Below the pieces are notes generated by a model that ran no database searches, had not been told where the DNA came from, and was given only the letters and a program-made list of their open reading frames with translations. Positions 1-50,386 of a DNA stretch of 50,386 bases are shown one piece after another. Each line of letters opens with the position of its first letter. The stretch's first letter is position 1. Source of the stretch: Pseudomonadota bacterium (GTDB lineage: Bacteria; Pseudomonadota; Gammaproteobacteria; Burkholderiales; Methylophilaceae); NCBI GenBank assembly GCA_027621535.1, contig JAQCBB010000003.1:1-50386 (forward strand), given 5' to 3'. A program made the translations under genes and the position numbers.

Positions 1-140
1 GTGCCTACTAATGCTTTTTCTAGAAATTTAATTTCACTACCATCAGTTGTTTTAACTAGCTTAATGTTTGCATAAGTCAAACTAGAAATACCAACTAATG
101 CTGCTAATAGTGATGACACAACTACTTTTTTTGAAAACAT
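1..140 (-). CDS. N-terminal part of a secreted protein (truncated by window edge); possibly the cytochrome c of the xox cluster
   Basis: Reverse strand reads MFSKKVVVSSLLAALVGISSLTYANIKLVKTTDGSEIKFLEKALVGT, a clear signal peptide. Cytochrome identity is only suggested by position downstream of xoxF/xoxJ; no CxxCH is visible in the fragment. Confidence 0.6.
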   Translation of the reverse strand, partial: MFSKKVVVSSLLAALVGISSLTYANIKLVKTTDGSEIKFLEKALVG

Positions 141-290
141 AATATCTCCTATTTATATTTTGAGAATCAAAAGTTATATAAACTATTTATATAATCTAGA
201 CCCTCAAAACTGTTTAATAGTTTAATAATTTATAACTATCAGGGTTATTTAAAAATTAGATTATAGGTGATCAATCTTGAACATTATTAT

Positions 291-325
291 ATAAAAAAAG
301 GGGTGATAAATCACCCCTTTTTAAG
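291..325. terminator. Intrinsic terminator downstream of xoxJ, bidirectional-looking
   Basis: AAAAAAAGGGGTGATAAATCACCCCTTTTT: GC-rich stem flanked by A-tract and T-tract. Confidence 0.75.
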
Positions 326-344
326 ATTTTTTTTATAAAATTTA

Positions 345-1226
345 TTACTTGTGACGCTTATATCCATCCAGATTGCTTGAAAATTCCGGCTCCAAATATG
401 GAATGCCATATTCATCTAAAATCGTTAAAATTTTATCCCTATTTTTCATAATCACCGCTTCTATTTCATCACGTCGCTCAACTTCTCTTTTTCGTACACC
501 TGCCGAGATATTCCATAATGTCTTGCCTGTTTTTTTCACTTGCTCATATTCTGGAATCGGGACTATCACCATCTCAACTCCTGATTTCCTGGCATAATAT
601 CCAGCAAGGGGTCCCCATTCAATCGCAATATCAACCTCTCCAGAAACAACATCATTGATTAATTCACCTGGAGATAATGTTAAATCTCTTTGAATTCGGT
701 ATGGTTTAGCTTGTGACATTAAGTCTTTGTCATCTAAAGCAACAGTGACTGGACTTTTATCCTTAATCCCAATTACGCTTTTTCTTAAATCTTCTGACTC
801 CCAATCTTTGATATTTATACCGCTATCTTTTCGATATACCCAGACATACCCTGCTCGATAATATGGCTTGGTGGTATCGACAGCATCATAAGTTGTAGTA
901 GTTCCAATGAGGTAATCGCATCGATAAGCATTTAAAGTATTTTTTAAAAAACCAAAGCGATCAAACCAAAATTGATAAGATAATTCTTTTCCCATTTCTT
1001 TGGCTAATAATTCTGCAATTTTGTTTTCAAAACCTTCGCCCTTATCATTTGAATATGGAAGATTATTTGAATCCGCGCACACTTTAAATTCATTATCTTT
1101 TGGGACGCGTCTTGCTTCTCCAACCTTTCCATCACTATAAAGATCTCCAGCATATATAGTTCCCATGCTCACCAATGGTAACGACATTAACGCAATCAAA
1201 AGTGTAATTAATCTTTTCTTAGCCAT
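345..1226 (-). CDS. xoxJ: XoxJ/MxaJ-like periplasmic substrate-binding-fold protein associated with methanol dehydrogenase
   Basis: Signal peptide plus a solute-binding-type sequence (FKVCADSNNLPYSNDKGEGFENKIAELLAKEMG...) directly downstream of xoxF. Confidence 0.85.
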   Translation of the reverse strand: MAKKRLITLLIALMSLPLVSMGTIYAGDLYSDGKVGEARRVPKDNEFKVCADSNNLPYSNDKGEGFENKIAELLAKEMGKELSYQFWFDRFGFLKNTLNAYRCDYLIGTTTTYDAVDTTKPYYRAGYVWVYRKDSGINIKDWESEDLRKSVIGIKDKSPVTVALDDKDLMSQAKPYRIQRDLTLSPGELINDVVSGEVDIAIEWGPLAGYYARKSGVEMVIVPIPEYEQVKKTGKTLWNISAGVRKREVERRDEIEAVIMKNRDKILTILDEYGIPYLEPEFSSNLDGYKRHK

Positions 1227-1270
1227 ATCCGCATTTCCTTAAATTTATAAACAATTTTTCATAATTATAC

Positions 1271-1303
1271 ACAAAAAAAAACACCCTACCGAGGTAGGGT
1301 GTT
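1271..1303 (-). terminator. Intrinsic terminator between xoxF and xoxJ
   Basis: Minus strand ACACCCTACCTCGGTAGGGTGTTTTTTTTTG: perfect stem followed by a T-run. Confidence 0.8.
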
Positions 1304-1347
1304 TGTAAGACCAACTAACTAGTAATTAGTTTCTTATAATTTAGAAA

Positions 1348-3225
1348 TTATAAGCTAAATACTGTTAATGCACCGCCGCCAGGAGCTGCGTTGTATTTTG
1401 TTAGTTCTTTATAACCACCAGCAGCACCAAGTGCGTCTGTGTCATTTGTTAGACCAAGGTTCATAGCAACACCAGCCCAACCACCGATACCAGAAAGCGT
1501 ACCTACATATTGCTTACCTTTGTGGCCGTATGTGAAAGCATTACCAATAACACCTGAACCGACTTGGAATTTCCAAAGTTCTTTACCGCTTTTCGCGTCA
1601 AGAGCTTTCAACCAACGGTCTAATGTACCGTAGAAAACTAAGTCTGAGTCAGTTGTTAAAGCACCGCCCCAAGCTGAGAATTTCTCTTTGTTGTACCATA
1701 CTTTTTTGTTAGTCATTGGGTCATAAGCAGCGAAGCCACCCATTACACCGTCAGGACCAGCAAACATAGTAAGTGTCGCACCAACCCAAGGCTGACCAGC
1801 AACATATTTAGACTCAACTGGTTCGTATGTCATACAAACGTGGTTCATTGGTGAGTAAATTAAGCCAGTTTTAGGTGAGTATGCAGCAGGCTGTTGGTCT
1901 TTTGTACCAAGAGCTGCAGGACATGTACCTTTAGTGTTGTAATCTTGGTGAGTTGCATGTTCTGCAACTTTGTTTGGAACACCAGATTTTAGGTCAACGT
2001 CAGTTGCCCAGTTCACGAATGGGTGAACTTTTTCAGCAGCAACTAATACGCCGTTGTCAGCTTGCCATGTGTAAGCAAAACCGTTTCTGTCATGGTGCCA
2101 AGCGTATGTTTTACCACCTTTGTCAAATAAGATAACTTCGTTAATACCGTCGTAATCCCATTCGTCGTGTGGTGTCATTTGCATACCCCAACGTGCCATA
2201 CCTGTATCTAAGTCACGAGCAAAAACTGTCATAGACCATTTGTTGTCACCAGGACGTACGTCTGGGTTCCAAACAGATGGGTTACCTGTACCGTAGTACA
2301 CTAAGTTTGTTTTTGCATCATATGGCCACCAGCCCCATACAGAGCCACCACCATGTTGCCAACCATCTTTAACTGCTTGTGGTTTTAGCCATGTTTTAAG
2401 ACCTAAGTCAGCTACGCCACCTTGTAGTTTGTCAGTTGGGATCTTTTTGAAAGAACCACCTGTTTTGTTACCACCGTTTACATCTTCGTAGCTTGATAGA
2501 GCTGAGTATAAAGGTGTGTCTTTGTTAAAGTCTGAACCGATAAGAACTTCTTTATCTGGACCTGTTGAATATGCTTTCCATGCTGTAGAACCGTCTTTAA
2601 TGTTAAGTGCTTGGAAGAAGCAACGAACACCGAATTCAGCGCCTGAACAACCTTGAAGCACTTTGTCTTTGATCACGTGAGGAGCTGAAGTGTTAGTAGC
2701 GCCAACTGCTGGATCAGTAATTTTAGCAGTCCAAACTTCTTTACCAGATTTAGCATCTAGAGCAACCATGAGACCATCGTTTTGTTGAAGAAAAATTTTA
2801 CCATCGCCAAAACCTAGACCGCGGTTAACGTTGTCACAGCATAATACTGCTTGAACGCTTGGATCTTGTTTTGGGAAGTATGACCATACGATTTTTTGAT
2901 CGTTGTTTAGGTCTAAAGCGTAAACGTTATTTGGGAACGCTGTGTGTACATACATTGTGCTACCAATAACTAATGGTGAGCCTTCGTGACCACGGTTAAC
3001 ACCAGTCGCGAATGTCCATGCAGCTTTAAGGTTCTTAACGTTACCTTTGTTGATCTGAGTTAAAGCTGAGTGACCATTGTTTGTGTGGTTACCACGTGGG
3101 TGAGCCCAATTGTTCGCATCAGCAATAGCTTTTTCTTGATCAGCAGCAGCAGAAGCAACCATAGGGGCTGCGACAGCAAAACCAGCTACTAAACCAAGAG
3201 CTAATTTGATTTTATTTAATTTCAT
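1348..3225 (-). CDS. xoxF: Lanthanide-dependent PQQ methanol dehydrogenase XoxF (ORF track start 3240; 3225 preferred)
   Basis: PQQ beta-propeller repeats, vicinal Cys pair (LCCDNVNRG), and the Ln-type Asp-x-Asp in PHDEWDYDGINEV. A GGAG Shine-Dalgarno-like element lies just upstream of MKLNKIKLALG. Confidence 0.96.
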   Translation of the reverse strand: MKLNKIKLALGLVAGFAVAAPMVASAAADQEKAIADANNWAHPRGNHTNNGHSALTQINKGNVKNLKAAWTFATGVNRGHEGSPLVIGSTMYVHTAFPNNVYALDLNNDQKIVWSYFPKQDPSVQAVLCCDNVNRGLGFGDGKIFLQQNDGLMVALDAKSGKEVWTAKITDPAVGATNTSAPHVIKDKVLQGCSGAEFGVRCFFQALNIKDGSTAWKAYSTGPDKEVLIGSDFNKDTPLYSALSSYEDVNGGNKTGGSFKKIPTDKLQGGVADLGLKTWLKPQAVKDGWQHGGGSVWGWWPYDAKTNLVYYGTGNPSVWNPDVRPGDNKWSMTVFARDLDTGMARWGMQMTPHDEWDYDGINEVILFDKGGKTYAWHHDRNGFAYTWQADNGVLVAAEKVHPFVNWATDVDLKSGVPNKVAEHATHQDYNTKGTCPAALGTKDQQPAAYSPKTGLIYSPMNHVCMTYEPVESKYVAGQPWVGATLTMFAGPDGVMGGFAAYDPMTNKKVWYNKEKFSAWGGALTTDSDLVFYGTLDRWLKALDAKSGKELWKFQVGSGVIGNAFTYGHKGKQYVGTLSGIGGWAGVAMNLGLTNDTDALGAAGGYKELTKYNAAPGGGALTVFSL

Positions 3226-3340
3226 TATATAAATCTCCATAGTTAAAACTAAGGGTTTAAAAAAAGAGCAAATAAATTCCCCTCTATAAAAAATTTACAC
3301 AGTGGACTTCATTTACTGTAGCACTAATATCACGTGCTTG

Positions 3341-3392
3341 TGGGTTAATATATACCCATCTTTTATAAATTGCAACAGTTTTGTTACAATTT
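3341..3392 (-). promoter_or_regulatory. Candidate xoxF sigma70-type promoter with overlapping inverted repeats
   Basis: On the minus strand TTGCAA (3370-3375), 17-nt spacer, TATATT (3347-3352). Dyad AAATTGCAAC-N6-GTTACAATTT (3367-3392) and dyad TGGGT-N8-ACCCA (3341-3358). Confidence 0.55.
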
Positions 3393-3558
3393 ATTTACAT
3401 TTTTTGATTTAAATTTCTTATTAATATATCTTGTATCTCAGATTGTGTATTACTCAACATATAGTATATGAATGCATAAAATTCAAACAATTTAGATTGT
3501 TATATAATGCTAATTAACGTACAAAATAAACTTAAATATTAAGAAAGTTTGCTGCCCC

Positions 3559-4500
3559 ATGAAGACCCTGTTCCCAGAAATTGAACCCTATGAAATCTAC
3601 GCATTGTCAGTAGAGTCCGGTCACACCATCTACGTCGAGGAGTCAGGCAATCCAATGGGTAAACCGATTATTTTTTTGCATGGAGGCCCAGGTGGAGGAA
3701 CGGGATCAAAACAAAGACGTTTTTTTGATCCCAAACATTACCGGATTGTTCTTTTTGATCAACGTGGTTGTGGAAAAAGTACTCCCCAAGGTGAAATTGT
3801 AAATAACACCACCGATGATTTAATCGATGATATTGAAACAATTCGGAAACATTTGAATATTGAGCAGTGGATTTTATTTGGTGGCTCTTGGGGCAGCACC
3901 CTTGCTCTTGCTTACTATGTCAAATTTCCCAAACTTGTCATTGGATTAATCTTAAGAGGTATTTTTCTAAGCCGTACATTTGAGTTGGAATGGTTTATTA
4001 AGGAGGTTGCCATTTTCTTCCCACGTAAATATCAAAAACTTTTAGATTTTCATCACACCATTAATAAAGAATCCCTCGTATCTGATTACTCTCGGTTGGT
4101 GTTTGGTAAAGATCTAAAGGTCGCCAGGAAAGCGGCTCATGCTTGGAATAGTTTTGAAGGAAGCATCTTAAAGCTCACTTATGAAGACAATGTTGCCCCT
4201 CCTGAAATTAATTACGAAGATGAATTAGCCAGAGCTCGTGTTCAATTACACTATATTAAACATCATTGTTTTGTGAATGGGGATGAAATTTTAAATAAAC
4301 TTCAATCTTTAAAAAAAATTCCTACCGTTATCGTTCAAGGTCAATACGATATGGTCTGCCCACCACAAACCGCCTTTGATCTTCATCAGGCTTTACCCCA
4401 TGCAGAATTTCATTTAATCGTTGATGCTGGGCATTCAGCATCTGAAACTGGCATCACCGATGCCCTGATCAAAGCCACAGAAGCATTTAAAAAAATCTAA
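3559..4500 (+). CDS. pip: Proline iminopeptidase (alpha/beta hydrolase, S33)
   Basis: HGGPGGG oxyanion motif, GGSWGSTLALAY nucleophile elbow, DAGHS histidine. Confidence 0.93.
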   Translation: MKTLFPEIEPYEIYALSVESGHTIYVEESGNPMGKPIIFLHGGPGGGTGSKQRRFFDPKHYRIVLFDQRGCGKSTPQGEIVNNTTDDLIDDIETIRKHLNIEQWILFGGSWGSTLALAYYVKFPKLVIGLILRGIFLSRTFELEWFIKEVAIFFPRKYQKLLDFHHTINKESLVSDYSRLVFGKDLKVARKAAHAWNSFEGSILKLTYEDNVAPPEINYEDELARARVQLHYIKHHCFVNGDEILNKLQSLKKIPTVIVQGQYDMVCPPQTAFDLHQALPHAEFHLIVDAGHSASETGITDALIKATEAFKKI

Positions 4501-5691
4501 ATGAATTTATTTCTTTGGAAAAATAAATTTTACTTTTCACACTTTTCAAAGAATTTAAACCACCATAGATTCTTTTCTTTATGTGCGACAACTAGTTTTT
4601 ATTTTTTATTTACTTTGATCCCATTTATTATTCTGATTTTTTTACTATTAAGCAAATGGGTGTCAAATTCAGATATTTTATTGCTTGAACTGCATAATGT
4701 AACCAATAATCTTTTACCTGAAATATCTGAGTTGATGATGATTCAAGTGAAAAAATTCACCACAGACTCAAAAGGTTTAAGTTGGATTTGGTTTTTAATT
4801 TTATTTGGGGCTGCGAGTCCATTGGCAAATGCGTTAAGGAAAAATTTTCAATTAATTTTCAATATCCAAATAAAAAGACGATTTTTAACAAATAAAATAA
4901 TCGATGTCATTGTGCTGCTGCTGATTATTTCTCTTTTTTTCAGTTACATTTTTATTTCAAAGTATCTTCAAAATTTAGCCTCTGTCTTCCATGCACTGAT
5001 TCCCTTCAGTGAAAAATCATTTTTGTTAATATTGTTTTCAAGTATTCTCATGCTCACCGTGATGACCATTTTTTACAGCATTATGGTTCCGATAAAAAGA
5101 TTACCAAAAATATTATTGATCATTGGCGCTGCAGCCACCTGTTCTGTATGGATATTTTTGCATGAAATGTTCGATGTCATTATGAATATGAGCCAGTCTT
5201 ATGGAATATTTTATGGAAGCATGAGAAATTTATTTATCTCTTTGATCTGGTTATTTTTAAATATTGCCGGATTACTCTTTGGAGTGGAGTTAATTGCCTT
5301 TATTAATAATAAAGATGTTTTCAAATATCGGGTGTTGTTAATGCAGCCAAATCGGATCTTAATCGAAAACTTTTTTAACAATAAAATTGAGCGTTTTAAA
5401 AAAGACGAGATCCTGTTTAATCATGGAAGTCCATCAGCTTTTTTGTACTTTATAGTCGAGGGTCAAATTGAGACTATCATTAATAATCAAAAAAGGGTTT
5501 TGCATAACAACGAATATTTTGGAGAGCTTTCCATTATTAACAATTCTAAAAGAGTGGGTGATGCTAAGGTGGTTTCTGATTGGGCGAAAGTCATTAAAAT
5601 TCCTCAGCTCGCTTTTAAAAAATTACTCAAAGAGGACATAAGCTTTCAGAATGATATTCTCAAAAATTTAAATAAGATTATTATTAACTAA
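4501..5691 (+). CDS. YihY/BrkB-family membrane protein with C-terminal cyclic-nucleotide-binding-like domain
   Basis: Multi-TM BrkB-like N-terminal region. C-terminal FKKDEILFNHGSPSAFLYFIVEGQIETI...NNEYFGELSIINNSKRVGDAKVV resembles a cNMP-binding fold. ATG follows the pip stop directly (TAAATG). Confidence 0.82.
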   Translation: MNLFLWKNKFYFSHFSKNLNHHRFFSLCATTSFYFLFTLIPFIILIFLLLSKWVSNSDILLLELHNVTNNLLPEISELMMIQVKKFTTDSKGLSWIWFLILFGAASPLANALRKNFQLIFNIQIKRRFLTNKIIDVIVLLLIISLFFSYIFISKYLQNLASVFHALIPFSEKSFLLILFSSILMLTVMTIFYSIMVPIKRLPKILLIIGAAATCSVWIFLHEMFDVIMNMSQSYGIFYGSMRNLFISLIWLFLNIAGLLFGVELIAFINNKDVFKYRVLLMQPNRILIENFFNNKIERFKKDEILFNHGSPSAFLYFIVEGQIETIINNQKRVLHNNEYFGELSIINNSKRVGDAKVVSDWAKVIKIPQLAFKKLLKEDISFQNDILKNLNKIIIN

Positions 5692-7280
5692 CTCTTCAAG
5701 CTTGGCTTTAAATCAAAGGCGATGCAAATTCTCTCTTCATTAGAATTAAAGGCAATGGTTCGATGAAACACGCAGGATGGAAAAAAAATTACATCGCCCT
5801 CATCAGGAAGGATGGTTAATTTTGGGAAGTTGTTATGTTGCTTTGGGTAATTATCCCCATCAGTACTTAATTCAATGGCTCCCTCATCAGGGCTTTCTCT
5901 CAGCTTTGGAATACTTAAATATACAGCTCCACTGATCCAACCATCCTCATGAATATGAGAATTTAAGTGCCCCCCTTGTTTCATTCTCACATACCAGGAG
6001 CTACTAAATTGTATGTCTTTAGGAAAAAGTTTAATAAATGCACAAGGACTATTTTGATGCATCTCGTAATACTTTTGAATCATTTTTTCTAAAGCCAAAG
6101 ATAACAGCTGAAATGATTTTTCATTGCGCTGAAATAAATTTCCTGAAGATTGAATTCCGTTATATAACCTGCTTTGCTTGCGATCTGAAATTTCAGTTTG
6201 CTCGATATCTGACAACAAATCAAATCGAAGCTTGTGATTATTGTGCACGAGTTCCGGTACCCTCTCATGTAAAACAAATTCCAATGGGTTTGGGCAAAAG
6301 TTGTACAAATCCGGTTTATTAAAATTTACAGCGTAATGATTCGAGAGCGTGGCAAGCAATGGAGATGTATGCTTTGTACCAATGACTTTTTTTAATTTTT
6401 GTTCAAATTGATTAAATTGTTTTAACTTATAGTGGCAATACAAAGCCCTTGATGGGGCATCATATAGATTAGCTTTCTCAAAATGAGGAATCGCTGACTC
6501 AAATAGTTGATTATCGTAATAAAAAATAGCAAGTTGATAATTGGCTTTTGGGTGATGGGGATCAACCTCAATGGCCTTCAGTAAAAACTTTTTCCCCTCA
6601 TTAATATTGCCATCGTGCCATAGCGCATCCCCAATATCCGTAAAAAATTCTGCATTATCTTGTTCTAGATTAATTGCATTTTCATATTCTTGTATAGCTG
6701 ATTTAAGTTGACCTTGATTTCTCAGTGCTCCAGCTAAATTGAAGTATGTTCTAGAGGTTTTGGCAATCATCAAAGATTTTCTATAAATATCAATCGCCTC
6801 ACCTAATCTTCCTTGCTGCTGGTAAACCGATCCCATATTATTTAATGCCTCATAAAAACCGGGTTGTATGTGGATTGTTTTTTGATAATTTACAATGGCC
6901 TCGTCAAAATTTCCAAGCTGTTGAAACAAAATCCCCTTGTTGAAAAACACTTCAACAAAATCAGGCCTTAACCTAATCGCTCGATCATAACAATTTAATG
7001 CACCTTGAGAATCATTTAAATTGAATTTAACTGCGCCTAGGTTAAATATAATCTCAGGAATTTGATCATTTATTTTTAGCGCCTGTTCATAAGATCTTTG
7101 AGCATTAATCAAATCTCCAGTTTTTTCGAAACAGGCGCCCAAAATATTCCATAAAAATATTTCATTAGGTAAATGTTTAATGAAGCTTTGTGCTTGTTTT
7201 ATTGCACTCTTGTAATCCCCCTGGTCATGAAGCTGGATAATATGTTGAATATTACTTTGTGTTAAATTTTTCATTATCAT
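5688..7280 (-). CDS. TPR-repeat protein with C-terminal 2OG-Fe(II) oxygenase-like domain
   Basis: About eight TPR-like units, then SSWYVRMKQGGHLNSHIHEDGWISGAVYLSIP...DEGDVIFFPSCVFHRTIAFNSNEERICIAFDL (HxD...H metal triad and downstream Arg). Confidence 0.85.
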   Translation of the reverse strand: MIMKNLTQSNIQHIIQLHDQGDYKSAIKQAQSFIKHLPNEIFLWNILGACFEKTGDLINAQRSYEQALKINDQIPEIIFNLGAVKFNLNDSQGALNCYDRAIRLRPDFVEVFFNKGILFQQLGNFDEAIVNYQKTIHIQPGFYEALNNMGSVYQQQGRLGEAIDIYRKSLMIAKTSRTYFNLAGALRNQGQLKSAIQEYENAINLEQDNAEFFTDIGDALWHDGNINEGKKFLLKAIEVDPHHPKANYQLAIFYYDNQLFESAIPHFEKANLYDAPSRALYCHYKLKQFNQFEQKLKKVIGTKHTSPLLATLSNHYAVNFNKPDLYNFCPNPLEFVLHERVPELVHNNHKLRFDLLSDIEQTEISDRKQSRLYNGIQSSGNLFQRNEKSFQLLSLALEKMIQKYYEMHQNSPCAFIKLFPKDIQFSSSWYVRMKQGGHLNSHIHEDGWISGAVYLSIPKLRESPDEGAIELSTDGDNYPKQHNNFPKLTILPDEGDVIFFPSCVFHRTIAFNSNEERICIAFDLKPSLKS

Positions 7281-7370
7281 GTCATTGGAATTTTTAAATA
7301 ATTTTCCTTACAACTTTATATTAACAAATTATTTGATCTGATTATCAAACCTCTACGTTGTCGTGATAAA

Positions 7371-8636
7371 ATGCGCGCTATGGATAATATCACTTCAATC
7401 AATTTAATTGGATCAGTACTTTTTGCTATAGCAATTTTACATACTTTTTCAACCAAGTACTTTGAGCATTTAGCACACACCCACAAAAAATTTTCTGGAC
7501 TCTTACATTTATTAGGTGAGGTTGAAATTGTCTTTGGTTTTTGGGCCATGATACTGATTATTTTTATGTTTGTCCTCGAGGGCAAAACATCAGCCGTTGA
7601 ATATGTGGATTCTAGAAACTTTACCGAACCTATGTTTGTGTTTGTAATTATGGTGATTGCCGCAACAAAGCCTATTCTAGAATTTTCAGAAAAACTGGTC
7701 ATCTTGTTGAGTAAGTTAATTCCGATTAAAAAAGAGATTGGTATGTTTTTCTTATTATTGAGTTTTGTCCCCCTTCTCGGATCATTTATTACTGAACCAG
7801 CGGCGATGACCCTTGCCGCTCTCCTGCTTGGACGATTGTATTATAAAAGTAACTTATCAAATACATTGAAGTATTTAACTTTAGGCGTGTTATTTGTAAA
7901 TATCTCCATAGGCGGAACACTGACCCCCTACGCTGCACCGCCCGTGCTCATGGTTGCAGCGACATGGAATTGGGATATCTTATTTATGCTTGAAAATTTT
8001 GGCTGGAGATCATCCATTGCCGTTTTAATCAATGCAACTCTTCTTACATTTATTTTCAGAAAAGAAATTCAAAATATAAATTTCAATCCCCAAGCAAAAA
8101 GTGATGTTCCTATAGCCCTGACTCTTGTTCATTTATTATTTCTTTTAGGTGTTGTTATTTTTGCTCATCATCCGGCAGTGTTTATGTCACTTTTTTTATT
8201 TTTTCTTGGAATCACAACAGCTTACAAACATTATCAATCTGAATTAATTCTTAAAGAAGCTTTATTAGTTGCTTTTTTCTTGGCTGGGCTGGTGGTAATT
8301 GGAGGCGTTCAGCAATGGTGGTTGCAACCGATTTTAGTTTCGATGAGTGATAATGCAGTATATTTTGGGGCAACAATTTTAACTGCTTTTACTGACAATG
8401 CAGCGTTAACCTACTTAGGTTCTTTGGTTGATGGACTGAGTGATCCCTTTAAAATTTCACTAGTTGCAGGTGCGGTCACAGGGGGCGGCCTCACAGTCAT
8501 TGCGAATGCACCCAATCCTGCAGGAATTAGTATCTTAAAGCAGCATTTTGATGAACAATCGATTAGTCCATTGGGATTATTGGCAAGCGCACTTGCTCCA
8601 ACATTGGTTGCTATTGTTTTATTTAGGGTTATCTAG
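7371..8636 (+). CDS. Putative Na+/H+ antiporter, multi-TM (start may be 7380)
   Basis: Polytopic membrane protein with antiporter-like motifs (EPAAMTLAALLLGRLYYK, GGTLTPYAAPPVLMVAATW, TAFTDNAALTYLGSL). Confidence 0.75.
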   Translation: MRAMDNITSINLIGSVLFAIAILHTFSTKYFEHLAHTHKKFSGLLHLLGEVEIVFGFWAMILIIFMFVLEGKTSAVEYVDSRNFTEPMFVFVIMVIAATKPILEFSEKLVILLSKLIPIKKEIGMFFLLLSFVPLLGSFITEPAAMTLAALLLGRLYYKSNLSNTLKYLTLGVLFVNISIGGTLTPYAAPPVLMVAATWNWDILFMLENFGWRSSIAVLINATLLTFIFRKEIQNINFNPQAKSDVPIALTLVHLLFLLGVVIFAHHPAVFMSLFLFFLGITTAYKHYQSELILKEALLVAFFLAGLVVIGGVQQWWLQPILVSMSDNAVYFGATILTAFTDNAALTYLGSLVDGLSDPFKISLVAGAVTGGGLTVIANAPNPAGISILKQHFDEQSISPLGLLASALAPTLVAIVLFRVI

Positions 8637-8637
8637 T

Positions 8638-9531
8638 TTGTCCAAGACAACATATGCTATTGATTTAAAAAAATTAAAATTAACCCGAGAACGGGCCAAA
8701 CTATCCGTTCAAGATGCAGCTTCCTCTTGCAGTTTGTCTCCTCAACAAATAAATTCAATTGAAAATGATTTAGATGTTGGTTTTTTTAATGAGCATTTTA
8801 AAGAAATAGCCGTCAAAAAATATATTAAATACCTTGGCTTAACCCAATCAGAAATCCTGATTCCCGAGAAAGATACTCATAGCCAAGAAGTTGAACCCTC
8901 GAAACAGAAATTAACCCCCGAAATAAATATTCAAAGGCTTGTTAAAATTGCGATAACAAAAAAGAAAAGTACAATTATTTTTGTTCTATCAGTGGCTCTA
9001 TTGCTCATGGTTGCCCTTAAGGATCCAATTGAAACGGAAGACAATCTTCAAGAAAATGAAATTGCAGTAGATGCGTTGAGTGATAACCAAACTGATTTAT
9101 CCCTATCAGATGAGCCGATACTGATTAATGAACACGATGATCATTCTCATTCTTCATCTATTTCTATTATTGCAAACACTGAAGTAGCTCCTGTGAACAA
9201 TCCGAGCGACTGTATTGGCTTGTTAAATACTGATAATTTTCAAAATTATCAAACAAAGTATGTCCCTGAAAAACCCAATAATTATATTCACATTAAATCC
9301 TCATTGACCCAAACGCTATGTATTCAGTCAGGAAATGAAGAAGCTAAATCAATTGTAGTCACAGAATCTGAACCATTAAATTTTAAGGGGGGTGCACCAT
9401 TTTTACTACACATCAACGAGCCAGATAAAGTAGAGGTGTATTTTCAAGGCTGGAAAGTATCGCTGAATCCTAACTTTCAAGTCTTTAAGATTAACTCTTA
9501 CCAAGATCCGACTTTAACAAGCCTCGAGTAA
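8638..9531 (+). CDS. RodZ-like helix-turn-helix / single-TM protein (TTG start proposed; ORF track start 8548 lies inside the upstream gene)
   Basis: N-terminal Xre-like HTH ([30 protein letters not shown]), [19 protein letters not shown]-terminal beta-rich RodZ-type domain ([26 protein letters not shown]). Confidence 0.75.
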
Positions 9532-10758
9532 TTCCTGCCAAGATGTTGTGAAACGTTGACTCTTGTTTAATTGCTTCATCTGCCACTTTCCATCTTTTGA
9601 CTGCCAGCCACTGGTAATAATATTGTGATGATATTTACTGCGAATGGCATCCAAAGCATTGCTTAAATTGGCACGAATTATCTGTGCGGCACAATCCTGA
9701 TTCACATGTTGAGCTCTTTTTAAGTCTAGCAAAATAATACCCGCTTTATGGTATGCCGTATTATGCTGATATATTTGTGTTAACCCGGCCATTGCTAAAC
9801 GCATGAGCTGTTCATGATTATCCGTATGGATGACGTGTTTCAATCGAATCAAATATTGAATAGGCTGTTTAGCAGTAAATGGGTTATTTCTAATAAATAA
9901 GATCATTTCCTTTGTTAGTAATTCTTGCTTTCTGAGTTTAGCTGAAGCCTTCTGTACAAACGTAGTAATTGCATCTGCCATATCTGTAAAGTTATCAATT
10001 GTTTGTCCAAAACTTCTCGAGCATATGATTTGTTTTTGATCGGGTTTAAACGATTCTATCGGGTAACACTGAATTCCATTCAGTTCATAAATCATTCTTT
10101 CCATGTTGACACCAAAGAGCTGCTTCATCCATTTTGGGTTGGCTGTTTTCAACTGATATACAGAGTCAATTCCAATTGCATTCAGTCGCTTTGCTAATCG
10201 AACTCCAATACCCCACAACTCAGAAACAGGTATTTTTTTTATTAAACGATCTTGTGCGGCTAAATCAATCTCAGAAAAACACACCACCCCCTCAAACTCA
10301 GGATTTTTTTTTGCCATGTAATTTGCTAATTTGGCTAAAGTTTTAGTTTCAGCCATGCCAACACAAACCGGAAGTCCAATATCTTTGAGTATTTTAAATC
10401 GAATCAGTCGACCCTGTTGTAGACAGTTTGTACGTTTTAATTTTAAGAAACATTCGTCAATGGAATAAACTTCTTGATCTTCTGCAAGCTTTCCTAACAA
10501 CTGCATCACTCGATTACTCATGTCTGCATAGAGAGGATAATTAGACGAATAAATCTTCACTTTATGTTGACGAATAATAGATTGCGCCTTAAATAGCGGC
10601 ATTCCCATTTTAATGCCTAGCAATTTGGCCTGATTACTTCGCGAGATAATACAGCCATCATTATTACTTAAAACAACAACAGGATTTTTTTCAAGCGATC
10701 GATTAAATACACGCTCGCAACTGACATAAAAATTATTCACATCAACCAGTGCAATCAT
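9514..10758 (-). CDS. umuC: Y-family DNA polymerase V subunit UmuC
   Basis: [52 protein letters not shown] and YSIDECFL catalytic motif. Confidence 0.96.
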
Positions 10759-11339
10759 TATTTAAATTTACGTACACATCCAGTAACCACGCCCCAAATT
10801 TCAAATTCACTGTCTGACTTAATATGGATTGGTTTATATTCTTTATTTGCAGGCATTAAATATGGTCCCTCACTATTTTTAGCAAGCACCTTCACCGTGA
10901 ATTCACCATCAATAGACGCGAGCACAATGTCATTAATTGCTGCTGACTTAGAACGATCCACAATCACAATATCATTATCTAAAATTCCAGCATCAATCAT
11001 AGAATCTCCTTTAATGCGGACAAAAAAAGTGGACTCACTTTGGTCGATAAGGTATTCATTTAAATCTAATCTTTTTTCCGCATGATCATCCGCTGGTGAT
11101 GGAAACCCGGCAGGAACTTTATGGCTAAATAATGTTATTGGATTAACCCTAGTTTGCTCTGCTGGCATGATGAATGACTCTACATTTGATGTGATTTGAT
11201 GTAATAAAAAATTCTTCACTACCTTGACACGGCTATGTGGAATACGGACTACCTTTGTTGATTCGGCATAAGGTCCTGTGTCTTTTTTTCGACCAGCGCC
11301 TACTCTCAAGCCTCCGTGTGTGTGTATTATTTGACTCAT
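10758..11339 (-). CDS. umuD: UmuD-like S24 peptidase, translesion synthesis subunit, with N-terminal extension
   Basis: [24 protein letters not shown] cleavage region, Ser in GDSMIDAGI, Lys in EFTVKVLAK; overlaps umuC. Confidence 0.93.
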
Positions 11340-11370
11340 ATTTTGATTAATGTAACATTAATCAAAATAT
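11338..11370. promoter_or_regulatory. Perfect palindrome over the umuD start (candidate operator)
   Basis: ATATTTTGATTAATG-TAA-CATTAATCAAAATAT: 15-bp arms with no mismatches, 3-nt spacer. Confidence 0.75.
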
Positions 11371-11547
11371 TTTTACAGTTATTACTTTTAAAAAAAATCA
11401 AAAATTATCTTGACAACTTAATTTAATCACGGCAAAGTTACTGACAGGTGCCCAGATTCAGCATTAAATGGGCGATTTGAGCTGATAATAAAAATTATTT
11501 GTGATTAGCTTAAATGATTTATTCAATAAAATATGGAGGAATAATAT

Positions 11548-11820
11548 ATGAATAAAGGCGAACTTATAGCAGCAATTGCGAAAGCAACAGGCTCGACAAA
11601 AGCTGACGCTGGACGTGCCTTAGACGCTACAATCGAAAACGTTACTAAGGCTTTAAAAAAGGGCGACACAGTGACTCTCATTGGTTTTGGTACATTCAAG
11701 GTTAGTAAACGAGCAGCTCGTATAGGTCGAAACCCACAAACTGGTGCTGAATTAAAAATTCCAGCGCGTAAAGTTCCATCATTCAAGGCAGGTGCAGGCT
11801 TAAAAGCAGCAGTCAACTAA
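11548..11820 (+). CDS. hupB: DNA-binding protein HU
   Basis: [66 protein letters not shown], a canonical HU sequence; GGAGGA ribosome-binding site. Confidence 0.96.
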
Positions 11821-11840
11821 TTTATTCTTTAGTGAATGAA

Positions 11841-11868
11841 AAAAACCCAGAAAATCTGGGTTTTTTTT
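11841..11868. terminator. Intrinsic terminator downstream of HU, also usable by czcA
   Basis: AAAAACCCAGAAAATCTGGGTTTTTTTT hairpin between convergent genes. Confidence 0.85.
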
Positions 11869-11895
11869 CGTCTTAAGTCTATATCGATTTTTTAT

Positions 11896-14800
11896 TTATT
11901 TTTTGGTAAACATTTTATACAGCACAGGTAAAACAATTAACGTGAGTGATGTTGAAGTGATGAGTCCGCCAATCACAACGATGGCTAGAGGTTTTTGAAC
12001 TTCAGAGCCAGGGCCGGTTGCAAATAAAAATGGGACCAATGCTAACATCGCAACTGACGCTGTCATTAACACTGGTCTTAATCGTTGCTTACACCCTTCA
12101 ATAATTGCCAAATCTTGTTTGATGCCGTCTTTTTGTAAACCTTGAATACAAGAAATTAACACCACGCCATTTAATACAGCAATGCCCGCGAGAGTAATAA
12201 ACCCAACGGAGGCAGGCACAGACAAATACTCTCCGGTAATGGCCAAACCAAAAATACCGCCAATACTTGCAAACGGAAGCACCGTGATAATTAAAGTAGC
12301 AAAGCGCACTGAATTAAATAATAAAAATAAAAGAAAAAAGATACCAACAATGGTGAGTGGGATAATAATAGAAAGGTGGCCAAGAGCTCGGGTCATATTT
12401 TCAAATTGTCCTCCATACTCAATATAATAACCATCAGGGAGGTTAAGTTTTTGATCGATTGCTTTTTGTAAATCAGCTACCAAACCACCTAAGTCACGTC
12501 CTTCAACATTAATACCGGTATAGACACGTCGTTTTGCAAATTCACGACTAATCCGGGCTGGGCCATCGCGTGTTTCAATAGTGGCCAGGTCTCCTAAGGA
12601 TACTCTGGATCCGTTAGGCGAGGTCAACATAATATTACGAATCACATCTTCATCATCTCGATATTGAGCTGGAAATCTCACTGCCGCTCCAAAGTTTCTC
12701 TGCCCCTCATAAATTCTTGTCGCCTCTTTGCCGCCAATGGCCATTTCAATCAGATCGTTAATTTCTGACACATTAAATCCATGACGCGCTATAGCAGCTC
12801 GATCCAATACAATGTTCAAGTATTGTTGGCCCGTGACTTTTTCAACCTTAATCCCAGTAGCCCCTGGAATAGCTTTGGCTAACTCTGCAACTTCATCCGC
12901 TTTTTTTCGAAGTATACTGATGTCATCGCCAAAAATTTTAACTGCGACATCCGCTCTCACTCCGGTCACTAATTCATCCACGCGATCAGAGATCGGTTGC
13001 ATCATAACGATTACCACCCCTGGAAGGAATTTAATTTTTTCTTTAATCGCGTTGGAGATGTCATCTTGCGTCCATCCTTCAGGCCATTCATCCTTTGGTT
13101 TTAAACTTACTATAGGTGTTGATTCATTTTGTGCCTGAGGATCCGCTGGGCTCTCTCCCCGACCTAGGGCACTGACCACAGATTTAACGCCAGGGACTTC
13201 CATGATGGCCTTCATGGCTTTGAATTCCATATTAATTGATTCTTCAATCGAAATATTTGGTACTCGATCAATCCCTGGAACAATAGAACCTTCTTTCATT
13301 TCTGGAATAAAAGAGGTGCCTAAAAAAGGGATCGTTAAAATAGATGCAATGAAAAAGCCAACAGCAATGGAGATCACTTTTTTTTCATTAATCAAAACTT
13401 TTTTCAATAAAGTCACATAGGGTGTTTTTATTTTTTGAATAATTTTAGTATCTTCACCCGATCCGCCAGTTAAGAAGAAACTACATAATGCTGGTGATAA
13501 CGAAAAAGATAAAATCAATGAAATAGTCAAGGCAATGGCTATGGTTAAAGCTAATGGAGAAAACATTTTTCCTTCCATGCCTTGCATCGTCATTAACGGT
13601 AAAAAAACTAAAATAATAATTCCCACTCCAAATAAAACTGGGGTTGCGACTTCCTTACACGCATTAAAAATCACCGTATTTTTTATAATATTTTGACGCT
13701 CTTTGGAATCATATTTATCTAATGTTTTAATAAAATTTGGATCCATTTTCATCAACGCTTTTTGATTGTCTCCTTTTTTATGACCCAATCGATGAAAAGT
13801 ATTTTCAACAATAACCACCGAACCATCCACCATTAAACCAACTGCAATCGCTAAACCCCCCAGTGACATTAAGTTCGCCGAAATGCCTAAATAGTTCATG
13901 ACCATAAAAGTAATTAATGGAGTTAACACCAAGGTCATCACAACAATCATGCTTGATCTAAAATCACCCAAAAAGATAAATAAAATAAGAATCACCAGAA
14001 TAATACCTTCAATAAGTACCTTCACTACGGTATTAATTGCCGCATTCACCAATTCACTTCGATCGTAATAAGGAACAATTTTTAAGCCGCCTGGTAATAA
14101 TTCTTTATCATTAATTTCCTCAACCCTGGCTTTAATATTTTTTACAACCTCCTTAGCATTCCCGCCTCGCAACATCATCACGACCCCGCCCACTGATTCT
14201 GTAATTCCATTTTTTATGACTGCGCCCACGCGAACTTCATACCCAATTTTTACTTCGCCAATATCTCGCATATAAACAGGGATACCGTCAGTTTCAATAA
14301 GAACGATATTTTCAATATCATTTACAGTCTGTATTAGGCCTTCTCCACGAATTAAATATTGCTGAGCACCTTTGGGTAAAACACCTGCTCCACTATTAAT
14401 ATTATTTTTTTCTAAAGCTTCAAACACTCTGGATAATTTAATTTTATAGTGGGCCAATCGATCAGGATTCACTAACACTTGATATTGTTTAACGTAACCC
14501 CCTTGGGAGTTTATCTCAGCAACACCGCTTATATTTCTTAATAAGGGTCGAACCACCCAGTCGTTAATTGTTCGTCGATTTGTCAGCTCAGGAACCGTCA
14601 GCTGTCGCCCCTCCTCACCAGGAAGCTCCAAAGTGTATTGGAATATTTCACCTAACCCTGTAGAGACCGGTCCGAGAATTGGAGAAACGCCTTTTGGCAT
14701 ATCGCCTTGGACTTGCATCAACCTTTCCATAACCAATTGACGCGCAAAATAAACATCTATTTTGTCATCGAAAACAAGGGTGATCAAAGAAAGAGCATCT

Positions 14801-15060
14801 TTGTTTAATGATCTCATTTCAACCAAGCCAGGCAAGCCTGTCATGGCAATTTCAATGGGGACTGTAATAAAACGCTCAACTTCCTCAGGGGACTTGCCAG
14901 TGGCTACTGTAGCCACTTGAACTTGAATATTGGTTACATCAGGAAAGGCATCCAGTGATAATTTTTTTGCTGCAAAAAAACCGCCCACAATCAACATGCC
15001 AGAAATAACTAAAACGATAAGTCTTTGGTTTAAAGAACCGTTAATGAATGATTCAATCAT
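11896..15060 (-). CDS. czcA: CzcA/CusA-family heavy-metal efflux RND transporter
   Basis: 1054 aa with RND topology; VGLMVDGSVVIVEN in TM4, DAFPDVTNIQVQV near the N-terminus. Metal specificity not assigned. Confidence 0.9.
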   Translation of the reverse strand: MIESFINGSLNQRLIVLVISGMLIVGGFFAAKKLSLDAFPDVTNIQVQVATVATGKSPEEVERFITVPIEIAMTGLPGLVEMRSLNKDALSLITLVFDDKIDVYFARQLVMERLMQVQGDMPKGVSPILGPVSTGLGEIFQYTLELPGEEGRQLTVPELTNRRTINDWVVRPLLRNISGVAEINSQGGYVKQYQVLVNPDRLAHYKIKLSRVFEALEKNNINSGAGVLPKGAQQYLIRGEGLIQTVNDIENIVLIETDGIPVYMRDIGEVKIGYEVRVGAVIKNGITESVGGVVMMLRGGNAKEVVKNIKARVEEINDKELLPGGLKIVPYYDRSELVNAAINTVVKVLIEGIILVILILFIFLGDFRSSMIVVMTLVLTPLITFMVMNYLGISANLMSLGGLAIAVGLMVDGSVVIVENTFHRLGHKKGDNQKALMKMDPNFIKTLDKYDSKERQNIIKNTVIFNACKEVATPVLFGVGIIILVFLPLMTMQGMEGKMFSPLALTIAIALTISLILSFSLSPALCSFFLTGGSGEDTKIIQKIKTPYVTLLKKVLINEKKVISIAVGFFIASILTIPFLGTSFIPEMKEGSIVPGIDRVPNISIEESINMEFKAMKAIMEVPGVKSVVSALGRGESPADPQAQNESTPIVSLKPKDEWPEGWTQDDISNAIKEKIKFLPGVVIVMMQPISDRVDELVTGVRADVAVKIFGDDISILRKKADEVAELAKAIPGATGIKVEKVTGQQYLNIVLDRAAIARHGFNVSEINDLIEMAIGGKEATRIYEGQRNFGAAVRFPAQYRDDEDVIRNIMLTSPNGSRVSLGDLATIETRDGPARISREFAKRRVYTGINVEGRDLGGLVADLQKAIDQKLNLPDGYYIEYGGQFENMTRALGHLSIIIPLTIVGIFFLLFLLFNSVRFATLIITVLPFASIGGIFGLAITGEYLSVPASVGFITLAGIAVLNGVVLISCIQGLQKDGIKQDLAIIEGCKQRLRPVLMTASVAMLALVPFLFATGPGSEVQKPLAIVVIGGLITSTSLTLIVLPVLYKMFTKK

Positions 15061-15066
15061 AAGTAA

Positions 15067-16194
15067 TTATTCTTTTGTATAGAGACGCTCATTGTTTAAA
15101 TGAAAAGCGCCGTCAATGACAACCTCTTCCCCTTCCATTAAGCCATCTTCAATATGAATAAATTCTTTATTTTTAATTCCTAAAGTGACCGGCCTTAATA
15201 AAAACTTATTATCAGCAATTTTGATAAATACATTGGGGATATCATCAATCGATACGATAGCATTAACTGGGACGCCCACTTTTTCAACTTCTTTACCTGA
15301 CACTTTCATGGTAATCAGCATGTCGGGCTTGAGGAGACCATGGCTATTATCAATCTCTGTCCTTATGATCACTGTTCTGGTTACCGGGTCAACAATGTCT
15401 CCGAGATAGCTTATTTTTCCTTCAACATGTTTTTCTTCGTAGGCAGGAACATCGATTAAGATATCATCCCCTTCTTTTAAAAATCCAATCTGTCGCTCAG
15501 GAACTTGGGCTACGCCCCAAACCTCACTTAATTTAGCAATTGTAAAAATATCCTCGGTTGGCTCAACGACTTGCCCCACATTGACATTTTTTTTGATAAT
15601 TTTGCCATCAATTTTAGCAACAATACTTGTAATTGCATCAATTTGAGTTTCTGATTGAATATCTTCTATTTCTTTTAGCGTCATCCCCATGACAAATAAT
15701 TGATCTTTACTGGCTTCCATTTCAGCTTTGGCTGCTGAAAGTTCTGTTTTACGCTCTAATTTTTGCGCCTCACTGACCACATCAGCATCAAATAATAAAA
15801 CAGCACGTTCATAAGCTTTCGTTTTTAATTCAACCATTTGTACCGATTTAATATAATTCAGCTGTTGTTGAGCTAACTCAATGCTATTAATCAGGGCTAG
15901 AATATCGCCTTGTTTAACGGTTTGCCCCAGCATACCGCTTATCTCGATGATCCTTCCTTTTACCGGGGATCCAATACGAGCCAATAAATTTTGCTTCACT
16001 TCAATGCTTCCTGGAATATCTAATGATCTTTTAATCGGAATTTTTGTTGCCTGCTGTATCTTTATTTGTTGCAACATTTCATCAGACGCTTTAACCTCAT
16101 TGGGATTAATTCTTTGAGATTCAGCCTCATTGCTTTTTTCTGAACAAGCTCCTAAAAAAACAAATAACATTATTAATAAATATTTAATTTTCAT
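15067..16194 (-). CDS. czcB: Efflux RND periplasmic adaptor (CzcB-type lipoprotein)
   Basis: Lipobox-like LFVFLGACSE, membrane-fusion-protein fold motifs, overlap with czcC and adjacency to czcA. Confidence 0.88.
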   Translation of the reverse strand: MKIKYLLIMLFVFLGACSEKSNEAESQRINPNEVKASDEMLQQIKIQQATKIPIKRSLDIPGSIEVKQNLLARIGSPVKGRIIEISGMLGQTVKQGDILALINSIELAQQQLNYIKSVQMVELKTKAYERAVLLFDADVVSEAQKLERKTELSAAKAEMEASKDQLFVMGMTLKEIEDIQSETQIDAITSIVAKIDGKIIKKNVNVGQVVEPTEDIFTIAKLSEVWGVAQVPERQIGFLKEGDDILIDVPAYEEKHVEGKISYLGDIVDPVTRTVIIRTEIDNSHGLLKPDMLITMKVSGKEVEKVGVPVNAIVSIDDIPNVFIKIADNKFLLRPVTLGIKNKEFIHIEDGLMEGEEVVIDGAFHLNNERLYTKE

Positions 16195-17425
16195 ATCTCT
16201 CCATTATTTTTGAACCTAGCAATTGCTCCATCTCCATAATGGATACAATGTAGTCTAATCGCGCTGACAAATAATCTTTGCGCACTACCCTTTGCGTTCT
16301 TTGTGCATCTAAATATTCTAAAATACCTCGCTCACCAAATCGATAGGCGGCTTCAACCACTTTTAATACCGATTCTGCTTGATCTAAAAGACTCTCTTCA
16401 AAAGTCATCACTTGTTCTTTAGCAATTAAATACCTCTGAAATGATGCATTAATATCTCTTTTTAAAAGAAGGGATTGTTGCTCATAGGTTGCCTCTACTT
16501 CTCTTAAGTTTGCTGCAGCTTGGCTAATTTGACCCTCCCTTTGATTCCAGATTGGTAGCGGAATACTTACTCCGATCGTGTAGTTCCTGATACCCGGATC
16601 TTGATTCATGCCAGCACTTAAAGTGAGCCCAGGATTGACTAAATTTTTTTCTAATTTAATTTTATTCTCAAATACAGAAGAAGCTGCTTTCAGTTGCTTC
16701 AGCCTGGGACTATTTTCGATTAAATTAGTTACATCAGCTTTGTTAAGGTTAATATTGGACTGAGGAAATTCTCCGGTCAACTCAAACTCGTCCGGAACAA
16801 TGGTACCAATTAAACCTTTTAAAAAAAATTTACTTTCCTGAATTCTCAGTTTTGCAGCTTGAGCATCTCGTCTTGCCGCCAACAGTTCCGTATCAGCTTT
16901 AATTAATTCGTAGCGAGGTGACTCACCCACATCCACCCTTAACTCAACGCGGTCTCTGATGTCTTGAATTACCTTTTGATCGGCTTCAGCTATTTTTAAA
17001 ATTTCTTGATTGTGAATGACGCTATAAAATGCTGACTTAATATTCAACATTAAATTAATTTTGGTTCCTTTGTTAACTTCATCCACAAACTTTAAATTTG
17101 ACTCAGCAATTTCTTTACGAGCACTCCTTACATCAGAAAATTCTATGGGTTGTGAGATGCCAATGGCCCAATTCTTATCTTCTACTATGGGAGCCTGTCG
17201 AGTTTTAGTCGGTCCAACAGCGATGCCAACATTGGGGTTTAAATATTGTTCAGCTATGGTAATTCCGGCTTTTGCGGCATCTTCTTTGGCTTGCATGACC
17301 TCTATTAGAGGATTGGCTTGATTCGCCATATCAATGAGGTCGTTGAGCGTATAAATCGGATTTGAAAACAGTCCAGAAGACACTAACATAAGAAAAATAA
17401 CGAATTTTGACTGTTTTAAAATCAT
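16184..17425 (-). CDS. czcC: TolC-family outer-membrane efflux protein (CzcC-type)
   Basis: Repeated OEP pattern (YTLNDLIDMANQANPLIEVMQAKEDAAKAGI ... YRFGERGILEYLDAQRTQRVVRKDYL). Confidence 0.9.
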   Translation of the reverse strand: MILKQSKFVIFLMLVSSGLFSNPIYTLNDLIDMANQANPLIEVMQAKEDAAKAGITIAEQYLNPNVGIAVGPTKTRQAPIVEDKNWAIGISQPIEFSDVRSARKEIAESNLKFVDEVNKGTKINLMLNIKSAFYSVIHNQEILKIAEADQKVIQDIRDRVELRVDVGESPRYELIKADTELLAARRDAQAAKLRIQESKFFLKGLIGTIVPDEFELTGEFPQSNINLNKADVTNLIENSPRLKQLKAASSVFENKIKLEKNLVNPGLTLSAGMNQDPGIRNYTIGVSIPLPIWNQREGQISQAAANLREVEATYEQQSLLLKRDINASFQRYLIAKEQVMTFEESLLDQAESVLKVVEAAYRFGERGILEYLDAQRTQRVVRKDYLSARLDYIVSIMEMEQLLGSKIMERYEN

Positions 17426-17480
17426 CGAAGTATATTATAGAGTAATTAGGTTTGAAAAACAGTATTTTTAAGGAGAAAAA

Positions 17481-18164
17481 ATGAGTCAAATCCTTGTTAC
17501 AGGAGCAAATCGAGGCTTGGGTCTGGAATTTGTTCGCCAGTTCTTAAATCGTGGGGATCACGTTATTGCAACCTGTAGAAATCCAGATACAGCTGATCAA
17601 TTGCATGACTTACAAAACTTAGGTCCACTCGAAATTTATCGACTGGATGTAGGCAATCAAGATCAAGTCAACACACTTCAAAAACAGTTAGCGCATCTCC
17701 CCATAGATATTTTAATTAATAACGCTGGTATTTGGAGAGGGAGTCAGCTGGGCCATATATCTATTGACGAATGGATGGAAAGTTTTAGGATTAACAGCAT
17801 AGCCCCCATACACATTATTCAAACGTTCTTACCTAACCTTGAAGCTGGTAAAGATAAAAAAGTGATTTCCATCACCAGCAAGATGGGGAGCATTGAGGAT
17901 AACACCAGTGGCGGCTCATACATCTATCGCTCCTCAAAAACTGCCCTTAACTCAGCCATGCAAAGCATACGGCATGATTTAGTCCTTAAAGATATAGCGA
18001 CCTGCACTTTGCATCCAGGATGGGTGAGAACTGATATGGGAGGTCCTGGTGGATGGATTGATGCGCAAGAAAGTGTGTCAGGCATGATCAAGGTCATTGA
18101 TCAAGTCAGCCTTAAAAATACTGGGCAATATATAGATTATGCGGGAAAGATTATTCCTTGGTAG
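17481..18164 (+). CDS. Short-chain dehydrogenase/reductase
   Basis: TGANRGLG nucleotide-binding motif, NNAG, Y-x3-K (YRSSK). Confidence 0.93.
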   Translation: MSQILVTGANRGLGLEFVRQFLNRGDHVIATCRNPDTADQLHDLQNLGPLEIYRLDVGNQDQVNTLQKQLAHLPIDILINNAGIWRGSQLGHISIDEWMESFRINSIAPIHIIQTFLPNLEAGKDKKVISITSKMGSIEDNTSGGSYIYRSSKTALNSAMQSIRHDLVLKDIATCTLHPGWVRTDMGGPGGWIDAQESVSGMIKVIDQVSLKNTGQYIDYAGKIIPW

Positions 18165-18763
18165 GGGATATTGAACTTGGGGAGGCTTATCTGGCCTCCC
18201 TTGGGAAACCATGGAATTTATTAATTCAGCAATTCAGGCCTTGTAAGCTTTCAAAAAAAGACAGCCTGCTTCCTCATCAAAGCGTCATCAAAAGTATTTT
18301 TTTTCAACAATTAACACCCAATGTTGGAAACATCATCTTTAATCGATTTAAGGAGTTATTTGGTGGTCACTTTCCACAAGATCAAGATATATTAAAAGCC
18401 TCTGATCGCCTCAAAGACATTGGATTGTCAGCACGAAAAATGGAAACGATTATTCGCATTAGTGAATTTAGCTTAAATAAAGCTATTCCTTGTTTAGAAG
18501 AAATAAAAACACTCAGCAATCAACAGATTATTGAGCAATTTATTCAAATTAAGGGGGTAGGTCAATGGACTGTAGAAATGATGTTAATGTTTAATCAATT
18601 GCGCATGGATGTTATGCCCGCATCAGATTACGCCCTGCGTAAAAATTATACCAAGCTTTTCCGATTAGATACCCTCATTACAGCAAACGAATTAGACAAG
18701 GCCACCCAAAACTTAAGTCCCTATCGCTCGATTGCCGCATGGTATTTGTGGCAAGTAAAATAA
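18158..18763 (+). CDS. DNA-3-methyladenine glycosylase II-like (HhH-GPD)
   Basis: IKGVGQWTVEMMLMFNQLRMDVMPASDYALRKNY helix-hairpin-helix and catalytic Asp. Confidence 0.88.
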   Translation: MVGDIELGEAYLASLGKPWNLLIQQFRPCKLSKKDSLLPHQSVIKSIFFQQLTPNVGNIIFNRFKELFGGHFPQDQDILKASDRLKDIGLSARKMETIIRISEFSLNKAIPCLEEIKTLSNQQIIEQFIQIKGVGQWTVEMMLMFNQLRMDVMPASDYALRKNYTKLFRLDTLITANELDKATQNLSPYRSIAAWYLWQVK

Positions 18764-18766
18764 AAT

Positions 18767-19093
18767 CTATTTCTTCTTTGGTTTTTTAGTGTTGGCTTCC
18801 TGTGTATGGCAAGAAGAGCCTTTTCGATAAGCACACATCACCGTGAGAGCATCAATGATAAATTGAAACAACACAATAAATAGGGCAATTTGAATCAAGT
18901 ACCCGGCCCAATTAATTGAGACAATGTCAGCCACAGCAGAACCCATAGAGTTAGCCCCTAAACACATAAAAAATAGTCTTGTGTTTTCATACAGGGTCTG
19001 ACCATCAATTACCCGGGTAATCACCGCCGGGACATAGGTTAGAGGAACTAATAAAAGAATCCAAAAAAACAATCTTACAAAAGCACAACGCAT
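18767..19093 (-). CDS. Small membrane protein of unknown function
   Basis: 108 aa ORF with several hydrophobic segments and a Lys-rich C-terminus. Confidence 0.6.
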   Translation of the reverse strand: MRCAFVRLFFWILLLVPLTYVPAVITRVIDGQTLYENTRLFFMCLGANSMGSAVADIVSINWAGYLIQIALFIVLFQFIIDALTVMCAYRKGSSCHTQEANTKKPKKK

Positions 19094-19108
19094 TAATTTC
19101 TCCTTAAT

Positions 19109-19666
19109 TTAATCAGTAAATTTAAAATCTCGCACAAAGTGACAGGAATATCCATTTGGATTTTTCTTTAAATAATTTTGGTGAGATTCTTGAGCAGGGT
19201 AAAAGTTTTTGAACGGATGAATCTCGGTTACGACTGGGTCTTGCCAATGTCCAGAGGCATTCACCTGGCTAATAACATTATCAATGAATTGCTTTTGCTC
19301 TTCCGTGACATAAAAGATAGCTGATCGGTATTGAGTGCCTCTGTCGTTACCTTGTTGATTTTTTGTTGTCGGATTATGCATTCTAAAAAATTCAAACAAC
19401 AATTTTTCTGTTGTTAAAGTTTGAGTGTTATAAACCACCTGAATGGTTTCCGCATGGCCCGTTTCACCTGTTTTCACATCTTCATACGTAGCATTTTTTA
19501 ATGCCCCTCCAGAAAAACCAACGGTGGTTTCTAGGACACCATCCAAATCTTGGAGAAGGTACTCAAGGCCCCAATAGCAACCGCCGGCTAAATATATTTC
19601 TTTTTTTTCCATAGAAACGATTGTAAAAGATTGAATGAATAATAAAAAAGCTAAAAAATACTGCAT
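19109..19666 (-). CDS. msrA: Peptide-methionine (S)-S-oxide reductase MsrA
   Basis: GGCYWGLEYLLQDLDGVLETTVGFSGG and GHAETIQVVYN; N-terminal hydrophobic extension. Confidence 0.95.
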   Translation of the reverse strand: MQYFLAFLLFIQSFTIVSMEKKEIYLAGGCYWGLEYLLQDLDGVLETTVGFSGGALKNATYEDVKTGETGHAETIQVVYNTQTLTTEKLLFEFFRMHNPTTKNQQGNDRGTQYRSAIFYVTEEQKQFIDNVISQVNASGHWQDPVVTEIHPFKNFYPAQESHQNYLKKNPNGYSCHFVRDFKFTD

Positions 19667-19681
19667 TAATTCAACATAAAA

Positions 19682-19852
19682 TTAATCGCAATCTCCAAAT
19701 GCTTCCAAATACCGAGTTTGACATTCTTTATCACTCATGCACTTTTCAAGTTCACTCGGAACTGCTTTTTTTTGTTGAAGTTTTTTTGAAGTTAACTTTT
19801 CCTTTGATAAGGTTTTCATTACCTCAAATCCGCTAGTGTGATAGCTGGGCAT
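19682..19852 (-). CDS. Unlisted small ORF (56 aa), unknown function
   Basis: Manual translation: MPSYHTSGFEVMKTLSKEKLTSKKLQQKKAVPSELEKCMSDKECQTRYLEAFGDCD. Confidence 0.55.
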   Translation of the reverse strand: MPSYHTSGFEVMKTLSKEKLTSKKLQQKKAVPSELEKCMSDKECQTRYLEAFGDCD

Positions 19853-19955
19853 GTTTCTTTTCTCCTTGTGAGATACATTATTAACGTTAAGCTTTTGGCT
19901 TGTGTTTGGATGAAGGATATCAAATAAAGTTCAGGTTTGGCAAGAAAATCAGTGA

Positions 19956-20354
19956 TTAATTGATTAAAGCACACATACCTTCACGCATACGCGAGGAAAA
20001 CTGACCTTTCTTCAGCTCTCTTTCAGAGTAATCTTTTAATGAGAGGTTATATCGATTTAAGTATGTTTTTTCATAGAATGCGGCAGCCAGATCCTTATTT
20101 TGAATGGTGTACTTTTCGCACACCAATTCATCTTCACCTAATTTACACTCTTTTAAAAGGTATTGAGTGTGAATTGACTGTAAACCCTTTTGATCATCAT
20201 AAGTCCAGACTTCTTTTTGATTATCTGTTTCCGAAGATACCCAATCATTGCTGGTTGTTATCTTTAAATCACATTCCATATTGATAATTTTAGCCTGAGC
20301 AATACCCAACATAAAAAATAAAAACAAAAATCCGCTCGACTTAATGTAAGTCAT
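19956..20354 (-). CDS. Secreted hypothetical protein
   Basis: 132 aa ORF with signal peptide (SSGFLFLFFMLGIAQAKI). Confidence 0.6.
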   Translation of the reverse strand: MTYIKSSGFLFLFFMLGIAQAKIINMECDLKITTSNDWVSSETDNQKEVWTYDDQKGLQSIHTQYLLKECKLGEDELVCEKYTIQNKDLAAAFYEKTYLNRYNLSLKDYSERELKKGQFSSRMREGMCALIN

Positions 20355-20386
20355 CTTTTTCCTTTAAAGATATTGTGGTTTAGCTA

Positions 20387-20509
20387 TTACCAGCCAAGCT
20401 CACAAATAAAATTCTCATCCCCGAGTAATTTTTCACAACGCTCCGGGTATATGTAAAAATAAGTTAAAACAAGCAACACAATGATCAGGATATAAATAAT
20501 CTTTTTCAT
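20387..20509 (-). CDS. Unlisted 40-aa single-TM small protein
   Basis: Manual translation: MKKIIYILIIVLLVLTYFYIYPERCEKLLGDENFICELGW. Confidence 0.4.
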   Translation of the reverse strand: MKKIIYILIIVLLVLTYFYIYPERCEKLLGDENFICELGW

Positions 20510-20747
20510 AATGACTCAGCTTTCTTTAATTTTATTTGAAACTACTCTCTTATGATCCCCTATTTTTTGAAAAATTACATCTATTTTTGCTTTTAATTGA
20601 CTTGTCTACAAAAAAAGCGGATAGTAGCCGATTAATTTACGCTTGTTATTTACGCTTAAAATCTATAGTTGCAGTTCCACTAAGTCTTTTAATACTTCAT
20701 AACTCTCTATAAATTAATACTACTACTAAATTTTAAAAGGAATACAC

Positions 20748-20960
20748 ATGGCAACAGGAATTGTAAAATGGTTTAATGAAGATAAAGGTTTTGGTTTTAT
20801 TATGCCGAATGATGGAGGCAAAGATCTTTTTGTTCATTTCACTGAATACAGATCTCCAACAGGAGCTCATCCCGTCCTTAAAGACAATGACAAAGTGAAT
20901 TACGAAGTTGGTGAAGGCCAAAAAGGTCCTCAGGCGGTAAACGTAACCATTGTGGAGTAA
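20748..20960 (+). CDS. Cold-shock domain protein
   Basis: MATGIVKWFNEDKGFGFIMPNDGGKDLFVHF with RNP1/RNP2 motifs; AGGA ribosome-binding site. Confidence 0.96.
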   Translation: MATGIVKWFNEDKGFGFIMPNDGGKDLFVHFTEYRSPTGAHPVLKDNDKVNYEVGEGQKGPQAVNVTIVE

Positions 20961-20971
20961 TTAATCCTCCA

Positions 20972-21109
20972 TTAAGAAGGGCAACTATTTTTTAGTTGCC
21001 TTTTTTTTGTCTTTTTAGCCTCAGCTAAAATTTTATCTTTCTTTTCTTTTTGTTTTAGTTTTGCAAGTTCTTGCAGAACTGTAAAGCCGCTCTCAAAAAA
21101 ATTAGCCAT
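20972..21109 (-). CDS. Unlisted 45-aa small ORF, unknown function
   Basis: Manual translation: MANFFESGFTVLQELAKLKQKEKKDKILAEAKKTKKRQLKNSCPS; its SGFxV N-terminus resembles the 19682-19852 ORF. Confidence 0.4.
   Translation of the reverse strand: MANFFESGFTVLQELAKLKQKEKKDKILAEAKKTKKRQLKNSCPS
20979..21010 (+). terminator. Intrinsic terminator of the cold-shock gene
   Basis: GGGCAACTATTTTTTAGTTGCCTTTTTTTT: stem GGCAACTA/TAGTTGCC plus T-run. Confidence 0.85.
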
Positions 21110-21223
21110 AATGATCTCAATATCTAAACATTGTTAAGAATAACACAATCCAAATTAGGAGAGATCTAATTGGGAGCTTTAAATATGCTGAAGAGATTTC
21201 AGCATTATGATATTTACTTTATT

Positions 21224-21300
21224 TGGTGGGCCCACCTGGACTCGAACCAGGGACCAAAGGATTATGAGTCCTCTGCTCTAACCAACTGAGCTATAGGCCC
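21224..21300 (-). tRNA. tRNA with CAU anticodon, probably tRNA-Ile2 (lysidine type) rather than elongator Met
   Basis: GGGCCTATAGCTCAGTTGGTTAGAGCAGAGGACTCATAATCCTTTGGTCCCTGGTTCGAGTCCAGGTGGGCCCACCA: full cloverleaf and encoded CCA. The GGACTCATAATCC arm and TTTGGTCCC variable region resemble tRNA-Ile2. Confidence 0.9.
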
Positions 21301-21305
21301 TACGA

Positions 21306-23288
21306 TTACTCTTTACCTTCTAGGAAGCTTTTTAATCGATCTGATCGAGTAGGATGTCTTAATTTTCTTAATGCTTTTGCTTCAATCTGACGAATACGCT
21401 CTCTAGTCACATCAAATTGTTTACCCACCTCTTCAAGTGTATGGTCAGTATTCATCTCAATACCAAAGCGCATTCTGAGAACTTTCGCTTCTCGAGGAGT
21501 TAATCCTTCTAAGATTTCATTGGTCACATTTCTGAGGCTTGAATAAACTGCTGCATCATCAGGAGTGAGCGTACCAGCATCTTCAATAAAGTCACCTAAA
21601 TGTGAATCTTCATCATCACCAATGGGCGTTTCCATAGAAATAGGTTCTTTGGATATTTTTAAAATCTTTCTAATCTTATCTTCAGGCATTTCCATTTTTT
21701 CAGCCAACTCAGCTGGCTCTGGCTCTTGTCCAGTTGACTGAAGAATCTGTCTTGAAATTCGATTCATTTTGTTAATCGTTTCAATCATGTGTACTGGAAT
21801 ACGAATCGTTCTCGCTTGGTCCGCAATAGACCGAGTAATTGCTTGTCGAATCCACCATGTTGCGTATGTAGAAAATTTATATCCGCGACGATATTCAAAT
21901 TTATCAACCGCTTTCATTAAGCCAATGTTGCCCTCTTGAATCAGATCAAGGAACTGTAAACCTCGATTGGTATATTTTTTAGCAATAGAGATCACTAAGC
22001 GCAAGTTAGCCTCAATCATTTCCCTTTTTGCTCTTCGTGCTCGAGATTCACCTCGAGTCATTTGTCGGTTAATTTCTTTAAAGTTTTTAATTGGAATGCC
22101 AGAAAAAGTCTCTAGATCTTTTAATTTTAATTGTTGATCAAGAATCGAATGTTTTAATTTTTCTAAATTTTGTACGTAAGCTTTATCAGCCTTCATTTCC
22201 TCCTTGAGCCATTTTTTGCTCGTTTCATTTCCAGGAAATGATTTAATAAATTGAATCCGTGGCATTTTCGCCTGATTCACACAGAAATCCATAATCGTTC
22301 TTTCATGAGACCTAATCTGAACGATAAATTGCCGAACTTTATCACATAACACTTCAACTAATTTTGCTGAAAATCTAAAATTTAATAATTCTTTCTGGAT
22401 AAGATCTTGATGTTTCTTGTATTCTTCATCATCAATCCATTTATTTTCTTCGCGCAGTTGGGATAATTTTTTATGCGCTGTTCTTATTTTTTTAAATCGC
22501 TTCAGAACTTCTTCAGTTAATATTCTCAAATCTTCAGAAGATATTCCTTTGCCACTGTCAGAGCTTGATGAATCATCATCGACATCACTCTCTGCATCAA
22601 CATTTTCATCAGCCGAATCATCATCATTCATGCCAAGTGCTTCATTGAGCTCTTTCTCGGCCTCAATATCAATTAATCCATCCACGAACTCATCGACAGA
22701 CAACTCTCCAGCCTTGACGCGATCACCCATTTGCAGGAGATCGTCAATAATGCCTGGACATGCTGAGATTGCCTGAACCATATGTTTCAGACCATCTTCA
22801 ATTCTTTTTGCAATTTCAATTTCTTCTTTTTTATCGAGTAAACCAACTTTTCCCATCTCGCGCATGTACATGCGAACTGGATCCGTCGTGCGACCAAAAT
22901 CAGAATCCACTGTAGCCAGAGCCTGTTCTGCTTCTTCTGCAGCCTCCTCATCTGTGACGGGAGCGGGAGCATCATCCATTAATAAATTTTCAGCATCTGG
23001 AGCCTCATCGTAGGTGCGAATACCCATGTCATGAATGATTGAAATGATTTCATCGACTTGATCCGTTTCAGAAATTTCATCAGGGAGGTGATCATTGATT
23101 TCTGCGTGGGTTAAATAGCCACGCTCTTTACCTAAAATAATTAATGCTTTTAATTGATTACGACGAATCTCAGCTTCTTTTGGACTGGAAGCTTCATCAA
23201 GGTATAGGTCTTTTAATTTTTTAACACGAGGCTTGCGTGTTTTTTTTTCGGTTGCTTTTTCTTCAGGATTTTTTCTTGGTCTTCCCAT
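21306..23288 (-). CDS. rpoD: RNA polymerase sigma factor RpoD (sigma70)
   Basis: [54 protein letters not shown] and [20 protein letters not shown]. Confidence 0.98.
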
Positions 23289-23392
23289 GCGCGAGTGCCT
23301 TAAAATATAATTGTAATGCGACCGAATATAATACCAAATTAGGTGTTTTTCATCAATAACTTTGGAAACTTATATTCGTAATGAATACTTTA

Positions 23393-25135
23393 TTATTTTT
23401 TGAAATTTTTTAAGAAATCTTTTTCTTCCGCTGTTAATTCACTTAATTTTTTATTTTTTAACATAGCTAATTTTTGAGACTGTATTTGCTTAGTAGTTAT
23501 ATTATTTAGTACCGATTGAACTAATATGAACTCAGCATCCAAATCAATATTTTCTGCATAATTCATGATTTGATTTTGCAATTCATTAATTAATTTTTCT
23601 TCAACTCTGTCATCTAAACCATGAATTAAACTCGCGCTATTTTCAAATGGAGTTTCATTGCCTTGAATAATTGATAAGATCGCTTTGTATATTTCATCAT
23701 CAACTGAATTTCCTTGAAATACTTTATGGTCCTCAGGGTTAAATAATTTTGGGTTTATTAATACAATTAAAATATATTTCCTTTTTGCAGTTAGAGTATT
23801 TTTAGCTGATACGCTATATTTTATTTTTGTATTTATGGATTGATTTACACTCAAAAATTTTCCACCAACCATTTTTTCAATTTCAACTTGAGAGAGATGA
23901 ATCAACTCAGATACCCTTTTTAATAAAAATATCTTGTACTTGGGTGAGCTCATTTTTTTATAGATCGGCTCAAAATTATTAATAAATTTTATTTTATTTT
24001 CTTGAGATTTTAAGTCGTTATTAGTGGTTAAGCGCTTGATTATAAAATCTGATAAGGGTGTTGCTTGATTGATCTTTTGCTTAAAATCATCGAGCGAATG
24101 ATTCCTAATATAAGTATCTGGATCTTCACCTTGAGGTAAAAACATAAAATAAAACTCCAGATCATCCTCTAAAATTTCAACCGCTGTATTCAGTGCCTTC
24201 CATGCAGCTTCAATTCCTGCATTATCCCCATCAAAACAAAATGTTATTTTTTTTGAGTACCTGATCAACTTTTTCAAATGATAAATAGTTGTCGCGGTCC
24301 CTAAGGTTGCCACTGCATTTTGAACACCATGCTGATGTAGAGAAATAACATCCATATAACCTTCAACAATCAAGATATTTTGTTCATCACGAATTCCTTT
24401 TTTGGACTGGGATAAACCGTATAACTCGTAACTTTTTTTAAACAATGGTGTTTCAGGTGAGTTGTAATATTTTGGAGTATCGTCTGGATCAACAACACGA
24501 CCTCCAAAGCCAATAATATTATCTTTTGCATTAAAAATTGGGAACATAATTCGATTTCTAAATCGATCATACAATTTCCCAGCCTCATTCTTTTGGACTA
24601 ACCCAGCCGTCTGTAAGATTGAGTCATCGTAATTTTTAAACACTTGTTGTAAACCCTGCCATTCTTGGTTTGCAAAACCAATTTGAAATTGTTTGGCAAT
24701 TTCACCAGATAATCCACGGTTTTTTAAATAATGAATTGCTTCTTTAGATGCACGAAGATTTTTTTTGTAAAATTGATTCGCTTTCATTAGTGCTTGTTCA
24801 AGAATCGAATAATCGAACTTATCTGAGGTTGAAGTTTTTTGTTCATTTGGAACAGACAGCCCTAATTGGCTAGCTATGGATTGAATTGACTCTATAAAGG
24901 TCAGTCCCTCATATTCCATTAAGAAACTAATCGCTGATCCATGCGCCCCACAACCAAAACAATGATAGAACTGTTTGGACGGACTTACAGTAAAAGAGGG
25001 TGATTTTTCTTGATGAAAAGGACAACAGGCAACATAGTTTGCTCCAGCTTTTTTTAATTTAACTCTCTGGTCAACAATATCAACGACATCAATACGATTA
25101 AGTATTTCTTGAATAAATGATTCAGGGATCATCAC
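23393..25135 (-). CDS. dnaG: DNA primase
   Basis: Zinc finger CPFHQEKSPSFTVSPSKQFYHCFGCGAHG and TOPRIM ILIVEGYMDVISL. Confidence 0.97.
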   Translation of the reverse strand: MMIPESFIQEILNRIDVVDIVDQRVKLKKAGANYVACCPFHQEKSPSFTVSPSKQFYHCFGCGAHGSAISFLMEYEGLTFIESIQSIASQLGLSVPNEQKTSTSDKFDYSILEQALMKANQFYKKNLRASKEAIHYLKNRGLSGEIAKQFQIGFANQEWQGLQQVFKNYDDSILQTAGLVQKNEAGKLYDRFRNRIMFPIFNAKDNIIGFGGRVVDPDDTPKYYNSPETPLFKKSYELYGLSQSKKGIRDEQNILIVEGYMDVISLHQHGVQNAVATLGTATTIYHLKKLIRYSKKITFCFDGDNAGIEAAWKALNTAVEILEDDLEFYFMFLPQGEDPDTYIRNHSLDDFKQKINQATPLSDFIIKRLTTNNDLKSQENKIKFINNFEPIYKKMSSPKYKIFLLKRVSELIHLSQVEIEKMVGGKFLSVNQSINTKIKYSVSAKNTLTAKRKYILIVLINPKLFNPEDHKVFQGNSVDDEIYKAILSIIQGNETPFENSASLIHGLDDRVEEKLINELQNQIMNYAENIDLDAEFILVQSVLNNITTKQIQSQKLAMLKNKKLSELTAEEKDFLKNFKK

Positions 25136-25174
25136 ATTATGATAACTGAAATTAAATTAAATTTATGAATGGAT

Positions 25175-25618
25175 TTAAGTTAGCTTTTCGCGAACAGTTT
25201 TTGAAACTTGTCCCATGTCTGCACGGCCAGCAATTTTTGATTTTAGAACACCGACCACTTTTCCCATGTCTTTCATATCCGTTGCATTTACTTCAGCAAT
25301 AACTTCATCAATGATTGTCCTAACTTCACCATCAGTTAGAGGTTCTGGCATATATTTGGTAAGCACATCGATTTCAAGTTGCTCTTGATCAATGAGATCT
25401 TGTCGGTTTGCTTTTTGATAAGCCTCTATGGAGTCTTTGCGCTGTTTTAACATTTTTTGAATAACGGTCAGCACTTGATCATCGCTTAGCTCAATACGCT
25501 CATCAACCTCTTTTTGCTTGATTGACGCATGAAGTAAACGAACTGCACCTAAGCGAGCAGTATCTTTTGCTCGCATAAATGTTTTCATATCTTCAGAGAT
25601 GGTTTGCTTTATCGACAT
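25175..25618 (-). CDS. yqeY: GatB/YqeY domain protein
   Basis: QVLTVIQKMLKQRKDSIEAYQKANRQDLIDQEQLEIDVLTKYMPEPL. Confidence 0.93.
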   Translation of the reverse strand: MSIKQTISEDMKTFMRAKDTARLGAVRLLHASIKQKEVDERIELSDDQVLTVIQKMLKQRKDSIEAYQKANRQDLIDQEQLEIDVLTKYMPEPLTDGEVRTIIDEVIAEVNATDMKDMGKVVGVLKSKIAGRADMGQVSKTVREKLT

Positions 25619-25630
25619 CTCAGGAGTGGA

Positions 25631-25843
25631 TTAATAGAGTTTTGGAGGAAGCATCTGATTGCGAAGACGTCTGTACTGTCTTTTTACTGCAGCAGCTGCT
25701 TTACGTTTACGTTCCCAAGTTGGTTTTTCATAAAACTCTTTAGCACGAAGATCATTTAATAAGCCTGTTTTCTCAATAAGACGCTTAAATCTTCTCAAAG
25801 CAACGTCAAAAGGTTCGTTTTCTTTTACTTTAATTGTTGTCAT
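25631..25843 (-). CDS. rpsU: 30S ribosomal protein bS21
   Basis: [54 protein letters not shown]. Confidence 0.97.
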
Positions 25844-25925
25844 AAATATTAAAAAATTATTAATTACTAAATAAGGCGGTTATTTTAATGCTAATATCAC
25901 TTTTTTTCAACTAAAAAAATACGAA

Positions 25926-26930
25926 ATGTTAGTTTTAGGTATAGAAAGCTCATGCGATGAGACCGGTTTAGCAATTTATGATTCAAGCGCCGGATTACTT
26001 GGACATGTGTTAAATTCTCAGGTTGATTTACATCGACTTTATGGTGGTGTGGTCCCCGAACTGGCTTCACGAGATCATATTCGATTTATCTTGCCTTTAC
26101 TTGATGAACTTTTAAACAAAACCAGTATTTTAATTGATCAGCTTGATGCAATTGCATATACCAAAGGACCTGGTTTATCAGGAGCGCTTTTGGTGGGCGC
26201 AAGTGTTTCTGAAAGTTTAGCATTCAGCCTGAATATTCCAACCATTCCCGTGCATCACTTGGAAGGTCATTTGCTTTCTCCATTTTTAGAAAAACATGCT
26301 CCAGAATTTCCATTCTTAGCCTTATTGGTTTCTGGTGGTCATTCTCAATTAATTCAAGTCCATAGTCTGGGTAATTATGAAATTATTGGAGACACCCTTG
26401 ATGATGCTGCGGGTGAGGCGTTTGATAAGAGTGCTCAATTACTTGATCTTGGATATCCTGGAGGGGCGGCATTATCAAAACTTGCCGATCAAGGTCAGGA
26501 AAAATATTCACTTCCTCGGCCGCTCATTAATACTGATGATCTAAACTTTAGTTTTAGTGGGTTGAAAACAGCTGTTTTACATTTGGTGAATAAAGAAAAA
26601 CCTTTAAACGAACAAACAAAAGCAAATATTGCTTTTGCGTTTCAAGAATCAATCACAGATGTGCTTTCTGTTAAATGTTTAAAAGCCTTAGATGAAAAAA
26701 AACTATCATCATTAGTCGTATCCGGGGGTGTGGGTGCTAATCGACAATTAAGAGAAAAATTAACTGCCCTTTCTCATCAGCATAAGTTTAAATTATATTT
26801 TCCAAGGCTTGAATTTTGCACTGATAATGGAGCAATGATTGCCTTGGCTGGTTTTTTTCGTCATAAGCTATCTGCATCGACAAACTATGAATTTTCAGTA
26901 AAGCCAAAATGGAAATTAAATGACTTATAA
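25926..26930 (+). CDS. tsaD: tRNA N6-adenosine threonylcarbamoyltransferase
   Basis: LGIESSCDETGLAIYD, VPELASRDHI, VSGGHSQLI. Confidence 0.98.
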   Translation: MLVLGIESSCDETGLAIYDSSAGLLGHVLNSQVDLHRLYGGVVPELASRDHIRFILPLLDELLNKTSILIDQLDAIAYTKGPGLSGALLVGASVSESLAFSLNIPTIPVHHLEGHLLSPFLEKHAPEFPFLALLVSGGHSQLIQVHSLGNYEIIGDTLDDAAGEAFDKSAQLLDLGYPGGAALSKLADQGQEKYSLPRPLINTDDLNFSFSGLKTAVLHLVNKEKPLNEQTKANIAFAFQESITDVLSVKCLKALDEKKLSSLVVSGGVGANRQLREKLTALSHQHKFKLYFPRLEFCTDNGAMIALAGFFRHKLSASTNYEFSVKPKWKLNDL

Positions 26931-26934
26931 CGAT

Positions 26935-27516
26935 TTAGCGGAATTTTGATTCTTGTCGTTGTAATAATTTTTGAATATTTTGTTTATGTCGATAGATCAA
27001 CATAAGACTTAAAAAAAGACTTAGAAATATAAAGCCAGTTTCTGTATTCATGAAATAAGCAAAAATCGGCAAAACTATTGCGGCACTTAATGCAGAGAGC
27101 GAAGAAATTCTAAAGATTAGGAATATAAATAGCCAAGTCGCTAAGACCATCAGAGCAATTTTAAAATCAATAACAAGTAAAATACCAAAGGCAGTTGCAA
27201 CCCCCTTACCACCTTTCAATTGGTGGTAGATTGGAAATAAATGTCCTAAAAAAACTACTCCAGCTACTAAAAAAATTTCATTTTTTTCAAAACCAAGATA
27301 TTGGCAGAGAAGAATCATTAAAGAACCTTTTAATAAATCACCTAATAAAGTTAAGATAGATGGAAGCTTTTTTCCAGATCGCATGACATTAGTAGCGCCG
27401 ATATTTTTAGATCCAAAACTTCTCGGATCTTTTAATTTAAAAAGTTTGCTGAAAATAATACCAAATGATATTGAGCCAACAAAATACGCTAAAATGAGGA
27501 CTATAGTAAATTCCAT
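26935..27516 (-). CDS. plsY: Glycerol-3-phosphate acyltransferase PlsY
   Basis: GSISFGIIFSKL, DPRSFGSKNIGATNVMRSG, GKGVATAFG. Confidence 0.95.
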   Translation of the reverse strand: MEFTIVLILAYFVGSISFGIIFSKLFKLKDPRSFGSKNIGATNVMRSGKKLPSILTLLGDLLKGSLMILLCQYLGFEKNEIFLVAGVVFLGHLFPIYHQLKGGKGVATAFGILLVIDFKIALMVLATWLFIFLIFRISSLSALSAAIVLPIFAYFMNTETGFIFLSLFLSLMLIYRHKQNIQKLLQRQESKFR

Positions 27517-27544
27517 ATATTAATTATAAGTGATAACTCATTAG

Positions 27545-27898
27545 ATGAATAATCGAATATTTATATCCAACCTCGTGATCCCAATTATAATTGGTGTTCA
27601 TGAATGGGAAAGAGCTATTCCACAAAATTTATATCTAGACATTTCTATCGATCTAAAAAAATCTGATCCATTTACTAAAGATAATCTTTCTGAAACCATT
27701 GATTATTCTTCTGTAACCAGTGGAATAAAAGAAATTGCTAATGAAAACAAACAAATTTTATTAGAGAGTTTTGGTGAAAACATTATCAATCATATTTTTA
27801 AAAACTTTCCTGCTCAGCGTATTGAACTTAAAATTGCTAAGAAAAAAATTCTACCTGAAACTGATTTTGTGGGGATCGTCCTGACCCGATCCATCTAA
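27545..27898 (+). CDS. folB: Dihydroneopterin aldolase
   Basis: IIGVHEWERAIPQNLYLDISI and LSETIDYSSVTSGI. Confidence 0.93.
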   Translation: MNNRIFISNLVIPIIIGVHEWERAIPQNLYLDISIDLKKSDPFTKDNLSETIDYSSVTSGIKEIANENKQILLESFGENIINHIFKNFPAQRIELKIAKKKILPETDFVGIVLTRSI

Positions 27899-28794
27899 CC
27901 ACGAGGGTGATGTTTTTGATGAAGGTCTTTTAATCTTTCACGTGCAACGTGGGTGTATATCTGGGTAGTAGAAATATCGCTATGCCCCAAAAGCATCTGA
28001 ACTACTCGTAAGTCAGCCCCATGATTTAAGAGGTGAGTTGCAAAAGCATGACGAATTACATGCGGAGATAAGGTTTGAGTTATCCCTGATATTCCTGCAT
28101 AGCGTTTTATTAAATACCAAAATGCTTGACGACTCATTGGCCCTCCCCGCGAAGTTACGAATAAATACTTAGATTGTTTTTGTTTTAAAATAAGATCTCG
28201 ACTTTTTTTCACATATTGATCAATCCAAAAACATGCTTCTTCACCTAAGGGAACTAATCTAGTTTTATTGCCTTTTCCAGTTACCCGAATCACCCCCTCA
28301 GTTAAAGAAACTTCGGTCATTAAAATTAAGATTAATTCACTAACTCGCAACCCACATGCATAAAGAAGCTCAAGCATAGCCCGATCACGCATTCCCTGAT
28401 CATCATTTAAATTCGGTGCTTTTAACAAAGCTTCTACATCATTTTCATTTAGACTTTTTGGAAGAGATTTTGAAGCTTTGGGGGCTTCAATCATCAATGT
28501 TGGATCTACTTTAATTATATTTTCACGAATGAGGTATCGATAAAATCTTCTAAGACATGCGAGTAATCTTGAGATGCTTCTTGATTTTGAATGTGGAAAT
28601 CTAAAGGCCAAGTACTCCTGAATCTCACTTTTCGAAATAAGAACAATATCATTATTTTTATACCATGCGACCAGTTGTTTTAAATCATACCTGTAGCTAT
28701 TCAGTGTATTTTTTGACAAGCCATCTTCAAGCCATAAGCTATTTAAGAATTGATCTATGATGGATGGAAGATCTTTAATATCATCTGAAGTCAT
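27895..28794 (-). CDS. xerD: Site-specific tyrosine recombinase XerD
   Basis: Tyrosine-recombinase motifs LLYACGLRVSEL, HVIRHAFATHLLNHGADLRVVQMLLGHSDISTTQIYTHV. Confidence 0.95.
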   Translation of the reverse strand: MTSDDIKDLPSIIDQFLNSLWLEDGLSKNTLNSYRYDLKQLVAWYKNNDIVLISKSEIQEYLAFRFPHSKSRSISRLLACLRRFYRYLIRENIIKVDPTLMIEAPKASKSLPKSLNENDVEALLKAPNLNDDQGMRDRAMLELLYACGLRVSELILILMTEVSLTEGVIRVTGKGNKTRLVPLGEEACFWIDQYVKKSRDLILKQKQSKYLFVTSRGGPMSRQAFWYLIKRYAGISGITQTLSPHVIRHAFATHLLNHGADLRVVQMLLGHSDISTTQIYTHVARERLKDLHQKHHPRG

Positions 28795-28811
28795 TAAATA
28801 AATTATGACAT

Positions 28812-28838
28812 AAAAAAAGCCCCTTAAAAGAGGCTTTT
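28812..28838 (-). terminator. Intrinsic terminator downstream of rplS
   Basis: Minus strand AAAAGCCTCTTTTAAGGGGCTTTTTTTA hairpin and T-run. Confidence 0.75.
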
Positions 28839-28853
28839 AAACTATAGCTTAAA

Positions 28854-29465
28854 TTATTCCGCGTCTTTTTTATCTTCTTCTTCTGCTGCTGCTGGAGCTT
28901 GTTCAGCTGGAGCTGCTTCTGCTGCTGGAGCTGCTTCTGCTGCTGGAGCTGCTTCTGCTGCTGGAGCTGCTTCTGCTGGTGCTGGAGCTGCTTCTGCTTC
29001 TGCTGCTGGTGCTGGTGCTAGTGCTGGAGCTGGTGCTGGTGCTGCTTCTGCTAGTGCTTCTGCTGCTTCAACGACTGGAATATCCTCGAATTGTGAATCT
29101 GAGTCACGCATTTTAAGTCTTTCTTTAATTCTCGCAGATTTACCAGAACGTTCACGAAGATAGAACAACTTTGCTCTTCTGACATTACCACGGCGTTTCA
29201 CCTCAATTGTATCTATTAATGGGGAATGAAGCTGAAAGGTTCTTTCTACGCCTTCTCCTGATGAAATTTTTCTGACAATAAAAGAAGAATTTAATCCACG
29301 ATTCTTTCTGGCTATAACCACACCTTCAAAAAGCTGAACTCTTTTTCGATCACCCTCTACAACGTTCACACCCACGGCCACTGTGTCGCCTGGGGCAAAT
29401 TTAGGGATTTTTTTGCCTAAACGAGCTATTTCTTCATTTTCTATGGTTTGAATAATATTTTTCAT
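28854..29465 (-). CDS. rplS: 50S ribosomal protein bL19 with ~85-aa Ala/Pro/Glu-rich C-terminal tail
   Basis: Standard bL19 core through [16 protein letters not shown], followed by a low-complexity tail. Confidence 0.95.
28906..28977. repeat. 18-bp tandem repeat within the rplS tail (4 exact copies)
   Basis: GCTGGAGCTGCTTCTGCT repeated at 28906, 28924, 28942, 28960. Confidence 0.95.
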
Positions 29466-29467
29466 AA

Positions 29468-30241
29468 CTATTTCCTTTTATTTAAGTCTTGTTCCTGCTC
29501 TTTTAATGCTTCTTGTAGCAGCCGAGACTCCTCTATTGTTAATTCCCGATTATTAATTAAATCAGGTCTTTTTTTAAAAGTTTCAAGCAAAGCGTTTTTT
29601 TTTCTCCACTCAGCTATCTTCTTATGATCTCCAGATAATAACACCTCTGGTACTTTTAAATCTTTAAAAATCTCAGGTCTTGAATAATGGCAGTGATCTA
29701 AAAGTCCTTCAAAAAAAGAGTCTTCTTGGTATGACTCAGCTTTATTTAAAACCCCGGGAATAAACCGAGAAACCGCATCAACTAGAACCATTGCTGGCAA
29801 TTCACCCCCCGTTGTAACAAAATCACCAATCGAGATTTCCTCATCCACATATTGATCGATAAATCTCTGATCAACACCTTCATATCGACCTGAGATCAAT
29901 GTTAAATTTTTTTCTTTAGACAAATCTAAAGATTTTTTATGATTTAAAGTCTGTCCTTTAGGACTTAAGTAAATCACTTTAGAATTACCATCATTTTCAT
30001 TTGCCATACTCTTTTCGATTTCATTAAGAGTATCTACCAGTGGCTCAATCATCATGACCATTCCAGGTCCGCCGCCGTAAGGCCTATCATCTATTGTTTT
30101 ATGAACATCCTGAACATAATCACGAGGATTCCATAAATTTAATTCTAATTTTTGCTCATTTAACGCTCGACTAACTACCCCATCCATTTTTAAAATTTCA
30201 AACATCTGCGGCATTAGGGAGACAATATTAAATGTAAGCAT
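29468..30241 (-). CDS. trmD: tRNA (guanine37-N1)-methyltransferase TrmD
   Basis: [62 protein letters not shown]. Confidence 0.98.
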
Positions 30242-30739
30242 CTAAAACTCTTTATCCCAATCTACTTCTATTCTTTTACCGGTTAAGTCAATTTTGACAA
30301 TAACTTGGGGTATATAAGGAATTAACCTGTCCTTCTCTCCCGAGACAACTAAAACATCATTAGCGCCCGTTTCGATTAACTCTGTGACTATTCCGAGATT
30401 TTGTTGTTGCAAGTCATAGACGCTTAAGCCTATCAAATCATCCCAGTAATACTCGTTATCTTCTAACTGAGGCAATTCCTTTCTATCCACAGCAAGGATC
30501 TGACCTTTGCTTTCAATTGCCTGGTCACGATTATCAAAACCAAGATCAGCAACAACATCTTGACCCTGAATCTTCATTGCTTCAATTTGTATACAATTCC
30601 AATCTTTTTGGTTTTTAGATAAAAATTGCTTTTTATACTGTATAAAACTTTTAGCTGTTTCCGTAAAGGGTCTTATTTTTACCCAACCTTTTATCCCATA
30701 GGCTGAAATAATTTTCCCTATGATGACAAGGTTTTCCAA
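30242..30739 (-). CDS. rimM: Ribosome maturation factor RimM
   Basis: GKIISAYGIKGWVKIRPFTE, EYYWDDLIGLSVYD; operon context. Confidence 0.95.
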   Translation of the reverse strand: MENLVIIGKIISAYGIKGWVKIRPFTETAKSFIQYKKQFLSKNQKDWNCIQIEAMKIQGQDVVADLGFDNRDQAIESKGQILAVDRKELPQLEDNEYYWDDLIGLSVYDLQQQNLGIVTELIETGANDVLVVSGEKDRLIPYIPQVIVKIDLTGKRIEVDWDKEF

Positions 30740-30742
30740 AAA

Positions 30743-31339
30743 TTATTCTTCTTTTGGAGCCTCTTCAGCAGGTGCAGCAGCCTCTTCAACTACCGGTTCT
30801 GCAGACGCAGCTTCAGTAGGAGCAGTAGCCTCTGCAGCAGGTGCAGCAGCCTCTTCAACTACCGGTTCTGCAGGCGCAGCTTCAGTAGGCGCAGTAGCCT
30901 CTGCAGCAGGTGCAGCAGCCTCTTCAACTACCGGTTCTGCAGACGCAGCTTCAGTAGGAGCAGTAGCCTCTGCAGCAGGTGCAGCAGCCTCTTCAACTAC
31001 CGCTTCTGCAGACGCAGCTTTTTCAGCTTCTTTTTTAGCCTTTTTAGCTTCAGCTTTTTTTGCATCCTTTTGTTTCATTACTTCAAGCCCGGCCGGACCT
31101 TTAGCTTGTAATTTTATAATTCGTGACATAGTTTCAGAAATTTGAGCTCCATGACCTTTCCAATATGCAATTCGTTCTGCATCAATACGAATTGTTTCAG
31201 CGCCTGATTGAGCCATAGGATTATAAAAACCTACACGCTCAATAAATCGCCCATCTCTGCGCTTTCTAGATTCTTGCACCACAACATTGTAGTAAGGTTT
31301 TTGTTTTGAACCACTTCTTGATAGTCTAATAATTACCAT
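30743..31339 (-). CDS. rpsP: 30S ribosomal protein bS16 with long Ala/Glu/Pro repeat tail
   Basis: [41 protein letters not shown] core, then [21 protein letters not shown] repeats. Confidence 0.96.
30781..31019. repeat. 69-bp in-frame tandem repeat (three full copies plus a partial) in the rpsP tail
   Basis: CCTCTTCAACTACCG... begins at 30781, 30850, 30919, 30988 (69-bp period). By eye copies 1 and 3 are identical and copy 2 differs at 2 positions. Confidence 0.95.
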
Positions 31340-31417
31340 AAATAATCTCTAAAATTTTATTCTGAAAAGGGTGGATTTTACGCTATTTTTGGGTATTTTG
31401 GCAAGTATTTCATCATT

Positions 31418-32101
31418 TTATCTGTACAAAGTAGGATCTTTAATCCCTGCTTTTTCAAAACCCTTTTGCCTTAAGTCACATGAATCACATTTTCCGCATG
31501 CTCGCCCATCAACATCTGCCTGATAACAAGAGACGCTCATTGAATAATCAACACCCAACACCAAACCTTTTAAAATAATATCTTCTTTTGAGAGCTGAAT
31601 TAGAGGGGTATGGATGTGAAATGGTTTGCCCTCAACGGCGCTTTTAATACCTAAATTTACCATTTTTTCATAGGCCTTTATATATTCTGGCCGGCAATCT
31701 GGATAACCAGAATAATCAACAGCATTGACACCCAGAAATATATCGTTGGCTTCAATAGATTCAGCCCATGCAACAGCTAACGACATCATAATTGTATTTC
31801 TTGCAGGTACGTAAGTGATGGGGATTCCATCGGTTCTTTGCTCAGGGATTGTCAGAGAATGATTCGTTAATGCTGACGACTTGAGCCAGCTCATGTCAAT
31901 ATGGATCTGTTTAAATAAATCTACTTGATGAAATTCTGCAATTTTTTTTGCCGCATTGGTTTCCGATGCATGTCGTTGTCCGTAAATGACATGCAAGGCA
32001 TAGCATGTATAACCCTGTTGTTTTGCAATCGCCAGTGTCGTTAATGAGTCTAAACCTCCTGAGAGTAAAATAATGGCTTTCTTAGACACCTTGTTTTTCA
32101 C
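31418..32101 (-). CDS. queC: 7-cyano-7-deazaguanine synthase QueC
   Basis: LLSGGLDSLTTLAIAKQQGY; C-terminal CGKCDSC. Confidence 0.97.
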   Translation of the reverse strand: MKNKVSKKAIILLSGGLDSLTTLAIAKQQGYTCYALHVIYGQRHASETNAAKKIAEFHQVDLFKQIHIDMSWLKSSALTNHSLTIPEQRTDGIPITYVPARNTIMMSLAVAWAESIEANDIFLGVNAVDYSGYPDCRPEYIKAYEKMVNLGIKSAVEGKPFHIHTPLIQLSKEDIILKGLVLGVDYSMSVSCYQADVDGRACGKCDSCDLRQKGFEKAGIKDPTLYR

Positions 32102-32720
32102 CCCATAATATTTTATGCAATTGCAATTGCAGTCGAGCCCCTACCCCATGATCTAAGATCCATTTGGCAAGTAATCCTCCATCAAGCTGTCCATAGACTG
32201 GGGAAAAAAGTATTTTTTTTGGGTCTAGCTGGTGCTCCTGAATTATTTGTAATGCCCACTTAAAATCTTCTTGATCTGCAACGACAAATTTAATTTCATC
32301 AATCGGTTTAATTTTTTTTAAATTAGGCCAAAAATTATTCTCAGCCTCCCTTGATTTAGGCGTTTTTATATCCAGAATAATTTTTACTTTTGCATTTATG
32401 GCAGAGATATCTATACCTCCCCCGGTTTCTAAAGACACATCGTAATCTAGATCACAAAGTTGATTCAATAAATCAAAACAATTTTTTTGTGCCAAGGGTT
32501 CGCCGCCAGTCACAGTGACAAATTTTGTAGAATATTGCTGAACAGAACTTATAATTGTATCTATCTCAAGCTGATTACCCTGATGGAAAGCATAAGCAGT
32601 ATCGCAATAGGAACAACGCATGGGACAACCTGTTAATCTTATAAAAACGGTTGGAAAACCAATTCTTGAAGACTCTCCTTGAATCGAATAGAAGATTTCA
32701 TTGATTCTAATTGTTTTCAT
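32082..32720 (-). CDS. queE: 7-carboxy-7-deazaguanine synthase QueE
   Basis: FYSIQGESSRIGFPTVFIRLTGCPMRCSYCDTAYAF radical-SAM motif; VTGGEPLAQ. Confidence 0.97.
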   Translation of the reverse strand: MKTIRINEIFYSIQGESSRIGFPTVFIRLTGCPMRCSYCDTAYAFHQGNQLEIDTIISSVQQYSTKFVTVTGGEPLAQKNCFDLLNQLCDLDYDVSLETGGGIDISAINAKVKIILDIKTPKSREAENNFWPNLKKIKPIDEIKFVVADQEDFKWALQIIQEHQLDPKKILFSPVYGQLDGGLLAKWILDHGVGARLQLQLHKILWGEKQGV

Positions 32721-32728
32721 TAGTGTTG

Positions 32729-33643
32729 TTAAAGTTTGATAGATTCAAGTGCTTTCAATCTTTTTTTTGCACTTTCAATATTTGAAGCGTTTGGATATTC
32801 TTTGATAATTTTTCTTAAGGTTTGCTTTGCTTTGGTTATTTGGGTTAACTGAATTTCCGTATTTGCTTTTCCATAAAGAATTTCTGGCATCAACTCATGA
32901 TCTGGGTAATTTTGAATTAATTTTTCATAAGTTTTTAAAGAAGCGTTGTAGTTTTTGAGTGCAAACTGAATAAAGCCAATATTCTTTTTTACTTCGACTA
33001 AGCGCAATGACTTTGGATAGGTTGTCACAAATCGATCAAACATTTCAAAAGCTTCTTTATATTTAGTTGAGCGCATCAAACCTTCCGCATCATTGAACAT
33101 CTTCAGTGCCTGCTCTTCGTCTATCAAGGGAGGAAGTTTATTCTCAATAACACCTCCTTCAACTTGATTGGTTGAAGATGCCTTGTCCTCATCTAAAAAT
33201 TCTTGATTGATATTATTTATTTGGTCCTGATTAGACTGGATTAAATTATCTTGAACAATATCCTGTTGTTTTTTTGGCTGCTCTTGAAATAAATCGATTT
33301 GTTGCTCTAATTTTTCAAAGCGACTTTCAATATCTTGATAATTTAATTTTTGACGATCCTCAAAACTTTGCACACTAAATTGCAAAACCTCAACATCGCC
33401 CCTGAGTTTAGCGAGATCATCAAAAATTTCATTAATTTTATTGTTAAATTGTTGCAGGCTGCCACCTTGGAGGACTTGCTGAAGATCTATGATTTTACTT
33501 TCTAAATTGACAAGCTTTTCTGTTTTTAAAGAATTGAGCTGGTTTTGCAGGTCATTAATTTTTTTTCTCGCTTCATCATCCTCAAGAAAGGCAAATGAAT
33601 TAAAACTTAAAATCAACAAACCAGCCCATAATATACTTTTCAT
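32729..33643 (-). CDS. cpoB: Cell division coordinator CpoB (YbgF)
   Basis: Signal peptide, coiled coil, C-terminal TPRs, directly downstream of pal. Confidence 0.9.
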   Translation of the reverse strand: MKSILWAGLLILSFNSFAFLEDDEARKKINDLQNQLNSLKTEKLVNLESKIIDLQQVLQGGSLQQFNNKINEIFDDLAKLRGDVEVLQFSVQSFEDRQKLNYQDIESRFEKLEQQIDLFQEQPKKQQDIVQDNLIQSNQDQINNINQEFLDEDKASSTNQVEGGVIENKLPPLIDEEQALKMFNDAEGLMRSTKYKEAFEMFDRFVTTYPKSLRLVEVKKNIGFIQFALKNYNASLKTYEKLIQNYPDHELMPEILYGKANTEIQLTQITKAKQTLRKIIKEYPNASNIESAKKRLKALESIKL

Positions 33644-33662
33644 GAAAGAAATCTATATAGCC

Positions 33663-34196
33663 TTATTCTACTTCGTAACTAATATCTACTCTTCTGTCCT
33701 GATCACATTCCTTACCTTGGCAGTTTTGATTAGCTTCCTCTTCACCATAGCTTACTGTTTCAATTTGCGAATCATTAGCGCCTGATGTGTTCATCACATC
33801 TTTCACTGAAACTGCTCGTTTTTGTCCTAGAGACAAGTTGTGCTCATGCGATCCGCGATAATCCGCATGGCCTTTGAGAGTCATTTTTGCTGCCGGATGA
33901 TTTGCAGCATATTGAGCATGGGCATTTACAACATCAAGATACTCTGGTTTTACTTCAAATTTATCAAAATCAAAATAGATACTTCTTTGAGTAAGCAAGC
34001 TATCCGTTCTTAATTTATCTAAACTCAACTCTCCATTTGCTGCGCTTGCGCTTGCGCTTGCGCCTGCGCCTGCGCCTGCGCCTGCGCCTGCAGAAGGGGC
34101 ATTAGCATCATTTATCGGAGTAGAGCTACAGCCTGCTAAGAGAGCAAAAGCAATACCTGCATAAAAAAGCTTGTTCATTGATTTATTTCCTTTCAT
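33663..34196 (-). CDS. pal: Peptidoglycan-associated lipoprotein Pal
   Basis: Lipobox LLAGCSS and OmpA-like SIYFDFDKFEVKPEY...LKGHADYRGSHEHNLSLGQKRA. Confidence 0.97.
   Translation of the reverse strand: MKGNKSMNKLFYAGIAFALLAGCSSTPINDANAPSAGAGAGAGAGASASASAANGELSLDKLRTDSLLTQRSIYFDFDKFEVKPEYLDVVNAHAQYAANHPAAKMTLKGHADYRGSHEHNLSLGQKRAVSVKDVMNTSGANDSQIETVSYGEEEANQNCQGKECDQDRRVDISYEVE
34041..34093. repeat. Hexanucleotide tandem repeat in the Pal linker
   Basis: Three TGCGCT units then five TGCGCC units, encoding (AG)n(AS)n. Confidence 0.95.
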
Positions 34197-35476
34197 TAAA
34201 AATTAAATGGTGACCAAGTAGCTTCTTGATTACTCAATGACCCTGTATCAACAAAAAGTTGTTTAAAACCATTTAAAGACACTGTTTTTAAGACAGTTGC
34301 TTCTCCAGATTCTTTACTCGTATATAATATCATATGTCCATTCGGACTGAAAACAGGAGCCTCATCATTTTTTCCTTTAGTTAAACGCATCACCTGATTC
34401 GACATTAAATTTTGCACCACCACTTTATAAGATCCATTGTCATTGGTAATAAACGTTAATAACTTTCCATCTGGGGATAGTCGAGGACTCACATTGTATT
34501 TTCCCTCAAAAGTCACTCTTCTGGTTTGCTCAGAAGCCAAATCAATGGAGTAAATTTGTGGACCGCCGCCCCGATCAGATACAAAGTAAATTGACTTACC
34601 ATCGGGCGACCACACTGGTTCTGTATCAATAGAGGGGCTTCTCATTAATCGTTGCACATTGCCCCCATTAACATCCATAATGTATATTTGAGAAAATGCA
34701 TTGTAGGTTAGAACAATGGCTAATTTTTTACTGTCAGGAGACCATGCTGGAGAACTGTTATTTCCTTTAAAATTAGCGACAAGTTTTCTATCCCCTGTTT
34801 TCAGGTTTTGCACAAAAATAACTGGCTTTTTCTGCTCAAAAGAAACATAGGCAATTTTTTCTCCATCGGGCGACCAACGCGTCGAAATAATTGGCTCATT
34901 TGAAATCACCACTGATTTTGCATTAAATCCATCCATATCTGAAACATTTAAGTGAAATTTCTTATTGTTTACTTTTTGAACATAAGCAATTTTTGTATGA
35001 AATACTCCCGGTGTACCAGTAATCTTTTCGTAGATCACATTTGAGATTTGATGACCAATTTGTCGAGCTTGTTTTAATGAACCGATGTATTCTGTTGAAA
35101 TAATGAGCTTTTCTTTGAACACATCCACTAAATTATAGGTCACTTTGATTTGTTGATCGTTTTTTTCTACGAATCCAATCACTAATAATTCAGCCTTAAG
35201 GCCTGACCAAAATGTATAGTCAACTTGATCGGAATTAGTAGGTAAGGATTTAACACCCTCGGTTTTAATAATTCTAAAAAAACCGGATCGAGATAAATCG
35301 GACTTGATCACGTTGTGAATTTGATTTTTTTCATTATCGATATCATCGTCAGAAAAAGGGATGACAGCAACTGCCAGCTCATTCGCTTTGCCGCCCAAAA
35401 TATCAATCACTTCAATTGCCTGGGCAGTTTGAAATAAAAATAAGATTAAAAATAAAGTTTTAGATAAAGATTTCAT
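34196..35476 (-). CDS. tolB: Tol-Pal system beta-propeller protein TolB
   Basis: WSPDGEKIAYVSFE, WSPDSKKLAI, WSPDGKSIYFVSDRGGGPQIY propeller repeats. Confidence 0.98.
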   Translation of the reverse strand: MKSLSKTLFLILFLFQTAQAIEVIDILGGKANELAVAVIPFSDDDIDNEKNQIHNVIKSDLSRSGFFRIIKTEGVKSLPTNSDQVDYTFWSGLKAELLVIGFVEKNDQQIKVTYNLVDVFKEKLIISTEYIGSLKQARQIGHQISNVIYEKITGTPGVFHTKIAYVQKVNNKKFHLNVSDMDGFNAKSVVISNEPIISTRWSPDGEKIAYVSFEQKKPVIFVQNLKTGDRKLVANFKGNNSSPAWSPDSKKLAIVLTYNAFSQIYIMDVNGGNVQRLMRSPSIDTEPVWSPDGKSIYFVSDRGGGPQIYSIDLASEQTRRVTFEGKYNVSPRLSPDGKLLTFITNDNGSYKVVVQNLMSNQVMRLTKGKNDEAPVFSPNGHMILYTSKESGEATVLKTVSLNGFKQLFVDTGSLSNQEATWSPFNF

Positions 35477-36300
35477 TGAGGTTGTCCATTTGGATAGAAT
35501 TTTAATTTAATTTTTTTGAGTTTAGCAAATAATTTTGGATCTGTTGGCACTGGAAGTGGCTCCGATTGATAGATTGCTCTTTCCACAGCTTCATCACAGC
35601 TTAAATTTTTACTGGTTTCCTTCAAAACTGGATCATTGAGTAATTCTCCCGAGGGAAGCAAAGTGATTTCAAAAGATAAACTTAAATAATCTAAACCACA
35701 CAAATTGTTATTTACATTCTGTTGAATTTTTTGTTGAATCAGTGCTTTGTATTTATCAATTTCTGATTTATTTTTTCCAGCTTCAACATCTTGATCAGCT
35801 TTAATGGCCATTCTTTCTGTTTTTTTCTTGTCTTGAGAAATAATCTCCTGATCAGCCGCTTTTAAATCTTGCTCGAGCAGCTCTTCTTTCAATTTCTCTA
35901 ACTTCTCTTCCTCCATTAATTGTTGTTGTAATTGTTTTATTTGTTCTTGCTTCAATGACTCCTGCTGAACTTTCTTGATTTGTTCTTTTTTCTTTTGTTC
36001 TGCGATCTCTTTTGCCTTTTTCTGCTTTAAATTAATCTCAGCTTGATCATCTTGATTTTTTTCTAATGGCTTTGCTGGAGCTTGCTCTATTTCTATTTTT
36101 TCAACGGGAGTAACCTTTGCTTTCGGTGGGGCTTTGGCCTGCTCTTTTACCGTCGGTATTGCTTCCCATAACTCAACTTCTGCAAAATAAGGATATTTGG
36201 GTGCCCACTGTAGCGTCATAATCATCGCCAAGAGAATTGATAAATGAATAAGCAATGAAAACAAGTTGGATTGAAGATTAATTTTTGCGTCTAAATCCAT
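35473..36300 (-). CDS. tolA: Cell envelope integrity protein TolA
   Basis: N-terminal TM, long Lys/Gln/Glu-rich helix, C-terminal TonB-like domain; position. Confidence 0.92.
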   Translation of the reverse strand: MDLDAKINLQSNLFSLLIHLSILLAMIMTLQWAPKYPYFAEVELWEAIPTVKEQAKAPPKAKVTPVEKIEIEQAPAKPLEKNQDDQAEINLKQKKAKEIAEQKKKEQIKKVQQESLKQEQIKQLQQQLMEEEKLEKLKEELLEQDLKAADQEIISQDKKKTERMAIKADQDVEAGKNKSEIDKYKALIQQKIQQNVNNNLCGLDYLSLSFEITLLPSGELLNDPVLKETSKNLSCDEAVERAIYQSEPLPVPTDPKLFAKLKKIKLKFYPNGQPQ

Positions 36301-36309
36301 TTTAATTCT

Positions 36310-36699
36310 CTATTTTTCAGGCTTCAGCAGTAAACCCACTTTATGAATTTTATTTTGTTTTAATAAATCCATGATGGTGATAACGTTTTCATATTGTGTT
36401 TTTTTATCAGCCGCGATCACCACGGATTGCTCAGGATTTTTTTCAATCGCTTGATTTAACTGGATCAGTAATTCATCGGTTTTAATTTCTTTTCCCTCGA
36501 TTTCAATATTGCCGTTTTTTTTCACCGAAATGGTAATGGGTGATCCTTGTTGTTTTAAATCCTGACCCACACGTGGAAGCTCAACCACGCCTGGGTTTGT
36601 CATGGGTGCTGTGACCATAAAAATAACCAGCAACACTAACATCACATCAATATAAGGAACAACATTAATGTTGTTCATGAGGCGTCGTTTTCTCATCAA
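36310..36699 (-). CDS. tolR: TolR
   Basis: NNINVVPYIDVMLVLLVIFMVTAPM. Confidence 0.96.
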   Translation of the reverse strand: MMRKRRLMNNINVVPYIDVMLVLLVIFMVTAPMTNPGVVELPRVGQDLKQQGSPITISVKKNGNIEIEGKEIKTDELLIQLNQAIEKNPEQSVVIAADKKTQYENVITIMDLLKQNKIHKVGLLLKPEK

Positions 36700-37370
36700 G
36701 ATCGTCTATCCACGTTGTTGATAAATTCTTCCATAAAGCTTTCATAGCGAATTGCGAGTCTGTCCACTTTGGCTGCAAATCGATTATATGCAATCACCGC
36801 AGGAATGGCTGCAAACAGTCCAATTGCAGTAGCGATTAAGGCTTCTGCAATCCCAGGGGCTACTTGAGCAAGAGTTGATTGAGCAACATTGGAAAGGCCT
36901 ATGAAAGAATTCATAATCCCCCACACTGTTCCAAATAATCCAATATATGGGCTCACTGAACCCACACTAGCAAGAAAGGGGAGGTGCCGTTCAAGTGCAT
37001 CAAGTTCTCGATTATAAGCCACTTGCATTGCACGACGTACACTATCTTTAGTCTGTTTATCTAATTTTTGATCACTGGATCTAGCGACAACATATTCTTT
37101 ATAACCAGCCTTAAAAATGGCTTTAAGGCCACCTATATTTGAACCTAAAGCACTTGCAGAGTCATAAAGTTGTTTAAGCTGTGCGCCAGCCCAAAAATAT
37201 TTTTCAAATTCCTCAGCATTTTCTTCAGCAGTTTTAATCGTTTTTATCTTTATAAAAATATATTTCCATGAAAATAATGACGCAAAAATTAATATCAACA
37301 TCACAATTTGTACGGGGATACTGGCCCCCATGATTAGGGATAAGAAAGATAAATCACCATTCACATTCAT
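36696..37370 (-). CDS. tolQ: TolQ
   Basis: LPFLASVGSVSPYIGLFGTVWGIMNSFIGL; APGIAEALIATAIGLFAAIPAVIAYN. Confidence 0.97.
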   Translation of the reverse strand: MNVNGDLSFLSLIMGASIPVQIVMLILIFASLFSWKYIFIKIKTIKTAEENAEEFEKYFWAGAQLKQLYDSASALGSNIGGLKAIFKAGYKEYVVARSSDQKLDKQTKDSVRRAMQVAYNRELDALERHLPFLASVGSVSPYIGLFGTVWGIMNSFIGLSNVAQSTLAQVAPGIAEALIATAIGLFAAIPAVIAYNRFAAKVDRLAIRYESFMEEFINNVDRRS

Positions 37371-37777
37371 TATTTACACTCCATTAAAGATTTTATTTGT
37401 TCAGGAATGCGAACCGGTTTAAATGTTCTTGCATTCACCCCTACAATTACAACAGATGCAGTAATTAAAAGATCATGATTACGTTTTATGTGTTGCTCAA
37501 GCTTAACCCTAACTGAAGTTAACTGTTTTAATGCGGTTTCAACGTCAATCAAATCATTAAAAATTGCGGGTTTAATAAATTTTATATTAATTTGATGAAC
37601 TACAAAAAGAAGATTTAATTCTTTTTTTAAAATTTGTTGATTGATCTTTAAACTTCTTAACCATTCAGTTCTGGCTCGCTCCATAAAGTTTAAATAGTTG
37701 GAGTGATAAACAACACCCCCACTATCTGTATCCTCATAGTAGATTTGAACTGGCCAACTAAATTGGTTTCTGACCAT
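37370..37777 (-). CDS. ybgC: Tol-Pal-associated acyl-CoA thioesterase YbgC
   Basis: YYEDTDSGGVVYHSNYLNFMERARTEWLR. Confidence 0.96.
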   Translation of the reverse strand: MVRNQFSWPVQIYYEDTDSGGVVYHSNYLNFMERARTEWLRSLKINQQILKKELNLLFVVHQINIKFIKPAIFNDLIDVETALKQLTSVRVKLEQHIKRNHDLLITASVVIVGVNARTFKPVRIPEQIKSLMECK

Positions 37778-37783
37778 AGAGTT

Positions 37784-38803
37784 TTATTTTAGAGTAATGT
37801 CAAAATGTTTAAGACTTAAGTCTGTTGCCATGCGGCCTTTAGGAGTCCTCATGAGATAACCTTGCTGAATTAGATAAGGCTCGATGACATCTTCAATGGT
37901 TTCTTTCTCTTCACCAATGGCTGAAGCAAGATTATCTAAGCCAACTGGACCACCATTAAACTTTTCAATAATTGCTAATAAAAAAGAACGGTCCATGCCA
38001 TCTAAACCAATGTTATCGACATCGAGCATTTTTAGCGCAGCGTCAGCAGTTTGTATATCAACATTACCATTTGCTTTTACTGATGCATAATCCCTGACCC
38101 TTCTGAGTAATCGATTGGCAATTCTTGGAGTCCCTCTTGAGCGCTTTGCAATCTCCCGCGCTCCAGGATCATCTATTGAAATTTTAAGCAGCTTTGCTGA
38201 ACGTTGAACAATTTTTACTAACTCAGATTCACTGTAAAACTCCAGTCGTGAAACAATACCAAAGCGATCTCTAAGAGGATTAGTCAACATACCTGCACGA
38301 GTTGTTGCGCCGACTAAAGTAAATGGTGGTAAGTCTAATTGGAGTGATCTCGCTGAAGGTCCTTCACCAATCATGATGTCTAGACGATAATCCTCCATTG
38401 CTGGATATAGAATTTCCTCAATCACAGGCGAAAGACGGTGGATTTCATCAATAAATAAAACATCATTCGGTTCAAGGTTGGTTAATAAAGCAGCTAAATC
38501 TCCAGCTTTTTCAAGAACTGGGCCAGATGTTTGCTTTAATCCCACTTTCATTTCTCTTGCAATAATATGCGATAAAGTTGTTTTACCTAATCCCGGAGGA
38601 CCAAAGAGCAGGACATGATCTAGAGACTCGTTTCTTGACTGAGCGGCACTCATAAAAATTTTTAGCTGTTCGCGAATTTTCTCCTGTCCAATATATTCAT
38701 TTAAATCAATCGGACGAAGGGATCTTTCCAAATTTTCTTCATTTTCTTTGGGGGTGTTTGCAATAAAACGATCTTCTTCAATCATATTTAGTTTGATAAC
38801 CAT
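37784..38803 (-). CDS. ruvB: Holliday junction helicase RuvB
   Basis: [43 protein letters not shown]. Confidence 0.98.
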
Positions 38804-39357
38804 TTTAAAGCTTGCTTGATACCATCATTCACGCCAATGTCATCATTTAAGTCTTTTGTTACTTTTTGAATGTCTACCTTTGAATAACCTAAAGCTTCCA
38901 ATGCATCCATAATATCAGTAAGATTTTTACCATGCTCCGTCGTTTTTTGTAAATTCAGGAATTGTTTATCTTTTAATTCAACAATTAAACGCTCTGCCGT
39001 TTTTCTGCCAATGCCTGGAATCTTAATGAGAAGGGAGACGTCTTGAAGATTAATCGCATTTAAAAATTGCTCAATCGAAACTCCACTCAAAATCGAGAGG
39101 GCAACTTTAGCGCCAATCCCATTCACTTTAATCAAACTCTTAAAGGATGATTTTTCTTGGGCTGTTAAAAAACCATACAACAGTTGGGCATCTTCACGAA
39201 CTACCATATGCGTTAATAAAAAAACATCATTGTAAATTTCCGGAAGATTATAGAGCGTTGACATGGGAACTTCGATTTCGTAACCAACCCCATTGCATTC
39301 AACTCGAATCCAGGGTGGTGACTTTTCAACAAGCGTACCTCGAATACTTCCAATCAT
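38788..39357 (-). CDS. ruvA: Holliday junction protein RuvA
   Basis: [53 protein letters not shown]. Confidence 0.98.
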
Positions 39358-39881
39358 AGCATTCTTCCACCACGGAAATTCATTGTTAAATTATCTTTTT
39401 TAATCTGCATAACCTGATTGTGACACAAGACGCATGCAAGTGCATCAGAGGAATCGGGGCCAAGCATTTCAGGTAAGTTTAATAATTTTTGCACCATGGA
39501 TTGCACCTGTATTTTGTCAGCATGGCCATTACCGACTACAGATTTTTTAATTTGCAAAGCCGTGTACTCAAAAATTGGTAACTCATGATGAATTGCCGCA
39601 GCCATTGCAACTCCTCTTGCCTGACCCAAAGCTAAAGAACTATTTGCATTCATATTAACAAATGTTTTTTCAATACACATTTGTTTTGGATTAAATTTTA
39701 GAATAGTCTCACACACCTCATCAAAAATTATTTTTAAACGTTCTGGAAGATTTAATTTATCAGAGTTTGTTTTAATAACCCCACTGGAAACATATGCAAA
39801 TTCATTTTTATCACAATCTACAACACCAAATCCCGTTTGCCTTAAGCCCGGATCAATACCTATAATTCTAATTTCAGACAA
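39354..39881 (-). CDS. ruvC: Holliday junction resolvase RuvC
   Basis: RIIGIDPGLRQTGFGVVD; ALGQARGVAMAAA. Confidence 0.98.
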   Translation of the reverse strand: MSEIRIIGIDPGLRQTGFGVVDCDKNEFAYVSSGVIKTNSDKLNLPERLKIIFDEVCETILKFNPKQMCIEKTFVNMNANSSLALGQARGVAMAAAIHHELPIFEYTALQIKKSVVGNGHADKIQVQSMVQKLLNLPEMLGPDSSDALACVLCHNQVMQIKKDNLTMNFRGGRML

Positions 39882-39883
39882 AT

Positions 39884-40609
39884 CTAATTCTCAATCACAG
39901 CGTTGGTGTACACTTCCTGAACATCATCAAGATCATCAAGTACGTCAAGAATTTTTTGCATCTTTATTCCATCATCTCCTGACAATTCGACCTCATTCTC
40001 CGCTTTCATAGTTAGCTCTGCCATCTCAAATTTAATATTTTCTGTTTCAAATATTTCTTTAATTATAAGAAATTCATTGGGTGGAGTAATCACTTCAATC
40101 GAGCCATCGTCATTAATTTCAACATCTTCTGCGCCCGCATCAATGGCTTTTTCCATAATTAATTCTTCATTAGAACCTGGAGCAAAAAAGATACTCCCAC
40201 AATGCTTAAACATAAAAGCGACACATCCATCCGTTCCCAAATTTCCACCATTTTTAGTAAATGCATGGCGCACATCTGCTACAGCCCGATTTTTATTATC
40301 TGTTAAGCAATCAACAATAATGGCTGCGCCATTTACTCCATAGCCTTCATATCGAATTTCTTCGTAATTAACTCCCTCTAATTCACCTGTACCTCTTTTG
40401 ATGGCTCGGGTGATATTTTCTGCCGGCATATTTTCTTCTTTACCCGCTGCAATGGCTGCACGAAGTCTAGGGTTGAAATTTGGATCACCACCACCCATTC
40501 GAGCTGCTACCGTAATCTCTTTAATTAATTTAGTGAATATTTTTCCACGCTTGGCATCTTGTCGCCCTTTTCGGTGCTGAATATTAGCCCACTTAGAATG
40601 TCCCGCCAT
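39884..40609 (-). CDS. yebC: YebC/PmpR-family protein
   Basis: [32 protein letters not shown]. Confidence 0.98.
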
Positions 40610-40643
40610 ATATTTTCCTAGAATTGAAAATTAAAATATTTTA

Positions 40644-41537
40644 TCATTTTGATGCAGACCGTGAAGCTAAAATCAACATAATAAAAATCCCACTTAAAAT
40701 CAATATGAGTCCAATCAATTCATTCAATAAGGGCAATTCACCAAATTCAACAAAAGCAGCTAATAAGCCAATTACTGGTGCCAAAAGGGAAATGGATGAG
40801 ACTAAGCTTGTTTTTAGATGCTTAACACCAAATAACCAAAGCATCCATGCAATAGCATTACAAAAAACAATGTTATAGACAGAGGCGCCTATGAGATAAG
40901 TATTGACTTGATAAATCTCAACACCCTTGAACAAAATAACAAAAATAATCGGAATACTCCCCAATAACATCTGCCAGGCTGTCAAATTCAACAAGTCAAT
41001 TTTAGGATTGGTGTGATGATAGTGTTTAACTAATACAACCCCACATCCCCAAAAAAAACCTGAGCTGATTGCCATGATCATGCTAAATAAATCTGGACTT
41101 TTATGCACTGGGTCAAATATGAAAACTAAACCAAAAAAACTAATCATGATGGCGAAACATTGATTGAGCGTTATCCGCTCTTTCAGGAAAAAAAATGCTA
41201 ACAGATTGGCCCATATTGGCATGGTGAACGTCAGTACTGATGTTTTCGCAGTTCCCCCTTTCACCAAAGCAACCAATACCAGAACGGTAAATCCAATCAT
41301 CTGCACTAAACCGATCAGGAAAACATAAGCAGGATGGGCAAGTTTGAGTGATTTTTTATAAATAATTAACACTAAAAAAAGGCATAATGCGCCAAAAAAA
41401 TTTCTAACAAAAGCAAATTCCCAAGGTCCGATCAATTGCACAGATTGTTTCATCACTACCCAGTTATACCCCCAAATCATGGTCAGTAAAATTACCGCAA
41501 CAATCGGCCTTAATTTGTTATTTTTTAAATTTTGCAT
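40644..41537 (-). CDS. DMT-superfamily (EamA) transporter
   Basis: Ten-TM-like sequence; MIWGYNWVVMKQSV, PIWANLLAFFFLKERIT. Confidence 0.9.
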   Translation of the reverse strand: MQNLKNNKLRPIVAVILLTMIWGYNWVVMKQSVQLIGPWEFAFVRNFFGALCLFLVLIIYKKSLKLAHPAYVFLIGLVQMIGFTVLVLVALVKGGTAKTSVLTFTMPIWANLLAFFFLKERITLNQCFAIMISFFGLVFIFDPVHKSPDLFSMIMAISSGFFWGCGVVLVKHYHHTNPKIDLLNLTAWQMLLGSIPIIFVILFKGVEIYQVNTYLIGASVYNIVFCNAIAWMLWLFGVKHLKTSLVSSISLLAPVIGLLAAFVEFGELPLLNELIGLILILSGIFIMLILASRSASK

Positions 41538-41588
41538 GTTGATTAAAATTTGTTATCCTAAGCTGTTACACATTGTATTATTTATTCT

Positions 41589-42020
41589 ATGAAAACAGCT
41601 CAACAAATTCTGAATGACAAAACTCATAATAATATTTTAACGATTGAACCGGATCGACCCGTGATAGATGCTTTGATTATTATGGCTGAGTATAAAATTG
41701 GAGCGCTTTTAGTCATGGATAAAAATAAGTTACTAGGAATTATTTCAGAAAGAGATTACGCTCGTGAAATTGTACTTCGCGGAAGATCATCCAAAGTTTC
41801 ACTGGTAAAAGATATCATGACAACAGATGTCATTACCATAGATGCTCATGAAACCTATGATAAAGGACTCGAAATTATGACAGAACACCGCATTCGTCAT
41901 TTACCTGTCCTAGAAAATAAAAAAGTAATTGGCATGTTATCGTTAGGTGACTTAGCCAAAGAAACCATCAGTCATCAAAAGTTTTTGATTGAACAATACG
42001 AAAGTTTTTTAAAAAGTTAG
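41589..42020 (+). CDS. CBS-domain-pair protein
   Basis: [31 protein letters not shown] and [26 protein letters not shown]. Confidence 0.95.
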
Positions 42021-42436
42021 TCGCCAATAATTTTGACCAGAACTCTTTTTTTTCTTCTTCCATCAAATTCTCCATAGAAAATTTGCTCCCAAGGGCCAAA
42101 ATCTAGATGCCCATCGGTAATCGCTACAACCACTTCTCTGCCCATGACTTGCCGCTTCATGTGCGCATCCGCATTATCCTCACCCGTATCATTATGTCGA
42201 TATCCGCTCACTGGCTCATGAGGGGCTAGTTTTTCAAGCCATTTTTTGTAATCACTATGCAGCCCTGATTCATCGTCATTGATAAAAATGCTTGCTGTGA
42301 TATGCATGGCGTTCACCAGAACAAAACCTTCTTTAATTCCACTTTCAATCAAACATTCTCGGACATCTGGAGTAATATTTGTAAAATGCATTCTTTCAGG
42401 CGCATTAAACCAAAGCTCTTTTCTATAACTTTTCAT
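42017..42436 (-). CDS. YjbQ-family (UPF0047) protein
   Basis: [57 protein letters not shown]. Confidence 0.92.
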
Positions 42437-43104
42437 TGATCGAATCCTTTTTGAGATAAATCATAATAATGATACCAAATATCAGCCATATCAGAATTTT
42501 TGTAATCTTTAAAGCATGGGGTGCCTAGGGTAAAATGGATGAGCTTAGCCTCACGATTCGTTTTATATTCGCTGACTAACCAATTCCACTCCATAGGAAG
42601 TTCACCAATCTCCTGATCATCGAGCCAACTAAAGCGATGTAAGAATTTACCGGTTTGTTTTGACACAAAATCAGGTGTCAACATTTTATGTTTAGGGTGC
42701 TCGCAATTCCAAAGAATGACACTCGACCAATTTTTTCTAGGGTAATTTTCATTGATATTTGCTAAATATTTCTGAGAGGCTTTGGTTTGATAATCATGCT
42801 TAACCACCATCACTGCTTTGGATGGATCTGCCATGTCGATTAATTCTTTTAAATCACCCTGACAGATCATGTCCCCATCAGCAAAAATAGCCCAGCCTTT
42901 AAAGTCACTCAGGTAAGGAGTTAAAAATCTGGAGTATACAAAATCATTACTTCGATCATCATGCGTCTCGTTAAATTCTTGTAATTGACTGAGTACTAGA
43001 GGGGTAATGTGAACAGGGACTGATGTATTCTTGATGATACTATTACAGAATACATGGTAAGCAACGGCCTCTCTAGGATCAAATCCAACAAATAGATTAA
43101 TCAT
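42433..43104 (-). CDS. Glycosyltransferase-like protein
   Basis: [22 protein letters not shown] ... [15 protein letters not shown] (DxD). Confidence 0.75.
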
Positions 43105-43109
43105 TTTAT

Positions 43110-43493
43110 TTAATTATCATTTGAAAAAATTAACTCAATTCCATTTCCTGCCGGATCCTTAAAAAAAATCTGACGGGTACCAATTTCTGGAACTTCTCTA
43201 ACAATGTAATCAATATTTTTTTCTTTCAGCAAATTGATGTGATCTATTTCATTGTCTGCGGTAAACGCCATGTGGTCAAATGTGGAGGGAACATGTAATT
43301 CGTTGGAAATATCATTTTTTGAGAAACTCAAATGCAGAACATCTTTTTCATTCGCATAAAGCCAATAGCCTCCATTTTGGAATGGGGGTCGATGTCCAAG
43401 TTTGAGACCTACAATTTCTATATAAAAATTTTTTAGGTGTTCAATTATTTCCGGTGCTGCTCTGAGGTTGTAGTGATTGATACCATAAATCAT
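43110..43493 (-). CDS. VOC/glyoxalase-family protein
   Basis: HVPSTFDHMAFTADN; EIGTRQIFFKDPAGNGIELIF. Confidence 0.9.
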   Translation of the reverse strand: MIYGINHYNLRAAPEIIEHLKNFYIEIVGLKLGHRPPFQNGGYWLYANEKDVLHLSFSKNDISNELHVPSTFDHMAFTADNEIDHINLLKEKNIDYIVREVPEIGTRQIFFKDPAGNGIELIFSNDN

Positions 43494-43508
43494 ATTTATA
43501 CCCTTGTT

Positions 43509-45293
43509 TTAGGAGCTTACATTTTGATTACGGACGCGAATATGTAACTCTCTGAGTTGTTTTTCATCAACCTGATTGGGAGCAGATGTTAATAGGCATT
43601 GAGCCCTTTGTGTTTTAGGAAAAGCAATGACATCCCGAATGGATTCAGCGCCTACTAACAAAGCTGTAATTCGATCAAGACCAAATGCCAAACCTCCATG
43701 CGGGGGAGCCCCATACTTGAGGGCATCTAATAAGAAACCAAATTTTTCTTGGGCTTCATCCTCTTTAATATTGAGCGCATTAAATACTTTAGATTGAATT
43801 TTTTGATCATGAATACGTATTGACCCACCGCCAACTTCCCAACCGTTGATCACCAGATCATAAGCCTTCGAAAGGCATTGACCCGGATCATTTTCCAAAT
43901 AATTTTCATGGCCCTTTTTAGGTGCGGTAAATGGATGATGAAGGGCATCCCATCTTTTTTCATCTTCATTAAATTCAAACATTGGAAAATCAACAACCCA
44001 TAAGATTGACCACGCTTGATCATTTAATAGTTTTCGATCATGCCCAACTTTTTGTCGTAAAGCGCCTAGCGCCTCATTGACGATTTTTGTTTTATCGGCT
44101 CCAAAAAATATCAGGTCTCCATTTTGGGCCCCGGTTTTTTCAATAATCGCTTTTAATGCCTTCTCATGAATGTTTTTTACGATTGGGCTTTGAAGACCCT
44201 CTTCGTTAAGCTTGGTAATGTCATTGACTTTAATATACGCCAATCCCTTAGCTCCATATATTTTTACAAATTCAGTATATTGATCAATTTCTGATCGACT
44301 CATTTCTGCACCAGATGGAATTCTCAACGCAGCGACTCGACCATTATCTGCATTAGCAGGGTTAGAAAAAACCTTAAAATCAACATCTTTCATATCAGAA
44401 GTTAATTCAATTAATTCCAGGTTAACCCTCAAATCAGGTTTATCTGAACCATATTTAAGCATGGCCTCCTGATATGTAATTTCCTGAAATTTTGAGGGTA
44501 AATCAATATCAAGCACATCTTTAAAAATAGTTTGCGTTAATTTACTGGCAATATTTTTTATATCCGCTTCCTCAACAAATGATGCTTCGATATCAATCTG
44601 AGTGAACTCCGGTTGTCGATCTGCTCTGAGGTCCTCATCACGGAAACATTTTGCGATTTGGAAATATCGATCAAAACCCGAGATCATTAATAGTTGTTTA
44701 AATAATTGAGGAGACTGAGGAAGGGCAAAGAACTCGCCATGATGAATTCTTGACGGGACCAAATAGTCACGAGCTCCTTCTGGTGTGCTGCGCGTTAAGA
44801 TAGGTGTTTCAATTTCTAAAAAATGGTCGGCATCCAAGGATTTTCGCACGCTTTTGGTAATTTGATATCGAACTTTAAGATTATTTTGCATCTCATCGCG
44901 TCTCAGATCCATAAAGCGATTTTCTAGTCGGATATTTTCAGTGATATTAGTATCATCAATCACAAACGGTGGTGTTAGTGAAGCATTTAAAATTTCAATC
45001 TCTGAGACTAACATCTCAACTTCACCAGTTGGTATATTTTTATTGACCGTACCCTCGGGTCTTCTTCTCACTTTGCACTTCACCCGCAAAACGAATTCAC
45101 TGCGAACCGTTTCAGCAATTTTAAATGCTTCAGGAGTGTCTGGATCGATAACAACCTGCGCCAACCCTTGTCTATCTCGGAGATCTATAAAAATTACTCC
45201 CCCATGATCTCTGCGGCGATGGGCCCATCCACATAAGTAAATTTCTTGATCAATATGTGAAGTATTCACATGGCCGCAATACATTGTTCTCAT
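43509..45293 (-). CDS. aspS: Aspartyl-tRNA synthetase
   Basis: [56 protein letters not shown]. Confidence 0.98.
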
Positions 45294-45298
45294 ATTAC

Positions 45299-45925
45299 TT
45301 ATCTCTTTAATTTGGATTGTTTATTTTTGGGGGTTAACTTTGGTGGAACAACACCCATGGAAATAACATATTTAAGAGCCTGATCAACTGAAACATCAAT
45401 ATCTACCACCTTATTTCTCGGAACCATTAATGTATATCCTGATGTTGGATTCGGTGTTGTTGGAACATAGACGTTTACGTATTTGCCTTTTAATATTTTT
45501 GAAATACGCTCATCTGTTTCACCGGTAATAAAGGCAAATGTGTAATTTTTGGAATCTGGAAATTCAATCAATACGGCTTTTGAAAAAGCAGTGGAGCTTT
45601 TCGAAAGAAGGGTATCAGATACCTGCTTAATTCCTCCATAAATGGATTTAACAATGGGTAATTTATCAAGAATTATTTCATAAAAATTAATTAAACTCTT
45701 TCCAAAAAAATTATTTGAAACTAAACCGACAAAGAAAATGATGGCACCAGTTAAAATAATTCCCAAACCCGGAATATTAAAACCAAGTAACTGATTGGGT
45801 TGGTACTCATAAGGAAGAAAGACAATAATTTTGTCTAAAAAGTTAGCGAGTGAAAATATCACCCATAACGTTAAAATTAATGGGATAAGAACTATTAAGC
45901 CGGTGAGTATATTTTTTTTAAACAC
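45299..45925 (-). CDS. DUF502 membrane protein
   Basis: [64 protein letters not shown]. Confidence 0.93.
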
Positions 45926-46208
45926 TTTTACTTCTCTCTATCTTGTTGGTATTTTCGGGTTTTGTTTTTATGTCTGAACTTTCAGAGGTTTTATTATTGC
46001 TATCATTAGCTAATTTGCTCTCTTTTTTGTTTTTAAAATCAGTTTCGTACCAACCCGAACCACTTAACTTAAAATGAAGGGCTGATACTAATTTTTTAAA
46101 TGTATTTTTTTGACAAGACGGACATGGCAGCGTTGTGGCTGCAGGAACTTTTAGCATCAAGTCATCTTGAAACTGACAGGTTGAACATCGATATTCATAT
46201 ATGGGCAT
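45918..46208 (-). CDS. FmdB-family zinc-ribbon protein
   Basis: MPIYEYRCSTCQFQDDLMLKV...LPCPSCQKNTFKKLVSALHFKLSGSGWYETDFK. Confidence 0.95.
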   Translation of the reverse strand: MPIYEYRCSTCQFQDDLMLKVPAATTLPCPSCQKNTFKKLVSALHFKLSGSGWYETDFKNKKESKLANDSNNKTSESSDIKTKPENTNKIERSKSV

Positions 46209-46229
46209 AAATTTTATGTAAATTAAATA

Positions 46230-46703
46230 TTAAAAAGGGATGTCATCTTCAAATTCATCAAAAGCACTTCCTGTATTGGATTGTTCAACTTGGTTATTTC
46301 TTTTAGGCGTTTGATCAAAATCATCTTTAGGCTTTTCTTCAACGCCTGAATTTTCTTGTGGTGCTGCGCTATCTCGTCCCCCTAACATCTGCATCGAGTC
46401 AGCAATAATTTCTGTCGTGTACCGATCCTGACCTTCTTTGGTTTGCCATTTTCTTGTTTGAAGTCTTCCTTCTATATATACCGGTCTTCCTTTTTTTAAA
46501 TACTCTCCGGCAATCTCAGCTAATCTGCGATAGATCACAATATTATGCCATTCAGTTTTTTCTTGACGCTCACCAGCCTTATCTTTCCATGAATCTGTCG
46601 TTGCTATACTGAAATTACAAACCGCATCACCATTGGGCATAAAACGAACTTCAGGGTCTTTTCCTAAATTTCCCATAAGTATGACTTTATTAACTGATGG
46701 CAT
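46230..46703 (-). CDS. ssb: Single-stranded DNA-binding protein
   Basis: [38 protein letters not shown]-terminal DDIPF tip. Confidence 0.97.
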
Positions 46704-48063
46704 TTTTTTCTCCTATAATCTTGAGTATTTTTTTTTGATCAAGAATTAAATCATTTTTTGACTTTATAATTATATAGCTTTCAGATGGGAATATTAAGGT
46801 TTCTTCGACAAATTCAAGACAATTAATTTTATTATAAATTTCATCAATCAAATCTTGTGGTTGTAAAAAGAATTTAGGATTCATTTTTAAGACTAAGTCT
46901 TTTTTGTTGGTAGGGAAAATAAATTTGATCATTGCAAAAAACCAGATCAATAACAGTAACCCGCTCACAATGAAAATAGCATGATCGCCAAATTGGGAGG
47001 CAATCAACCCCCCCAAAACTCCCCCCATGAAAATGCCTAAGGATTGGGATGTATTGTAAGCTCCAAGCACCAAACCCTTTAAATTTTTGGGCGATAATTT
47101 ACTGATTAAACTAGGAAGAGTGGCTTCTAAAAAATTAAATCCGACAAAATAAATTAATAAAATAATCATAATATTTTGTTTGCTATCCGACCAACTCATA
47201 AATAAATACTGGACAATAATTAATAAAATAATGCTTCCCAAGAAAAATATTTTTAACATCTGTTTTTTAGAGGACAGTAAAATCATGGGCACAATAGCCA
47301 AAATTGAAATCACAAAAACAGGCAGGTAAATTTGCCAGTGATATTTTATTGGGTATCCAATATTATTCAGCATCACCGGAATCATCATAAACATAATAAT
47401 TTGTGAAGCATGCAAAGAAAAAATACCTAAATCGAGCTTCAAAAAAACCTTATCAAAAATAACTTGCCTAAAAGGAGTTTTGTTTTCTTTATTTTTTTCA
47501 ATATTGATGGGCGAGGGAATATACTTCAGCAAAACACCCATTGCAATAATAGTTAACGTGGCAATCATTAAAAAAATATTCTCGAATCCTAAGTAGCTAT
47601 TTAAAATTGGGGATAAAACAATGGAAATACCAAACGTCAATCCAATCGATGCACCAATAATTGCCATCGATTTTGTTCGCGCAGAATCTGTTGTTAAGTC
47701 AGCGAGAAGCGCAAGCAAAACTGCTGATATTGCTCCGGCTCCTTGAAGGCCTCTTCCAATAATAATCATCCATAAAGATTGTGAAAAATAAATAAAAATT
47801 GATCCCAGCAAAAAGATGAAAAGTCCAATCAAGATCATTTTTTTTCTGCCAAATTTATCAGATAAAATGCCAAAGGGAATTTGAAATAAGGCCTGTGTTA
47901 GCCCATACATTCCAAAAGCAAGGCCAATCATAAAGGTTGAACTGTATTCAGATAAATCAGTTAAGTGCAATGACATGATGGGCAAAACAATAAAAAGTCC
48001 CAACATTCTAAGACTGTAAATAAAGGCAATTCCTAATGTTGATTTGATCTCAAATGACGTCAT
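46690..48063 (-). CDS. MFS transporter
   Basis: 12-TM pattern with [17 protein letters not shown] and C-terminal soluble region. Confidence 0.93.
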
Positions 48064-48113
48064 GCTGATATTTATATTACATAAAAATTAAATTTCTCGT
48101 ATATTAACAGGTT

Positions 48114-50386
48114 ATGCAAAAAAAGAATGACAATCTAGTAATCAAGGGGGCTCGGACCCATAACTTACAAAATATTTCAGTGGATATTCCCAAAAATAAA
48201 TTAGTGGTCATTACTGGAATATCGGGATCAGGGAAATCTTCCTTGGCATTCGACACGATTTATGCGGAGGGCCAAAGAAGGTATGTTGAATCTCTCTCAG
48301 CTTATGCCCGACAATTTCTTGATCGCATGAATAAACCTGATGTTGATCTCATTGAAGGCTTATCCCCGGCAATCTCCATCGAACAAAAATCCACATCACA
48401 TAACCCTCGCTCCACGGTAGGAACGGTGACTGAAATACATGACTATCTTAGATTATTATTTGCCCGAGCAGGTGAACCTCATTGCCCTGAACATCAGCAT
48501 AAACTTGAAGCTCAAACCGTTTCACAAATTGTCGATAATATCTTTTTGATTGGCGAAGACAAAAAGATTATTGTCTTATCTCCCGTTATCGTTGGGCAAA
48601 AAGGATCCCACAAAGATCTGGTCGATGAACTTCGATCTCAAGGATTTATTCGCATTCGCCTGGATGGAAAAATCTATGAGATTGATGATCTTCCTCTGAT
48701 TGATAAAAATCAAAAACATACTATTGATGTGGTCATTGATCGACTCAAAATTGATCAAAATTCAAAACAAAGATTAACTGAATCAATTGAAACAGCGATC
48801 ATTCTGTCAAAATCAAAAGTCATTGTCTATGAGGTGAATGATGAAAAAAGTCATCTTTTTTCATCCAAATTTGCGTGCCCTGTCTGTGACTATTCTTTGG
48901 AGGAATTAGAGCCAAGAATTTTTTCATTTAATAACCCGATGGGGGCTTGTCCATCTTGTGATGGATTAGGTAATAAAACTTTTTTTGATGCAAAAAAAAT
49001 TGTATTGATGCCGGATTTATCTCTTGCATCGGGGGCGATCAAAGGATGGGATAAGAGAAATCATTTTTATTTTCAAATTTTAAATTCTCTAGCAAATCAT
49101 TATCAGTTTGATATTGATTTACCCTTTAAAGATTTGTCTGAAGATATTCAAAATATTATTCTTCATGGCAATAATGAAATGATTAATTTTTCTTACCTGA
49201 GCTCGGATGGAAAGATCTACAAAAAATCCCATAAGTTTGAAGGGATTGTAAATAACTTTAATCGAAGGTATCACGAAACAGACTCACACTTAGTGCGAGA
49301 TGAATTGGCTAAGTTTTTAAGTCATACCCAATGTCCTGACTGCAACGGTACCCGACTTAAGATTTCCTCTTTGAATGTTTTACTTAATGGGAAAAATATT
49401 CACTCTATCTGTGATATGTCGCTTAAAGAATGTTTTTCTTATTTTGATAATCTAAAATTAGTTGGCTCAAAACAACACATTGCAGAGAAGATCATCAATG
49501 AAATAAAAAACCGAGTCTATTTTCTAAATAATGTGGGTCTAAATTATTTAAGCTTATCGAGAACAGCAGATACCCTATCCGGTGGAGAGGCTCAAAGGAT
49601 TCGTTTAGCCTCACAAATTGGCAGTGGACTCACGGGTGTTTTATATGTCCTTGATGAACCCTCCATTGGACTTCATCAACGAGATAATGATCGCCTCTTA
49701 GATACCCTTAAAAATTTAAGAGATTTAGGAAATACCGTTATTGTCGTGGAACATGATGAAGAAGCGATTATGAGTGCAGATTATGTGATCGATATCGGAC
49801 CTGGAGCAGGAGTTCATGGAGGCAAAATAATTGCCACAGGAACTCCTGCTGAAATTTTAAAAAATAAAGATTCTCTTACAGCGCAATACTTGTCCAAGAA
49901 AAAAAATATATCCGTTAAAAATATTTCAAAAACCACCCATAATTTCATTAGGATAAGAGGGGCCGCAGGTAATAATTTAAAAAATATCAATGCAGATATC
50001 CCCACTGGATTATTTACCTGTATAACCGGGGTTTCCGGCAGCGGAAAATCTACGTTAATTAATGACACCTTGTATTTGGCTATGGCTAATCAACTGAATC
50101 GAAGTTCGCATGAAACTGCGCCCTATGAAGAAATTATTGGTTTTAATTTATTTGACAAAGTGATCGATGTAAACCAAAGCCCAATTGGAAGAACTCCTCG
50201 ATCTAATCCAGCTACCTATACCGGTCTTTTTACTCCAGTTAGAGATTTATTTTCAAAATTACCCGAAAGCAAATCGAGAGGCTATGGTCCAGGTCGATTT
50301 TCTTTTAATGTCAAAGGCGGTCGTTGCGAGGCTTGTGAGGGTGATGGTGTCATTAAAGTAGAAATGCATTTTTTACCTGATGTGTA
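48114..50386 (+). CDS. uvrA: Excinuclease ABC subunit A (truncated at window end)
   Basis: [107 protein letters not shown]. Open to the window edge. Confidence 0.98.

Follow-up and report, generated by a model that had tools for sequence, protein, structure and literature searches.

The umuDC operon in the window (the whole stretch of 50,386 nucleotides that was analysed) begins within a long palindrome, which raises the question of whether UmuD controls its own operon through this site. A preliminary description had proposed such a LexA-independent, self-repressing switch and had likened the palindrome to the site of the UmuDAb-type repressors of Acinetobacter. In the literature consulted, UmuD-based SOS repression is placed in Moraxellaceae alone (PMC8565304, PMC9578287), and the DNA studied here belongs to a member of the Methylophilaceae.

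Results

The palindrome and the umuDC operon

The following features of the window define the locus.

9514..10758, minus strand: umuC, catalytic subunit of polymerase V, with the domains IMS, IMS_C and DUF4113
10758..11339, minus strand: umuD, an S24-family UmuD of 193 aa with an N-terminal extension, the only S24 protein of the genome
11338..11370, no strand: palindrome, proposed UmuD operator, 33 bp, perfect, with 16-bp arms and a 1-nt centre
11343..11365, no strand: core of the proposed operator, TTGA-N5-GTWAC-N5-TCAA, conserved at 27 genus sites and present in one copy in its own genome
11349..11354, minus strand: possible extended -10, TGT-TACATT, inside the operator, as read from the sequence

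The ATG of umuC overlaps the stop codon of umuD, and the divergent neighbour of umuD is an HU gene at 11548. Positions 11338-11370 read ATATTTTGATTAATG-TAA-CATTAATCAAAATAT, and the perfect 33-bp palindrome initially described was confirmed in the sequence. The arms had been given as 15 bp; the inverted repeat is indeed error-free, and its arms are effectively 16 bp around one central base because the two outer bases of the TAA loop, T and A, pair as well. No other short-loop inverted repeat in the 50 kb searched is as long. The longest arm in dinucleotide shuffles of the window was 14, and none of the 200 shuffles reached the arm length of the palindrome. As also described, the palindrome starts inside the umuD ATG (11337-11339, minus strand), covering two of its three bases.

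The reported lack of a LexA box between umuD and HU held, with no CTG-N10-CAG in that interval; the five matches in the window lie elsewhere, and their number equals the chance expectation. A LexA box as the explanation of umuD control was rejected, there being no CTG-N10-CAG near umuD. No clear Shine-Dalgarno sequence or other ribosome-binding site was found at umuD. The TGT-TACAAT or TGT-TACATT within the genus sites resembles an extended -10, and a consensus promoter scan did not call the one at 11349..11354. The umuD mRNA may be nearly leaderless, with a transcript beginning at or near the ATG.

Conservation of the site and absence of LexA

The genome of 1.33 Mb is 99.2% complete, and UmuD is its sole S24-family protein. 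The nearest named relatives of this UmuD are from Methylophilaceae bacterium LSUCC0665, strain KB13 and BACL14-type MAGs, which we take to be OM43-type marine methylotrophs. The LexA DNA-binding domain PF01726 was found in none of the 31 genus genomes, the studied one included; the same search was positive in 19 of 61 relatives, most of them from different families within the order, as well as in E. coli. RecA is intact.

Comparison of the umuD upstream regions showed the site retained in all 28 umuD-bearing genus genomes, 27 with the exact pattern and G027 with a one-base variant; the three genus genomes without it also gave no umuD match. The pattern TTGA-N5-GTWAC-N5-TCAA had 33 matches in the 31 genomes versus 4 for a reversed control pattern. 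Across the 27 aligned loci, conservation averaged 1.83 bits per position in the site, compared with 0.53 in the preceding 60 nt and 0.70 in the following 30 nt; the first umuD ATG came 0-3 nt from the end of the site. When the studied genome was scanned for palindrome-like sites, that at umuD alone stood out; relaxed scans added only sites at chance level, and a wider regulon in this genome was rejected in favour of umuD as the one target. No such site lay upstream of recA in the seven readable genus recA loci, that of the studied genome included.

In three genus genomes (G001, which has two copies, G011 and G015), the site stands directly at the ATG of an AlpA-like gene of 72-73 aa, at the following positions.

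L190 2040-2062; L191 1987-2009; L192 2037-2059; L193 2016-2038: sites at AlpA-like genes in genomes G001, G011 and G015

Judged by this placement, the regulon can reach past umuDC, and this subclade may have a second gene under damage control. Two of the four AlpA-like gene copies contain an early stop. Decayed operator-like sequences, ATTATGTTAGATTAATTTAA at L203 (G000 C71) and ATTATGTTAGATTAATCAGA at L205 (G008), adjoin the upstream side of a distant AlpA-like paralogue, one of them in the studied genome. In G031, which belongs to another Methylophilaceae genus, a mutL-like gene is preceded at about 50 bp by a TTGATAGTTGTTACAACAATCAA site (L194 2018-2040). Two Methylophilus umuD genes (L063, L068) have two adjacent operator-like copies rather than one.

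The N-terminal domain of UmuD and its relation to UmuDAb

The protein features used below are as follows.

11196..11339, minus strand: N-terminal domain (NTD) of UmuD, residues 1-48, homologous to the UmuDAb DNA-binding domain
11106..11111, minus strand: predicted RecA-assisted self-cleavage site A77-G78, invariant in two alignments and equivalent to UmuDAb A83-G84 (PMC4807011)
11001..11003, minus strand: catalytic serine S113, invariant in two alignments
10890..10892, minus strand: catalytic lysine K150, invariant in two alignments

UmuD scored 157.4 bits against the UmuD family model NF007621 (cut-off 110) and is encoded in an operon with umuC, and its score with the LexA equivalog model was under the cut-off of that model. 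The N-terminal extension noted in the preliminary description is present and has the pattern GGxRxGAGRK...ExTKxxRxPxSxxxxxKxFL. Assignment of the NTD to a known domain was rejected, as it had no match in Pfam and no meaningful match in NCBIfam. The AlphaFold models were of low overall confidence, with a mean pLDDT of 68 for the whole protein and 72 for the NTD; at this low confidence, GGxRxxAGRK was unstructured, TKxxRxPxS was extended and residues 35-48 formed one helix. In these same low-confidence models of UmuD and of the NTD no helix-turn-helix was seen, a fold that has been suggested for UmuDAb.

UmuDAb has been shown to bind its 21-bp operator, TTGA(N4)GTWAC(N4)TCAA (PMC11332147), and mutations of its E24 and K40 derepress its targets (PMC4807011) and weaken operator binding in EMSA (PMC11332147). 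The chromosomal A. baumannii UmuDAb locus was identified by its upstream sequence as L123, a phage-labelled record; this sequence matches the published EMSA probe up to one base outside the 21-bp operator (PMC11332147). The N-terminus of L123 UmuDAb, HGGARENAGRKAQFNEPTKVIRVPESQVNFIKNWL, aligns with that of the window UmuD, and ten N-terminal residues are invariant in an alignment of OM43, Methylophilus, Nitrosomonas, Legionella and Acinetobacter proteins. The residues E26 and K42-N43 of UmuD align with E24 and K40-N41 of UmuDAb, E26 being invariant and K42 conserved in more than 90%. Moreover, A77-G78, S113 and K150 remain invariant with UmuDAb included in the alignment. The extension is thus, by alignment, a homologue of the UmuDAb DNA-binding domain.

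The likeness of the palindrome to UmuDAb sites, which the preliminary description had pointed out, holds for arms and core (PMC11332147), with a difference in spacing, which is N5 rather than N4 on each side of GTWAC; the umuD site consequently spans 23 rather than 21 bp. DdrR was not found in 61 relatives by a search run without a positive control, the divergent neighbour of umuD being HU. Because ddrR is reported to be unique to Acinetobacter (PMC7273328), the gene marks the Acinetobacter system and not the type of protein.

Co-occurrence of the domain and the operator across bacteria

A half-site model trained on this genus alone was applied to the sequences upstream of 52 NTD loci outside the training set. 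A half-site at p<0.01 versus shuffles was found at 36 of the 52, including those of G186, G286 and G365, which keep LexA; NTD-less umuD loci were positive in one case of 45, and ten of these 45 had LexA-box-like CTG-N10-CAG sites. Some of the 16 NTD loci missing the threshold did so through spacing beyond the model or uncertain starts, and the Acinetobacter sites score poorly because they are shorter and are not covered by the model.

Furthermore, G219 encodes three stand-alone NTD proteins of 90-91 aa without an S24 domain, each with two to four operator copies directly upstream.

L248 663-1004; L249 758-955; L255 26-364: stand-alone NTD proteins of G219

These proteins are the strongest evidence that the NTD, and not the protease, would be the part that reads the operator. 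A conserved C-terminal region resembling PERxKQPRWENA follows their NTD, and some of the operator copies at their genes lie in 32-bp tandem repeats.

In a tree of S24 domains, the Methylophilaceae and Nitrosomonas proteins formed one well-supported clade, and the Acinetobacter UmuDAb proteins with their plasmid relatives formed another. The distribution of the NTD on this tree, which has few columns and weak deep forks, needs several gains or losses; the count of seven changes is slightly too high since the NTD of L031 was left unlabelled. Its place among these sequences suggests that UmuDAb is a branch within a broader family and not an invention of the Moraxellaceae.

By counts read off two result lists, about 33 of 370 genomes of the class have the NTD, and PF01726 is absent from 25 of these 33 versus 105 of the other 337 (Fisher p about 1e-6, with genomes counted regardless of relatedness).

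Discussion

Computation in this study established the operator sequence and its conservation, showed that the cleavage residues are intact and that LexA is absent, and linked the NTD to the UmuDAb DNA-binding domain by homology and to the operator by co-occurrence. The absence of LexA, the conservation of the site and the homology of the NTD support the switch that had been proposed, and the palindrome is very probably the operator of the adjacent UmuD, umuDC forming a LexA-independent, autorepressed switch with a UmuDAb-like mechanism. We infer the binding and cleavage of UmuD, the dependence on RecA, and the repression and induction of the operon as follows. In undamaged cells, full-length UmuD would pair through its C-terminal S24 domain, and the dimer would hold two NTDs on the two half-sites, blocking the umuDC promoter and start codon. 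Upon DNA damage, RecA filaments would trigger self-cleavage of UmuD at A77-G78, which would remove the DNA-binding domain and derepress umuDC. The same cut would yield UmuD', the active partner of UmuC, and a single cleavage event would thereby account for the induction as well as the activation of polymerase V, independently of LexA.

The site might instead serve another regulator that is unrelated to UmuD and controls umuDC, and its position at the start of AlpA-like genes rather than umuD, seen in four copies from three other genomes of the genus, agrees with this reading. However, the site tracks the NTD and not umuD as such, as the contrast between NTD-bearing and NTD-less loci illustrates; stand-alone NTD proteins also have it, and UmuDAb, which shares the NTD, has been shown to bind an equivalent site (PMC11332147). 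We regard another regulator as very unlikely. A divergent LexA missed by PF01726, with the umuD site as a relic, is slightly less likely again: other Methylophilaceae genera do possess more S24 proteins, two of whose N-termini match the LexA domain under the Pfam cut-off, but the single S24 domain of the studied genome is that of UmuD, and no stretch of the region is better conserved than the umuD site.

A role at the level of RNA or replication, as a start-codon hairpin, a terminator or a recombination site, has the slimmest chance of all. A perfect inverted repeat over a start codon could fold in the mRNA, but most of the palindrome probably precedes the transcript start, it recurs as several separated copies at Methylophilus and stand-alone NTD genes, and the identity of its sequence is conserved beyond mere pairing. 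No terminator-like site was called, and the terminator or hairpin role was rejected on that ground.

The preferred reading, in which UmuD represses its own operon, has its closest counterpart in UmuDAb (PMC4807011, PMC7273328, PMC11332147). Both have the homologous NTD, in which the two positions probed by mutation in UmuDAb are conserved, the cleavage site, the Ser-Lys dyad, the TTGA arms and GTWAC core, the absence of LexA and a small regulon of error-prone polymerases. What would be new is that a single protein, encoded in an intact umuDC operon, serves as both repressor and polymerase subunit. Its operator has 23 bp versus 21, DdrR was not found, the protein falls in a different clade of the S24 tree, and the range of hosts is much wider, with Methylophilaceae and Nitrosomonas versus Moraxellaceae. 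With LexA of the E. coli type, the proposed switch shares an S24 self-cleaving repressor that controls umuDC through a palindromic promoter operator; unlike LexA, UmuD has no LexA winged-helix domain (PF01726), its operator is unrelated to CTGT-N8-ACAG and control of recA was not seen in the loci read. UmuD of E. coli polymerase V is similar in its S24 C-terminal domain (the PRK10276 model scoring above its cut-off), its Cys/Ala-Gly cleavage site and its operon with umuC. To our knowledge, the E. coli protein has no such NTD and is not known to repress its own operon. HdiR of Streptococcus, FddR of Francisella (PMC13148647) and the S24 repressors of Bacteroidetes (PMC8565304) are likewise non-LexA, self-cleaving S24 proteins that took over a DNA-damage regulon, but these are phage-repressor-like or Bacteroidetes-specific and are not UmuD proteins with this NTD.

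On balance, we lean towards a broader view, in which the GGxRxxAGRK...TKxxRVPxS NTD is an undescribed DNA-binding module of a non-HTH kind that reads TTGA-N4/5-GT(W)AC-N4/5-TCAA, either fused to UmuD or alone. It would mark out a second lineage of SOS repressors that work without LexA, spread over many proteobacterial families, with UmuDAb as one branch and with repressor and polymerase subunit mostly being one protein. If this is true, UmuD-type regulation extends far beyond Moraxellaceae, and streamlined marine methylotrophs, ammonia oxidisers (Nitrosomonas) and other proteobacteria govern mutagenesis by one self-cleaving protein of both functions. The poorly understood NTD of UmuDAb would then belong to a family with a broad record of sequences and would have a recognition code open to testing, and the retention of a damage-inducible polymerase by genomes without LexA would be explained.

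LexA and an NTD-bearing UmuD are both present in G186, G286, G365, G279, G084, G214, G183 and G408, and several of these genomes have the palindrome, which implies that two damage repressors act in parallel there. Additionally, an NTD-less umuD of Acinetobacter has a UmuDAb-type 21-bp site (L126, around 1999-2019), as expected for control by UmuDAb in trans.
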